NCBI RefSeq assembly: GCF_014610845.1
Contig: NZ_JABTCG010000009.1
Location: 1 to 55,463 of the forward strand
DNA length: 55,463 nucleotides
DNA from: Maribacter arenosus
GTDB taxonomy: Bacteria > Bacteroidota > Bacteroidia > Flavobacteriales > Flavobacteriaceae
Direction: 5' to 3'
This document shows positions 1 to 55,463 of the stretch, piece by piece (the first letter of the stretch is position 1; every line of letters begins with the position of its first letter). A program made the translations under genes and the position numbers. The notes under the pieces were generated by a model, which was not told the DNA's origin, did no database searches, and saw only the letters and a program-made list of their open reading frames with translations.

Positions 1-645
1 GTATGTTGACTTTCAAGGCGGAGCCTTTAGGGAAAGGCGCCAGCCAATCCCGGTATTGTTTTGTGGTATGTTGACTTTCAAGGCGGAGCCTTTAGGGAAA
101 GGCGCCAGCCAATCCCGGTATGGTTTTGGGCCTTTTTGACTTTCAAGGCGGAGCCTTTAGGGAAAGGCGGGAGCCAATCCCGGTATGGTTTTGTGCTATG
201 TTGACTTTCAAGGCGGAGCCTTAAGGGAAAGGCGCCAGCCAATCCCGGTATGATTTTGGGCCTTTTTGACTTTCAAGGCGGAGCCTTAAGGGAAAGGCGC
301 CAGCCAATCCCGGTATGGTTTTGGGTCTTTTTGACTTTCAAGGCGGAGCCTTTAGGGAAAGGCGCCAGCCAATCCCGGTATGGTTTTGTGGTATGTTGAC
401 TTTCAAGGCGGAGCCTTTAGGGAAAGGCGCCAGCCAATCCCGGTATGGTTTTGTGGTTTGTTGACTTTCAAGGCGGAGCCTTTAGGGAAAGGCGCCAGCC
501 AATCCCGGTATGGTTTTGTGGTATGTTGACTTTCAAGGCGGAGCCTTTAGGGAAAGGCGCCCGCCAATCCCGGTATGGTTTTGGGCCTTTTTGACTTTCA
601 AGGCGGAGCCTTTAGGGATAGGCGCCAGCCAATCCCAATCAGTTA
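1..645. repeat. Ten-copy 65-bp tandem repeat array, non-coding
   Basis: The anchor TTGACTTTCAAGG recurs at 6, 71, 136, 201, 266, 331, 396, 461, 526 and 591, a strict 65-bp period. The array runs off the left edge and degenerates at about 636. Most of the unit is nearly invariant. Differences cluster in the last 12 bases, which alternate between a GTGGTATG-like and a GGGCCTTT-like form, and in TTTAG versus TTAAG. Each unit contains a potential hairpin, GCCTTT-AGGG-AAAGGC. Because 65 is not a multiple of three, no frame stays open across units, so the array is not protein coding. It lies just downstream of the ypdA-like gene. Function unknown. Confidence 0.95.
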
Positions 646-656
646 GTCCCTAAATT

Positions 657-1640
657 TCAAGTAGGTATATTGCCATTTTTATTGGCCTTGATCGCATTGA
701 TGATCATCAGTGCATGGATTCGGGAGTTTTCTATAAACCATTTATGGGTTTCCATCCCTCCGCAAATAACCCCAGCTAAATAGAGCCCTTTAATATTGGT
801 CTCCATAGTTTCTTGGTTGTATTGGGGAAGTCTTTTTTCATCTGGCGAAAGCTGAATCCCCAATTTTTCAAGAAAAGTGAAATTTGGTCGATAGCCAGTC
901 AAGGCAAGTACAAAGTCATTTTCCAATTCAATTACTCCGTCTTCTGTCGCTATCAATAACTTGTCAGGATGGATTTCTTTAACATTGGCATTGAAATAGG
1001 CCTTGATACTTCCTTCCTTAATACGATTTATAATATCGGGCCGAACCCAGTATTTAACACGTTGACCTACTTCAGGTTCACGAATGATCAGTGTCACTTC
1101 CGCACCTTTTCGATAACATTCCAGTGCCGCATCTATGGCAGAATTACTTCCCCCTATGACAGCCAATTTTTGACTGGCATAAAAATGTGGGTCTTTATAA
1201 TAATGGGATACCTTATCCAATTTTTCACCGGGAATATCCAGTAGATTGGGTATATCGTAGAATCCTGTCGCTATAATCACATTGGATGCTTTGTAATTTC
1301 GTTTGTCCGTAACGATTTCAAAGCCGGAATCGACCTTATTAACCGCTTCCACCTTCTCAAAAAGATTTATTTTTAAGTTATTGCTGGTAACTATTCTTCG
1401 ATAATACTCCAAGGCTTCGTTCCTTTTGGGTTTGGCTTCATTGCTGATAAAAGGAATTTGATCTATTTCCAGTAAATCCGAAGAGGAGAAGAATTGCATA
1501 TTTACGGGGTAGTTGTAGAGTGAATTTACAATAGTACCCTTTTCTAAGATTATATAACTTAGTCCGTTCTTTTTGGCTTCCAACCCACATGCAATACCAA
1601 TAGGGCCACCTCCAACAATTACAATATCAAAATGATCCAT
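657..1640 (-). CDS. YpdA-family FAD/NAD(P)-dependent oxidoreductase (putative bacillithiol disulfide reductase type)
   Basis: A 327-aa two-dinucleotide-fold flavoprotein. The N-terminal FAD site is GGGPIG (residues 10-15), an ATGFYD motif lies near 124-129, and a second Rossmann NAD(P)H site is GGSNSA (163-168). A C-terminal LAGVICGG segment matches the FAD-contacting end of the family. There is no CxxC redox pair, which separates it from thioredoxin reductase and fits YpdA/Bdr proteins, which reduce bacillithiol disulfide in Firmicutes and are also widespread in Bacteroidota. The ATG overlaps the rpe stop by one base (TAATG), so the two genes are probably translationally coupled. The physiological thiol substrate in this organism is inferred only. 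Confidence 0.85.
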   Translation of the reverse strand: MDHFDIVIVGGGPIGIACGLEAKKNGLSYIILEKGTIVNSLYNYPVNMQFFSSSDLLEIDQIPFISNEAKPKRNEALEYYRRIVTSNNLKINLFEKVEAVNKVDSGFEIVTDKRNYKASNVIIATGFYDIPNLLDIPGEKLDKVSHYYKDPHFYASQKLAVIGGSNSAIDAALECYRKGAEVTLIIREPEVGQRVKYWVRPDIINRIKEGSIKAYFNANVKEIHPDKLLIATEDGVIELENDFVLALTGYRPNFTFLEKLGIQLSPDEKRLPQYNQETMETNIKGLYLAGVICGGMETHKWFIENSRIHALMIINAIKANKNGNIPT

Positions 1641-2299
1641 TAGTAAACAAGTTCCTTTAATTCATGAATCGTTTGTGTTGGATTATCACTTTTGAAGACA
1701 AAACTACCGGCAACCAAAACATCGGCTCCGGCATCTACCAAGGCCTTTGCGTTTTTTGAAGTAACACCTCCGTCTATTTCAATCAGTGTTTTTGCACTTT
1801 TACCATTTATCAATGCTTTGAGTGATCTAATTTTTTCATAGGTGTTCACAATAAAGGACTGTCCTCCAAAACCAGGATTAACACTCATAAGACATACCAA
1901 ATCAATATCCTTAATGGTGTCCTCTAATAAACTGATATTCGTGTGCGGGTTAATCGCTACCCCAGCTTTCATTCCTTCTGCTTTTATGGCCTGCAGGGTG
2001 CGATGAAGGTGGTTGCACGCCTCATAATGCACACTTAGCACACTGGCGCCTAAATCTGCAAAGGTTTTGATGTACCTGTCCGGATCAACGATCATCAAAT
2101 GCACATCGAGGGGTTTGGTAGCATGCCTTTGAATCGTTTTAACCACAGGCATGCCATACGATATGTTGGGAACAAAAACACCATCCATAATATCGATATG
2201 ATGCCAATCGGCCTCACTTTGGTTAACCATTTCGACGTCTCGTTGCAAATTGCCAAAATCGGCAGCGAGCAATGAAGGGGCAATTTTAATGTGACTCAT
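1640..2299 (-). CDS. rpe: Ribulose-phosphate 3-epimerase
   Basis: A 219-aa TIM-barrel enzyme that interconverts ribulose 5-phosphate and xylulose 5-phosphate in the pentose phosphate pathway. It starts with the family signature KIAPSLLAADFGNL. The metal and catalytic segment HIDIMDGVFVPN follows, then HLMI, the MSVNPGFGGQ phosphate loop and a terminal EIDGGV motif with the second catalytic Asp. Length is normal for the family. It is the first gene of a two-gene unit with the YpdA-like oxidoreductase (stop and start share one base). The grouping suggests a link to NADPH or redox supply, but that is inference. Confidence 0.96.
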   Translation of the reverse strand: MSHIKIAPSLLAADFGNLQRDVEMVNQSEADWHHIDIMDGVFVPNISYGMPVVKTIQRHATKPLDVHLMIVDPDRYIKTFADLGASVLSVHYEACNHLHRTLQAIKAEGMKAGVAINPHTNISLLEDTIKDIDLVCLMSVNPGFGGQSFIVNTYEKIRSLKALINGKSAKTLIEIDGGVTSKNAKALVDAGADVLVAGSFVFKSDNPTQTIHELKELVY

Positions 2300-2451
2300 A
2301 GTTTATTCGCAAGAAGTTTATGTAAAAGTAATGATTTGCTGTCGTTTTCAATGCCTCGGGTTTTATCTAAAATGAGGGAATAACTTTTAGAAATCGCCAA
2401 TTTCTAACTGACATCTTGAAATTTTCGAAGCAGGGGATTCCCTTTCCCGCA

Positions 2452-2904
2452 TTACGAAATATGTTTTAAACCTTCATAAACGACAATGCTCACGGCATTG
2501 GCCAAGTTTAGACTTCGTATGTGTGGACTGTATAGCGGTATTTTATAAAGTTTGTCCGTATTGGGTTCGGTTAAGGCATTGGGTAGGCCAACGGATTCCT
2601 TTCCAAACACTAGAAACATATTGTCCTCATAGTTTATAGACCAATGGTCTTTTTTCCCATGGCTCGAAAAATAAACCAAATTCTTGTCTTTGTGTTTTGA
2701 CTGAAAATCAGCGATGCTTTCATAAATGAACAGTGATATATGGGGCCAATAGTCCAACCCTGCACGTTTTAATCTCTTATCATTTATCTGAAAACCAAAG
2801 GGTTTTACCAGATGTAGGTTTGCACCCGATGCCAAAGCAAGCCGACCAATATTACCGGTATTGTTAGGTATTTCAGGTTCTATAAGAACAATATTGAGAG
2901 GCAT
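2452..2904 (-). CDS. trmL: tRNA (cytidine(34)-2'-O)-methyltransferase (TrmL/YibK type, SPOUT)
   Basis: A 150-aa minimal SPOUT methyltransferase, the size of E. coli TrmL/YibK, which 2'-O-methylates the wobble base of certain tRNAs. Visible signatures are EPEIPNNTGNIGRLA near the N terminus, VFGKESVGLP for the SAM-binding knot, and the C-terminal knot helix region SLNLANAVSIVVYEGL. The start codon follows the stop of the upstream VF530-type gene directly (TAAATG), so both are likely translated from one mRNA. The exact tRNA targets cannot be read from sequence. Confidence 0.92.
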   Translation of the reverse strand: MPLNIVLIEPEIPNNTGNIGRLALASGANLHLVKPFGFQINDKRLKRAGLDYWPHISLFIYESIADFQSKHKDKNLVYFSSHGKKDHWSINYEDNMFLVFGKESVGLPNALTEPNTDKLYKIPLYSPHIRSLNLANAVSIVVYEGLKHIS

Positions 2905-3135
2905 TTAATCGCGGATAGAGTGTAAATATAGTCGTTCTACTTTTTCTCTTGCCCATGGTGTTTTTCTCAAAAAAATGAGTGATGATTTTACAGAAGGATT
3001 ACTTTTAAAACAATTGATATTTACTTGATTGGCCAATTCTTCCCATGTGTATTTTTGGGTGAGATATTCTAAAATATCCATTAGTTTTACGCCATGTAGC
3101 GGATTGTTTGGTTGTTCGTTGTCCATAGTAGGCAT
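2905..3135 (-). CDS. VF530 family small protein (DUF2132)
   Basis: A 76-aa protein with the pattern NPLHGVKL, then a helical stretch containing [32 protein letters not shown] and AREKVE. This is the compact helical VF530/DUF2132 family, described as a probable DNA-binding fold on structural grounds; its biological role is unknown. Two start codons are possible, ATG at 3135 or an in-frame ATG three codons later; the later one (MDNEQPN) is also plausible. It immediately precedes trmL with no intergenic base. Confidence 0.85.
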
Positions 3136-3226
3136 ATGATTATATCATAAGTTGTCGTTTGGGATCCATTAAAAGCAATGGGATAATTCTAAGTTTAAGG
3201 AAATATAGGGAATTTGAACTTACTAT

Positions 3227-3274
3227 AAAAACAAAAAGGTAATAGGTATAAATCCCATTGCCTTTTTGTTTTTG
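3227..3274 (-). terminator. Rho-independent terminator of the peroxiredoxin gene
   Basis: A long inverted repeat, AAAACAAAAAGG...CCTTTTTGTTTT, with an imperfect inner GTAATAGG/CCCATTGC stem. It is T-rich on the minus-strand exit side and sits about 27 bp downstream of the peroxiredoxin stop. Confidence 0.65.
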
Positions 3275-3300
3275 ATATAGAAGGATTGACCTTTGCAATA

Positions 3301-4011
3301 CTATTTTCTAAGCACTTTGTCCAAAACAGTATCCTTATCTAGTTTTTTTGTACAGAAGAACCAATCTTTGCAATCAATATCACTATCTTCCATTCTGTCT
3401 TTGGCGGTTCCGCAAGAACCTGCTGGGCCAATGATTACGTCATCGCCCGGGTACCAGTCTGCTGGGGTCGCTACTCCAAACTCATCAGCTGCCTGCAGCG
3501 CGATGATTACTCGGTAGAGTTCGTCAAAATTTCTTCCCAAACTTAAAGGATAGTAGATGATTGCCCTTATTATTCCTTTAGGGTCAATGAAAAATACAGC
3601 CCTAACAGCTTTGGTAGAATCTTCGTTAGGTTGGATCATTCCATATTTTTTCGCAACATTCATGGTAATATCCTCAATCAAAGGAAAGTTGACCTCGACA
3701 TCCTTCATTCCTTTGTATTCGATTTTTTCCTTGATGGTACGTAACCATGCAATATGGCTATAAAGACCATCGATTGAAAGGCCAACAAGTTTGCAATTGG
3801 CTTTATTGAACTTCTCATCCATGGTAGCGAAAGTCATAAACTCTGACGTACATACGGGGGTAAAGTCAGCGGGATGGCTGAATAGAATCACCCAATTTCC
3901 TTTATAATCCGCTGGGAAATTAATATCACCTTGAGTGGTCACTGCTTTAAACTCTGGGGCGGCATCACCAATTCTAGGCATACTTATCACTTGTTCCATT
4001 TGTTCTTCCAT
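3301..4011 (-). CDS. Peroxiredoxin, Prx6 / archaeal-type
   Basis: A 236-aa thiol peroxidase of the Prx6-like class that reduces H2O2 and organic peroxides. The peroxidatic cysteine is in FTPVCTSEF (Cys54 from the chosen start). The C-terminal extension carries Cys200, Cys214 and Cys220, the last two in the DCKDWFFC arrangement typical of the long archaeal-type peroxiredoxins. The C-terminal arm is therefore present and probably supplies resolving cysteines. The open frame extends to 4035, but only with a TTG start; the ATG at 4011 is preferred, and a further ATG (MPRIGDAAPEF) is possible. Monocistronic, with its own terminator. Confidence 0.92.
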   Translation of the reverse strand: MEEQMEQVISMPRIGDAAPEFKAVTTQGDINFPADYKGNWVILFSHPADFTPVCTSEFMTFATMDEKFNKANCKLVGLSIDGLYSHIAWLRTIKEKIEYKGMKDVEVNFPLIEDITMNVAKKYGMIQPNEDSTKAVRAVFFIDPKGIIRAIIYYPLSLGRNFDELYRVIIALQAADEFGVATPADWYPGDDVIIGPAGSCGTAKDRMEDSDIDCKDWFFCTKKLDKDTVLDKVLRK

Positions 4012-4215
4012 TGTATTTATTTTATAATTAGACAACTTATTAGTGCTCTAAAGATAATTTGCCAGGTAGCCTGGATAAAGCTACTATTGTTACAGATACG
4101 CCTTTTTGTGAATTCATTAACAGGTTTGACGTTCTGAAAATCGCTGATAAATAGTGTTGTCTTATTTCAAGGTGATAAATCTGTTTTGATGGATTTGGAA
4201 GTGTATGAAATGAAA

Positions 4216-4240
4216 AAACTCCGGTAATCAGCCGGAGTTT
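4216..4240 (-). terminator. Rho-independent terminator downstream of rpoD
   Basis: A perfect 9-bp stem AAACTCCGG/CCGGAGTTT with a 7-nt loop. On the minus strand it is followed by an uninterrupted T run. It lies about 117 bp after the rpoD stop. The rest of the 4012-4356 gap shows no convincing gene. Confidence 0.8.
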
Positions 4241-4356
4241 ATTCATCAATCAAAAAACGAACAGTCATGATAAACTGTTGTTAACTATAAAATTACAATA
4301 TATATGCCAAATTTCCAATTTAAGGAGAATTTAACATTGTTAATAGTGCAATTGAC

Positions 4357-5220
4357 CTATCCTAAATAGGTCTTTAAAATTTTACTTCTTGAAGTGTGTT
4401 TTAGACGTCGGATCGCTTTTTCCTTGATTTGACGAACCCTTTCCCTTGTTAAATCGAAAGTTTCACCAATTTCCTCTAAGGTCATTGAATGTTGTCCTGC
4501 CAAACCGAAATAAAGACGAATAACATCTGCCTCCCTAGGGGTTAAGGTTTCCAATGCACGTTCAATTTCTGTGCGCAATGATTCATGTAATAGTTCCCGA
4601 TCTGGGTTTGGAGATTCGCCACTACGAAGTACGTCATAAAGGTTTGAATCCTCACCAGCAATCAAAGGAGCGTCCATAGATACGTGACGACCTGAATTCT
4701 TCAAGGATTGTTTAACATCCTCAACGGTCATATCCAATTCCTTGGCGATTTCCTCGGCAGAAGGCATTCTTTCATGCGCTTGCTCCAAAAATGCAAAAGT
4801 CTTGTTGATTTTGTTGATCGATCCAATCTTGTTCAGAGGCAAACGTACAATACGCGATTGCTCTGCCAATGCTTGTAAAATGGATTGACGAATCCACCAT
4901 ACGGCGTAGGAGATAAATTTAAATCCACGGGTTTCGTCAAATCGTTGTGCCGCTTTGATCAATCCCAAGTTTCCTTCATTGATCAAATCAGGCAAAGTAA
5001 GTCCTTGGTTTTGGTACTGTTTGGCGACCGACACCACGAATCGAAGATTGGCCTTTGTGAGTTTTTCAAGAGCGATCTGGTCGCCTGCCTTGATGCGTTG
5101 TGCCAATTCTACTTCTTCATCTGCGGTAATCAAATCTACTTTGCCAATTTCTTGCAAGTACTTGTCCAAAGATGCGGTTTCCCTATTGGTAACCTGTTTT
5201 GTAATTTTAAGCTGTCTCAT
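4357..5220 (-). CDS. rpoD: Primary sigma factor RpoD/SigA (short Bacteroidota type)
   Basis: A 287-aa sigma-70 factor. It has region 1.2 ([16 protein letters not shown]), region 2 with the core-binding and -10 melting segment ([20 protein letters not shown]), region 3, and region 4 with the helix-turn-helix [19 protein letters not shown] near the C terminus. The N-terminal region 1.1 of proteobacterial RpoD is absent, as is usual in Bacteroidota, whose primary sigma recognises TAnnTTTG-type -7 elements. Such elements occur upstream of many genes here. A terminator hairpin follows. Clear assignment. Confidence 0.96.
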
Positions 5221-5482
5221 CTACAATATTTAAGTTCGAGTTGCATAGACTGCATATACTTATACGTAAAAAAGACTGAAATGTTACAAAAGGGAGGAAA
5301 AACTTCTATATTTAATGGTAGGAGAACTTTCGAGGATGCTTTCTATCTCCCTACTGCATTGTTAACCTTTTAGGACTCCTTGACATTAAGTGGTAATTAC
5401 ACCTCATGTGTTGGTCCTGACTTTATTGGTCTAAAACTTATTTTATTAATATATACCAACACTGCGGTAAAATACTAGTCTT

Positions 5483-6073
5483 ATGAAATCATTGTATTTA
5501 ATTTGCGTATTGTGGTCGATTGTAATTTATTCTTCCAGATTATCGGATCACTCAACTGAAGGTCTGCCCGAACAACAGCGGATAAACGGTACCTATCAAC
5601 TAACTTTCTACGAGTACAGTGCTTCTCGATTAGATAATACTAGATCGGATGATGACTGGGATTTGAGATATGCCAATTCGATATGTCGTGCTACAAATAT
5701 CTCAATGAGCGTAACATTTCAGGATGATGGCACTTTCAAAGCCGAGGGTGGTTATTTAGGTACTTCAATAGATCCCAACCTTCCTCGTCATACCATGCTG
5801 ACCCGTTCAGATGAGTTTACCCAGGATGGTAAATGGAAAATAGATAATAATAAGTTGGTTTTCAGTGATGATGAGTTTTTGGGATATCCGATTTCAATGA
5901 ACCCTTGGACGTTGACAATTTTTCATTCCGTTGAAGAGTTTCCCATAGATGGTTTGAAAATCGTGGACATTACCAATGAAAAGATTACTTTGGAGCTAGT
6001 TTCAAATGTAGATGTAGACTTTGGCATACCTTCAAAGGTGCAATTTATTGGTACTGTTATTCTAGAAAAATGA
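5483..6073 (+). CDS. Secreted lipocalin-like hypothetical protein
   Basis: A 196-aa protein with a hydrophobic N-terminal signal segment (SLYLICVLWSIVIYSS) and no good lipobox. The body is beta-rich with the rhythm of small flavobacterial lipocalin-like proteins: an opening INGTYQLTFYEY strand, then an F.DDGTFKAEGG turn, GKWKIDNNKLVFSDDEF, and repeated strand-forming segments to the end. It stands alone on the plus strand between the divergent rpoD and the convergent pnp, and ends at a shared terminator. No catalytic motif is seen; the family call rests on the strand pattern only. Confidence 0.7.
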   Translation: MKSLYLICVLWSIVIYSSRLSDHSTEGLPEQQRINGTYQLTFYEYSASRLDNTRSDDDWDLRYANSICRATNISMSVTFQDDGTFKAEGGYLGTSIDPNLPRHTMLTRSDEFTQDGKWKIDNNKLVFSDDEFLGYPISMNPWTLTIFHSVEEFPIDGLKIVDITNEKITLELVSNVDVDFGIPSKVQFIGTVILEK

Positions 6074-6108
6074 TTTGTCGGTTAGGATTCTTTCACTTTA
6101 ATACAAAA

Positions 6109-6136
6109 AAAGCCCTGACGGTACCGTCAGGGCTTA
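6109..6136. terminator. Bidirectional terminator between 5483-6073 and pnp
   Basis: A perfect palindrome AAGCCCTGACGG/CCGTCAGGGCTT with an A7 run on the left, which is a T run for minus-strand transcripts. It lies between convergent genes, 20 bp from the pnp stop and 35 bp after the plus-strand gene. Confidence 0.85.
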
Positions 6137-6156
6137 AAATATATTAGACTTAAGGT

Positions 6157-8379
6157 TTAATCCCTTCTTGGTTTACGGTCCCTATTGTCTCTTCCGCGAC
6201 GGTCGTCCCTACCGCGATTTCGATCATTGCTACGTGGTGGTCTTTCCACAAAACCTTCTGGTTTTGGTAAAAGTGCCTTACGGGAAACTTTCTCTTTTCT
6301 TGTTCTTGGATCTGTACCTAAATATTTCACATCAAAAACGTCACCCATGTTTACAACATCACTGACATTTTCGGTTCGTTCCCATGCCAATTCGGAAACA
6401 TGAAGTAAAACTTCATTTCCAGGGGCATCCATATATTCAACAACAGCACCAAAATCCAACATCTTGATGACCTTCACTTCATACACGCTACCAACTTTAG
6501 GCTTAAATAATATAGAATCTATTTTCGCCAATACTGCATCTATACCTTCTTGACCAGTTCCAAGGATCTCTACAATACCTTCTTCTGTAACAGGATCTTC
6601 ATTGATAACGATAGTCGTATTTGTGGCTTTTTGCAATTCCTGTATGACTTTACCTCCTGGCCCGATCAAAGCACCAATAAACTCATTAGGTATGGTCCTT
6701 GTCACCATTTTCGGTGCGTGGGACTTAACGTCTGCATTTGGTGCGGCAATGGTATCGGTAAGCTTTGTCAATATATGTAAACGACCTGCTTGGGCTTGTT
6801 TCAAAGCTTTTACAAGAATTTCATACGACAATCCTTTTACTTTGATATCCATTTGGCAAGCGGTTATACCATCTGCGGTACCTGTAACTTTAAAGTCCAT
6901 ATCACCCAAGTGATCTTCATCACCCAGAATATCGGATAACACCGCATATTTCCCAGAATCACTATCAGAAATAAGTCCCATGGCAATACCAGAGACAGGT
7001 TTCTTTAGTTGAACACCAGCATCCATCAAAGCCATGGTTCCTGAACATACAGTTGCCATAGACGAAGAACCGTTAGATTCCAGTACCTCTGAAACAACAC
7101 GAACGGTATAGGGACAATCGGCAGGAATCATTCCTTTCAAAGCCCTTTGCGCCAAATTACCATGACCTACTTCCCTACGGGATGTACCTCTTATGGGTCT
7201 TGCTTCACCGGTTGAGAAAGGAGGGAAGTTATAATGAAGGTAAAATGTTTCCTCACCTTCATAAGATGGCATATCAATTTGATTGGCTTCCCTTGAGGTT
7301 CCTAAGGTTACTGTGGCCAATGCCTGGGTCTCACCCCTTGTAAATATGGCAGAACCATGTGTAGAAGGCAAATAATCCACCTCACACCATATAGGTCTGA
7401 TCTCATCTGTTTTTCTGCCATCTAAACGCAATCCTTCATTTAAAGTAAGGTCACGAACAGCGGCCTTTTCAGCTTTACTGTAATATTTTGATATCAATCC
7501 TCCGAACTCGACTAATTCCTCTTCAGAAAAGGTAGCTATGAGATCATTTTTAATTTCTTCAAATGCCGCACTTCTATCATGTTTGGCAGATCCAGCTTTC
7601 GCGACAGCGTAAACCTTGTCATAAGCCATTTCATGTATTTTTTTGGCCAAATCCTCATTTTCGCTTTCTGTCTCGTACTCACGAACCTCTTTTTTACCAA
7701 AGGCTTCAGCCAATTTTATTTGGGCTGCACATTGTACCTTGATAGCTTCGTGGGCAAATTTAATGGCCTCGACCATTTCTTCTTCTGAGATTTCCCCCAT
7801 TTCACCTTCTACCATCATAACAGAATCGGCAGACGCCCCTATCATCATATCGATATCACTTTCTACTAATTGTGCTCTTGTGGGGTTAATGATAAATTCC
7901 CCATTCACACGACCAACCCGTGCCTCGGAAATAGCACATTCAAATGGAAAATCTGATAATTGAATTGCCGCGGATGCTGCCAAACCTGCCATTGCATCTG
8001 GCATGACATTTTCGTCATGGGACATCAATTGAATCATCACCTGGGTTTCAGAATGATAATCTTTTGGAAATAATGGGCGTAAAACCCTATCGACCAAACG
8101 CATGGTCAATACTTCTCCATCACTTGGTCTTGCCTCTCTCTTGAAGAATCCACCTGGGTAACGCCCAGATGCAGCGAATTTTTCACGATAATCTACCGTT
8201 AACGGTAAGAAATCTACATCGCTTTGTTTGTAATTGGAAACAACTGTACATAATAACATACATTTTCCTGACTGGACAACAACAGAACCATGGGCTTGTT
8301 TTGCCAATTTTCCGGTTTCGATAGAAATTTCCCTACCGTCACCAAGGTCAATGACCTCTCTAAATACTTTTGGAATCAT
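6157..8379 (-). CDS. pnp: Polyribonucleotide nucleotidyltransferase (PNPase)
   Basis: A 740-aa phosphorolytic 3'-5' exoribonuclease. It contains two RNase PH-like domains (the first from residue 1, the second from about [18 protein letters not shown]), a KH domain ([19 protein letters not shown]) and an S1 domain ([18 protein letters not shown]). The C terminus ends in a strongly basic, Arg/Asp-rich disordered tail rich in RGRD/RNRD steps, as often seen in Bacteroidota RNA-binding proteins. It follows rpsO in the widely conserved rpsO-pnp order, but a terminator hairpin and a 193-bp gap lie between them, so pnp probably also has its own promoter. Confidence 0.97.
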
Positions 8380-8544
8380 AAATTCGATTTAAAACCTGAT
8401 TCATTCAGGTTTATTAAACAATGGTCTATCCGCCATGCTTTCTGGTCGGATTGTGTTGTGTTGTTGTGTGTTGACCAATGAAAAACTGTGTGCAGCTTTT
8501 TGAATTTGCCCTTTTTTGGATCCTGGACTTAGGAGTATATTAAA

Positions 8545-8567
8545 AAGGGGAAGCCCAGCTTCCCCTT
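8545..8567 (-). terminator. Terminator/attenuator between rpsO and pnp
   Basis: A 10-bp stem AAGGGGAAGC/GCTTCCCCTT with a CCA loop, followed by five T residues on the minus strand. It starts 6 bp after the rpsO stop. It may terminate fully or only partly, controlling read-through into pnp. Confidence 0.8.
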
Positions 8568-8572
8568 ATTTC

Positions 8573-8842
8573 TTATTTTCTAATATTCAATTCTTTGATA
8601 AGTTCACGATATTTTACAATATCCTTCTTTTTCAAGTAATCCAAAAGACTTCTTCTTTTACCTACAAGTCTTACCAATGAACGTTCGGTGTTATAATCTT
8701 TGTGGTTGCTTTTTAGGTGACCGGTCAAATGGTTGATGCGATGTGTAAACAAAGCAATCTGCCCTTCCGTTGAACCTGTATTGTCTTCTTTTCCGCCGTG
8801 TTTCTTGAATATTTCGGCTTTTATCTCTTTGGTTAAATACAT
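8573..8842 (-). CDS. rpsO: 30S ribosomal protein S15
   Basis: An 89-aa protein of the exact family length. The rRNA-binding signature is visible: GSTEGQIALFTHRINHLTGHLKSN as the helix 1-2 region, then a D-x-x-x-E-R-S-L segment, LVGKRRSLLDYLKKKD, and a terminal YRELIKELNIRK. S15 binds the 16S rRNA three-way junction early in 30S assembly. It stands upstream of pnp and is preceded by a TATCTTTG -7 element. Confidence 0.98.
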   Translation of the reverse strand: MYLTKEIKAEIFKKHGGKEDNTGSTEGQIALFTHRINHLTGHLKSNHKDYNTERSLVRLVGKRRSLLDYLKKKDIVKYRELIKELNIRK

Positions 8843-8896
8843 TCCAATATTGTTTTAAATGATTTTTATGTATTTGATTGATTTTCAATCAGGGCG

Positions 8897-8904
8897 CAAA
8901 GATA
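8897..8904 (-). promoter_or_regulatory. Bacteroidota -7 element (TATCTTTG) for rpsO
   Basis: CAAAGATA on the plus strand reads TATCTTTG on the minus strand, matching TAnnTTTG. It lies 54 nt upstream of the rpsO ATG. No convincing -33 TTTG at the right spacing. Confidence 0.55.
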
Positions 8905-9007
8905 GGAATATTTTTTGTTTCGTGCGGTAGAGTATTCTTTTTTTAAAACAACATTAAACCTTTTGATCTTTTCCTTGTCAAACTATAAATGTTAAAAAAA
9001 TGTTATT

Positions 9008-9868
9008 ATGAAAAAAAGTTTTAAAAAAGTGAACTTCACGGGATCATTGCTTTTGGCAATATTGGTTTTGGTTTCCTGTGACAAAGATGATTCCACGGAT
9101 ATGTCCGAGGAAGGAGCTATTACCGCAACAGAACTCAAATTCAGTGACGAAACGGATTTGATTGTGGAAGATGTTATAACTATTGGTGAAGAAATTTATG
9201 CAACGGATGAAATCATCGTTACCTCTAAAGCCAATTATATTTCCGATTACCTACCCGATTGTGTTACGATTACCACGGTGGTTAACAGCACCACCAAAGA
9301 GAAGACCATTGATTTTGGTGAGGGTTGCGAACTGCCAAATGGTAATGTGCTTAGCGGAATCATTTATCTTAGTTATTTAAAGGATATGGATCTAGCTACA
9401 AAGACCTTGAGTATGTCCTTGGAAAATTTCACTTTCAATAGTGTTGCAGTTGAGGGTAGTGCATCAATTGTAAGGACCAGAAGTAACGATAGTGGTAATC
9501 CTCAGTCAGATGCTGAAGCTGGTTTCAGTGGAACATGGCCCGATGGTACTACTGCCAATTTCACGGCCAATAGAACCCGCGAATGGATTGAAGGTTATGG
9601 ATCTGGTTATTGGGGTGATAATGTTTTCTTGATCTCAGGGAAAGGAACCTATATTGGAAAATTAGAAAACGTTTTTATGAAAGAAACGATTGTCCCCTTA
9701 AGAAGGGAAATGTCCTGTAGGTTTATTGTAAGTGGTATTTTGGAAATATCAAGAAATGAAACAACGGTTACCCTTGATTTTGGTGATGGAAGTTGCGATG
9801 CAAAAGGTATTCTTACCTATCCGAATGGGGAATCTGAAGAAATATTCTTACGGAGGTTTATTAAATAA
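9008..9868 (+). CDS. Hypothetical outer-surface or periplasmic lipoprotein
   Basis: A 286-aa protein with a classic lipoprotein signal: a basic start (MKKSFKK), a hydrophobic core and the lipobox LVSC with Cys24. The mature region starts with an acidic linker (DKDDSTDMSEEG). It continues as a beta-rich domain with several Cys residues, for example DCVTITT, DFGEGCELPNGN and DFGDGSCDAKG. The last two look like two copies of a D-F-G-x-G-x-C strand motif, one in each half, suggesting an internal duplication. I do not recognise a characterised family. It has its own terminator and no operon partner. Confidence 0.8.
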   Translation: MKKSFKKVNFTGSLLLAILVLVSCDKDDSTDMSEEGAITATELKFSDETDLIVEDVITIGEEIYATDEIIVTSKANYISDYLPDCVTITTVVNSTTKEKTIDFGEGCELPNGNVLSGIIYLSYLKDMDLATKTLSMSLENFTFNSVAVEGSASIVRTRSNDSGNPQSDAEAGFSGTWPDGTTANFTANRTREWIEGYGSGYWGDNVFLISGKGTYIGKLENVFMKETIVPLRREMSCRFIVSGILEISRNETTVTLDFGDGSCDAKGILTYPNGESEEIFLRRFIK

Positions 9869-9885
9869 AGTTTGTTGTGAATATA

Positions 9886-9915
9886 AAAAGCCCTGACAAT
9901 CTGGTCAGGGCTTTT
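9886..9915. terminator. Bidirectional terminator between lipoprotein gene and accD
   Basis: Stem AAAAGCCCTGAC/GTCAGGGCTTTT with loop AATCTG and a T run on both exits. It ends 3 bp before the accD stop, so it serves both convergent genes. Confidence 0.88.
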
Positions 9916-9918
9916 TTA

Positions 9919-10788
9919 TTATTTCCTAATCGGATTGTTTTGAATCAAATCGATATAGAGATTGATTTTCTTTTTTAAGTCCCTTCTATGGGTAATGAAA
10001 TCCAAGAAGCCGTGTTCCTGCACAAACTCCGATGTTTGGAAACCTTCAGGCAATTCTTTTCCAGTTGCTTCCAATACTACCCTAGGTCCTGCGAAACCGA
10101 TCAAAGCACCGGGTTCCGAAATATTGATATCGCCCAACATCGCATAAGAAGCCGTGGTGCCCCCAGTTGTTGGATCGGTACATAATGAGATATAAGGCAA
10201 TTCAGCTTCGGCCAATTGTGCCAGTTTTGCGGAGGTCTTGGCCAATTGCATTAATGATAATGCCGCTTCCATCATTCGAGCACCACCGGATTTTGAAATC
10301 ATTACAAAAGGTACTTTCTTTTTAATGGCATAATCAATTCCCCTTACGATCTTCTCACCTACAACGCTACCCATAGAACCCCCGATAAAACTAAAATCCA
10401 TACAGGAAATGACAATATACTTTCCCATGGATTTGCCATAACCAGTTCGTACGGCATCTTTAAGTCCGGTTTTCTTTTGGGCCGCCTTTAAACGATCAGT
10501 GTATTTCTTGGTATCGGTAAATTTAAGGGGATCTTTTGAGTGCAATTTGACATCCAATTCGGTGAATTTATTGTCGTCGAAAAGTATTTCGAAATATTCC
10601 TTGCTTCCGATCCGAACATGATAGTCATCCTCAGGACTGACATAAAAGTTTTTAGCCAATTCCTCCGATTCAACGATCTTACCTGTGGGAGATTTATACC
10701 ACAAGCCTCTTGGCGTATCTTTTTTCTGCTCAGTGGCAGTCTGAATTCCTTTTTCTTTTCTTTTGAACCACAACGACATATCTTCCAT
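9919..10788 (-). CDS. accD: Acetyl-CoA carboxylase carboxyltransferase subunit beta, zinc ribbon lost
   Basis: A 289-aa carboxyltransferase beta subunit that, with AccA, transfers carboxyl from biotin to acetyl-CoA to make malonyl-CoA. The crotonase-like core is intact ([49 protein letters not shown]). The N-terminal region that normally holds a four-cysteine zinc ribbon keeps its length and frame. However, the cysteines are replaced: [12 protein letters not shown] and [14 protein letters not shown]. From memory this loss recurs in Flavobacteriia. ATG at 10788 gives MEDMSLWF; the ATG three codons later ([11 protein letters not shown]) is closer to relatives. It follows fbaA by 22 bp, an operon. 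Confidence 0.94.
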
Positions 10789-10810
10789 ATTGGGTTAAAC
10801 TCTTCTATTC

Positions 10811-11878
10811 TTATAGTGTATTTACATTATTAAGGTCTTCAAATGCTTTTTTCAAACGCTCGACAAATGTCTTTTCACCTTCACGCAACCAAACCCTCGG
10901 GTCGTAATATTTTTTGTTGGGCTCATCAGGTCCATTGGGATTGCCAATCTGTGATTGTAGAAAATCCTTTTTATCCTGAACATAATCCCTTACACCTGCC
11001 AAGAAGGCATATTGTAAATCGGTATCGATGTTCATTTTAATGACACCATAACCAATGGCCTCCCTGATTTCCTCTACGGTAGACCCAGATCCACCATGGA
11101 ATACAAAATCGATATAATTGTGCTTTACGCCATATTTTTTAGTAATGTATTCTTGTGAGTTCTTTAGGATTTTGGGCGTTAATTTTACGTTCCCTGGCTT
11201 ATATACCCCATGTACATTGCCAAAGGCTGCTGCAATCGTAAACCTAGGACTTACTTTTGAAAGTTCTTCATAGGCATAGGCTACTTCTTCTGGTTGGGTA
11301 TATAATTTGGAGTCATCTACATCGGAATTGTCAACGCCATCTTCCTCACCTCCTGTAATTCCCAATTCTATTTCCAAGGTCATGCCCATTTTGCTCATTC
11401 TCTTAAGGTACCCTTTGCAGATTTCGATATTTTCTTCAATTGGCTCTTCCGAAAGGTCGATCATATGGGAGCTGAATAAAGGTTTGCCGGTTTCGGCATA
11501 ATGTTTTTCACTCGCATCTAGCATACCGTCTATCCAAGGTAATAATTTTTTTGCACAGTGGTCTGTATGTAAGATTACCGTGGCACCATAAGCCTCGGCC
11601 AATTGATGAACGTGTTTCGCACCAGCAATGGCTCCAAGTACGGCAGCCCGCTGTCCATCATTCGATAAGCCTTTACCTGCGTTGAATTGTGCTCCGCCAT
11701 TTGAAAATTGTACTATCACAGGTGCGTTAAGGGTCGCTGCGGTTTCCAATACCCCGTTTATAGTATTTGATCCTATAACGTTTACTCCTGGTAAAGCGAA
11801 TCCTTTTTTCTTTGCATAGTTGAAAATTTCCTGAACTTGGTCTCCGGTGGCTACACCGGGCTTAATATTATGGGCCAT
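10811..11878 (-). CDS. fbaA: Class II fructose-bisphosphate aldolase
   Basis: A 355-aa zinc-dependent aldolase that cleaves fructose 1,6-bisphosphate to two triose phosphates. Class II signatures are present: HTDHCAKK with Zn ligand and catalytic Asp region, LEIELGITGGEEDGVDN, AAAFGNVHGVYKPGNVKL with a His ligand, and VFHGGSGSTVEEIREAIGYGVIKMNIDTD for phosphate and Zn binding. The length and the YYDPRVWLREGE end match the long E. coli FbaA type. It leads a two-gene operon with accD and has a TACTTTTG -7 element upstream. Confidence 0.97.
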   Translation of the reverse strand: MAHNIKPGVATGDQVQEIFNYAKKKGFALPGVNVIGSNTINGVLETAATLNAPVIVQFSNGGAQFNAGKGLSNDGQRAAVLGAIAGAKHVHQLAEAYGATVILHTDHCAKKLLPWIDGMLDASEKHYAETGKPLFSSHMIDLSEEPIEENIEICKGYLKRMSKMGMTLEIELGITGGEEDGVDNSDVDDSKLYTQPEEVAYAYEELSKVSPRFTIAAAFGNVHGVYKPGNVKLTPKILKNSQEYITKKYGVKHNYIDFVFHGGSGSTVEEIREAIGYGVIKMNIDTDLQYAFLAGVRDYVQDKKDFLQSQIGNPNGPDEPNKKYYDPRVWLREGEKTFVERLKKAFEDLNNVNTL

Positions 11879-11914
11879 AATTATTTGGTCTTTAAATTCT
11901 TAAAAAGTGAAGCA

Positions 11915-11922
11915 CAAAAGTA
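11915..11922 (-). promoter_or_regulatory. -7 element (TACTTTTG) for fbaA-accD
   Basis: CAAAAGTA on the plus strand equals TACTTTTG on the minus strand, 36 nt before the fbaA ATG and matching TAnnTTTG. Confidence 0.55.
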
Positions 11923-11936
11923 ATAAATAATTAGGT

Positions 11937-14546
11937 CTAAAACGGATAGTTTATACCTATTTGTAATACCGAATTGGCAAAATTATAGTCCCTGAACCAT
12001 CTTTTTGAATTTTCTTCCGCAGGATTATAGGTTTTAAAACCAAGATCTACCCTGATTAAAAAATAGGTGAAGTCGTAGCGTATTCCAAAACCTGTGCCCA
12101 AAGCGATATCGGTGAGGGAATCTATACCATTAAAGGTTTTGTCAGGGTCATCCTCGTTATCGAATACGTTCCATATGTTACCTGCATCGGCGAATAGGGC
12201 CCCTTTTATATCACCTACCACAGGAAATCTGTATTCCAGGTTTAAGGCTAATTTTAGGTTAGCTTCGTTAAAATCATTGGTTTCATCTGATTTCCCGGGA
12301 CCCAGGGAATAAGGGTTCCAGGCCCTATTGTCATTTGATCCCCCGGCAAAATAACTCCGAACAAAGGGAATGTTGTCCGAATTGCCATAAGGTACGGCTA
12401 TACCAAAGAAACTTCGAAATGCCAATACGTTCGATCGACTCAGGTCCCAATATTTTATATAATCGAATTCCGTTTTAATATACTGGGAGTAGGGAACGCT
12501 AAAGACAAGTAGGTCCCCATCGTCGTCTTCATTAAAGGGAACAACATAGGACAAGGCCGAAAGCAGGTTCCCTGCGCTTTCGACTTTCCAACGAAACCGA
12601 TGAAAGCTATTATCGGTGATACCGTTTCTGTTGTTCTTGTTAAAAGAATAATTTGTCGAGAAAATAAGGTTGTTCTCCGTTAGGCGATCTCTTCTTTCTT
12701 TTATACTTCGTACGTTGTCATAATCATCACTTGTAGAGGAGACCGTGCCATTAATAATTGCGTTTATAAAATCATTGGCCCCATCAGGTATTACCAATTC
12801 CGGATCATCGCTATTATCACTGGTCTCAAAATCATTAGCGAGTTCTGGGTATTCGGTTGCATCATCATAGGAATCCGCTATTTCGTCTAAACTTTCATAG
12901 GTGCTTTCGTAAACATAAAAGAATCTATCTGGATTTACATTGTTGACAAATTGGATATTCAGAAGTTCCACAGTATGTTTTTTATGGTCATTCGGAGACC
13001 AATTATATCCTAAAATACTATTCAAGGTTTGTTTGTCCAGTCCTATATTTTTTTGAAAACTGGTCCCTAAAGAAAGACGGGTTTTAGGCAGGGTGTAATT
13101 CGGAATCAATTTGCCTGTATTTACAAATGGAAACCATATTCTTGGAAAGGTCAAGTTAATATCGGCCCCAAACTCCAATAAGTTAAAAAATCGATTATCG
13201 GTTGCTGTAATACTTTGGTCGTTAGAAGACCCTACATTCAGCCTTCCTGTTAAACTGAGGTTTTCAGCCCCTTTAAATAGATTACGGGCCTGTAAAGACG
13301 GGCTAAATGTTAAACCTACCTGTTGAATATTCGAGTGGGAAACGTCCAGATCCATACCCAACTGGTACTTAGGCTTTTCGGTTAAATAGATATTGGCGGT
13401 AAGTCCTGTACGCGTGGTATCGGTCTCAAAGGCTATTGAGGGGTATTTAAATACATTGAGATTCGTAATCTGCCTATACGTCCTAGATCTATTTAATTCC
13501 CTATAAATACTGTCTTTTTCAAAAAATATGGCATCGGTCAGAGTTTTGGGATTTAACCCTAATTTATCTTTATAGTGAATAGTATATCCCTTATATTCAA
13601 CAGTATTGAATTCTTCATCTTCTCCATTATGGAGATAATCGGTATAAATGTTTATTTTCTTGAACGTTTCAATTTTATATTCGGAAGTAGTCATGTCATT
13701 ATTACTTCTAAGACGCAGGTTGTCAATATTCAAGTCAATGGCCATATCCTGGTCATCCCCAGCCTTTGTAGAATCCCGAGTGATTGCATAGTTGATCGAA
13801 CTCTCTTGAAAATTTCGTATTCCCGAATTTCGAAAAATCGACGTTAATCGCTGGCGTTCATTGTCAAAATTGGTCAAATCAAATTGTTGGCCTATTTTTA
13901 TCAAAGATTGCGCCTTATTCAATTGATAGATCGAATCGACGACTTTGGAAGAAATCCGATCTGAAATGGTATCGATCATATAGGGTTTTCCTAAGGTGAT
14001 CTTATAGTCGATTTCAGCTCTTTTTGGCCGTTTCAAGGTATCGACGACGTAGGTCGTGTTATTGTTGAAATACCCCTTGGTACTGTAATACGCCTTTAAT
14101 CTTTCTAAGGTTCTCCTACTATCGGAAGTATCGATAATGGTTGGAGGTTCACCGATATTCTTTAACCATTCGCTCATGCCCTTGACCAAAAAGGATTCCC
14201 CCAGTCGGCCGACTTGCTTTTCAGAGAGCAATTTTACCAAGCGCCCCTTTCTTTTCTCCTTTTTATATAACCAATTTTGAAAGGAAGAATCCGGATTTTG
14301 TTTGGCGAGATTATATAAATTCAATCGTAACGGATAACCTAATAGGGTGCTGTTGGGATTTTGAATGATAAGGCTTTGTATATCCTCGTTCCTTACTTTG
14401 TCCTCATCCGCATAAATGGTGTTTTTCATGAGAAGGAGTTCATTATCATCGACCCGCTTTAAGGTATTGCATGAGGCAAGTACAATGGCAAAAAATAATA
14501 AGCTTATTTTAGCACTGGGGTTTTTGATACGAAACTCTATCCTCAT
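11937..14546 (-). CDS. tamL: TamL: lipoprotein BamA/TamA-family outer-membrane protein
   Basis: An 869-aa Omp85-family protein. From ATG 14546 the N terminus is a lipoprotein signal with lipobox LASC (Cys26), the hallmark of the Bacteroidota TamA-like lipoprotein TamL. A POTRA-rich periplasmic half follows (for example KRAEIDYKITLGKPYMIDTI). The second half is the membrane barrel, with FAGGSNDNRAWNPYSLGPG as the Omp85 loop motif, ALFADAGNIWNV, and a final strand VLQIGINYPF ending in Phe. The open frame reaches 14588, but that start would overlap the divergent methyltransferase start and give no signal peptide. A barrel segment with many acidic residues is inserted between strands (about residues 550-640). 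It acts with TamB in OM biogenesis; no tamB is in the window. Confidence 0.9.
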   Translation of the reverse strand: MRIEFRIKNPSAKISLLFFAIVLASCNTLKRVDDNELLLMKNTIYADEDKVRNEDIQSLIIQNPNSTLLGYPLRLNLYNLAKQNPDSSFQNWLYKKEKRKGRLVKLLSEKQVGRLGESFLVKGMSEWLKNIGEPPTIIDTSDSRRTLERLKAYYSTKGYFNNNTTYVVDTLKRPKRAEIDYKITLGKPYMIDTISDRISSKVVDSIYQLNKAQSLIKIGQQFDLTNFDNERQRLTSIFRNSGIRNFQESSINYAITRDSTKAGDDQDMAIDLNIDNLRLRSNNDMTTSEYKIETFKKINIYTDYLHNGEDEEFNTVEYKGYTIHYKDKLGLNPKTLTDAIFFEKDSIYRELNRSRTYRQITNLNVFKYPSIAFETDTTRTGLTANIYLTEKPKYQLGMDLDVSHSNIQQVGLTFSPSLQARNLFKGAENLSLTGRLNVGSSNDQSITATDNRFFNLLEFGADINLTFPRIWFPFVNTGKLIPNYTLPKTRLSLGTSFQKNIGLDKQTLNSILGYNWSPNDHKKHTVELLNIQFVNNVNPDRFFYVYESTYESLDEIADSYDDATEYPELANDFETSDNSDDPELVIPDGANDFINAIINGTVSSTSDDYDNVRSIKERRDRLTENNLIFSTNYSFNKNNRNGITDNSFHRFRWKVESAGNLLSALSYVVPFNEDDDGDLLVFSVPYSQYIKTEFDYIKYWDLSRSNVLAFRSFFGIAVPYGNSDNIPFVRSYFAGGSNDNRAWNPYSLGPGKSDETNDFNEANLKLALNLEYRFPVVGDIKGALFADAGNIWNVFDNEDDPDKTFNGIDSLTDIALGTGFGIRYDFTYFLIRVDLGFKTYNPAEENSKRWFRDYNFANSVLQIGINYPF

Positions 14547-14552
14547 AGAAAT

Positions 14553-14560
14553 CAAAAATA
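14553..14560 (-). promoter_or_regulatory. -7 element (TATTTTTG) for tamL, very close to ATG
   Basis: CAAAAATA on the plus strand equals TATTTTTG on the minus strand, only 6 nt before the chosen tamL ATG. If used, the mRNA would be nearly leaderless. Confidence 0.4.
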
Positions 14561-14570
14561 CATTATTTGT

Positions 14571-15293
14571 ATGGTTGGTAAAAGCCAAATAAAGTTTATA
14601 AAAAGCCTACAGCAAAAAAAGTACCGAAATCAACATGGGATGTTCTTGGTTGAAGGATTAAAGACCGTTCAAGAGCTCTTGGATTCAAATTTTGAACCAC
14701 ACAAACTCTATACTACGGACGCAGCACTGATCCAAGCGGATCAGGTTGGGATCGAGTTGATTTCAGAAGCTGAATTAAAAAAAATAAGTAACCTCAAGAC
14801 CCCCAATAAAGTATTGGCGATATTTAAATTCCCCGATATAAAACCCATCGATGATCGTGAATGGATTTTGGCGTTGGATGATATTAGGGATCCAGGAAAT
14901 TTAGGTACCATTATAAGGCTTTGCGATTGGTTTGGAATTCAACATTTGGTATGTTCGGAAAACACGGTAGACTGTTTTAATCCCAAAGTGTTGCAAGCTA
15001 CCATGGGTTCTATAGCTCGCGTTAATATTGTATATACCGATTTGCTTCAATTCATTACTGACTTTAAAGGGCTAGTTTATGGTACTTTTATGGATGGTGA
15101 ACCTGTCTATACCATAAAATTACCCCAAAAAGGAATACTGGTCATGGGAAATGAGGCCAATGGAATTTCGAATGAGATCAAGAACAAGATAGATAAAAAG
15201 ATCAGTATACCCCAATTTGGTGGTAGGCAAACAGAAAGCCTTAATGTTGCCACAGCGGCAGCTATTTTTTTAAACGAAATAAGAAGAATTTAA
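14571..15293 (+). CDS. TrmH/SpoU-family RNA 2'-O-methyltransferase (RlmB-like)
   Basis: A 240-aa SPOUT-class enzyme. The N-terminal substrate-binding domain begins with a K-F-I-K-S-L-Q-Q-K-K-Y-R pattern and contains MFLVEGLKTVQELL. The C-terminal knot shows LALDDIRDPGNLGTIIRLCD (motif 1), LVMGNEANGIS (motif 2) and SLNVATAAAIFLNEI (motif 3). It 2'-O-methylates an rRNA or tRNA ribose; the target cannot be assigned from sequence. Its ATG is 25 bp from the divergent tamL ATG, so both promoters must be very compact or overlapping. Confidence 0.93.
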   Translation: MVGKSQIKFIKSLQQKKYRNQHGMFLVEGLKTVQELLDSNFEPHKLYTTDAALIQADQVGIELISEAELKKISNLKTPNKVLAIFKFPDIKPIDDREWILALDDIRDPGNLGTIIRLCDWFGIQHLVCSENTVDCFNPKVLQATMGSIARVNIVYTDLLQFITDFKGLVYGTFMDGEPVYTIKLPQKGILVMGNEANGISNEIKNKIDKKISIPQFGGRQTESLNVATAAAIFLNEIRRI

Positions 15294-15329
15294 AAGTAGT
15301 GCGAGCAGCAAACAGCTAGCCACTGATTA

Positions 15330-16025
15330 TTATTCAAAAGTGAAATTAATAAAGAGGCCACGTGTTCGCATTGCATCAATATTGCTGGTCCAAGGGCTGT
15401 TAGGGTCGTTATCGGGCACCAATTCATCACTTAAGGCAAAAACACCCCGTATGGACGGCGTAAACTTAAAGTATTCCAGATAAAAATCTATTCCGAATCC
15501 CAACTCGTAATTGTAGACCATTTTTTTCATTCTGAAGGTACCTCCGGAGTTATCATCCAAACTATCTTCATTACTTCCTAAATTCAAGGAAGTTGAGGCG
15601 CCCCCGATTAAAAAGGGCTTCCAATTCCCGATTCTTCGTGTATTTACTTTTAATAATAAAGGAAAATTGATGTATGTGGACTTCACCTCTCTAATGGCGT
15701 CATTTTCTTCAGTAAAACCAGGGAAACCTAAGGTTCTTGAGTTGTATAAGAGGCCAGGTTCAAAACGTACATCCAAAAACTCATTGATACGCATTTCCCC
15801 GATAAGGCCAACATTAAATCCAAAGGACTTGTCTACCAGAACATGGCGGGCATCGTTTTTGTAATCGAATTTAAAGTCATATTGGTTAAATCCCAGGAAA
15901 TATCCCCAATTCAATAAGGGTTCATCCTCATTCTCCAAATTAATGACAGGATCTTCGTTAAATTGGGCCGTTATCGATTGGTTTAAAAAAACCATGCCGA
16001 TCAGGATCAATACTAATTTTCTCAT
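15330..16025 (-). CDS. porT: PorT/SprT, type IX secretion system outer-membrane beta-barrel protein
   Basis: A 231-aa protein with a signal peptide ending at about SITAQ. An eight-strand-like outer-membrane beta-barrel follows: WGYFLGFNQYDFKFDY, FGFNVGLIGEMRINEF, RFEPGLLYNSRTL, YINFPLLLKVNTRR, PFLIGGASTSLNLG, NYELGFGIDFYLEYFKFTPSIRG, and a terminal GLFINFTFE strand. Both the sequence style and the position directly after ubiE (3-bp gap) match porT/sprT of gliding Bacteroidota, where it is required for T9SS. The T9SS substrates further along the window (41-54 kb) and the Plug protein at 26 kb support a functional T9SS here. Confidence 0.87.
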   Translation of the reverse strand: MRKLVLILIGMVFLNQSITAQFNEDPVINLENEDEPLLNWGYFLGFNQYDFKFDYKNDARHVLVDKSFGFNVGLIGEMRINEFLDVRFEPGLLYNSRTLGFPGFTEENDAIREVKSTYINFPLLLKVNTRRIGNWKPFLIGGASTSLNLGSNEDSLDDNSGGTFRMKKMVYNYELGFGIDFYLEYFKFTPSIRGVFALSDELVPDNDPNSPWTSNIDAMRTRGLFINFTFE

Positions 16026-16028
16026 AGT

Positions 16029-16757
16029 TTATTTTGTGGCTATATAAATAGATGCAACCCCAAAGGTTTGCGGTTTGTTCACTACATCTATAAACCCGAT
16101 TTTACGTAAAATATTGTTGAACTTCTGGCCATGTGGGAAAACGGAAGCCGATTTACTCAGATACGCATATGCAGAATCATCTTTGGAGAACAGCCTACCT
16201 ATTTTCGGTAGCATATATTTGGTATAAAATACATACCCTTGTTTGTATGGTGATTTTGTGGGCACCGAGGTTTCTAAAACTACAAATGTGCCCTCGGGCT
16301 TCAACACCCTATGTATTTCGGCAAGTCCTTTTTCAAGGGTCTCGAAATTACGGACCCCGAAGGCTACGGTTACGGCATCAAAGGTATCATTGTCGAAAGG
16401 TAGATTTTCACTATCGCCTTCTATCATCTCTATGGTTTGGTCCAACTTTTTGTCATGTACCTTTTTCTTTCCCACTTCCAACATACCTGGGGAAATGTCC
16501 AAACCAACGATCTTATGTGCCCCGGTTTTAACCAGGTTGATGGCCAAATCCCCCGTTCCTGTGGCAATATCCAATATTAGGTCAGGTTGTTTTTGCTTTA
16601 GGATGGCCACTACCCGTTTTCTCCATTTTATATCAATACCAAAGGAAATCACTCTATTTAAACCATCATAATTCCCCGAAATCTTGTCGAACATTCGGGT
16701 AACCTGTTCCTTTTTTCCTAAATCCGAATTCTTGTAAGGTGTTACTTTTTTGGTCAT
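16029..16757 (-). CDS. ubiE: Bifunctional demethylmenaquinone/ubiquinone methyltransferase
   Basis: A 242-aa class I SAM methyltransferase that makes menaquinone from demethylmenaquinone, the quinone used by NQR in this phylum. Motif I is ILDIATGTGDLAINL. The UbiE signatures are FDKISGNYDGLNRVISFGID near the N terminus and RVLKPEGTFVVLETSVPTKS in the middle. It is the first gene of the ubiE-porT pair and has a TATCTTTG -7 element upstream. Confidence 0.96.
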   Translation of the reverse strand: MTKKVTPYKNSDLGKKEQVTRMFDKISGNYDGLNRVISFGIDIKWRKRVVAILKQKQPDLILDIATGTGDLAINLVKTGAHKIVGLDISPGMLEVGKKKVHDKKLDQTIEMIEGDSENLPFDNDTFDAVTVAFGVRNFETLEKGLAEIHRVLKPEGTFVVLETSVPTKSPYKQGYVFYTKYMLPKIGRLFSKDDSAYAYLSKSASVFPHGQKFNNILRKIGFIDVVNKPQTFGVASIYIATK

Positions 16758-16771
16758 TGAAAAAATTTCGA

Positions 16772-16779
16772 CAAAGATA
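16772..16779 (-). promoter_or_regulatory. -7 element (TATCTTTG) for ubiE-porT
   Basis: CAAAGATA on the plus strand gives TATCTTTG on the minus strand, 14 nt upstream of the ubiE ATG. Confidence 0.55.
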
Positions 16780-16875
16780 CAATTTAGCCAATAGCTATTT
16801 TTTTTTTAGTGATAAAGGATGATTACCACTTCACTTATCACTTATTAAAGTGATTATGAACCCGGAAAAAATATG

Positions 16876-16883
16876 TAATTTTG
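16876..16883 (+). promoter_or_regulatory. -7 element (TAATTTTG) for trkA-trkH
   Basis: TAATTTTG matches TAnnTTTG on the plus strand, in the divergent ubiE/trkA spacer. It would give a leader of about 120 nt before trkA; no riboswitch fold was recognised in that leader. Confidence 0.4.
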
Positions 16884-17009
16884 TGCAGCATTTATTGCAT
16901 ATATTCATTCAATGGGCTGTTTAAATAGCGTATTATCTCATAAAATATTTCTTTTTGAAAATCAATTAAGATATGATTGTCTTAATCGTGAAATCAATAC
17001 TTTTACTAC

Positions 17010-18359
17010 ATGAAAATTATTATTGCCGGTGCTGGTGAAGTAGGGTTTCACTTGGCAAAATTACTCTCATACGAATCTCAGAATATTACCTTGATAGATA
17101 CGGATAAAGAGAGTTTGGTATATGCGGATAATCATTTGGATATTAAGGTGTTGCGAGGTGATGCTACTTCGATTTCCTTATTGAAGGAAGCTGATGTGCA
17201 TCACTCGGAACTGGTCATTGGTGTTACATCTTCGGAGACCACCAATCTTACCTTTTGTATGTTGGCCAAGCAATTGGGCTGTAAAAGAACCATAGCAAGA
17301 ATCTCAAACACGGAATTTATCCAAAATAGGGATATTATACGTTTTTCTGAATTAGGAATAGATGAATTGATTTCACCTGAGCAGTTAGCTGCAGAGGAAA
17401 TTCAACTCTTGTTGAATAAATCGGCCTTTAATGATACGTATGAATTCGAGGGGGGTAAATTGATTATGGTCGGAGTTTCATTGCAAAAAAGTGCACCTTT
17501 CGTGGGTAAAACGGTGAAAGAAGCGGCCCAAATATTCACAGAGCATCATTTTATGCCCATTGCCTTACAACGCTTGGGGACCCAATTCACTGTTATACCA
17601 CGGGGGGATACCATTTTCAAGGAAGGTGACCAGGTTTATTTTATAACAACCCCGGAAGGGGTCGATGAGTTGTACAAATTGACCAACAAAAAGAAGGAAG
17701 AAATCAGGAATGTCATGATCCTCGGCGGAAGTAAGGTTGGATTTAAAACTGCGAGGGATCTATGTGCAAAGAAATTCAACGTTAAGCTTATTGAAAAGAA
17801 CAAAGAAAAGGCCTTTGATTTGGCTGATGATCTTCCTAATGCTCTTGTCATCAATGGTGATGGTAGAAATGTTGAATTATTAGAGGAAGAGAGCTTGGAT
17901 TCTATGGATGCTTTCGTGGCCGTAACCGGTAATTCCGAGACCAATATCATGTCATGTTTGGTAGCAAAATCAAAACATATTAAAAAGACAATCGCACTCG
18001 TTGAGAATATGGACTATTTTCAACTTTCACATTCTATCGGTATTGATACGCTTATCAATAAAAAGCTTTTGGCTGCGAACCATATTTTCAGGCATATTAG
18101 AAAAGGGAAGGTAGTAGCCCTAATGCGCCTTAACAATCTGAATTCAGAGATCCTCGAATTCGAAGTTAAACCAACTTCAAAGGTTAGGGGCAAGCTAATC
18201 CGGGAAATCGAATTTCCCGAGGAAGCTACTATAGGTGGTGTCGTCAGGGATGGTATAGGTGTTATTGCCCTCGGGGATTTTAAAATACGGTCCGGGGATA
18301 GGGTAGTGGTCTGCTGTTTGCCTGATGCCATACCAAAAATAGAACGTTTATTTCTCTAG
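17010..18359 (+). CDS. trkA: Trk potassium uptake regulator TrkA
   Basis: A 449-aa cytoplasmic regulatory subunit of the Trk K+ channel. Two tandem RCK units are visible, each with a Rossmann nucleotide site: GAGEVGFHLAKLL at residue 6 onward and GGSKVGFKTARDL in the second half. Each is followed by an RCK-C domain, for example GKTVKEA and VRGKLIREIEFPEEATIGGVVRDG. NAD(H)/ATP binding gates the TrkH pore. It is separated from trkH by a single base, so the two are co-translated. Confidence 0.97.
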   Translation: MKIIIAGAGEVGFHLAKLLSYESQNITLIDTDKESLVYADNHLDIKVLRGDATSISLLKEADVHHSELVIGVTSSETTNLTFCMLAKQLGCKRTIARISNTEFIQNRDIIRFSELGIDELISPEQLAAEEIQLLLNKSAFNDTYEFEGGKLIMVGVSLQKSAPFVGKTVKEAAQIFTEHHFMPIALQRLGTQFTVIPRGDTIFKEGDQVYFITTPEGVDELYKLTNKKKEEIRNVMILGGSKVGFKTARDLCAKKFNVKLIEKNKEKAFDLADDLPNALVINGDGRNVELLEEESLDSMDAFVAVTGNSETNIMSCLVAKSKHIKKTIALVENMDYFQLSHSIGIDTLINKKLLAANHIFRHIRKGKVVALMRLNNLNSEILEFEVKPTSKVRGKLIREIEFPEEATIGGVVRDGIGVIALGDFKIRSGDRVVVCCLPDAIPKIERLFL

Positions 18360-18360
18360 T

Positions 18361-19851
18361 ATGTCTTTGAATTCCAAAATCATAATCCATTTAATGGGGC
18401 TTCTTTTGCTCTTTAATGGATTGTTCATGCTTTTTGCTGCGATAATGAGCGGTATTTATGATGATGGCGCTACCTTGGATATTACCTTGGCTTCCATAAC
18501 CTCAATGTTCATTGGGATTACTGCCATGTATTTTACGAGAAACCATAAGAAGGAGGTAAAGCGAAAGGAGGGGTATATCATAGTTACCTTTGGGTGGATC
18601 GTGATGTCTATTTCTGGGATGTTGCCCTATTTATTTTCTGGGGCGATTCCCGATGTCACCAATGCCTTTTTCGAAACGATTTCTGGTTATACGACTACCG
18701 GAGCGACGATTTTGGATGATATTGAGATTTTGCCCAAAGGTATTTTGATCTGGAGAAGTCTTACCCATTGGATTGGAGGAATGGGAATCATTGTACTGGC
18801 CATTGCCATACTTCCTCTTTTAGGAATTGGGGGAATGCAGTTGTTCGCGGCTGAGGCCCCAGGCCCAAGTGCCGATAAATTACATCCAAGGATTACAGAT
18901 ACGGCAAAACGACTTTGGTATATTTATGTGGGATACACCATTGCCGAAACCATATTGCTAAAGTTTGCTGGCATGTCTTTCTTTGATGCTTTAAACCATT
19001 CCTTAGCAACCTTATCGACCGGCGGATTTTCTACAAAAAATGCGAGTTTGGCATATTGGAACGACCAACCATTGATTCAATATATCGTTATCTTTTTCAT
19101 GTTTTTGGCAGGGAGCAATTTTGTACTTAGCTATTTTGCCTTTAAGGGGAAAATACAACGTGTATTAATGGATGAAGAATTTAAATTCTACTTTACCTTT
19201 ATATTGATATTTACCGTTATTGTTGCTTTGGGAGTATATTTCCAAGCAAATGTTCCTGTGTCGGATTATCATCCTATGGTCAACGGACCTGCCGAAAGTG
19301 CCTTTAGGCATGGCCTTTTTCAAGTCGTTTCGGTAATAACAACAACAGGTTTTGTAACCGCGGATTTTAGCAATTGGACCCCGTTCCTTAAGGTCCTCTT
19401 TTTTGGTTTGTTTTTTCTAGGTGGTTCGGCAGGGTCAACTGCTGGTGGTATAAAAGTTATGCGACACCTTCTTATCATTAAGAATGGCATATTAGAGTTT
19501 AAGAGAACCTTACATGCAAATGCGGTTATTCCCGTTAGATATAATAATAAAACAGTAAGGGAGCATATCGTCTACAATATAATCGCCTTTTTCGTACTGT
19601 ATATGTTGTTGTTTATCATCGGTTCCCTGGTGTTGGGTTTCTTGGGATTGGATTTTGAATCTGCAGTAGGCGGAGCAGCTTCCTCTTTGGGGAATGTTGG
19701 TCCAGCTTTGGGCTCCCTTAATCCATTGAGTAATTTTAACGGATTACCTCTATTGGGGAAATGGTGGCTAGGTTTTTTAATGCTCTTAGGAAGATTGGAA
19801 CTCTTTACTGTACTGATTATCTTAACACCTTACTTTTGGAAAGACATATAA
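18361..19851 (+). CDS. trkH: Trk potassium uptake channel TrkH
   Basis: A 496-aa integral membrane protein with about ten to twelve hydrophobic helices. The four selectivity-filter-like pore loops are readable: GYTTTGATIL, TLSTGGFSTKN, VITTTGFVTAD and SSLGNVGPALG. The third membrane repeat also contains GGSAGSTAGGIKVMR. With TrkA it takes up K+, typically driven by ion gradients. It is the second gene of the trkAH operon and ends at a strong terminator. Confidence 0.97.
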   Translation: MSLNSKIIIHLMGLLLLFNGLFMLFAAIMSGIYDDGATLDITLASITSMFIGITAMYFTRNHKKEVKRKEGYIIVTFGWIVMSISGMLPYLFSGAIPDVTNAFFETISGYTTTGATILDDIEILPKGILIWRSLTHWIGGMGIIVLAIAILPLLGIGGMQLFAAEAPGPSADKLHPRITDTAKRLWYIYVGYTIAETILLKFAGMSFFDALNHSLATLSTGGFSTKNASLAYWNDQPLIQYIVIFFMFLAGSNFVLSYFAFKGKIQRVLMDEEFKFYFTFILIFTVIVALGVYFQANVPVSDYHPMVNGPAESAFRHGLFQVVSVITTTGFVTADFSNWTPFLKVLFFGLFFLGGSAGSTAGGIKVMRHLLIIKNGILEFKRTLHANAVIPVRYNNKTVREHIVYNIIAFFVLYMLLFIIGSLVLGFLGLDFESAVGGAASSLGNVGPALGSLNPLSNFNGLPLLGKWWLGFLMLLGRLELFTVLIILTPYFWKDI

Positions 19852-19875
19852 AAAAACCCGCTTTTGCGGGTTTTT
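19852..19875. terminator. Bidirectional terminator after trkH
   Basis: Stem AAAAACCCGC/GCGGGTTTTT with a TTTT loop, between the trkH stop and the convergent aminotransferase stop (5 bp away). Confidence 0.9.
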
Positions 19876-19879
19876 GATT

Positions 19880-21064
19880 TTATAACGCGGCTTTAATCCG
19901 TGATATGGCTTCCCTCAGCTCCGCTTCAGAAGCGGCATAGGAGATTCGTATGCAATTAGGGTTGCCAAAGGCTTCGCCGGTTACCGTAGCAACATTTGCG
20001 AATTCCAATAAGTACAAGGCAAAGTCAGAGGCATTATTGATTTTTTTGCCTTTCATTGTTTTTCCGAAGAAACTCGATATGTCAGGAAATACATAGAAAG
20101 CACCTTCAGGGACATTGAGATTGAAACCTTTTATTTCTCCCAAAAGGTCAAGGATCAAATCCCTTCGTTTATGAAATTCATCGATCATAAACTGAATTTT
20201 ACTTATAGGGGCTTCCAGGGCCGTAATGGTTGCCCTTTGGGCAATGGCATTGGCACCACTTGTGTTTTGTCCTTGAAACTTGGTGCATGCTTTGGCGACC
20301 CAATCTGGCCCTCCAAGATATCCTATACGCCAACCCGTCATGGCAAATGCTTTCGAAACCCCATTGACGGTTATCGTACGATCATACATACCATCAATAC
20401 CGGCAATACTCACATGACCTCCCCTAAAGTTAATGTGCTCATAAATTTCGTCGGACACAACAAAAATACCTGGATGCTTTTTTAGGACCTCGACCAATCC
20501 TTTTAATTCTTTCTCGTTATACACCGAACCACTGGGGTTGCAAGGCGAACTAAACCACATCATTTTGGTCTTAGGGGTAATGGCTGCCTCGAGTTGTTCG
20601 GGAGTCATCTTAAAATCAGAGGCAATACTGGTGGGTACTTCAACAGGAACACCCTCTGCAAGTTTTACAATGTCGCTATAACTCACCCAATAAGGGGCTG
20701 GTAAGATAACCTCGTCCCCCTTATTCAACATAACCATGGCTATATTGGCCAATGACTGCTTGGCGCCGGTCGAAACTACAATCTGGTTTAATCCGTATTC
20801 TAGATTATTGTCTCGCTTGAATTTGTTCGAAATGGCCTGTTTTAAATCGACATAGCCATCCACCGGTGAATAACTGCTATAATTCTCGTCTATGGCTTTT
20901 TTTGCGGCTTCCTTGATAAAATCGGGGATATTGAAATCGGGTTCCCCTAAACTCAACCCAATAATATCTTTGCCTTGACCTCTTAGTTCCCTGGCTTTTG
21001 CAGCCATGGCCAATGTGGCCGAAGTAGCCATATTGTTAATTCTTTCGGATAAATGGTTGTTCAT
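19880..21064 (-). CDS. Class I PLP-dependent aminotransferase (aspartate aminotransferase type)
   Basis: A 394-aa fold-type I aminotransferase. Family features are IIGLSLGEPDFNIP, YSPVDGYVDLKQAIS, the PAPYWVSY loop, SPCNPSGSVY for the carboxylate, VVSDEIYEHINF with the PLP-ring Asp/Tyr, and VSKAFAMTGWRIGYLGGP with the Schiff-base Lys. The length and the SLGEPDF opening fit the thermophile-type AspC (subgroup I-gamma), transferring amino groups between aspartate/glutamate and 2-oxo acids. Exact specificity is not certain. It follows a fatty-acid desaturase gene by 13 bp, probably co-transcribed; no metabolic link is obvious. Confidence 0.93.
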   Translation of the reverse strand: MNNHLSERINNMATSATLAMAAKARELRGQGKDIIGLSLGEPDFNIPDFIKEAAKKAIDENYSSYSPVDGYVDLKQAISNKFKRDNNLEYGLNQIVVSTGAKQSLANIAMVMLNKGDEVILPAPYWVSYSDIVKLAEGVPVEVPTSIASDFKMTPEQLEAAITPKTKMMWFSSPCNPSGSVYNEKELKGLVEVLKKHPGIFVVSDEIYEHINFRGGHVSIAGIDGMYDRTITVNGVSKAFAMTGWRIGYLGGPDWVAKACTKFQGQNTSGANAIAQRATITALEAPISKIQFMIDEFHKRRDLILDLLGEIKGFNLNVPEGAFYVFPDISSFFGKTMKGKKINNASDFALYLLEFANVATVTGEAFGNPNCIRISYAASEAELREAISRIKAAL

Positions 21065-21077
21065 TGAATTCTTAAAT

Positions 21078-22181
21078 TTACTGGTACTGTAATGTGGGTT
21101 TTTTACCCAATTCCCTTAAATGTTTGAAGTGCGAAATTATAGCTTTTCTTGTAGTTTTATATTCGTTATAAGGTAAATTAAACTCTTTTGCTGTTTGTTT
21201 AACAATTTTGGAAATATTTGTGTAATGTATATGGCTAATATTAGGGAAAATATGGTGTTCAACCTGATGGTTCAACCCTCCGGTAAACCAGTTTACAATA
21301 CGGTTTTTGGTCCCAAAGTTTACAGTCGTGAATAATTGATGTATCGCCCAGGTATTTTTCATAGTCCCGCTTTCATCAGGCAAAGGTGTTTCAGCCTCAT
21401 CTACGACATGTGCCAATTGAAATACCACACTAAGGATAACGCCTGCCACATAATGCATAATAAAAAAACCAATTAATATCTTCCACCAAGCAATGTCCAA
21501 AATAAGCATGGGCAGCACGATCCAAATGGCCACATAGATTGATTTTGTGATGACCAAAGTACTCCAATTGATCACTGGATTGGGTAGTTTGCCAAAGGAA
21601 AGCTTTCTCTTCATATAACGGTACATCTGCTGAAAATCAGTGGTAATGGCCCAATTGAAAGTTAAAAGTCCATAAAGGAAAATCGAATAAAAATGCTGGA
21701 ATTTGTGGTATTTATGCCATTCGGCATGTTTGGAAAAACGTAAGATGCGACCCGCTTCCAAGTCTTCATCATGTTCGTGGATATTGGTATAGGTATGATG
21801 CAGAACATTATGCTGCACTTGCCAATTGTATACATTACCTGCAAGGATGTATATACTGCCGCCCATTATCTTGTTGATCCATCTTTTAGAGGAATAAGAG
21901 CCATGATTGCCGTCATGCATTACGTTCATACCAACTCCGGCCATTCCCACACCCATAACAATGGTCAATAGCAGGTTGGCCCAATTTGGCAACCCTAAGG
22001 TCAATATTAAAAAGTAGGGGGTTAGGAATAAGGCGAACATGACAATTGTCTTTAGATGTAATCGCCAGTCACCGGTTTTTTTCTTGTGGGTTTCTTTGAA
22101 ATATTCGTTTACTCTTTTATTTAAAGTCTTGAAAAATTGGGCGGAATCCTTTCTGGAGAAACGCACTGTTTTTGTATCCAT
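21078..22181 (-). CDS. Membrane fatty-acid desaturase (acyl-lipid/acyl-CoA type)
   Basis: A 367-aa di-iron membrane desaturase. The three histidine boxes are visible: HDGNHGS after a hydrophobic pair, HNVLHH with the following HDED-containing stretch, and the C-terminal Q-x-x-H-H form GLNHQVEHHIFPNISH. The Q-V-E-H-H third box, without a fused cytochrome b5 domain, is typical of front-end-like/delta-6-type desaturases of Bacteroidota. Four membrane segments surround the boxes. It introduces a cis double bond and probably adjusts membrane fluidity; regiochemistry cannot be read. First gene of a pair with the aminotransferase. Confidence 0.92.
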   Translation of the reverse strand: MDTKTVRFSRKDSAQFFKTLNKRVNEYFKETHKKKTGDWRLHLKTIVMFALFLTPYFLILTLGLPNWANLLLTIVMGVGMAGVGMNVMHDGNHGSYSSKRWINKIMGGSIYILAGNVYNWQVQHNVLHHTYTNIHEHDEDLEAGRILRFSKHAEWHKYHKFQHFYSIFLYGLLTFNWAITTDFQQMYRYMKRKLSFGKLPNPVINWSTLVITKSIYVAIWIVLPMLILDIAWWKILIGFFIMHYVAGVILSVVFQLAHVVDEAETPLPDESGTMKNTWAIHQLFTTVNFGTKNRIVNWFTGGLNHQVEHHIFPNISHIHYTNISKIVKQTAKEFNLPYNEYKTTRKAIISHFKHLRELGKKPTLQYQ

Positions 22182-22262
22182 CTGTTGAATGCTATGTGTT
22201 AATATAAGGCAATGACAGCGTATTAATAAAATTGTTTCAATTAAAGGGAAATCCTAATATGC

Positions 22263-22270
22263 TATTTTTG
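22263..22270 (+). promoter_or_regulatory. -7 element (TATTTTTG) for rsmG
   Basis: TATTTTTG matches TAnnTTTG and lies 18 nt upstream of the ATG at 22289. It also argues against the longer open frame starting at 22232, which would begin before the promoter. Confidence 0.55.
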
Positions 22271-22288
22271 CAAAATACAAAGATAAAC

Positions 22289-22924
22289 ATGAATGCCGAG
22301 ATAGTATTTAAATATTTTCCCAATTTATCCGATATTCAACGTCAGCAGTTCGTGGCATTGGAAAATTTGTACAAAGATTGGAACCTCAAAATCAACGTGG
22401 TATCACGCAAGGACATTGAAGACTTGTATTTGCGCCATGTCTTACATTCCCTGGGCATTGCTATGGTACAACCCTTTAAGCCGGGCAGTGATATTTTGGA
22501 TGTAGGCACAGGTGGTGGGTTTCCGGGCATACCCCTGGCCATTTTGTTTCCAGATTCTAAATTCACATTGGTAGATTCTATTGGTAAAAAGATCAAGGTC
22601 GTTGAAGAAGTGGTCGATGGCTTGCAATTACAAAATGTAACCCCAATAAATAAGAGGGTTGAAGATTTGGACAAACAGTTCGATTTTATAGTCAGTAGGG
22701 CGGTCGCAGCAATGCCTACCTTTGTGCATTGGGTAAAGGGAAAAATTAAAAAGGAGTCAAAACACGAAAGGCGAAACGGAATTCTTTATTTAAAAGGAGG
22801 GGACTTGTCAGAAGAACTGAAAGACTATAGGAATGCACAGACCCTTGAATTGTCCGATTATTTTTCGGAAGATTTTTTCAGCACGAAAAAAGTGGTCTAT
22901 CTACCCCTTAAATTCAAGGGGTGA
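22289..22924 (+). CDS. rsmG: 16S rRNA (guanine(527)-N7)-methyltransferase
   Basis: A 211-aa protein from the chosen ATG. RsmG/GidB methylates G527 of 16S rRNA; its loss gives low-level streptomycin resistance in several bacteria. Seen here are NLKINVVSRKDIEDLYLRHV, the SAM motif ILDVGTGGGFPGIPLAI, LVDSIGKKIKVVEEV and FDFIVSRAVAAMPTFVHWV, all characteristic. The open frame could extend 19 codons upstream to 22232, but that extension is low in quality and precedes the -7 element. Single gene, no clear terminator of its own. Confidence 0.95.
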   Translation: MNAEIVFKYFPNLSDIQRQQFVALENLYKDWNLKINVVSRKDIEDLYLRHVLHSLGIAMVQPFKPGSDILDVGTGGGFPGIPLAILFPDSKFTLVDSIGKKIKVVEEVVDGLQLQNVTPINKRVEDLDKQFDFIVSRAVAAMPTFVHWVKGKIKKESKHERRNGILYLKGGDLSEELKDYRNAQTLELSDYFSEDFFSTKKVVYLPLKFKG

Positions 22925-22928
22925 TCTC

Positions 22929-23060
22929 TTAGATTTTAAACATTGAATTGAAGGCATAACTGCAATCCTCTGCATACTTCTTAATATATTTCTGCACTCT
23001 ATTTAAATAAGAGAACATACTGTTCATTGACGTGTCTTGATTGTTGTTTTTTGCATTCAT
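22929..23060 (-). CDS. Candidate 43-aa small protein
   Basis: A short open frame on the minus strand starting MNAKNNNQDTSMNSMFSYLN and continuing through RVQKYIKKYAEDCSYAFNSM to a TAA stop. An upstream ATG (at 23068) runs into a stop after three codons, so 23060 is the first usable start. The composition looks protein-like: an amphipathic segment FSYLNRVQKYIKKYAEDC with alternating hydrophobic and basic residues, one Cys, and no low-complexity run. It sits tail-to-tail with rsmG (4 bp). I know no homologue and see no clear -7 element, so this remains a candidate. Confidence 0.4.
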   Translation of the reverse strand: MNAKNNNQDTSMNSMFSYLNRVQKYIKKYAEDCSYAFNSMFKI

Positions 23061-23406
23061 AGGTTCATAAATTAGGAATGTAAATTCTATTTTTACTAAA
23101 AATTTACATTTACTTAACGTTAAATTTACATAGAAATTGTCCAGCTTTCCAAATAATAGATGTTAAAGTATTTATAATTAGGTAATTACGTTAATTCTGC
23201 TGATGGTTTTGGCCGGTTTAAAATGGAATTTTTTGACGTTTGTTTCTACGTATTTTAAATCCGAAAAATAAAATCAATATTATAGTAAAGGATTTGCTTT
23301 CCTATATTCTATCCCATCCCTTAACCAATACAAATCCTCTATGGGATTGTTTGTTCCGCAGATCGAGCCACCAATATCAAAACAGGAAATAACAACGAAT
23401 ACTAAT
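23061..23406. other. AT-rich intergenic stretch without a recognised gene
   Basis: About 350 bp with no open frame of note. It includes a run of repeated AAATTTACAT-like segments around 23085-23135 (TAAATTTACAT, AAAATTTACATTTAC) that may be a regulatory or simply AT-rich tract. Confidence 0.4.
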
Positions 23407-23481
23407 ATGAAGCCTTGGATTATTTTTATCATAAAACAAGGTTTGGGTGTTCGTATAGATGTATACCCCTTACTCGGTTGA
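23407..23481 (+). CDS. Very short ORF (24 aa) directly before a terminator; uncertain
   Basis: The ATG at 23407 opens 24 codons beginning MKPWIIFIIKQGLGV and ending before TGA at 23481, nine bases before a strong hairpin. The peptide is hydrophobic with two charged positions. It could be a tiny membrane peptide, part of a small RNA, or chance. The only support is its position just upstream of an otherwise unexplained plus-strand terminator. Confidence 0.2.
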   Translation: MKPWIIFIIKQGLGVRIDVYPLLG

Positions 23482-23489
23482 GTAATAAG

Positions 23490-23519
23490 AAGCCCCTATT
23501 CTCTAGAGAATAGGGGCTT
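23490..23519 (+). terminator. Strong terminator hairpin, plus-strand T tract
   Basis: A perfect 15+15 palindrome, AAGCCCCTATTCTCT and its complement, followed by TTTTT on the plus strand. The minus-strand exit (for pruA, stop 26 bp away) is less T-rich. It probably works in both directions. A plus-strand role would need a transcript starting after rsmG. Confidence 0.8.
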
Positions 23520-23544
23520 TTTTATCTGGGGTTAAACCCTGTTG

Positions 23545-25173
23545 TTAACCCAAAAATGGGTATCTATAATCAATTGGGGTAACGAAAGTCTCTTTGATCA
23601 ATCTTGGCGAGACCCATCGTAACAGATTTTGTGCAGATCCTGCCTTATCATTGGTTCCGGAAGCCCTAGCTCCTCCGAAAGGCTGTTGGCCAACAACGGC
23701 ACCGGTTGGTTTGTCATTGATATAAAAATTACCCGCACAATTCTGCAACGCTTTGGTCGCTTCATCAATAGCGTAACGATCTTTTGATAACACAGCCCCT
23801 GTTAATGCATACTCAGAGGTTTGATCAATCAATTCCAACGTTGCCGACCAATCCTTATCATTATAAACGTATACCGTTACCACGGGACCGAACAATTCGG
23901 TTTCCATCGTAGTATAATGTGGGTCTGTGGTTAAAATGACCGTTGGGGCTATAAAATAGCCTTTCGATTTGTCATAATCTCCACCGGCCACGATCTCTGC
24001 ATTTTTGTCTTTTTTCGCTTGGTCAATGTATTTGGTCAATTTGTCAAACGAACCTTCATGGATGACAGCCGTTATAAAATTGGTCATATCTTCAGGAGAA
24101 CCGGGTTTGTTGAAAGACGCTAGATCTTTTTTTACCAAATCCAAGATTTCCTTTGATGACGATTTGGGTAAATACACCCTTGAAGCGGCACTGCATTTTT
24201 GACCTTGGAATTCAAACGCACCTCGGGTTATCGCTGTAGCGACTTGTTGTGGATTTGCTGTTGGATGTGCCAAAATAAAATCCTTACCTCCGGTTTCACC
24301 CACTATTCTCGGATATGTTTTATACCTGTGAATATTATTACCTATCTGTTTCCAGAGTTCCTTGAATACATAAGTCGAGCCCGTGAAATGCAATCCAGCG
24401 AAATCGGGACTATCCAACAGGGTTTTCGTAATCATGACAGGATCACCGTACACCACATTGATCACCCCATCGGGAAGTCCAGCTTCCTTGAAGACATCAA
24501 CAATCACTTTTGCAGAAAATATTTGACTATCACTGGGTTTCCAGATAACAACATTCCCCATCATCGCCGCACTGGCAGGTAAGTTACCCGCAATGGCAGT
24601 AAAATTGAATGGGGTAATGGCGTAAACAAACCCTTCTAAAGGCCGATATTCCACTCGGTTCCAAACACCTTCTGCAGAATCGGGTTGTTCTTCATAAATT
24701 TGGGACATATATTCCACGTTGAAACGGAGGAAATCTATGAGTTCGCATGCGGCATCAATTTCCGCTTGGTGTATGTTTTTTGACTGTGCGATCATGGTTG
24801 CCGCATTGATTTTGGCCCTGAAAGGTCCAGCAATTAGGTCTGCGGCTTTTAAGAATATGGCGGCCCGCTGCTCCCAGGTTAAATTGGCCCAAGCGGTTCT
24901 AGAATCCAAGGCGCTTTTTATGGCCTGTCCTATATGCGCCTTATCAGCCAGATGGTATTGCCCAACGACATGTTTATGGTCATGTGGTGGGGAAATGGGT
25001 TTTGTCTTTCCTGTCCTTATTTCCTTGCTTCCGATATAGAATGGAATATCAATATTCCCGTTAAAAAATGTCTTGTATTGTTCCAAAACTTCCTTTCTTT
25101 CCGGATTACCGGGAGCATAACTTTTAATTGGCTCGTTGATGGCCGTTGGTACCTGAAAAAAACCTTTACCCAT
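23545..25173 (-). CDS. pruA: L-glutamate gamma-semialdehyde (1-pyrroline-5-carboxylate) dehydrogenase
   Basis: A 542-aa aldehyde dehydrogenase that oxidises glutamate semialdehyde to glutamate, the second step of proline catabolism. It is a stand-alone enzyme, not fused to proline dehydrogenase. The catalytic Cys327 is in FEFQGQKCSAASRVY and the general base Glu293 in RIVGETGGKDF. The cofactor loop is around YAITPFNFTAIAGNLP and VIWKPSD, and the C-terminal substrate motif is GQQPFGGARASGTNDKAG. The length fits the eukaryote-like and Bacteroidota P5CDH type. A TACCTTTG -7 element lies upstream and apaG precedes it. Confidence 0.96.
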   Translation of the reverse strand: MGKGFFQVPTAINEPIKSYAPGNPERKEVLEQYKTFFNGNIDIPFYIGSKEIRTGKTKPISPPHDHKHVVGQYHLADKAHIGQAIKSALDSRTAWANLTWEQRAAIFLKAADLIAGPFRAKINAATMIAQSKNIHQAEIDAACELIDFLRFNVEYMSQIYEEQPDSAEGVWNRVEYRPLEGFVYAITPFNFTAIAGNLPASAAMMGNVVIWKPSDSQIFSAKVIVDVFKEAGLPDGVINVVYGDPVMITKTLLDSPDFAGLHFTGSTYVFKELWKQIGNNIHRYKTYPRIVGETGGKDFILAHPTANPQQVATAITRGAFEFQGQKCSAASRVYLPKSSSKEILDLVKKDLASFNKPGSPEDMTNFITAVIHEGSFDKLTKYIDQAKKDKNAEIVAGGDYDKSKGYFIAPTVILTTDPHYTTMETELFGPVVTVYVYNDKDWSATLELIDQTSEYALTGAVLSKDRYAIDEATKALQNCAGNFYINDKPTGAVVGQQPFGGARASGTNDKAGSAQNLLRWVSPRLIKETFVTPIDYRYPFLG

Positions 25174-25202
25174 TGTCGTATTTTTTAAATTGAAAAACTG
25201 AC

Positions 25203-25210
25203 CAAAGGTA
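25203..25210 (-). promoter_or_regulatory. -7 element (TACCTTTG) for pruA
   Basis: CAAAGGTA on the plus strand reads TACCTTTG on the minus strand, 29 nt upstream of the pruA ATG. This suggests pruA has its own promoter in the 83-bp gap after apaG. Confidence 0.5.
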
Positions 25211-25256
25211 CTGAATTGGCAATCGATAAAAAACTAATTGAAGTGTAAAAGAAGAA

Positions 25257-25655
25257 TCAATTCAAGGCAAAGGGGGCACTGAACTTGAAGGTAGGGATGT
25301 AAACCCTGAATTTTTCGGAAGACCCTATTTTGACCATATTATAATGACCTTTCATCGCCCCGATTGTAGAGGCCAACAAGCAACCGGAGTTGTACGTGTG
25401 CGACTCTCCTGGTTTAATGACCGGTTTTTTACCAATAACCCCTTCGCCATCCAAAACTTCAGTTTCATTCAATGAATCATAGATTCGCCAATGCCTTGAA
25501 GTCAGTTGTACCGAATCTTTGCTTTGGTTCTCTATGGTTATGGTATAACCGAACGCAAAATGCATTTTGTAGTTTTTGAAGAATGTACCTTCAAAACTGG
25601 TGTTCACTGATATTTTTATTCCTTTGGTTACTTGTGTTATCATCGCCATTTTCAT
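25257..25655 (-). CDS. apaG: ApaG domain protein
   Basis: A 132-aa protein of the ApaG/DUF525 fold (fibronectin III-like). The pattern is TQVTKGIKISVNTSFEGTF, FGYTITIENQSKDSVQLTSRHWRIYD, GEGVIGKKPVIKPGESHTYNSGC and GAMKGHYNMVKIGSSEKFRVYIPTFKFSAPFALN. ApaG influences Co2+ resistance and Mg2+ efflux in Salmonella and Ap4A levels in E. coli; its biochemical activity is unresolved. Three closely spaced ATGs are possible (25655, 25649, 25643); the last gives MITQVTKG, nearest the family start. Confidence 0.93.
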   Translation of the reverse strand: MKMAMITQVTKGIKISVNTSFEGTFFKNYKMHFAFGYTITIENQSKDSVQLTSRHWRIYDSLNETEVLDGEGVIGKKPVIKPGESHTYNSGCLLASTIGAMKGHYNMVKIGSSEKFRVYIPTFKFSAPFALN

Positions 25656-25739
25656 ATGTTATTAAACATTCAGTGAACATTGGATTTACTGAAATGCCAG
25701 CTAAAATAAAAAAAATCGTTTTTAAAAAAAGATATTTAA

Positions 25740-25856
25740 CTATTGTTTAAAAGTTTCTTCTTTGTAGAATTTCCGCATGGCCTGATACAGGTAGATGGAA
25801 AAGATAGTTATGAAAACCCAACCACTATCCAGGGCAATTATGGTGTCTACTAAAAA
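25740..25856 (-). pseudogene. Possible C-terminal remnant of a membrane protein (DUF3667-like?)
   Basis: Between apaG and the Plug gene a 38-codon minus-strand segment is open between two stops, without a usable ATG before its last dozen codons. It reads through IIALDSGWVFITIFSIYLYQ and AMRKFYKEETF, which has the look of the final membrane segment plus Y-x-A-x-x-x-x-Y tail of polytopic proteins such as DUF3667. It may be the relic of a deleted gene; the family resemblance is a guess. The rest of 25656-26053 shows no gene. Confidence 0.25.
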
Positions 25857-26053
25857 CTAATAAGGAGCAAGATAATCAACAGTGATTGATTATGGAAGGT
25901 AAATATGGGATTATCGGTATAATTGTATTTTTTTCTGATGTACACCTGTCAAATGATTATCGTAGTGCCTAGTGGGTCGATGAAAGTTTCGCATGGGAAT
26001 TTCGTAAAAAGAGTCGATTGCCAAAAACCATAAGCCATGGAGGTTAAAATAGG

Positions 26054-27298
26054 TTAGTTACTGATGTTTTGGGAATTAGTTGATCCTACACCTATGATGC
26101 TGTCATAGATATCCCCAAAGTTTCGGTAATAAACCAATATTAAATAGCTGTTTTCTGTAAAATGGAAATTACCCGAAATAGTATTCAATTCTATGACCTC
26201 ATTATCCCGTTCAATCACATATTTATAATTGTAAAACCCCTGTTTCAACAATAAGGTGGCTTCCATCATTCCATTGGTCTCATTGTAGGTCATCTTATTT
26301 TCATCACCCAAAGCATAATTATTGAATTTCCCATATACGAAAACATCATCGAGTGCGATTGCTTCTGAATAAGGAAGGCTAAAATGCACGTTGGTGTAGT
26401 CGGCTTCCCGGGATACGTCGTCACCTTGTAACGTTCGCACTACAAAGTCCCCATTAATGTCAGGGAAGTACGTATAGGGCCTTTCTGCTCTGAAACGGTC
26501 TGCAAAAAGGTAATGGTTGTACAAATCCTCAACTTCTATATGGGATATTGCCGAACTCGGTGCCCTCAAATCCTTAGTGTCGAAATTTAAATATTCATTA
26601 CCGCCAAAAAAGCTGGTTTCCTGGTCATATTTGTAAACAAGTTCATTCCCTATTGTAAATTGTGGGGTAATATTGTATAAGGCCGTTGGCCAATGATAAT
26701 TCTGTAGAATGGCCACTTTAATCTCTTTTTTGGGGTTTACCCAACTAAAGCTACCCGCGTTTATATTGAATTGAACAACCTGCTTTTCATCGATGAACGA
26801 AAAATCCCTAGTACGCTTAACGACACCTCCAACTTTGACCAAATCTTTATACACGATAAATTTTCTCGAAAATTGTAGGTCGTTACTACCATTGTAGATT
26901 TCCAAAAGGTAATTGCCACTAACCTTTAAACCTACATTCTCATTAGGGATGGTCAATTTGTAATTGGAATATGGCTGTAAGGTGGTATAACTGTTTTCAT
27001 AATCCAATATGCGCTGGTTGTCAATACCACTCAAATATTGCGATTTTAATAATTGGGAAGGTGTCCAGTCATAATCACAATGGATAATTTTATAGTAATA
27101 ATCCTGTTCGTTGGCAAGAAGGTCATCAAACTCCAAAAAAATAGGTTCACCTATTTGAACAATTGGAAATTGATCATCATTTTCCCCTTTGAAACTAATC
27201 GATTTTATCGTTGGAGGGGCATTTACTTCTTCTTGGACCTGCGCGAATAAGGTAGGTGCAAAAAGCACGAGTAAAAAATGTTTAAGAAAAAGCCGCAT
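26054..27298 (-). CDS. Type IX secretion system Plug protein (DUF5103)
   Basis: A 414-aa periplasmic protein with a signal peptide ending at about LFAQ. It shows the DUF5103 pattern: a P-T-I-K-S-I-S-F beginning, YYYKIIHCDYDWTPSQLLKSQYLSGI, a beta-sandwich half with KFIVYKDLVKVGGVVKRTRD, ERPYTYFPDINGDFVVRTLQGDD, and VFVYGKFNNYALGDENKMTYN near the C terminus. In Flavobacterium johnsoniae the Plug seals the periplasmic end of the SprA translocon when it is not carrying substrate. With PorT at 15.3 kb this gives two T9SS parts in the window. Divergent from nqrA with a 150-bp spacer. Confidence 0.88.
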   Translation of the reverse strand: MRLFLKHFLLVLFAPTLFAQVQEEVNAPPTIKSISFKGENDDQFPIVQIGEPIFLEFDDLLANEQDYYYKIIHCDYDWTPSQLLKSQYLSGIDNQRILDYENSYTTLQPYSNYKLTIPNENVGLKVSGNYLLEIYNGSNDLQFSRKFIVYKDLVKVGGVVKRTRDFSFIDEKQVVQFNINAGSFSWVNPKKEIKVAILQNYHWPTALYNITPQFTIGNELVYKYDQETSFFGGNEYLNFDTKDLRAPSSAISHIEVEDLYNHYLFADRFRAERPYTYFPDINGDFVVRTLQGDDVSREADYTNVHFSLPYSEAIALDDVFVYGKFNNYALGDENKMTYNETNGMMEATLLLKQGFYNYKYVIERDNEVIELNTISGNFHFTENSYLILVYYRNFGDIYDSIIGVGSTNSQNISN

Positions 27299-27407
27299 TT
27301 AGGGTTAAATTTTCCGGTAAAGGTAAACAAAAACCATACCTTACAAATTCTCTACGGTGAAATGCCAAATTTATGGACGATAATTATGAATACTTTCCAT
27401 TAAATGC

Positions 27408-27415
27408 TATTTTTG
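27408..27415 (+). promoter_or_regulatory. -7 element (TATTTTTG) for the nqr operon
   Basis: TATTTTTG matches TAnnTTTG, 33 nt upstream of the nqrA ATG. Confidence 0.55.
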
Positions 27416-27448
27416 CCCGAAAATTTGTTAACCTAAGGTCTACAATTT

Positions 27449-28801
27449 ATGTCTAAAGACATCCGAATACGAAAGGGCTTGAACATTAACCTTGTAGGTG
27501 CTGCCGAACAGACAACTTCCAAAGCTGTCTTAAGCAATGTTTATGCGCTAAACCTCAATGATTTTTACGGAATTACACCAAAGATGTTGGTTAAGGAAGG
27601 TGCTGAGGTCAAAGCTGGCGAAACACTCTTTTACAACAAGAATAATGAGGCAATGATGTTTGTGTCTCCGGTAAGTGGTGAACTGGTTGAAATTAATCGC
27701 GGTGCAAGGCGGCGAATCCTGTCGCTTAAAATTCTTGCCGATAAGTCGCAGTCTGCTATAGACCATGGAGTTTTTGATGTTTCAAAAGCTACTTCAAAAG
27801 AGATCAAGGCACATCTATTGAAAACGGGTTGTTGGCCTTTTATTAAGCAGAGGCCTTATGATATCATAGCCAATCCGGATGCAAATCCCAAATCGATTTT
27901 TATTTCCGGTTACACTACGGCCCCTTTGGCGGCTGAAAGCGATTATATATTACAAGGTAAGGAAAAGGAGTTACAAGCGGCAATTTCGGCCTTGGGCAAA
28001 CTAACCCCTGGGAAAGTCCACGTTTCTGTAGGTACGAAATCCAATTCTCCCTTAGTTGGACTTAAAGGCATAGAATTACATAAAGTTTCGGGACCACACC
28101 CTGCCGGACTTGTGGGTACCCAAATCAATAGAATTGACCCAATAAATAAAGGGGAAGTGGTATGGACCGTTACTCCTCAGGATTTGGTGATTATCGGAGA
28201 GTTGCTTTTGACAGGAAAGTTCAATGCTGAACGCATTGTGGCTTTGGCCGGTTCGTCTGTAAAGACCCCAAAATACTATAAAACAATAATTGGTGCCGAA
28301 ATCGCTACGTTCCTTTATGGTAGTGGGGTAAAAGATGATGATTTCAGGGTAATCAATGGGGATGTGTTGACCGGTGCTAAAAGTAGACCGGATGGCCATT
28401 TGGGGTATTTCAATAACACTGTAACCGCTATACCTGAAGGTGACGATTACGAATTTTTCGGGTGGACCCGACCTGTCTTTAATAAAATATCAACTACTAG
28501 GGCTTTGACATTCTCATGGATACAACCCAATAAGAAATATGATTTAAACACCAATACCAATGGTGAACATAGGGCATTTGTAGTTACAGGACAATATGAG
28601 GAGGTCTTCCCATTGGATATTTACCCCATGCAACTATTAAAAGCTTGTATGGTGAAAGATCTTGATGAAATGGAGCAATTAGGATTGTATGAAGTGGCCC
28701 CTGAGGATTTTTCATTGACCGAATTCATTTGCATTTCCAAACAACCCCACCAAAAGATCATTCGCGAAGGATTGGATTTATTATACAAAGAAATAGGCTA
28801 A
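27449..28801 (+). CDS. nqrA: Na+-translocating NADH:quinone reductase subunit A
   Basis: A 450-aa cytoplasmic subunit of Na+-NQR, the respiratory sodium pump that oxidises NADH and reduces quinone. The sequence begins with the typical IRIRKGLNINLVGAAEQ, contains the barrel-sandwich-like segment VKEGAEVKAGETLFYNKN, GCWPFIKQRPYDIIA, and GPHPAGLVGTQINRIDPI in the centre. First gene of a complete six-gene operon with 1-21 bp between genes; a TATTTTTG -7 element precedes it. Confidence 0.97.
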   Translation: MSKDIRIRKGLNINLVGAAEQTTSKAVLSNVYALNLNDFYGITPKMLVKEGAEVKAGETLFYNKNNEAMMFVSPVSGELVEINRGARRRILSLKILADKSQSAIDHGVFDVSKATSKEIKAHLLKTGCWPFIKQRPYDIIANPDANPKSIFISGYTTAPLAAESDYILQGKEKELQAAISALGKLTPGKVHVSVGTKSNSPLVGLKGIELHKVSGPHPAGLVGTQINRIDPINKGEVVWTVTPQDLVIIGELLLTGKFNAERIVALAGSSVKTPKYYKTIIGAEIATFLYGSGVKDDDFRVINGDVLTGAKSRPDGHLGYFNNTVTAIPEGDDYEFFGWTRPVFNKISTTRALTFSWIQPNKKYDLNTNTNGEHRAFVVTGQYEEVFPLDIYPMQLLKACMVKDLDEMEQLGLYEVAPEDFSLTEFICISKQPHQKIIREGLDLLYKEIG

Positions 28802-28804
28802 AAG

Positions 28805-30088
28805 ATGAGTAATAGAAGATTGACTTTTAAGAAAAGACTGCATATACTTAAACATCATTTTAGGGATAAAAAAATGGCACCGGCGTTCGCTGCGTTCCAT
28901 ACCTTCCTATTCACTCCCGATGAAACTACTCATTCGGGTGCCCATGTTAGAGGTGCTGATGATCTGAAGCGAACGATGAACATGGTAATCTTGGCTCTGG
29001 TTCCAGTATTGCTTTTTTCTATGTTCAATGCCGGATATCAGCATTATGCCGCTATCGATGTGGCAAACAACGTGTCGCGTGAACTTTCATTGTGGGAAAA
29101 TTTTCTTACTTGGGACAATTTCTGGATAGGTATTATCAAGGTATTGCCCTTGGTCGTGGTGTCTTACGGAGTGGGCTTAGGTGTTGAGTTTATATTTGCG
29201 ATCATCAAGGGTCATGAGGTAGAAGAAGGATATTTAGTAACCGGTATGTTGGTGCCCTTAATTGTTCCAATAGATACACCACTTTGGATGTTGGCCATTT
29301 CCGTTATTTTCGGAGTCGTCATTGGTAAAGAGGTTTTTGGAGGTACGGGTATGAATATTTTGAACCCTGCCTTGACGATAAGGGCCTTTTTGTTTTTCGC
29401 ATATCCGACCTGGATGAGTGGGGATAAGGTTTGGGTTTATGAGGCTGTTGAAAGGACAGGTACTGCGGATGCCATATCCGGTGAAACCGTATTGGGGGCC
29501 TTGGCCCAAAATAATCTTGCCGAGCTCAATTATTCGGTCTCGGATATGTTCTTTGGATTTATTCCCGGTTCTGTGGGTGAGACCTCGACCTTTTTGATTC
29601 TCTTAGGAGGTTTGTTTTTAGTGTTCAGCAAAATTGCGAGTTGGCGTATTATGTTGAGTGCCGTCATCGGATCCCTGGTTATGGGTTACATTTTCAACGT
29701 TATAGTTGATATGGGAATCATAACCGAGTACAGTAATTTTTATGGCTTAATGAGTTTTGAATATTGGCAACACTTACTGGTGGGCGGTCTGGCCTTTGGA
29801 ATTGTTTATATGGCAACGGATCCCGTAACCGGATCCCAGACCAATCGCGGAAAATGGATTTATGGATTCTTGATCGGTTTTCTGTCGGTAATGATTCGGG
29901 TATTCAATCCTGCTTATCCGGAAGGGGTGTTCTTGGCTATTTTACTTATGAATGTATTTGCACCGACTATTGATCATTACGTAGTTAAGTCCAATATCAA
30001 AAAACGCTTAAAACGGCTTAAGAATGCAACCATTCTTCCGAAGGATTCCGATAGTAAAGCAGAAGAATTAAAAGCAGAAACAGTTTAA
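28805..30088 (+). CDS. nqrB: Na+-NQR subunit B
   Basis: A 427-aa membrane subunit with about ten helices that carries covalent FMN and riboflavin and helps form the Na+ path. Visible are FHTFLFTPDETTHSGAHVRG near the N terminus, the loop GGTGMNILNPALTIRAFLFF, and YMATDPVTGSQTNRGKWIYG towards the end, all typical. The FMN-threonine motif reads D-A-I-S-G-E-T-V-L with Thr228; the usual S-G-A-T has Glu at the Ala position here. An apbE gene encoding the flavin transferase lies downstream. The C terminus is a basic tail followed by an acidic one. Confidence 0.96.
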   Translation: MSNRRLTFKKRLHILKHHFRDKKMAPAFAAFHTFLFTPDETTHSGAHVRGADDLKRTMNMVILALVPVLLFSMFNAGYQHYAAIDVANNVSRELSLWENFLTWDNFWIGIIKVLPLVVVSYGVGLGVEFIFAIIKGHEVEEGYLVTGMLVPLIVPIDTPLWMLAISVIFGVVIGKEVFGGTGMNILNPALTIRAFLFFAYPTWMSGDKVWVYEAVERTGTADAISGETVLGALAQNNLAELNYSVSDMFFGFIPGSVGETSTFLILLGGLFLVFSKIASWRIMLSAVIGSLVMGYIFNVIVDMGIITEYSNFYGLMSFEYWQHLLVGGLAFGIVYMATDPVTGSQTNRGKWIYGFLIGFLSVMIRVFNPAYPEGVFLAILLMNVFAPTIDHYVVKSNIKKRLKRLKNATILPKDSDSKAEELKAETV

Positions 30089-30090
30089 TC

Positions 30091-30840
30091 ATGGCAATCA
30101 ATACAGAAAAGAATAGTTACACGATAATTTTTGCAGCCGCCATGGTGGCTGTTGTGGGTACCATTTTAGCCTTTTTGGCCTCTTCTCTGAGTGAAAAGAT
30201 CAAAGAAAACGAACGACTGGAGAAACAACAGAACATCCTTTATGCCATGGGCATAAATGAAAATGAAGGAGAAGGTAGTGTTAATTTTATACCAACCGAT
30301 GCGGTTGCAGGTGAATTCTCAAAGTATATTAAAGAGCAATTGATCATCGAAGGGGATAAGATTACCAAAGATGATCAAGCTTATTTGATCGACCTTAAAA
30401 AACAGGCTACAGCGGCAAAAAATGGCGAAACCAGAAAACTACCCTTGTTTATTGGGGATAAGGATGGCAAAACATTCTATATCATTCCCATGAGAGGCAA
30501 AGGGCTTTGGGATGCCATTTGGGGTTTTGTCGCCTTGGATGAAGAAATGGTGGTCCAAGGGGTTTATTTTGATCATGCCGCCGAAACACCTGGTCTTGGC
30601 GCCAATATCAAGCAACGTTACTTTATGGATGATTTCGTCGGGGAATCTATTTTAGACGGAACTAAATACGCCGGTATTACAGTAGCCAAGGGCAATAATG
30701 ATCCATTGAACGAAATTAAGGATGATAATGAGGTTGATGCGCTAGCCGGGGCCACCATTACAGGAAATGGGGTTTCTGCGATGATCAGTGAAAGCGTAAA
30801 TCTTTATAAAGACTATTTAGAAACGATTAGAGTTAAATAA
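30091..30840 (+). CDS. nqrC: Na+-NQR subunit C
   Basis: A 249-aa protein with one N-terminal membrane helix (residues 10-33) and a periplasmic flavodomain. The covalent FMN attachment site is EVDALAGATITGNGVS with Thr222; the motif is A-G-A-T, a normal variant of S-G-A-T. Also typical is GLWDAIWGFVALDEE and FDHAAETPGLGANI. ApbE attaches FMN here in the periplasm. Third gene of the nqr operon; 2 bp from nqrB and 1 bp from nqrD. Confidence 0.96.
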   Translation: MAINTEKNSYTIIFAAAMVAVVGTILAFLASSLSEKIKENERLEKQQNILYAMGINENEGEGSVNFIPTDAVAGEFSKYIKEQLIIEGDKITKDDQAYLIDLKKQATAAKNGETRKLPLFIGDKDGKTFYIIPMRGKGLWDAIWGFVALDEEMVVQGVYFDHAAETPGLGANIKQRYFMDDFVGESILDGTKYAGITVAKGNNDPLNEIKDDNEVDALAGATITGNGVSAMISESVNLYKDYLETIRVK

Positions 30841-30841
30841 T

Positions 30842-31489
30842 ATGGCACTACTTTCAAAAAAAGATGCGAATTTAATCATTGACCCGTTAGCCGACAATAA
30901 TCCTATTACCATTCAGGTATTGGGTATATGTTCGGCATTGGCAATCACCGCGGAGTTGAAAGCTTCGGTGGTTATGGCCATTTCCGTTCTCTTTGTATTG
31001 GGTATCGGTAATGTGGTCATTTCCTTGATGCGAAATATCATCCCTTCGAAAATCAGGATAATTGTACAACTTATCGTTGTAGCAACCTTGGTGATTATTG
31101 TGGATCAGATATTAAAGGCCTTTGCGTATGAGTTAAGCAAAACCCTTTCAGTATTTGTAGGATTGATTATTACCAACTGTATTATTATGGGGCGTTTCGA
31201 GGCCTTTGCGTTGGGTAATGGCCCTTGGAAATCATTTTTAGATGGCATTGGTAATTCGCTTGGTTATGGGGTTATATTAATCATTGTAGGATTTTTTAGA
31301 GAGCTGTTGGGCTCAGGAACCTTATTTGGTTTCCCGGTTTTAGGCAACCCAATCGCAAAAACGGGATTATATGCAACAGGATACGAAAACAATGGATTCA
31401 TGATTATACCACCTGCGGCATTGATCGTGGTTGGGATTATCATCTGGGTACAGCGGTCAAGGAATAAAGCCTTAATTGAAGATAATTAG
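30842..31489 (+). CDS. nqrD: Na+-NQR subunit D
   Basis: A 215-aa six-helix membrane subunit. NqrD and NqrE form an antiparallel pair holding an intramembrane [2Fe-2S] cluster. The two conserved cysteines are seen at Cys30 (QVLGICSALAITAELK) and Cys113 (LIITNCIIMGRFEAFA). The last helix and the basic tail (WVQRSRNKAL) are standard. The 21-bp gap before nqrE is the longest in the operon. Confidence 0.96.
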   Translation: MALLSKKDANLIIDPLADNNPITIQVLGICSALAITAELKASVVMAISVLFVLGIGNVVISLMRNIIPSKIRIIVQLIVVATLVIIVDQILKAFAYELSKTLSVFVGLIITNCIIMGRFEAFALGNGPWKSFLDGIGNSLGYGVILIIVGFFRELLGSGTLFGFPVLGNPIAKTGLYATGYENNGFMIIPPAALIVVGIIIWVQRSRNKALIEDN

Positions 31490-31510
31490 TAGTTAGTTAA
31501 AAATAAAATT

Positions 31511-32257
31511 ATGTTAGAGCATATAGAATTATTTTTTAAGTCCATATTTATCGATAATATGGTGTTTGCGGTATTCTTGGGAATGTGTTCCTATTTGGCC
31601 GTTTCAAAGAAAGTGGCGACTGCTGTGGGTTTAGGAGCGGCCGTAATCTTTGTATTGGCAGTGACCGTACCTTTGAATTGGTTATTAGACCAATATTTGC
31701 TTCGCGATGGGGCATTGGCATGGTTGGGGCCCGAATTTGCAGATTATAACCTAAGTTTTTTATCCTTTATACTGTTTATTGCCACGATTGCGACCATGGT
31801 ACAATTGGTAGAGATTGTGGTTGAAAAGTTTTCACCGGCACTATATAATTCACTCGGTATATTCTTACCCTTGATTGCGGTAAACTGCGCAATACTTGGG
31901 GGCTCGTTATTTATGCAATCCAGGGAAATCGCGACGTTGGGATTGGCCTTCAATTATGGTGTCAGTTCCGGAATCGGATGGTTCTTGGCCATTTTGGCCA
32001 TTGCCGCCATTCGCGAGAAGATTAGATATTCGAATGTACCACCACCTTTAAGGGGTCTTGGCATCACCTTTATCATTACCGGATTAATGGGTATCGGCTT
32101 TCAAAGTTTTGGGGGTATGCTTACCGGTGGTAGCGAGGAAGAGGCTCCCGTACTAGAAAAAACGGCCGCTGCTAAGGTTGAGGAAGTTGAGGTAAAAGAA
32201 AATAAAAAAGAAATCGACGAAAAAGAGATTTCATATAATGACGCTATAAACAAGTAA
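31511..32257 (+). CDS. nqrE: Na+-NQR subunit E with acidic C-terminal tail
   Basis: A 248-aa membrane subunit, partner of NqrD. Cluster cysteines are Cys26 (FLGMCSYLAVSKK) and Cys126 (IAVNCAILGGSLFM). Six helices end near residue 205. The remaining ~43 residues form a highly charged Glu/Lys-rich cytoplasmic tail (GSEEEAPVLEKTAAAKVEEV, then further Glu/Lys) not found in the ~200-aa proteobacterial NqrE. Such tails may be lineage-specific; the role is unknown. Confidence 0.96.
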   Translation: MLEHIELFFKSIFIDNMVFAVFLGMCSYLAVSKKVATAVGLGAAVIFVLAVTVPLNWLLDQYLLRDGALAWLGPEFADYNLSFLSFILFIATIATMVQLVEIVVEKFSPALYNSLGIFLPLIAVNCAILGGSLFMQSREIATLGLAFNYGVSSGIGWFLAILAIAAIREKIRYSNVPPPLRGLGITFIITGLMGIGFQSFGGMLTGGSEEEAPVLEKTAAAKVEEVEVKENKKEIDEKEISYNDAINK

Positions 32258-32259
32258 AA

Positions 32260-33567
32260 ATGATTTTAGCTACAAGTACCGGCGGAACAATTTTAATTAC
32301 AGTATTATCGTTCCTCATTCTATTATTGGCTTTGGTAGCCCTTTTATTGTTTGCAAAGGAAAAACTTTCACCTTCAGGGCCAGTAACCATTACCATAAAT
32401 GGTGAAAAGAAAGTCGAAGTGAGCTCAGGGGGTTCCCTGTTATCTACTTTAGGAAACCAAAAAATATTCCTACCATCCGCATGCGGAGGTGGGGGTACCT
32501 GTATTCAATGTGAGTGTCACGTATTATCGGGCGGCGGTGAGGCCTTACCCACAGAAACACCACATTTCTCGAAAAGGGAATTAAATGAAGGTGCACGGTT
32601 GGCATGTCAAGTAAAAGTTAAACAGGATATGGAAATTACCATTCCTGAGGAAGTATTCGGAATCAAGAAATGGGAAGGTACCGTTGTACGTAATTACAAC
32701 GTGGCTTCCTTCATCAAGGAATTCGTTGTCGAGATTCCTGAGGATATGAATTATAAAGCCGGTGGATATATACAAATCGAGATCCCCCCTTGTGAAATTA
32801 AATATTCGGATATAGATATTACGGCACATCCTGAAGAACATGAGACCCCTGATAAATTCCAGGCCGAATGGGACAAATTCAATCTTTGGCCCTTGGTTAT
32901 GAAAAATCCTGAGACCGTAGAAAGGGCATATTCAATGGCTTCTTATCCGGCTGAAGGTAGGGAGATTATGTTGAATGTACGTATTGCCACTCCTCCATGG
33001 GATAGATCTAAAAATGGTTGGATGAGTGTAAATCCTGGCGTCGCGTCATCTTTTATTTTTGCACAAAAACCAGGGGATAAGGTGATTATTTCAGGCCCTT
33101 ATGGTGAGTTCTTTATCAATGAATCCGATTCTGAAATGTTGTATGTAGGTGGAGGGGCCGGTATGGCACCCATGCGTTCGCATTTGTACCATCTGTTCAA
33201 AACCCTGAAAACAAAACGTAAAGTGACTTATTGGTATGGTGGGCGTTCAAAAAGGGAATTGTTCTATCTAGATCATTTTTATAAATTGGAGAAAGAATTC
33301 CCCAATTTCAAATTCTATTTGGCACTTTCGGAACCTATGGAAGAGGACAATTGGAAGGTTAAGGCTGATATAGACGCTCCCGGTGACGGTTTTGTAGGGT
33401 TTATACACAATTGTGTCATCGATAATTATTTGAGTAAACACGAATCGCCAGAGGATATAGAGTTGTATTTCTGCGGCCCTCCATTAATGAATAAGGCCGT
33501 ACAGAAAATGGGTGAGGATTTTGGAATCCCCGATGAGCATATTCGCTTTGATGATTTTGGAGGATAA
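32260..33567 (+). CDS. nqrF: Na+-NQR subunit F (NADH dehydrogenase, 2Fe-2S and FAD)
   Basis: A 435-aa electron-entry subunit. An N-terminal membrane helix (residues 10-32) is followed by a plant-type ferredoxin domain with Cys75, Cys81, Cys84 and Cys116 (SACGGGGTCIQCECHV ... ARLACQV). The FAD-binding barrel has RAYSMASYPAEG. The NADH domain shows YVGGGAGMAPMRSHLYHLF, WYGGRSKRELFY and YFCGPPLMNKAV, and ends IRFDDFGG. Last gene of the operon, followed by a terminator. Confidence 0.97.
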   Translation: MILATSTGGTILITVLSFLILLLALVALLLFAKEKLSPSGPVTITINGEKKVEVSSGGSLLSTLGNQKIFLPSACGGGGTCIQCECHVLSGGGEALPTETPHFSKRELNEGARLACQVKVKQDMEITIPEEVFGIKKWEGTVVRNYNVASFIKEFVVEIPEDMNYKAGGYIQIEIPPCEIKYSDIDITAHPEEHETPDKFQAEWDKFNLWPLVMKNPETVERAYSMASYPAEGREIMLNVRIATPPWDRSKNGWMSVNPGVASSFIFAQKPGDKVIISGPYGEFFINESDSEMLYVGGGAGMAPMRSHLYHLFKTLKTKRKVTYWYGGRSKRELFYLDHFYKLEKEFPNFKFYLALSEPMEEDNWKVKADIDAPGDGFVGFIHNCVIDNYLSKHESPEDIELYFCGPPLMNKAVQKMGEDFGIPDEHIRFDDFGG

Positions 33568-33618
33568 ACCCCTAGTGCTAATTTTGTTTGGCAGTAGTAA
33601 GAGAAACATTATAATTAA

Positions 33619-33642
33619 AAACCGATACCTTCCTATCGGTTT
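33619..33642 (+). terminator. Terminator of the nqr operon
   Basis: Stem AAACCGATA/TATCGGTTT with loop CCTTCC, followed by a run of T residues on the plus strand, 52 bp after the nqrF stop. Confidence 0.88.
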
Positions 33643-33704
33643 TTTTTGGCTCCTTTTGGACGTATAGCAGATATTAATGAAGTTAGACTTAGAAATTAGA
33701 TGAA

Positions 33705-34064
33705 ATGAAACCCCTCACAGCGCAAGAATTACATAATTTGGCGATGAACATCGTTGGGAGATTGCTCGAAGCCGAGGGGTATGAATTTATGGGTGTAAAT
33801 AGCAAACCCAAGAAGAACCCCCAATTTGTCTGCTTAAAGAATAAGCAATTGCACTTTATTGTAGTGCGAAATGTGGTCTATCCAAAAGACCCAAAAAAGT
33901 ATGACCTTGATTTGATGAAAAAGATGAAAGACCATGCTCATAGTCAAGAGGGTAGAATTTACTATGCCGGGGTGGGGTTGTACAATGCCGCAGACCCAAG
34001 TTTACCCGTATACTTAAATGAGGAATATATAGTCGATTATGAAGGACTTATCGAAATACAGTAA
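33705..34064 (+). CDS. Conserved-looking 119-aa protein between nqrF and apbE
   Basis: A 119-aa soluble protein without signal peptide or membrane segment. Features: an N-terminal helix (TAQELHNLAMNIVGRLLEAE), then an alternating strand region FVCLKNKQLHFIVVRNVVYP, a Lys-rich helix DLDLMKKMKDHAHSQEG, and RIYYAGVGLYNAAD followed by an acidic end. My recollection is that flavobacterial homologues are often labelled as NQR subunit F because of location; the sequence has no ferredoxin cysteines or flavin motifs, so that label would be wrong. The alpha/beta pattern with a core LHFIVVR strand recalls nuclease-like folds, but no catalytic set is clear. Possible assembly factor for NQR, by context only. 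Confidence 0.85.
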   Translation: MKPLTAQELHNLAMNIVGRLLEAEGYEFMGVNSKPKKNPQFVCLKNKQLHFIVVRNVVYPKDPKKYDLDLMKKMKDHAHSQEGRIYYAGVGLYNAADPSLPVYLNEEYIVDYEGLIEIQ

Positions 34065-34113
34065 TGTTGATCATTTTAAATATGGGATTTTTTACCCAAT
34101 ATCCAAGTCAAAT

Positions 34114-35127
34114 ATGATAATCAATAAATGGGTATTGATTTTAATAGCAATGGCCGTTACCTCCTGTGGCAAGGCACCGGAGAAATATATCAAGAATATC
34201 AATGTGGGAGGTGCTTTGGGAACATCATACAGTATTATTTATTTGGCAGATCGAGAGCTGGACTTTCAACGCGAAATCGACTCGGTGTTCAATGTGGTGA
34301 ACCAATCTTTGTCAACCTATATTCCGACTTCCGATATTTCAAGAATCAATCAAGGGGAAGACCAAGTAATGGTTGATCACATGTTTCGGGAGGTATTTAC
34401 ACTTTCCAAGGAAATAAATGCCAAAACCGATGGTTATTTTGATCCAACAGTAGGTATAATGGTCAATGCCTGGGGGTTTGGTCCGGGTAATAAAATAAAT
34501 ATGGATAGCACAGCCGTAGATAGTCTTATGCAATGGGTTGGTTTGGACAAGGTAAGTCTGACGCCAGAATACCGCATCCAAAAACAATTCCCCAATACTT
34601 ATTTGGATTTCAATGCCATTGCCAAAGGATATGCCATAGACCGATTGGCCAAAATGATGGATCAAAAAGGAATTGAAGATTACCTGCTCGAAGTAGGCGG
34701 GGAATTGGTGGGCAAGGGGTTGAACCAGATAAAACAGAAACCATGGGTCGTAGGTATTGACGATCCGCAAGTAGAGGAAGGGAGAAGATTGAAGATCTTG
34801 ATCCATTTAAAGGATATGGCCTTGGCATCATCAGGAAATTACCGCAAATTCAGGATTGATTCGATTACAGGTAAAAAGTATGTGCATACTATAGATCCCA
34901 AAACCGGTTATACTAAAAGTGCGAGTACCTTGGGCGTTACCGTACTGGCCGATTCATGTGCCAAGGCCGATGCCTATGCTACGGCTTTTATGGCGATGGA
35001 ATTGGAGCGGTGCAAAGAAATAGTGGCGGCAAATAACGAATTGGAAGCTTATGTAATTTATTTGGATGATGAAGGGCATACGCAAGAATATATGACCCCA
35101 GGATTTCAAAAACTGGTAGCGGACTAG
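34114..35127 (+). CDS. apbE: FAD:protein FMN transferase (lipoprotein ApbE)
   Basis: A 337-aa protein from ATG 34114. It starts with a lipoprotein signal with V-T-S-C at Cys18, so it is anchored in the periplasm, where NqrB/NqrC flavinylation occurs. The open frame extends to 34039, but that start overlaps the previous gene and gives no signal. Family signatures: GALGTSYSIIYL, DPTVGIMVNAWGFGP, LDFNAIAKGYAIDRLA, YLLEVGGELVGKG, and DPKTGYTKS near the C terminus. It transfers FMN from FAD to Thr of the S-G-A-T motif. Located 547 bp after nqrF with its small neighbour. Its stop overlaps the convergent methyltransferase stop. Confidence 0.95.
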   Translation: MIINKWVLILIAMAVTSCGKAPEKYIKNINVGGALGTSYSIIYLADRELDFQREIDSVFNVVNQSLSTYIPTSDISRINQGEDQVMVDHMFREVFTLSKEINAKTDGYFDPTVGIMVNAWGFGPGNKINMDSTAVDSLMQWVGLDKVSLTPEYRIQKQFPNTYLDFNAIAKGYAIDRLAKMMDQKGIEDYLLEVGGELVGKGLNQIKQKPWVVGIDDPQVEEGRRLKILIHLKDMALASSGNYRKFRIDSITGKKYVHTIDPKTGYTKSASTLGVTVLADSCAKADAYATAFMAMELERCKEIVAANNELEAYVIYLDDEGHTQEYMTPGFQKLVAD

Positions 35128-35891
35128 GATTTTCGAACGAAGGGAATAATTTCGTTTACAGCCAACCTGTACCTATTTATTTCTTCTTGGGTAAGTTTGT
35201 GGGTGAAATCAACTTCCTCTACTTCAAACCCGGCTTTTCGAAGTTTATCAAAGTAATCCCTGCCATATATACGAACATGGTCGTATTGCCCGAATATTTT
35301 AGCACGTTCCTTACGGTCTATAATGTTATCGTCTTCAAAAGTCCGTTCCCTTTGCAGATCTTGTGGAATTTGGAAAACACCCCACCCACCAGGTTTAAGA
35401 ACGCGATATAACTCCTGCATGGCCTTTTGGTCATCAGGTATATGCTCCAATACATGGTTGCAAAGTATCACATCGTATGTATTGTCCTCAAAAGGCAAAT
35501 TACAAATGTCCGCCTTAATATCCGACAAAGGGGAATTCAGGTCCGTTGTGGTATAATCAAGATTTTTTAACTTTCTGAATCTTTTATAAAAAGCCTGTTC
35601 AGGTGCAAAATGTAACACTTTCAAGTTAGACCGGAATAAATCCGTTTCTTGTTGAAGAAACAACCATAATAACCGATGTCGTTCCAAGGATAAGGTAGAG
35701 GGGGAAAGCACATTTTCCCTCGGATTTTCATAACCGTAAGGTAAAAATGACCTGAACCGTTTCCCATCAATGGGGTCGGTATATTTGTTTCCCCTTAGCC
35801 ATAAGGCTAAAAAAGGCCGGATCCAATAACTTAATTTTATAAGCAAAGGTCTCGGAACTGCATTCAAGAAGTATTTAAAAAGTTTTTTCAT
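35124..35891 (-). CDS. Class I SAM-dependent methyltransferase
   Basis: A 255-aa enzyme with a Methyltransf_11-type core: a weak motif I (KVLHFAPEQAFYKRFRKL), the acidic loop DYTTTDLNSPLSDIKADIC, motif IV DVILCNHVLEHIPDD and RVLKPGGWGVFQIPQDL. The N-terminal ~65 residues are basic and hydrophobic (FLNAVPRPLLIKLSYWIRPF), typical of sugar- or lipid-modifying methyltransferases; the substrate is unknown. It is the last of a gpmI-map-methyltransferase series (37-bp gap after map). Its TAG and the apbE TAG share the palindrome CTAG, so the convergent genes overlap by 4 bp. Confidence 0.85.
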   Translation of the reverse strand: MKKLFKYFLNAVPRPLLIKLSYWIRPFLALWLRGNKYTDPIDGKRFRSFLPYGYENPRENVLSPSTLSLERHRLLWLFLQQETDLFRSNLKVLHFAPEQAFYKRFRKLKNLDYTTTDLNSPLSDIKADICNLPFEDNTYDVILCNHVLEHIPDDQKAMQELYRVLKPGGWGVFQIPQDLQRERTFEDDNIIDRKERAKIFGQYDHVRIYGRDYFDKLRKAGFEVEEVDFTHKLTQEEINRYRLAVNEIIPFVRKS

Positions 35892-35928
35892 TTTGCCGTT
35901 CCTGCATAGCGGGAATCATACTTCAATG

Positions 35929-36747
35929 CTATAGCTGTAGTTTCTTTTGTCGAAATTCATCCTCTTCGTTACTTACGATTCCCAAGGCCTTATAGATATA
36001 TTGAAATGTGGATAATAGTTCGGGTTTGCCGTTTACAATGGCCACATTATGCTCAAAATGGGCACTGGGCATTCCGTCAGCAGTCAAAATCGTCCAGCCG
36101 TCCTTAAGCTGTTTTATGTTTTTTGTTCCCATGTTGATCATGGGCTCAATGGCAACCACAAGGCCCTCCACAAATTTCTTGCCCCTACCACGTTTTCCAT
36201 AATTGGGCATTTCAGGACTTTCATGTAATTTTCTTCCTAATCCATGGCCTACCAATTCGCGAACAATACCATAGCCATGTTTTTCACAATGATTTTGAAT
36301 GGCATAGGCAACATCACCGACACGTTTGCCTACCCTAAATTCCCGAATTCCCAAATAGAGCGATTCTTTGGCGACTTTCAATAATTTTCGGGTTTCAGGC
36401 GCTACTTCACCCACTTCGAACGTATAGGCGTGATCCCCATAAAAACCGTTTTTAAGGGCACCGCAATCCACAGAGATAATATCCCCTTCTTTTAGGGGTT
36501 CTTTGGTGGGAATACCATGGACCACTTGTGCGTTTGGACTCATATTCAGGGTATTGGGGAAGTCGTACATACCCAAAAACCCTGGTTCCGCACCCTGTTC
36601 CCTAATAAATTCCTCGGCTAATTTATCTAGAAATAAGGCATTTACCCCAGGTTTTATTTCGGCAGCCAACATGCCCAAGGTCTTAGAAACAACCAATGCG
36701 CTTTCGCGCATTAGTTCAATTTCTTCAGGAGTTTTGATTTTTATCAT
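35929..36747 (-). CDS. map: Type I methionyl aminopeptidase
   Basis: A 272-aa metallopeptidase that removes the initiator Met. Ligand segments are visible: SVDCGALKNGFYGDHAYTF with two Asp ligands, GHGLGRKLHESPEMPNYG with His, VVAIEPMINMG with Glu, and AHFEHNVAI with the final Glu region. The open frame reaches 36756 only through a TTG codon; ATG 36747 gives MIKIKTPEEIELMRES, the normal family start. A TACCTTTG -7 element ends 6 nt before this ATG. Lies 33 bp after gpmI. Confidence 0.96.
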   Translation of the reverse strand: MIKIKTPEEIELMRESALVVSKTLGMLAAEIKPGVNALFLDKLAEEFIREQGAEPGFLGMYDFPNTLNMSPNAQVVHGIPTKEPLKEGDIISVDCGALKNGFYGDHAYTFEVGEVAPETRKLLKVAKESLYLGIREFRVGKRVGDVAYAIQNHCEKHGYGIVRELVGHGLGRKLHESPEMPNYGKRGRGKKFVEGLVVAIEPMINMGTKNIKQLKDGWTILTADGMPSAHFEHNVAIVNGKPELLSTFQYIYKALGIVSNEEDEFRQKKLQL

Positions 36748-36753
36748 AGTTTG

Positions 36754-36761
36754 CAAAGGTA
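36754..36761 (-). promoter_or_regulatory. -7 element (TACCTTTG) for map, adjacent to ATG
   Basis: CAAAGGTA on the plus strand, 6 nt upstream of the map ATG, the same spacing as at tamL. If used, the transcript is leaderless or nearly so. Confidence 0.4.
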
Positions 36762-36779
36762 AAACAATCTGAGTTGTTT

Positions 36780-38297
36780 TTAAACCAAAGGTTTTTGGGT
36801 CATCGATGCAGGCTGTGGTATGCCCATTAATTTTAAAATTGTTGGGGCGATATCACCTAATACCCCATCTTTTATCACTTTCACATCTTTATCTATAAGA
36901 ACCAAAGGAACAGGATTGGTGGTATGGGCGGTGTTTGGCGACCCGTCTGGGTTGATCATGGTTTCACAATTACCATGGTCGGCAATAAGAATGGTCGAAT
37001 ACCCATTTTCCAAACCTGCAGTTACAACCGATTCGGCACAGCTATCCACTGTTTCACAGGCTTTTATCGCGGCATTCATATCGCCTGTATGCCCCACCAT
37101 ATCAGGATTGGCAAAATTAAGACAAACAAAATCGGCCTCACCTTTCTTCAATTCAGGAATAATGGCATCCCTAATTTCATAGGCACTCATTTCAGGTTTT
37201 AGATCGTAAGTTGCAACTTTTGGGGACGGACAAAGGATCCGTTGTTCCCCATCAAAAGGTATTTCCCTACCGCCATTGAAAAAGAAAGTTACATGGGGGT
37301 ATTTTTCGGTCTCGGCAATTCGAATCTGTTTTTTGCCATGTTTCGAAAGTACCTCTCCCAAGGTTTCCTTGATGTTCTCCTTATCGTATACCACGTGTAC
37401 ATTGTTGTATGAATCATCATAATTCGTAAGGGTTACATAGTACAGGATCAATTTATGCATATTCAACTCATGCATATCCTCTTGGCTCAATACCTGGGTC
37501 AATTCCCTTCCACGATCCGTTCTAAAATTGAAAAAGATCACTACATCATTTTCCTTGATATGTGCCAATGGATTACCAGCACTATCGGTCATAACAATTG
37601 GGTCAATGAACTCATCTGTAATATTGTTATCATAACTTTCTTGCATAGCCTTGGCAATATCCGTTGATTTTTTCCCAACGTTATTGACCATCACATCATA
37701 GGCTTTTTTTACACGATCCCATCGTTTATCCCTATCCATAGCATAATACCTTCCTATCACGCTAGCCAATTTTGCATTTGTATCCGAACAGAATCGGGTC
37801 AGATCCTCAAGGAAACCCTTACCGCTTTTAGGGTCTACATCCCTTCCATCGGTGAACGCGTGGATATACATTTTCAAGACTCCGGAATCCTGCCCGGCCT
37901 TGATCAAACCTTTTAAGTGTTCAGTATGGCTATGAACACCCCCATTACTGACCAATCCTAAGAAATGGACATCTTTATTGTTTGCTTTGGCGTATTCGAA
38001 AGCCTGCCGTAATACCGCTTCATCCTTTAAGGTATTTTCTTTTACGGCAAGGTTTATTTTGGCCAGATCTTGATAAACGATCCTACCAGCCCCAAGGTTC
38101 ATATGCCCTACTTCACTATTGCCCATTTGACCTTCGGGAAGCCCTACGTTCATCCCATCGGTAAGCAAGTTTGCATTGGGATACTTGGTATATAGCGAAT
38201 CAACAAAAGGTGTATTTGCATTGTCAATTGCTGAAACTTTTGGGTCGGGGGATTTACCCCATCCATCCAAAATCATTAAGATTACTTTTTTGTTCAT
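36780..38297 (-). CDS. gpmI: 2,3-bisphosphoglycerate-independent phosphoglycerate mutase
   Basis: A 505-aa alkaline-phosphatase-superfamily enzyme interconverting 3- and 2-phosphoglycerate. Metal Asp11 is in LMILDGWG and the phosphoserine nucleophile Ser61 in GQMGNSEVGHMNLGAGR. Further signatures: HAFTDGRDVDPKSG, VIGRYYAMDRDKRWDRV, VIFFNFRTDRGRELTQ, CLNFANPDMVGHTGD and LIADHGNCETM. Standard length. First gene of the gpmI-map-methyltransferase series, with its own TATTTTTG -7 element. Confidence 0.97.
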   Translation of the reverse strand: MNKKVILMILDGWGKSPDPKVSAIDNANTPFVDSLYTKYPNANLLTDGMNVGLPEGQMGNSEVGHMNLGAGRIVYQDLAKINLAVKENTLKDEAVLRQAFEYAKANNKDVHFLGLVSNGGVHSHTEHLKGLIKAGQDSGVLKMYIHAFTDGRDVDPKSGKGFLEDLTRFCSDTNAKLASVIGRYYAMDRDKRWDRVKKAYDVMVNNVGKKSTDIAKAMQESYDNNITDEFIDPIVMTDSAGNPLAHIKENDVVIFFNFRTDRGRELTQVLSQEDMHELNMHKLILYYVTLTNYDDSYNNVHVVYDKENIKETLGEVLSKHGKKQIRIAETEKYPHVTFFFNGGREIPFDGEQRILCPSPKVATYDLKPEMSAYEIRDAIIPELKKGEADFVCLNFANPDMVGHTGDMNAAIKACETVDSCAESVVTAGLENGYSTILIADHGNCETMINPDGSPNTAHTTNPVPLVLIDKDVKVIKDGVLGDIAPTILKLMGIPQPASMTQKPLV

Positions 38298-38317
38298 GAT
38301 GTGTTTATTTCAAACTA

Positions 38318-38325
38318 CAAAAATA
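38318..38325 (-). promoter_or_regulatory. -7 element (TATTTTTG) for gpmI
   Basis: CAAAAATA on the plus strand, 20 nt upstream of the gpmI ATG, reads TATTTTTG on the minus strand. Confidence 0.55.
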
Positions 38326-38543
38326 CGGTGTTACGATTAGTATAACTAGTTATACAAGAGCCTTTTTTTTACTTTCAATGCCAATGCTCTCAATAGAATT
38401 GGAAAATTGTTGGGTGTTAAAATTTAGTTATTTAACAGTTAATGCTGAAACATTTATCTGGGAACGAGGTCTATATTTATAGTAATACTATAAATCATTC
38501 ATCAATCAGTACCGGATTTTGTCCTGTACAAAAAACAATCATC

Positions 38544-38939
38544 ATGAAAAGAACAGTTTTAATCGCTGCCACGGCATTTATGTTTGTGTGCACCACCGTA
38601 TTGGCAAACAATCAAAACCAAATTGACTATTCAAAAGTAAATCCCATCTCCTTTGAAAAGGCTGAAATCAGTGCACTTTGTAAGGCTATAGTCAAAGGGG
38701 ATATTGAATTAGTGAAAAAATTGATTTCCTTGGGTGAGGATGTTAATCGGAAATCTTTAGGAAAAACCCCGGCCATTTTTGCCGCCCGCTACAACAAGGG
38801 TGAAATCTTAAAATTATTGATAGACAACGGTGCGGATCTTACTATCAAAAGTGATAGTGGATACACAATTACAGAAATTGCAAAATCAGCGAATGCCAAA
38901 GAGGCTTTGGAAATCATTAGCTCGGCCATGCAAAGTTAA
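38544..38939 (+). CDS. Small secreted ankyrin-repeat protein
   Basis: A 131-aa protein from ATG 38544, with a signal peptide (RTVLIAATAFMFVCTTVLAN). The mature part holds about two to three ankyrin repeats: ALCKAIVKGDIELVKKLISL with GEDVNRKSLGKTPAIFAARY, then NKGEILKLLIDNGADLTIKS with DSGYTITEIAKSANAKEALEII. The frame could start at 38442, but that extension lacks signal features. Periplasmic or surface ankyrin proteins of this size recur in flavobacteria; partner unknown. Followed by a strong terminator. Confidence 0.85.
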   Translation: MKRTVLIAATAFMFVCTTVLANNQNQIDYSKVNPISFEKAEISALCKAIVKGDIELVKKLISLGEDVNRKSLGKTPAIFAARYNKGEILKLLIDNGADLTIKSDSGYTITEIAKSANAKEALEIISSAMQS

Positions 38940-38957
38940 AACAAGTCACCGCAAAAA

Positions 38958-38990
38958 AAAGGACCATTGCACTAAGTGCAATGGTCCTTT
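38958..38990. terminator. Terminator after the ankyrin gene
   Basis: A long stem AAAGGACCATTGCAC/GTGCAATGGTCCTTT with loop TAA, an A run on the left and a T run on the right, so it can act on both strands (also for the 55-aa gene on the minus strand). Confidence 0.9.
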
Positions 38991-39042
38991 TTTAATTGTT
39001 CACTTCAAATAGTGTTCAAGTAAAAGAGTGAATCGTAACCAT

Positions 39043-39210
39043 TTAAAATTCGAAGCCAGTAGCTACCCTATAAATAAACGCATAAAATGCCATTGTCAGC
39101 ATTAAAACGCAAAAAACGGAATAGGCTTTTAAGAGTATTACTACAAAATTTGGTTTGCAATTCTCGAAGGCTTCTGTGTAAATGTCTTTAAAATGTAATA
39201 GTGTTCCCAT
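39043..39210 (-). CDS. 55-aa single-pass membrane protein (DUF6747-like)
   Basis: A complete minus-strand frame starting MGTLLHFKDIYTEAFENCKP, followed by a hydrophobic helix VVILLKAYSVFCVLMLTMAF and ending YRVATGFEF. It fits my memory of the flavobacterial DUF6747 small membrane family (same start, same Y-S-V-F-C-V-L-M helix, same G-F-E-F end). That assignment is from memory and should be checked. A TAGCTTTG -7 element with a TTG 18 nt further upstream precedes it, and the ankyrin terminator lies downstream. It is often missed because it is below usual ORF length limits. Confidence 0.8.
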   Translation of the reverse strand: MGTLLHFKDIYTEAFENCKPNFVVILLKAYSVFCVLMLTMAFYAFIYRVATGFEF

Positions 39211-39236
39211 ATAGTCTTGTTTAAATGATTGTAAAT

Positions 39237-39244
39237 CAAAGCTA
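39237..39244 (-). promoter_or_regulatory. -7 element (TAGCTTTG) for the 55-aa gene
   Basis: CAAAGCTA on the plus strand lies 26 nt upstream of the 55-aa gene. A TTG (plus-strand CAA at 39263-39265) 18 nt further upstream could be the -33 element. A second TATCTTTG match is at 39287-39294. Confidence 0.5.
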
Positions 39245-39342
39245 TAAGGGTTAAATCTGAGGCAATTAAAAGATTTGGTAGAAAATCAAAGATAGTAAAA
39301 TAAAGTAAAATTCAATATGTTTTATGTTAATTCTAGAAATAA

Positions 39343-40104
39343 TCATCCCCCATATTTTGCAATTGCTTCCTTGATTTTTTCAATACGGTTCTCTGGATCG
39401 GGATGGGTACTTTGAAACTCAGGTACGCGATTAGGTCCAGCAGCAGCTTTTAAGATTTTCATCACCTCGATCATTTCATTAGGATTATAATTGGAATTGA
39501 CCATAAATAACACACCGAGTTCATCACTTTCCAACTCATCTCCACGACCATTTGTTAAAAGGGTATTTTGACCTATACTACTCACTATTCCACCAGCATC
39601 GGCCCCAACTGTCGCTCCCATGGTAACGGTTTGCCAAAATTGACTGTCAGCGATACGCTCCGCGGAATGCCTGCCGATTACATGACCTATTTCATGTCCC
39701 AATACCCCTGCCAATTGGGCTTCGTTCAATTGGGAAAATAGGGCATAGGTAATAAAGACTTGCCCGCCTGGTAATGCAAAGGCATTTATGGTTTGATCAT
39801 CGGCCAATAAGTGAAAATCATATTTATAGGGGGTTTCTCGGGCAATGCTATTGTCGACCAACTTTTTGCCCACATAATCAACGAATGACTGGAGCCTTTC
39901 ATCTGGATACAATCCCCCATGTTGCTGCGCAATTTCTGGGGCACTTTGCAGGCCTATGGCAATTTCCTGCTCGGAAGTCATATTAATGTTTTGGACCCTA
40001 CCGGTATACGGGTTTTCTTCTTTATTGTTGCATCTTTGAATTAGGGCAAAACCCACAATGGCCAAGCCAATAAAAATTCTAATTTTCCAATTGCCTCTTC
40101 TCAT
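39343..40104 (-). CDS. M48-family zinc metallopeptidase (BepA/LoiP-like), membrane-anchored
   Basis: A 253-aa protease with the zinc motif HEIGH at 137-141 followed by RHSAER, a downstream Glu ligand in DELESDELGVLFM, and family segments FALPGGQVFITYALFSQL and FQSTHPDPENRI. The N terminus is a short hydrophobic anchor (RIFIGLAIVGFALIQRC); the Cys there lacks a proper lipobox, so either a signal anchor or an atypical lipoprotein. Periplasmic M48 enzymes degrade misassembled outer-membrane proteins. It lacks the TPR domain of BepA. Precedes no obvious partner on the strand; M15 peptidase upstream. Confidence 0.92.
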   Translation of the reverse strand: MRRGNWKIRIFIGLAIVGFALIQRCNNKEENPYTGRVQNINMTSEQEIAIGLQSAPEIAQQHGGLYPDERLQSFVDYVGKKLVDNSIARETPYKYDFHLLADDQTINAFALPGGQVFITYALFSQLNEAQLAGVLGHEIGHVIGRHSAERIADSQFWQTVTMGATVGADAGGIVSSIGQNTLLTNGRGDELESDELGVLFMVNSNYNPNEMIEVMKILKAAAGPNRVPEFQSTHPDPENRIEKIKEAIAKYGG

Positions 40105-40144
40105 AGTTTGTGCTGTTCAGTGTTGACACAATGTACAAAAAGAC

Positions 40145-40879
40145 TTATAAAAGCGCTGTATTTATGTCCAAAATATTATTTCTCACATAATTCTTTATAA
40201 ACCCTGTGGTAAAGTGTTCACTACCATAAAATTCTTCATTTCTGAGCAATTGAACGATATTCAATTTACGATATGCAGTTAGCATGGGAATTGAAATAGG
40301 GGCATAGCTATAATGCCAAGGCTCATATTTAAAACCTCTTCGTTTGGGGTCATCGGTATAAACTAAATGGAAGTCGAATTTACGGGAATTCCCATCCATC
40401 CATTTCTTAAAATCCTCAAAAGGTCCTCCCGGTTCGAATTTTTCAGGAACCAGGACATCGCCACTGGTCTTTCGATACCCGTCAATGATATCGATGTCTG
40501 TGCCCCAATGATGTCTGCTTGTGCCCGGGATGGTGGAATATTCTATGATCTTATCAATAGCAGCAAGGGGTTCTAAACCGTCATCCTCGGTGTATTTCAA
40601 GTACTTTCTTTCCCAGATCAATTCCTGTCGTTCGAAATTGCGATAACTCGAAACTATTTTAAGATCTATACCGTCACTATATGCAGCTCTTTTCATAGCC
40701 AAAAAAGCATCATGGGCTTCCTTTCTAAGTTGTATTCCTTCACCATAAAGCGCAATGTCTTCCTTGCCCATTAATTCCAATACCGAATATTCAATTTCAT
40801 TTGCAAAAGCAAATGATGGGGTAATCGACAATGCGATTCCTATTGTGCTGCTCTTTTTTATGAATGTTCTTCTTTTCAT
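40145..40879 (-). CDS. M15-family D-Ala-D-Ala carboxypeptidase, Tat-type signal
   Basis: A 244-aa VanY-like peptidase. Zinc and catalytic segments are SSYRNFERQELIWERKY, TSRHHWGTDIDIID with His and Asp ligands, and FKYEPWHYSYAP with the catalytic Glu and third ligand His. The N terminus MKRRTFIKKSSTIGIALSIT has twin arginines in an R-R-x-F-I-K context, which suggests Tat export rather than Sec. It trims peptidoglycan stem peptides. Forty bp upstream of the M48 gene, same strand; the two may be co-transcribed. Confidence 0.9.
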   Translation of the reverse strand: MKRRTFIKKSSTIGIALSITPSFAFANEIEYSVLELMGKEDIALYGEGIQLRKEAHDAFLAMKRAAYSDGIDLKIVSSYRNFERQELIWERKYLKYTEDDGLEPLAAIDKIIEYSTIPGTSRHHWGTDIDIIDGYRKTSGDVLVPEKFEPGGPFEDFKKWMDGNSRKFDFHLVYTDDPKRRGFKYEPWHYSYAPISIPMLTAYRKLNIVQLLRNEEFYGSEHFTTGFIKNYVRNNILDINTALL

Positions 40880-40982
40880 GCTTATTTTTTGATTTAAACC
40901 CTATGGTTTGTCGCAAGGTAACAACAAAAATGCTGCCACAATACCACTTTGGAATTTCGTATTGCCAGTAACAATATAAAAA

Positions 40983-41002
40983 GGGTGCGATACACGCAAC
41001 CC
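40983..41002 (-). terminator. Probable terminator of the fibre/CHU_C region
   Basis: Stem GGGTGCG/CGC-A-ACCC with a bulged A, followed on the minus strand by TTTTTATAT. It is about 114 bp past the stop of the first CHU_C gene. The rest of 40880-41115 has no gene. Confidence 0.45.
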
Positions 41003-41115
41003 ATCATTGGGAATCACCCACATTTCTGCGGAATAAAATTAAACAAATATTCTTGTTCTTACCAAGTCCTAGAAATGCTTTAAAGCCTTACGCTCATGGT
41101 ATACGCCAATAAGGA

Positions 41116-42279
41116 TTATTGGGTCAAGGATAGATAGAGGTATCCTTGATGGCGCTGTTGTAGATCATGCATGGTAATGATATAGAAATAAATACCAGTG
41201 GCCAATCCGGAACCGCGTGCAACCACCATATTTCTATTCGAGGTGCCATCGAACTCATTTTTGTAGTTATCTTTTGAATAGACCAATACCCCATACCTGT
41301 TGAATATTTGTATGGAATTGTTGGGTGATTTTTCAATGCCATCGAGGACCAGAAAATCGTTTTTGCCATCCCCATTAGGGGTCATAAAATAATTGTCTAG
41401 TTCTAAAGTTTCAAATTGTTCAACCTTATCAGCATTTCCGCCGAGCGTAATTATTTCATAATCATTAGGAATAAAGGGTTCGGATGTTACTGACCCACGC
41501 ATAAGTCCACCTTCAACATTAGTATTGCCAAGGTTTACCCATGATTGCTGATCCTTATGCCACCCAACCACCTTAAGGTCACCAATAAATTCGGCCAATG
41601 CCCCAATATTACTTAATTCATCCCATGTAAGGGTAACCGAGGTCAATACCCCTCCTTCTAAATGCCAATATTCTTTTTCGCTTACCGACATATATTCAGA
41701 AGCTATTTTCTTGGTTTCAAAACTTTTTCCGAAAACAGAAGGTGCATTGGGATTTTCGTAAAAATATGCACACTTGACCAGTGGGTCAATTATTTCAGAA
41801 CGTATCCCTAAAGGTCTAAGCCTTTCATCATCGCCTACAGGGAATGTAAAATTGTACTTGTTGGTAAAGGCGGCATATCCGTCAATAAGTGAGACATCAT
41901 TTTCACCAACATAGAAGGCATTTTCCATGAAATTGGTAAATACATCCGTATTGATTCTTGGTGTTATCACATCACCTATAACGAGGTTTACGTTGTTGGT
42001 CACATCTATTGGGGTGTACAGATACAAACCGTTGTCCACGGAGATTTCCGCATCGTAGAATACTGGAATATTTGTTCCGGAAACCATAATCGATTTATCA
42101 AACCCATAAAACCCTACTAACCCTGAATTTTGGTCAAAAGCGCCATCATTGATCAAATCTATATGAAAACCCATCATTGTGGAACCATGTATTTGCATAT
42201 CACCAAAGTTGTGGACAGCATCTTGTGCGAAAACGCTGGAGTATAAACAAAAGGATACTATTAAATATTTCATTTGCAT
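41116..42279 (-). CDS. T9SS type B sorted partner protein 1 (CHU_C domain)
   Basis: A 387-aa secreted protein. The signal peptide ends at about SVFAQ. A ~270-residue N-terminal domain follows (motifs NFGDMQIHG, GFHIDLINDGAFDQN, GLVGFYG, LIDGYAAF, FPVGDDERLRPLGI, CAYFYENP, VVGWHKDQQSWVNLG, NDYEIITLG). The last ~90 residues are a T9SS type B/CHU_C domain: NYFMTPNGDGKNDFLVLDG, SIQIFNRYGVLVYSKDNY, GIYFYIITM, GYLYLSLTQ. Two paralogues in the window share all these motifs. It starts 4 nt after the stop of the giant fibre gene, so it is translationally coupled. A second ATG two codons downstream is possible. The N-terminal domain's function is unknown. Confidence 0.9.
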   Translation of the reverse strand: MQMKYLIVSFCLYSSVFAQDAVHNFGDMQIHGSTMMGFHIDLINDGAFDQNSGLVGFYGFDKSIMVSGTNIPVFYDAEISVDNGLYLYTPIDVTNNVNLVIGDVITPRINTDVFTNFMENAFYVGENDVSLIDGYAAFTNKYNFTFPVGDDERLRPLGIRSEIIDPLVKCAYFYENPNAPSVFGKSFETKKIASEYMSVSEKEYWHLEGGVLTSVTLTWDELSNIGALAEFIGDLKVVGWHKDQQSWVNLGNTNVEGGLMRGSVTSEPFIPNDYEIITLGGNADKVEQFETLELDNYFMTPNGDGKNDFLVLDGIEKSPNNSIQIFNRYGVLVYSKDNYKNEFDGTSNRNMVVARGSGLATGIYFYIITMHDLQQRHQGYLYLSLTQ

Positions 42280-42283
42280 ACCC

Positions 42284-45200
42284 CTATCTTAATTTGTTGA
42301 TTACAAAACTGGATTCCCCAGAACCATTGAAACGCACTGTACCGGAATTAGCTTCCCTGTAGGTAACTATGGTTACGACATCATTGGCATTCAAGCTTAA
42401 GATTTCACTTATATGAATGCTTGATTGGTTATGGCCACTTGCGTTTCTAATATAACCTGATGCGGCCAAAGCTCCAATGGCTGTGCCATTAACAGCAATT
42501 CGGGCGTTTGTATTAGCCCTTGCTGAAGCACTATATAAGGACAAATTGGCCCTAATATCATATCTGCCAGATTCTTTTACAATTAAGGTATTTCCGCTTA
42601 CTTGGTAAAGATTGGTTCCGTCATCTTTGTAGTCTTCGGTTCCAAATAGAGGGGCAACCGTATTGTTGACATTTAAATTGGTTGTGGTATTCGTATTCGT
42701 CCATCGGCCACCATAATTGATTTTAGATCGTTGCAGAACACCTGTGGCATCTACCGCGAGTATATCATCGGTATTTGCAGCCGTGCTCAATGTTCTTATT
42801 CTGGCGTTGCCATTTACATCGAGCTGTTCAGAAGGAGTATTAGTATTGACACCTACTTGGCCACCATTTTCCAAGAATAACCGATAATCCGCTACTCCGG
42901 ATTCCACAAAGTTAAGCCCACCCGATAACAAGTTCCAATGCCATTTTGGAGATCCTGTATTATCTTGAAAAGCCAATACATCCACACCATTTGCTCTAAT
43001 TACTAATGGGTGGTTATTGAAGGCGGTAGCGCCATTTACCAGAACGGATGAAGTTGTAATTTGTAATTCTTGGCTTCCACCTACTGAAAATGCCAATTCG
43101 TCTGCCGCACTTCTGTACATCCCAGTATTACTATCTGCAGAAAATCGATAAGAGGGAAGACCCGCAGTACCATCGGAGTTGTTTAATCCGGATGTACGAG
43201 TGGTGCCGTTTACCGTCATTTTATTGGTTAATCCGGAATTCGTTCCAACACCTAATCTGTTATTGGCGCTATCCCAAAATAATTGCCCATTACTTTCCGT
43301 TGGCTTTCCATCGGAACCGGCAAAAAATACGGAACCCGAAGTACCTGTGTGCTGCAAGCCCGCAAGGTCTACCGTGGTATCCGTACCGGACTCGGTGATA
43401 ACTAAATTTGTACCGGTCAGTACTGCTGCAGTCAATGATTCATTGCCAATATTGGCATCGGCATCATCTACATCATCATTATTGTCGGCAAAGCCAGCTG
43501 GGATGTTGGCCAGGCTGGTCCATTCCCCGTCGAAATCGTCCGTGGAATCCGTGTCCAGATTAACCGGTAAATTGGTCAAATCCGTGAAGTCACCGCTAAA
43601 GTCATCAGTGGAATCGGTATCCAGATTCACAGGTACGTTGGTCAAGTCGTTGAAGTCACCACTGAAATCATCGGTGGAATCGGTATCCAAATTCGGGAAC
43701 TCGTTGTTTACGGCCGTCGCCACCTGGGCATCGGTCAGTTGTGTATCGTCGTCCCCATCGTCCAGTCCGGCAGGCCTATTGGCCAAGCTGGTCCATTCCC
43801 CATCGAAATCATCGGTGGAATCGGTATCCAGGTTCGCTGGAACATTGGTCAAGTCGTTGAAGTCGCCACTGAAATCATCGGTAGAGTCCGTATCCAGATT
43901 AACCGGTACGTTGGTCAAATCGGTGAAGTCACCGCTAAAGTCATCGGTCACATCCGTATCCAGATTCGGGAACTCGTTGCTGATTGCCGTTGCCACCTGG
44001 GCATCGGTCAGTTGTGTATCGTCGTCCCCATCGTCCAATCCGGCAGGCCTATTGGCCAAGCTGGTCCATTCCCCATCGAAATCATCGGTGGAATCGGTAT
44101 CCAGGTTCGCTGGAACATCACTCAAATCGTTGAAACTTCCTGTGAAATCATCGGTGGAATCGGTATCCAAATTCGGGAATTCGTTGTTTACCGCCGTTGC
44201 CACCTGGGCATCGGTCAGTTGTGTATCGTCGTCACCATCGTCCAATCCGGCAGGCCTATTGGCCAAGCTGGTCCAATCGCCATCGAAATCATCGGTGGAA
44301 TCCGTATCCAAATTCGCCGGTACGTCGGAAAGGTCATTGAAACTCCCCGAGAAATCATCGGTGGAATCGGTATCCAAATTCGGGAATTCGTTGCTTACGG
44401 CCGTTGCCACCTGGGCATCGGTCAGTTGTGTATCGTCGTCACCATCGTCCAAACCGGCAGGCCTATTGGCCAAGCTGGTCCATTCCCCATCGAAATCATC
44501 GGTTGAATCGGTGTCCAAGTTCACAGGCACATCACTCAAATCGTTGAAACTTCCTGAGAAATCGTCTGTTGAATCGGTATCCAAATTCGCTGGTACGTTC
44601 GTCAAATCGGTAAAGTCACCACTGAAGTCATCGGTCACATCGGTATCCAAGTTCGGGAACTCGTTGCTTACGGCCGTTGCCACCTGGGCATCAGTCAGTT
44701 GTGTATCGTCGTCCCCATCGTCCAATCCTGCAGGCCTATTGGCCAAGCTGGTCCATTCCCCGTCGAAATCATCGGTGGAATCGGTGTCCAGATTCACAGG
44801 TACATTGGTCAAATCGGTGAAGTCACCGCTAAAGTCATCGGTCACATCGGTATCCAAATTCGGGAACTCGTTGTTTACGGCCGTTGCCACTTGGGCGTCG
44901 GTCAGTTGTGTATCGTCGTCCCCATCGTCCAAGCCGGAGGGCCTATTGGCCACGCTGGTCCATTCCCCATCGAAATCATCGGTGGAATCGGTGTCCAGAT
45001 TAACCGGTACGTTGGTCAAATCGGCGAAGTCGCCACTAAAGTCATCTGTCACATCGGTATCCAAATTCGGGAACTCGTTGTTTACGGCCGTTGCCACCTG
45101 GGCATCGGTCAGTTGTGTATCGTCGTCCCCATCGTCCAAGCCGGCGGGCCTATTGGCCAAGCTGGTCCATTCGCCATCGAAATCATCGGTGGAATCCGTA

Positions 45201-48200
45201 TCCAAATTCGCAGGCACGTTTGTCAAGTCATTGAAGTCGCCGCTGAAGTCATCGGTGGAATCCGTGTCCAGGTTTACTGGAACATCACTCAAATCGTTGA
45301 AACTTCCGGAGAAATCATCGGTGGAATCGGTATCCAGATTCGCTGGTACGTTGGTCAAGTCGGTAAAGTCACCACTGAAGTCATCCGTGGAATCCGTATC
45401 CAGGTTAGCCGGTATATTGGTCAAATCGGTGAAGTCGCCACTGAAGTCATCCGTGGAATCCGTATCCAGGTTCGCTGGTACGTTCGTCAAATCGGTAAAG
45501 TCACCACTGAAATCATCGGTCACATCCGTATCCAGATTCGGGAACTCATTGCTTACGGCCGTTGCCACCTGGGCATCGGTCAGTTGTGTATCGTCATCGC
45601 CATCGTCCAATCCGGCAGGCCTATTGGCCAAGCTGGTCCAATCCCCATCGAAATCATCGGTTGAATCCGTATCCAAATTGGCAGGCACGTTTGTCAAGTC
45701 GTTGAAATCGCCACTGAAGTCATCCGTGGAATCCGTATCCAAATTCGCCGGTACGTTGGTCAAGTCGGTAAAGTCACCACTGAAATCATCGGTCACATCG
45801 GTATCCAGATTCGGGAATTCGTTGTTTACGGCCGTTGCCACTTGGGCATCGGTGAGTTGTGTATCGTCGTCCCCGTCGTCCAATCCGGCAGGCCTATTGG
45901 CCAGGCTGGTCCAATCGCCGTCAAAATCATCGGTTGAGTCCGTATCCAGATTCGCTGGTACGTCGGCTAGGTCATTGAAACTTCCTGAAAAATCGTCCGT
46001 GGAATCCGTATCCAGATTCACAGGTACATTGGTCAAATCGTTGAAGTCGCCACTGAAATCATCCGTGGAATCGGTATCCAGGTTCGCTGGAACATCAGAT
46101 AGGTCATTGAAACTTCCTGAGAAATCATCGGTCAGATCGGTATCGAGGTTCGGGAACTCATTGCTTACGGCCGTTGCCACCTGGGCATCGGTCAGTTGGG
46201 TATCGTCGTCACCATCTGCAATATCCGCAGGAATGCTGGTAAGGCTGGTCCAATCGCCATCGAAATCATCGGAGGAGTCCGTATCTAGGTTCGCTGGAAC
46301 ATCACTCAAATCATTAAAACTTCCTGAGAAGTCATCGGTGGAATCCGTATCCAAATTCGCAGGTACGTTTGTCAAGTCGGTAAAGTCACCGCTAAAGTCA
46401 TCTGTCACATCGGTATCCAAATTCGGGAACTCGTTGTTTACGGCCGTTGCCACTTGGGCGTCGGTCAGTTGTGTATCGTCGTCCCCATCGTCCAATCCTG
46501 CAGGCCTATTGGCCAAGCTGGTCCAATCCCCGTCAAAATCATCGGTGGAATCGGTATCCAAATTCGGGAACTCGTTGTTTACGGCCGTTGCCACCTGGGC
46601 ATCGGTCAGTTGTGTATCGTCGTCCCCATCGTCCAATCCTGCAGGCCTATTGGCCAAGCTGGTCCATTCCCCATCGAAATCATCGGTGGAATCCGTATCC
46701 AGATTAACCGGTACGTTGGTCAAATCGGTGAAGTCGCCACTAAAGTCATCGGTCACATCGGTGTCCAAATTCGGGAACTCGTTGTTTACGGCCGTTGCCA
46801 CCTGGACATCGGTCAGTTGTGTATCGTCGTCACCGTCGTCCAAGCCGGCAGGCCTATTGGCCAAGCTGGTCCAATCCCCATCGAAATCATCGGTAGAATC
46901 CGTATCCAAATTCGCTGGTACATTGGTCAAGTCGTTGAAGTCGCCACTGAAGTCATCGCTTGAATCCGTATCCAGGTTCGCTGGAACATCAGATAGGTCA
47001 TTGAAACTTCCTGAGAAATCATCGGTCAGATCGGTATCGAGGTTCGGGAACTCATTGCTTACGGCCGTTGCCACCTGAGCATCGGTCAGTTGTGTATCGT
47101 CGTCACCGTCGTCCAATCCGGCAGGCCTATTGGCCAAGCTGGTCCAATCGCCATCGAAATCATCCGTGGAATCGGTATCCAAGTTCACTGGTATATCACT
47201 CAAATCGTTGAAACTTCCTGAAAAATCGTCCGTGGAATCCGTATCCAGATTCACAGGTACATTGGTCAAATCGGTGAAGTCGCCACTGAAGTCATCCGTG
47301 GAATCCGTATCCAGGTTCGCTGGTACGTTCGTCAAATCGGTAAAGTCACCACTGAAATCATCGGTCACATCCGTATCCAGATTCGGGAACTCATTGCTTA
47401 CGGCCGTTGCCACCTGGGCATCGGTCAGTTGTGTATCGTCATCGCCATCGTCCAATCCGGCAGGCCTATTGGCCAAGCTGGTCCAATCCCCATCGAAATC
47501 ATCGGTAGAGTCCGTATCCAGGTTCGCTGGAACATCACTCAAATCATTAAAACTTCCTGAGAAGTCATCGCTGGAATCCGTATCCAGGTTCGCTGGTACG
47601 TCGGACAGGTCATTGAAACTTCCTGAGAAATCGTCTGTTGAATCCGTATCCAAATTGACAGGCACGTTGGTCAAATCGGTAAAGTCACCGCTAAAATCAT
47701 CGGTAGCGTCCGTATCGAATGCTGAAAGATCGATAGTTGTGGCATCTGGATCATTGGTCAAAGAAATAATTCCACCGGCATATTGTAAATCCTGTATTTC
47801 ATTTCCCGCATCCGCATCCGCATCGTCTACATTCAAGGTAATCGTATTGCCCCCATCGATTCCGATACTTCCCGAAGTGCCATTTGTCGTTAAATTCTGA
47901 TTGGCACCACCAGCACTAAAAGTGGTTTGTGCACCATTTTCATTGGTATAGGTGTAGGTTCCATCAAGATTATTGATCAAGGTCGTGGTGGTTTCCGCAG
48001 CTCCATAGAAAGTGATCGGACTTACAGTTCCATTGGTAAACGTGTAGGTTCCGTTACCATTATCAACCACTGATGCGCTTCCAGAAGCGGAATTATTACA
48101 AAGATTATTCCATTGCGACCCATTAAAATAATGGATGCATTGGGTATCGGTGTTGTAAACCATCGCCCCATGTAAAGGGGTTATGTTTTGCATTTGGGAG

Positions 48201-48358
48201 GTTGATAAACGGGTCAGCACCAATGCTTTGGTGGTACTTTCCAACTCTATGATCGATCTCGCATTTATCGTACTAGGGTTCTCACCAATTTTTACTTGGG
48301 CAGTTACCATTGTTGCAGAAAAAATGAGCAACGCAAAGATTGTTTTACTTAAATTCAT
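42284..48358 (-). CDS. Giant Asp-rich repeat fibre protein with C1q/TNF-like C terminus
   Basis: A 2024-aa secreted protein. Residues 1-20 are a signal peptide. Residues 21-110 form a base module shared with the collagen-like protein at 49838-53158 (VKIGENPSTI, IELEST, M-x-x-I-x-P-L-x-G-A, YNTDTQC, WNNLC, VDNGNGTYTF; Cys74 and Cys87). Residues ~215-1622 are a shaft of about 47 22-aa units (type LDTDSTDDFSGDFTDLTNVP) with 15 inserts of 25 aa (LDDGDDDTQLTDAQVATAV, then NNEFPN or SNEFPN). Residues ~1623-1885 resemble tail-fibre-type segments (RLGVGTNSGLTNKMTVNG, DSNTGMYRSAADELAFSVGG). The last ~140 residues look like a C1q/TNF jelly roll (GRYDIRANLSLYS, IHISEILSLNANDVVTIVTY). No CHU_C or type A sorting domain is seen. 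Confidence 0.88.
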   Translation of the reverse strand: MNLSKTIFALLIFSATMVTAQVKIGENPSTINARSIIELESTTKALVLTRLSTSQMQNITPLHGAMVYNTDTQCIHYFNGSQWNNLCNNSASGSASVVDNGNGTYTFTNGTVSPITFYGAAETTTTLINNLDGTYTYTNENGAQTTFSAGGANQNLTTNGTSGSIGIDGGNTITLNVDDADADAGNEIQDLQYAGGIISLTNDPDATTIDLSAFDTDATDDFSGDFTDLTNVPVNLDTDSTDDFSGSFNDLSDVPANLDTDSSDDFSGSFNDLSDVPANLDTDSTDDFDGDWTSLANRPAGLDDGDDDTQLTDAQVATAVSNEFPNLDTDVTDDFSGDFTDLTNVPANLDTDSTDDFSGDFTDLTNVPVNLDTDSTDDFSGSFNDLSDIPVNLDTDSTDDFDGDWTSLANRPAGLDDGDDDTQLTDAQVATAVSNEFPNLDTDLTDDFSGSFNDLSDVPANLDTDSSDDFSGDFNDLTNVPANLDTDSTDDFDGDWTSLANRPAGLDDGDDDTQLTDVQVATAVNNEFPNLDTDVTDDFSGDFTDLTNVPVNLDTDSTDDFDGEWTSLANRPAGLDDGDDDTQLTDAQVATAVNNEFPNLDTDSTDDFDGDWTSLANRPAGLDDGDDDTQLTDAQVATAVNNEFPNLDTDVTDDFSGDFTDLTNVPANLDTDSTDDFSGSFNDLSDVPANLDTDSSDDFDGDWTSLTSIPADIADGDDDTQLTDAQVATAVSNEFPNLDTDLTDDFSGSFNDLSDVPANLDTDSTDDFSGDFNDLTNVPVNLDTDSTDDFSGSFNDLADVPANLDTDSTDDFDGDWTSLANRPAGLDDGDDDTQLTDAQVATAVNNEFPNLDTDVTDDFSGDFTDLTNVPANLDTDSTDDFSGDFNDLTNVPANLDTDSTDDFDGDWTSLANRPAGLDDGDDDTQLTDAQVATAVSNEFPNLDTDVTDDFSGDFTDLTNVPANLDTDSTDDFSGDFTDLTNIPANLDTDSTDDFSGDFTDLTNVPANLDTDSTDDFSGSFNDLSDVPVNLDTDSTDDFSGDFNDLTNVPANLDTDSTDDFDGEWTSLANRPAGLDDGDDDTQLTDAQVATAVNNEFPNLDTDVTDDFSGDFADLTNVPVNLDTDSTDDFDGEWTSVANRPSGLDDGDDDTQLTDAQVATAVNNEFPNLDTDVTDDFSGDFTDLTNVPVNLDTDSTDDFDGEWTSLANRPAGLDDGDDDTQLTDAQVATAVSNEFPNLDTDVTDDFSGDFTDLTNVPANLDTDSTDDFSGSFNDLSDVPVNLDTDSTDDFDGEWTSLANRPAGLDDGDDDTQLTDAQVATAVSNEFPNLDTDSTDDFSGSFNDLSDVPANLDTDSTDDFDGDWTSLANRPAGLDDGDDDTQLTDAQVATAVNNEFPNLDTDSTDDFTGSFNDLSDVPANLDTDSTDDFDGEWTSLANRPAGLDDGDDDTQLTDAQVATAISNEFPNLDTDVTDDFSGDFTDLTNVPVNLDTDSTDDFSGDFNDLTNVPANLDTDSTDDFDGEWTSLANRPAGLDDGDDDTQLTDAQVATAVNNEFPNLDTDSTDDFSGDFNDLTNVPVNLDTDSTDDFSGDFTDLTNLPVNLDTDSTDDFDGEWTSLANIPAGFADNNDDVDDADANIGNESLTAAVLTGTNLVITESGTDTTVDLAGLQHTGTSGSVFFAGSDGKPTESNGQLFWDSANNRLGVGTNSGLTNKMTVNGTTRTSGLNNSDGTAGLPSYRFSADSNTGMYRSAADELAFSVGGSQELQITTSSVLVNGATAFNNHPLVIRANGVDVLAFQDNTGSPKWHWNLLSGGLNFVESGVADYRLFLENGGQVGVNTNTPSEQLDVNGNARIRTLSTAANTDDILAVDATGVLQRSKINYGGRWTNTNTTTNLNVNNTVAPLFGTEDYKDDGTNLYQVSGNTLIVKESGRYDIRANLSLYSASARANTNARIAVNGTAIGALAASGYIRNASGHNQSSIHISEILSLNANDVVTIVTYREANSGTVRFNGSGESSFVINKLR
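43493..47716 (-). repeat. In-frame 66-bp/75-bp coding repeats of the giant fibre
   Basis: About 47 copies of a 66-bp unit (22 aa) with a 75-bp insert (25 aa) after 15 of them, giving a 141-bp higher-order repeat. All lengths are multiples of three, so copy-number change keeps the frame. Copies differ by scattered synonymous and a few amino-acid changes (S/V/L/A after LDTD; SGD/SGS/DGD/DGE), so the array is not freshly expanded. Confidence 0.95.
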
Positions 48359-48694
48359 AGGTTAAGTCTTGGGTGTACTAAGCTACTTTCCCGTAAAAAT
48401 AACCGATGCCTAGCTTTTACCTAAGAAATTGTTGTGTATGGACAACACAATGTGGTGAAACTCATAAAGCGACACGATTCACCTATAAAACGTGCAGTTT
48501 AACTAATGGTCACGGCGGAACAACTGTGGGTAAAATCTTGAATATACTACTCCTAAACTCTCTTTTTAAGAAAGAAAATTCTGATTCCTTGGAAGACTTA
48601 ATTATAGGTAATCGCAATAATAATCATAATACAACCTACGAAAATTTAGCAATATGGATAGGTTCATATGTAAACCATGGTGACTTCCAGAATG
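48359..48694. other. Spacer between fibre pair 1 and fibre pair 2
   Basis: This 336-bp gap should hold the promoter of the giant fibre gene and the end of the second CHU_C transcript. I see a small inverted repeat TTGTGT/ACACAA around 48431-48455 and no TAnnTTTG match on the minus strand. A plus-strand open frame from 48406 runs into the CHU_C gene and looks spurious. Confidence 0.5.
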
Positions 48695-49834
48695 TTATTT
48701 CGCGAGGTAGATATATCCTTGATATTTTAAATTATGCGCTTTTATTTCAAGAATATAGAAATAAACCCCTTCTGGTAAATGTTGTCCTTTTTGGATGATT
48801 TTTTTGTTCCCGATCCCATTGAATTCATTTTGATAATCTGTTTTTTCATAGACAAGCTGACCCTCCCTATTAAAGATCATAAGATTATTAGTAGGGTATT
48901 CTTCAACTATTTTTAATATAAAAAAATCGTTTGCACCATCCCCGTTTGGGGTAAGGGCATAATTGCCTGAATCTCTATTTTTTAAATTAAACAAGAAACC
49001 GAAAGTAAAGATTTCATAGTCATTGGCATTGAATGTATTTGATGTTACCCAGCCCTGGTCGATTTCCCCTTCAGATTTAAAACTCCCCAAATTGGTCCAT
49101 TGTTCATTTTTTTTGTCCCACCCCGCTACCGCTATGTGTTCAATCGCTTCTACAGTAGATCCTAAGTTGCAATCCGGACTCCAGTTTAGGGTTATTTGAA
49201 TCATGCCAGAAGTCGTCACATTCCAAAATTCCTGGGTATGAATGGAGCTCAATTCAGCATCCTTTCGATTAATGTCAAAACCAGTGGTGAAACTCTCTGG
49301 AAAATCAGGATTTTCACGAAAGTATTCACATTTGGCCAAGAAAGGGCCATCAATAAACTCAAGTAACAATGGTCTTATTAGATTCCCATTGCCAACTGGG
49401 AAACTGAATATTTTCTGTCCTTCGACAGCGGCATGACCATCGATTTTGGCCATATCCACAGCACCTTCATAAAATGCATTTTCTGATATTTTAGTGTAGA
49501 TATTTTTATTATTTCTAGCCGATGTGATATTCCCATAAATAAAATTTAGGGAATTGTCAATAATTAATGGAACTTCCAAATACAAATCGCCTTCTACAGC
49601 CGTTTCAAAGTCATAAAAAGTTGGACTGAAAGACCCCGATATAGATAGACTTTCCTCGCTATGATAAAATCCTATCAATCCTAAATTATTATCAAAGCTA
49701 CCATCATTGATAAAGCCTGTATGAAAGCCTACCAAACCTTTATTATGAAGTTGTAGGTTGCCATAGTTATGCACCGCCTGACCTATTAGGCTTTGACCCA
49801 ACAAAAAAAGTAGTATAAACAATCCTTTTTGCAT
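48695..49834 (-). CDS. T9SS type B sorted partner protein 2 (CHU_C domain)
   Basis: A 379-aa paralogue of the proteins at 41116 and 53376. Signal peptide to about SLIGQ. The N-terminal domain has NYGNLQLHNKGLVGFHTGFI, INDGSFDNN, GLIGFYH, KIDGHAAV, FSFPVGNGNLIRPLLL, CEYFRENP, VAGWDKKNEQWTNLG and NDYEIFTFG, the same order as its paralogues. The C-terminal type B domain has NYALTPNGDGANDFFILKI, LMIFNREGQLVYEKTDYQNE, GVYFYILEI and GYIYLAK. It starts 3 nt after the collagen-like gene stop. It should be exported by T9SS and attached or released at the surface; its ligand is unknown. Confidence 0.9.
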   Translation of the reverse strand: MQKGLFILLFLLGQSLIGQAVHNYGNLQLHNKGLVGFHTGFINDGSFDNNLGLIGFYHSEESLSISGSFSPTFYDFETAVEGDLYLEVPLIIDNSLNFIYGNITSARNNKNIYTKISENAFYEGAVDMAKIDGHAAVEGQKIFSFPVGNGNLIRPLLLEFIDGPFLAKCEYFRENPDFPESFTTGFDINRKDAELSSIHTQEFWNVTTSGMIQITLNWSPDCNLGSTVEAIEHIAVAGWDKKNEQWTNLGSFKSEGEIDQGWVTSNTFNANDYEIFTFGFLFNLKNRDSGNYALTPNGDGANDFFILKIVEEYPTNNLMIFNREGQLVYEKTDYQNEFNGIGNKKIIQKGQHLPEGVYFYILEIKAHNLKYQGYIYLAK

Positions 49835-49837
49835 CTT

Positions 49838-53158
<3,321 letters not shown>

Positions 53159-53375
53159 TTTTGGGGATTTAACTGGTTGGTTCCAACCGGAAAACTAGTC
53201 TAAAGAAGTTATTTGTAATATTTATTGTTGCAAAGACGTAAGAAAAGTATGTATAAGACGGTAATGTTGTTGTTACAAATATTCAATTATGGTATTAAAA
53301 AGGGGGTGTTCACCGATTTTATGGGTATTTCATCGAGGAATTAAAATAAAAAATAAGGAAGATAAAGACTACAAA

Positions 53376-54527
53376 TTAACGCGTTAAATACAAAAACCCT
53401 TGGAAATCCAAGTCCAAATCGTCCATAGTTACGATGTAGAAGTACACATCGGCGGGTAATCCTTGTTGTCGATCGATTACAAAATTATCTACATTGGCGA
53501 AGCCGTTAAACTGATCCGTATAATTCTGTTGCTCAAAAACAAGAGACCCAAATCGGTTGTAGATTTTTAGATGGTTGTTCGGGGAGAGTTCCAGCAATTC
53601 GGGAATTATAAGCACATCGTTGATGCCATCCCCATTGGCCGTAACCAGGTAATTTTCCAAGGTCAGGAAATCGGCGGGTACGTCCATAGTCCCAAACGTA
53701 AGGGCCTCATAATCATCGGGGACAAAACTTTCAGAAGCCACAAATCCAGTAGACAGGTCCCCAACGGCCACCGTACCCCCTAAGGGTGTCCATTGCCGGG
53801 AGGCTTTGCTCCAACCTACCACCATAATCGTTGCGACATCATCGGTAAGTGAGGCGATAGCACTGCGTTCGTTCCAACTGATGCTGATGGTTGAAGGGAC
53901 ACTCCCCTCTAGCCGCCAAAATTCCGTGGCACTCACAGCCCCCAAGTCCCTCGCTCTTATGGCCGGACTAAAAGTGACCTCTAAGGAAGACGGACTACCC
54001 GGATTCTCATAAAAATAGGCACATTTGGCCAAGGGGTTAACACCCGAAGAGTTCAATATCAAGGGCCGTAATTGTTGGGTATCGCCTATGGGAAAGGTCA
54101 CATTTTGTTGTTGGGTCACGGCGGCATACCCATCGACCTTGGAGAGATCGCTTTCCCCCGTATAAAACGCATTTTGTAAAAAATTGAAGTAGGACCCCGA
54201 TTGGTCCTTTGGGGTCAAGAAATCGCCAAGGATAAAATTGGTATTGTTGCCGCTATTGACGCCGGTCTGTAAAAACACCCCCAGGTCGTTAACGATCTCT
54301 ACATCGAAAAAGGTAGGGGCAAAGGCCCCTGATACATTCAGTAAGGCAGTGCCATAAAACCCGGCCAGGCCCACATTTTCATCAAAGGCGGCATCGTTGA
54401 TCAGATCGGTATGAAAGCCCAATTGCCCTTGGTTATGGATCCGGATGTTCCCACTGTTATACAGGGCGGTTTGGGCATGTGTTACCAAACCTATTAATAA
54501 CGATATAAGGATGAAAATATATTTCAT
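53376..54527 (-). CDS. T9SS type B sorted partner protein 3 (CHU_C domain)
   Basis: A 383-aa protein from ATG 54527 (MKYIFILISLLIGLVTHAQ signal peptide). The open frame to 54584 would overlap the upstream gene and add a poor N terminus. Same architecture as the other two partners: NSGNIRIHNQGQLGFHTDLI, INDAAFDEN, GLAGFYG, KVDGYAAV, FPIGDTQQLRPLIL, CAYFYENP, VVGWSKASRQWTPLGG, DDYEALTFG. The C-terminal domain has NYLVTANGDGINDVLIIPEL, HLKIYNRFGSLVFEQQNY, DVYFYIVTM and GFLYLTR. Four nt after the stop of the third fibre gene. Confidence 0.9.
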   Translation of the reverse strand: MKYIFILISLLIGLVTHAQTALYNSGNIRIHNQGQLGFHTDLINDAAFDENVGLAGFYGTALLNVSGAFAPTFFDVEIVNDLGVFLQTGVNSGNNTNFILGDFLTPKDQSGSYFNFLQNAFYTGESDLSKVDGYAAVTQQQNVTFPIGDTQQLRPLILNSSGVNPLAKCAYFYENPGSPSSLEVTFSPAIRARDLGAVSATEFWRLEGSVPSTISISWNERSAIASLTDDVATIMVVGWSKASRQWTPLGGTVAVGDLSTGFVASESFVPDDYEALTFGTMDVPADFLTLENYLVTANGDGINDVLIIPELLELSPNNHLKIYNRFGSLVFEQQNYTDQFNGFANVDNFVIDRQQGLPADVYFYIVTMDDLDLDFQGFLYLTR

Positions 54528-54531
54528 TTGC

Positions 54532-55463
54532 TTATTGTAAGAGTGTAAAATGCCAAATAGCATTTGCAGGTACACCAGTACCATCTACTATTTGAACTGT
54601 AAACGTATTTGAACCTTGTGAAACAACATAAATTCTATTGTCTCCTTGAACGGTGAGCTGAATTATGTAATTTGAGCCTGAAACAAAACCACCATTTAAT
54701 GAAACTACATATTGTCCTAAAGATGGATTTGAAATTGGGGATAATAACAACCCTGTGGTTCCAGCAGCTAAATTACCACCTCCACTGTTTACTTTTCCAA
54801 TGCCTTTAACAGGACCGGTATTAGTAGGAACAGGTTGCCATGCGACTGCGCCACCCACTGTAGTCAAGACATATCCATTAATGGTATGAGGGCTAATTTT
54901 TGCTGGGGTCACATTTTCATTTAATATTTTTATGGATGTAACAGCGTCCGTAGCTAATTGAGCTGAGTTAATTCCTCCATCGGCCACTTTGAATTCATTT
55001 CCTGACGTACCATCCCCCGTAATAGTTGCCTGGTCAGCGAGTTCGGTCGTTCCGCCACCAAGGGGAAGGTCTACCCATGTAACTAATGTCCCCGTACCAT
55101 TAGTTCGTAATATTTGATTCGCACCTCCAGGTTGTATTTTAGCTGGTGTAACTGATTCAGCTATTAATTCTGATTCACCGACTGAATCTGCCTGTAATTC
55201 CGATTGATCCACTGAATTAGGAGCTAAATCAGCAGCAGTAATGGTATTATCTGCAATACTTCCTCCAATACCACCTATAATCGAACCATCCGCAAGTTGC
55301 AGGGTATTTACCCCGCCATTGGCTACCTGAAGCTCGTTGCCCGTTGTCCCGTCTCCTGTGATTGTAAGGCCGTCACTGCCTACCGCACCTGCCGTTGCGG
55401 CGGACCAGACCACATTTCCCGCCCCATCGGTTGTGAGTACCTCTCCGCTGTTGCCTTCGGCTA
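54532..55463 (-). CDS. Third fibre protein, 3' part only (runs off the window)
   Basis: The frame is open from 55463 to its stop at 54532, so the N terminus lies outside. The visible ~310 residues start AEGNSGEVLTTDGAGNVVWS. They contain a third repeat type: LTITGDGTTGNELQVANGGV, then ATITGDGTSGNEFKVADGGI, with NTLQLADGSI/NSAQLATDAV, and shorter S-V-x-x-S-E-L, V-T-P-A-K-I steps. The last ~90 residues form a beta-rich head (GKVNSGGGNLAAGTTGLLLS, SLGQYVVSLNGGFVSGSNY, GTGVPANAIWHFTLLQ) unlike the heads of the other two fibres. The GTG at 55413 is not the real start. Paired with the CHU_C gene at 53376. Confidence 0.88.
   Translation of the reverse strand, partial: AEGNSGEVLTTDGAGNVVWSAATAGAVGSDGLTITGDGTTGNELQVANGGVNTLQLADGSIIGGIGGSIADNTITAADLAPNSVDQSELQADSVGESELIAESVTPAKIQPGGANQILRTNGTGTLVTWVDLPLGGGTTELADQATITGDGTSGNEFKVADGGINSAQLATDAVTSIKILNENVTPAKISPHTINGYVLTTVGGAVAWQPVPTNTGPVKGIGKVNSGGGNLAAGTTGLLLSPISNPSLGQYVVSLNGGFVSGSNYIIQLTVQGDNRIYVVSQGSNTFTVQIVDGTGVPANAIWHFTLLQ

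Follow-up and report, generated by a model that had tools for sequence, protein, structure and literature searches.

The window analysed here is the 55,463-nt stretch of Maribacter arenosus DNA that makes up the whole of contig NZ_JABTCG010000009.1. It carries three consecutive gene pairs on the minus strand, each consisting of a fibre gene followed by the gene of a smaller partner protein (Table 1). The stop-to-start gaps are 4, 3 and 4 nt in pairs 1, 2 and 3, in keeping with the common order, strand and 3–4-nt coupling reported in a preliminary description of this DNA. The third fibre gene is open at the contig end; the N-terminal part of its protein (733 aa) is encoded on the minus strand of contig C22 (1-2201), with a gap between the two parts.

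Table 1. Positions of the fibre and partner genes and of their modules in the window
Feature	Position	Strand	Description
Partner 1	41116..42279	-	387 aa; signal peptide, all-beta N-terminal domain, type B T9SS CTD
Partner 1 CHU_C	41131..41400	-	type B CTD
Fibre 1	42284..48358	-	2024 aa; T9SS domain not found
Fibre 1 neck + head	42287..43276	-	final ~130 aa resemble phage tail fibre C-termini
Fibre 1 shaft	43562..47656	-	Asp-rich; 30 x 22-aa units, 15 x 47-aa units
Fibre 1 N-terminus	48029..48358	-	signal peptide + base module
Partner 2	48695..49834	-	379 aa; CHU_C 48704-48958
Fibre 2	49838..53158	-	1106 aa; collagen-like
Fibre 2 shaft	50204..52768	-	collagen G-x-y; 41 + 241 triplets, one break
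Fibre 2 N-terminus	52817..53158	-	signal peptide + base module
Partner 3	53376..54527	-	383 aa; CHU_C 53385-53660
Fibre 3	54532..55463	-	C-terminal 309 aa only, cut by contig end

The first-ATG position of the partner 3 ORF (54584) lies inside the fibre gene and was rejected in favour of the ATG at 54527. The plus-strand mirror ORFs (e.g., 43179-47078) are the antisense of the repeats and were not taken as genes. A regulatory scan of the window returned promoter-like sites at chance frequency and terminator-like sites below it.

Partner and fibre proteins

The three partners are 41–46% identical along their length, which confirms that they are paralogous throughout. Their assignment as proteins of about 380 aa with a type B T9SS domain also holds: PF13585 (CHU_C) is found in all three at 78–101 bits (cut-off 27), and TIGR04131 is passed by two, with the third at 34.4 bits against a cut-off of 35. 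The three CTDs are 43–48% identical to each other. The AlphaFold2 model of a partner reached a pLDDT of 85.5. At E <= 1e-3 it matched nothing in the PDB (closest 8.6e-3), and BFVD gave no match either (best E 1.4e-3); the fold therefore gives no function. Three base modules and three partners are present in the M. arenosus genome, and no base module lies beside any of its eight other CHU_C proteins.

Fibres 1 and 2 have homologous base modules (46%). The shaft of fibre 1 contains 26% Asp, its 47-aa unit being a 22-mer joined to a 25-mer, and fibre 2 matches PF01391 (Collagen; E 1.4e-136) with 282 G-x-y triplets in two blocks. In fibre 3, two copies of the GDGT-GNE type motif lie in the window part and one in the C22 part, and so it amounts to a loose repeat. 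The view that the three shafts are of different types stands. Weak Pfam and NCBIfam matches inside the repeats (HAMP_2, Pullulanase_N2, Lcl and others) appear to be repeat artefacts, and Collagen alone was used. One fibre structure model was poor (pLDDT 42.9) and yielded no fold. In relatives, base modules have weak Mtd_N matches (E 0.0046 and 0.1) that fall under the cut-off and are a hint only.

The export signals of the fibres were searched for in several ways. The three window fibres, nine other close fibres and six distant fibres gave no match to a T9SS domain of type A or B, and a search with the type B profile only found no such CTD in 201 proteins upstream of partners. A lipobox-like motif was present in just one of the 130 fibres scanned, and a profile search of the window fibres detected no Omp85 or barrel family.

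Pairing, co-inheritance and module exchange across the family

In 92 other genomes of the family, 139 strong partner homologues were found, a count that excludes the three own partners and the weaker matches (E above about 1e-50). A same-strand ORF lies directly upstream of 137 of them; the gap is -8 to 60 nt in 119 of the 137 loci (median 7), and 97 of the 108 complete upstream ORFs contain the base module. The constant pairing noted in the window is therefore upheld across the family, and the refuting case named in that description, with partners mostly lacking an adjacent fibre gene, did not apply. Over 397 genomes, strong base modules and strong partners occur together in 90, alone in three each, and neither in 301 (Fisher p 1.8e-81; the genome and match lists behind this count were typed over from search tables).

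A total of 222 partner rows reduced to 206 distinct proteins, with 16 merged as duplicates. The frameshifted L190 was left out of an alignment. The named set of loci (L160-L239) partly repeats the other genome set, so that the two are not independent. A type B CTD profile built from these partners matches 204 of the 206, the two missed being L152 (332 aa) and L190.

The proposal that each partner serves its own fibre is too strict, as at least two base-module fibres precede a single partner in 24 of 194 units. It also fails as a general rule in Aquimarina, where the upstream ORF is without a base module in all 12 loci of the named set. Base-module fibres lie further upstream in seven of these 12, and another secreted protein adjoins the partner. 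Among the matches listed, 147 strong base modules were sorted by a simple rule: a partner follows just downstream of 72 and none follows 53, and the remaining 22 are on the minus strand and reach the contig start. No further gene common to every unit was seen.

When genomes were compared, the best matches of partner and of base module coincided in 686 of 1029 cases (0.667). The mean after shuffling within genomes is 0.463, and none of 200 shuffles scored as high, which supports the predicted co-inheritance of partners and fibres. Heads score alike (322/485, 0.664, vs 0.455 when shuffled), and the test is thus not specific to the base. The replacement of shafts and heads is likewise borne out, since both change around a conserved partner. 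A usable upstream C-terminus was available for 197 of the 206 distinct partners; the resulting head class counts are rough, as single linkage has merged two or more head types into class 0, and class 16 consists of a frameshifted ORF.

A further 26 distant loci of the same family and 14 loci outside it were examined apart from the close set. A motif scan placed a PorP/SprF-like gene no more than 384 nt downstream in 24 of the 26 distant homologues, one of which was confirmed by TIGR03519 (E 1.5e-77). The upstream ORF is at least 180 aa in 24 of the 26, with a base-module match in 13. These distant units recur in a single large genus of the family, perhaps Flavobacterium. The same scan, with a motif that caught just three of the eight own-genome matches above cut-off, found no linked PorP/SprF-like gene at 134 close partners, and no PorP/SprF gene was found on the contig of the window. 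A tree of PorP-like proteins singled out none of the own-genome shuttles as the one used by the partners; an orphan PorP/SprF-like protein at C23:6774-7703 is one candidate. Orphan substrates without PorP/SprF are reported in PMC12618676, and a missing shuttle gene is accordingly compatible with type B membership.

Among the 14 loci outside the family, nine lack an upstream base-module protein, and five of these nine (L309-L313) are proteins of 992–2049 aa that merely contain a partner-like domain. In L300 and L301, a base-module protein is paired with a partner bearing a type A-like tag. The L300 partner scores 25.4 bits with TIGR04183 (cut-off 23) and 25.3 with the Pfam type A model, under its cut-off of 27; the L301 match, at 20.3 bits, is under cut-off.

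A possible display route and its alternatives

It is proposed, with a probability of about 60%, that gene 1 encodes a tail-fibre-like adhesin without a T9SS signal that is displayed through a separate T9SS-tagged adaptor encoded by gene 2. The fibre, which is probably trimeric, has a Sec signal peptide and a conserved base module, whereas its shaft and its C-terminal head are exchangeable. The all-beta N-terminal domain of the adaptor may hold the fibre, the base being the likeliest point of contact. The SprA translocon and a PorP/SprF-family shuttle would then carry the type B domain to the cell surface, and the adaptor would remain there as an anchor. The fibre could leave bound to the adaptor or be caught by it at the surface, joint export being favoured, and would presumably serve in adhesion there.

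This arrangement is suggested because the CTD is borne by nearly all partners and found on no fibre scanned, and because close adjacency, genome co-occurrence and partner-base agreement above the shuffles point the same way. The own genome, with its equal numbers of base modules and partners and its other CHU_C proteins unlinked to any base, adds to this. The PorP/SprF-linked distant units and the type A-like pairs of L300 and L301 also favour an adaptor for export or anchoring over a mere cap. Several findings count against the adaptor: heads are co-inherited as strongly as base modules; half of the 26 distant loci and nine of the 14 outside the family show no upstream base module; and the Aquimarina loci, the multi-fibre units and the 53 base modules for which the simple rule gave no partner just downstream depart from simple pairing. 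The close partners without a linked PorP/SprF-like gene and the poor fibre model also belong here.

The presence of the CTD on the partner alone would also suit a fibre that crosses the outer membrane by another route, with a partner that is exported by the T9SS on its own and only anchors or caps outside. A single partner after two or more fibres fits a surface anchor no less than a carrier. Such a route is judged unlikely, as the fibres show no recognisable outer-membrane export signal, the single lipobox-like motif aside, and a second export system would have to accompany a unit that has no further constant gene. Somewhat less probable still is mere co-expression of two independent surface proteins, with the partner as a small adhesin in its own right that has no contact with the fibre. 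The partner-like domains in large proteins without an upstream fibre and the other secreted protein beside the Aquimarina partner agree with this, but near-total co-occurrence and adjacency, co-inheritance within genomes and the two loci where the CTD type changes but the pairing persists speak against it.

It is very improbable that the units are what is left of a prophage or phage-tail-like device and that the fibres are true parts of a virion or tailocin. The fibre 1 head shares 39% identity with a tail fibre of Synechococcus phage S-CAM7 (7e-13), the fibre 1 head and the fibre 3 shaft resemble phage tail fibres in PHROG matches, and S74 chaperone and tail collar domains occur in some related fibres. 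However, the partner has no PHROGs match and, at the sensitivity of the scan, was absent from 2.9 million viral contigs. No phage structural family was detected in the ten other window proteins scanned, all of which belong to chromosomal families, and the units have signal peptides and a T9SS-tagged partner. Phage origin was thus rejected as the main reading.

The adaptor proposal can be extended, tentatively and at somewhat less than even odds, to a "two-partner" mode of the T9SS. The adaptor would supply the secretion signal in trans, and very long, probably trimeric fibres without a T9SS signal would be exported and anchored via its CTD. The CTD type (A or B) and the shuttle would be interchangeable over the phylum, with shafts and heads swapped as in the evolution of phage host range. 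A conserved operon in which the largest protein is without the T9SS signal and its small neighbour carries it would widen T9SS display and may account for some of the orphan type B substrates. Marine flavobacteria would gain a modular adhesin set with fast-changing heads, which bears on surface choice.

Comparison with known systems

T9SS substrates are described, for example in PMC12618676, as carrying their own C-terminal signal. SprB-SprF of Flavobacterium johnsoniae and PG1035-PorP of Porphyromonas gingivalis share the CTD type with the partner and, as reported in PMC12618676 and PMC9143113, the downstream PorP/SprF-like gene with its distant homologues. In SprB, adhesin and CTD form one protein, whereas the CTD here is on a separate protein of about 380 aa and none was found on the fibre. 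The units are therefore not SprB-type gliding adhesins, which are single chains with a type B CTD and SprF downstream. Three orphan type B substrates sharing the shuttle Fjoh_1677 are reported in PMC12618676 to have CTDs that are >44% identical, comparable to the window CTDs. Like the close partners, they are without an adjacent shuttle in that account.

Among solved structures, the closest relative of the partner is the Aureispira grappling hook protein GhpA (PDB 9flp), for the type B CTD only (E 5.1e-13; next 0.0058). Unlike the fibres here, GhpA has the CTD in its own 5898-aa chain. The collagen-like adhesins Scl and Lcl have a long G-x-y shaft like that of fibre 2; they differ in that fibre 2 has a separate T9SS-tagged partner gene and a shaft interchangeable with non-collagen ones.

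Two-partner secretion (type Vb) is organised as a two-gene unit with a large exoprotein, and the present units share this layout. It was rejected as an explanation, as the partner is not an Omp85 protein by profile and no barrel is seen in its model. A literature search found no description of such a fibre and T9SS-adaptor system, and this way of putting fibres on the bacterial surface is apparently undescribed. Phage tail fibres share homologous head and shaft modules and the exchange of heads with the fibres here and, in some units, S74 chaperone and tail collar domains and a collagen shaft. The units differ from them in the partner not found in viral contigs, in its T9SS tag, in the signal peptide and in their chromosomal setting.

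The fibre-partner pairs of the window

The window carries three consecutive two-gene units on the same strand. The stop-to-start gaps within them are 4, 3 and 4 nt, which agrees with the tight 3-4 nt coupling of the preliminary description, and successive pairs are spaced by 217 and 336 nt. The partners (387, 379 and 383 aa) are 41-46% identical throughout and each ends in CHU_C (3/3), so the proposed paralogy over their whole length and the shared C-terminal domain both hold. At the thresholds used, the genome contains three base modules and three partners. The window is contig C24 of this genome, which measures 4.17 Mb. Ranked by the window partner, the top three named relatives all belong to Maribacter (82, 81 and 77%).

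The shafts were described as different in type, and this is correct. The Asp-rich shaft of fibre 1 (2024 aa) is built of 30 units with 22 residues and 15 with 47, while fibre 2 (1106 aa) has 282 collagen G-x-y triplets. The 45 shaft units of fibre 1 comprise 43 distinct DNA sequences but only 25 distinct protein sequences, which suggests selection at the protein level. Fibre 3 is interrupted by the contig end at 55463 and is thus split over two contigs; the part on the neighbouring piece, contig C22, has a shaft of the same kind as the window part. The heads of the three fibres belong to three different classes.

Positions of the units and of a flanking gene
Feature	Position	Strand	Remarks
Three fibre + partner pairs	window 41116-55463	minus	
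Fibre 3, N-terminal part (L240)	C22:1-2201	minus	signal peptide, base module; 733 aa in all
VanY-type carboxypeptidase gene	window 40145-40879		flanks the units

A gene resembling the VanY-type carboxypeptidase also lies within a cluster of another genome (G215, locus L088). Eleven upstream-gene entries form a family of ~235 aa, which we take to be similar to peptidase E. These neighbours perhaps mark a conserved chromosomal site of the units.

Pairing and unit layout across the family

The partner N-domain, used as query without its C-terminal domain (CTD), matched in 116 of the 397 family genomes (E <= 1e-8). Every listed match with E below about 1e-50 was taken as the strong set (139 loci in 92 genomes, the three own partners excluded). 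A same-strand ORF of at least 60 aa ends within 600 nt upstream of the partner in 137/139 of these loci; the spacing falls between -8 and 60 nt in 119/137 (median 7). The base module is present in 97 of the 108 complete upstream ORFs. The pairing postulated from the window is therefore a general rule in the family. Among the 11 exceptions, two have their start masked by stretches of N (L047, L153), one has a short ORF between the partner and a 1381-aa base-module ORF (L076), one has no fibre adjoining the partner (L064) and seven show no base-module match at the ORF start (L109, L122, L130, L131, L147, L148, L151). The two partners without an upstream ORF are L143, which lies 265 nt from the end of its contig, and L152, in which the CTD is also missing. 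In 36/139 loci the assembly breaks off no more than 3 kb upstream of the partner, which would be expected if long repeats disrupt assembly.

The reverse search, with a base-module profile against the same 397 genomes (strong: best E <= 1e-30), found strong base modules in 93 genomes and strong partners in 93. Both occur in 90, the base module only in 3, the partner only in 3 and neither in 301 (Fisher p 1.8e-81). By a simple adjacency rule, of the 147 base modules listed, 72 are directly followed by a partner, 22 are minus-strand modules at a contig start and 53 are neither; some of these 53 belong to the opening fibre of a unit with several fibres (genomes G032, G357, G236). In the named set of 80 loci, an upstream ORF is found in 77, and in 61 it is no more than 60 nt away. 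The base module is present in 43/63 complete upstream ORFs there, and 12 of the 20 exceptions are from Aquimarina.

It had been suggested that each partner serves its own fibre. This is too strict, since 24/194 units with upstream sequence have at least two base-module fibres before a single partner (steps of at most 400 nt). Furthermore, the upstream ORF lacks the base module in 12/12 Aquimarina loci of the named set, with base-module ORFs further upstream in 7/12. The partner is thus the closing gene of a fibre operon, as opposed to the match of a single fibre. A fibre lies directly after the partner of another unit, as in the window, in 22/194 units.

Several further layouts were noted. In Aquimarina (L192, L198, L201, L202, L213, L234 and similar), a different protein, mostly of 768-1442 aa, precedes the partner, and its C-terminus is often VITNRRITYRV or alike. 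The upstream protein of two distant units (L297, L298) has a related-looking end, ITNPxIYQRVK. Seven loci (L107, L128, L150, L154, L158, L218, L224) have, between their fibres, a protein of 226-242 aa that carries a VWVYRNGAKL motif and whose start resembles a signal peptide. In G357, G236 and G135 (L046, L117, L109), a short protein and the partner come after base-module ORFs some 2200-3300 aa long.

Searches over the phylum (matches in 41/395 genomes) and the order (matches in 26/296) brought up weaker relatives of the partner. Of 26 distant loci within the family, 24 have an upstream ORF of at least 180 aa and 13 a base-module match upstream at E <= 1e-2 (L274, L276, L280, L281, L283, L284, L286-L290, L292, L299). 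Outside the family, a base-module protein lies upstream in five of 14 loci (L300-L303 and L308; E 2.7e-20 to 9.9e-13) and is lacking there in nine. Five of those nine (L309-L313) hold the partner-like domain inside 992-2049-aa proteins of other families.

Co-inheritance, module exchange and phage likeness

The 197 upstream C-termini gave 18 similarity classes. Five of these are singletons; class 0 is a composite, and a frameshifted ORF makes up class 16. The head class of fibre 1 also occurs on collagen proteins (L043, L050, L085, L124), as well as on Asp-rich proteins (L049, L079) and short proteins (L044, L053, L057) that both lack collagen; over 129 aa, the fibre 1 head shares 74-75% identity with its counterparts in L043, L044 and L050. 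Three head classes, all distinct from that of fibre 1, accompany the partners that share 80-86% identity with window partner 1 (L160, L042, L162), and head classes differ in 50/140 partner pairs at 70-85% identity. One head on several shaft types and changes of head beside similar partners support the earlier proposal that shaft and head are replaced around a conserved partner. Modules are thus exchanged.

Partners and base modules are co-inherited. Their distances correlate over 130 pairs (Mantel r 0.36, p 0.002), and in the 22 genomes with at least two units, partner and base best matches agree in 686/1029 cases (0.667), against a mean of 0.463 and a maximum of 0.59 in 200 within-genome shuffles. 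Fibre-partner pairs thus travel together. Partner and head best matches agree to a like degree (322/485, 0.664; shuffled mean 0.455, maximum 0.581), and the comparison favours neither fibre end as the partner contact.

For the fibre 1 neck-and-head piece, the matches comprise a PHROG tail fibre (3.7e-16) and 29 phage records in all; its last third is 39% identical to the tail fibre of Synechococcus phage S-CAM7 (7e-13). The shaft in the window part of fibre 3 also matches PHROG tail fibres (best 4.3e-8). Among related units, L233 and L286 carry a Peptidase_S74 chaperone, and L300 has a phage tail collar domain. The fibre 1 base module has weak PHROG matches (best 3e-6, to a PHROG of unknown function), that of fibre 2 has no phage match at E 0.01, and the partner was not found in PHROGs or in the viral contigs searched. 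With E 0.0046 and 0.1, both sub-threshold, the base modules of L233 and L162 weakly resemble Mtd_N, which is the N-terminal part of a phage tropism protein.

The partner and its type B signal

The T9SS signal resides in the partner. A type B CTD profile built from these partners matches 204/206 distinct partners, the others being L152 (332 aa) and the frameshifted L190, and 0/201 upstream proteins. Neither a type A nor a type B CTD was found in the three window fibres, nine other close fibres and six distant fibres scanned for both. A lipobox-like motif occurs in 1/130 base-module fibres and 0/206 partners.

The partner model is of good overall confidence (pLDDT 85.5); its beta strands span residues 21 to 282, and the CTD is modelled with less confidence. 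The fold search gave no PDB or viral match reaching E 1e-3. Outside the family, the L300 tail-collar protein is paired with a partner whose type A domain scores 25.4 bits against the NCBIfam cut-off of 23, and below the Pfam cut-off; the type A score of the L301 partner is below both, and the L302 partner is type B (PF13585, 59.5 bits). If the CTD type changes in these few loci while the fibre pairing stays, the N-domain would face the fibre and the CTD would serve export. The comparisons establish the gene architecture, linkage, co-inheritance and exchange of modules; binding of the fibre by the partner, their co-export, anchoring and adhesion would be the functions of such a unit.

Judged from sequence, the unit is a real and widespread candidate fibre-adaptor operon linked to T9SS, apparently without prior description; none was found in titles and abstracts of mostly open-access literature. 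The best solved relative of the partner by sequence profile is the Aureispira grappling hook protein, in the CTD only.

A PorP/SprF-like gene, recognized by motif, lies at most 384 nt downstream in 24/26 distant loci within the family (exceptions L288, L296), one of them confirmed by TIGR03519 (E 1.5e-77). The motif follows 0/134 close partners with enough downstream sequence. The window genome has 11 CHU_C and 8 PorP-family matches over cut-off. By coordinates, a PorP-family gene adjoins 5/8 CHU_C proteins outside the units (contigs C20, C22, C3, C12, C19) and 0/3 unit partners. Work on F. johnsoniae describes three orphan type B substrates that use one common orphan shuttle, with CTDs >44% identical (PMC12618676); the window CTDs are 43-48% identical. 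Given this similar identity and the single shuttle of the F. johnsoniae orphans, the window partners are predicted to be served by a common orphan shuttle as well.
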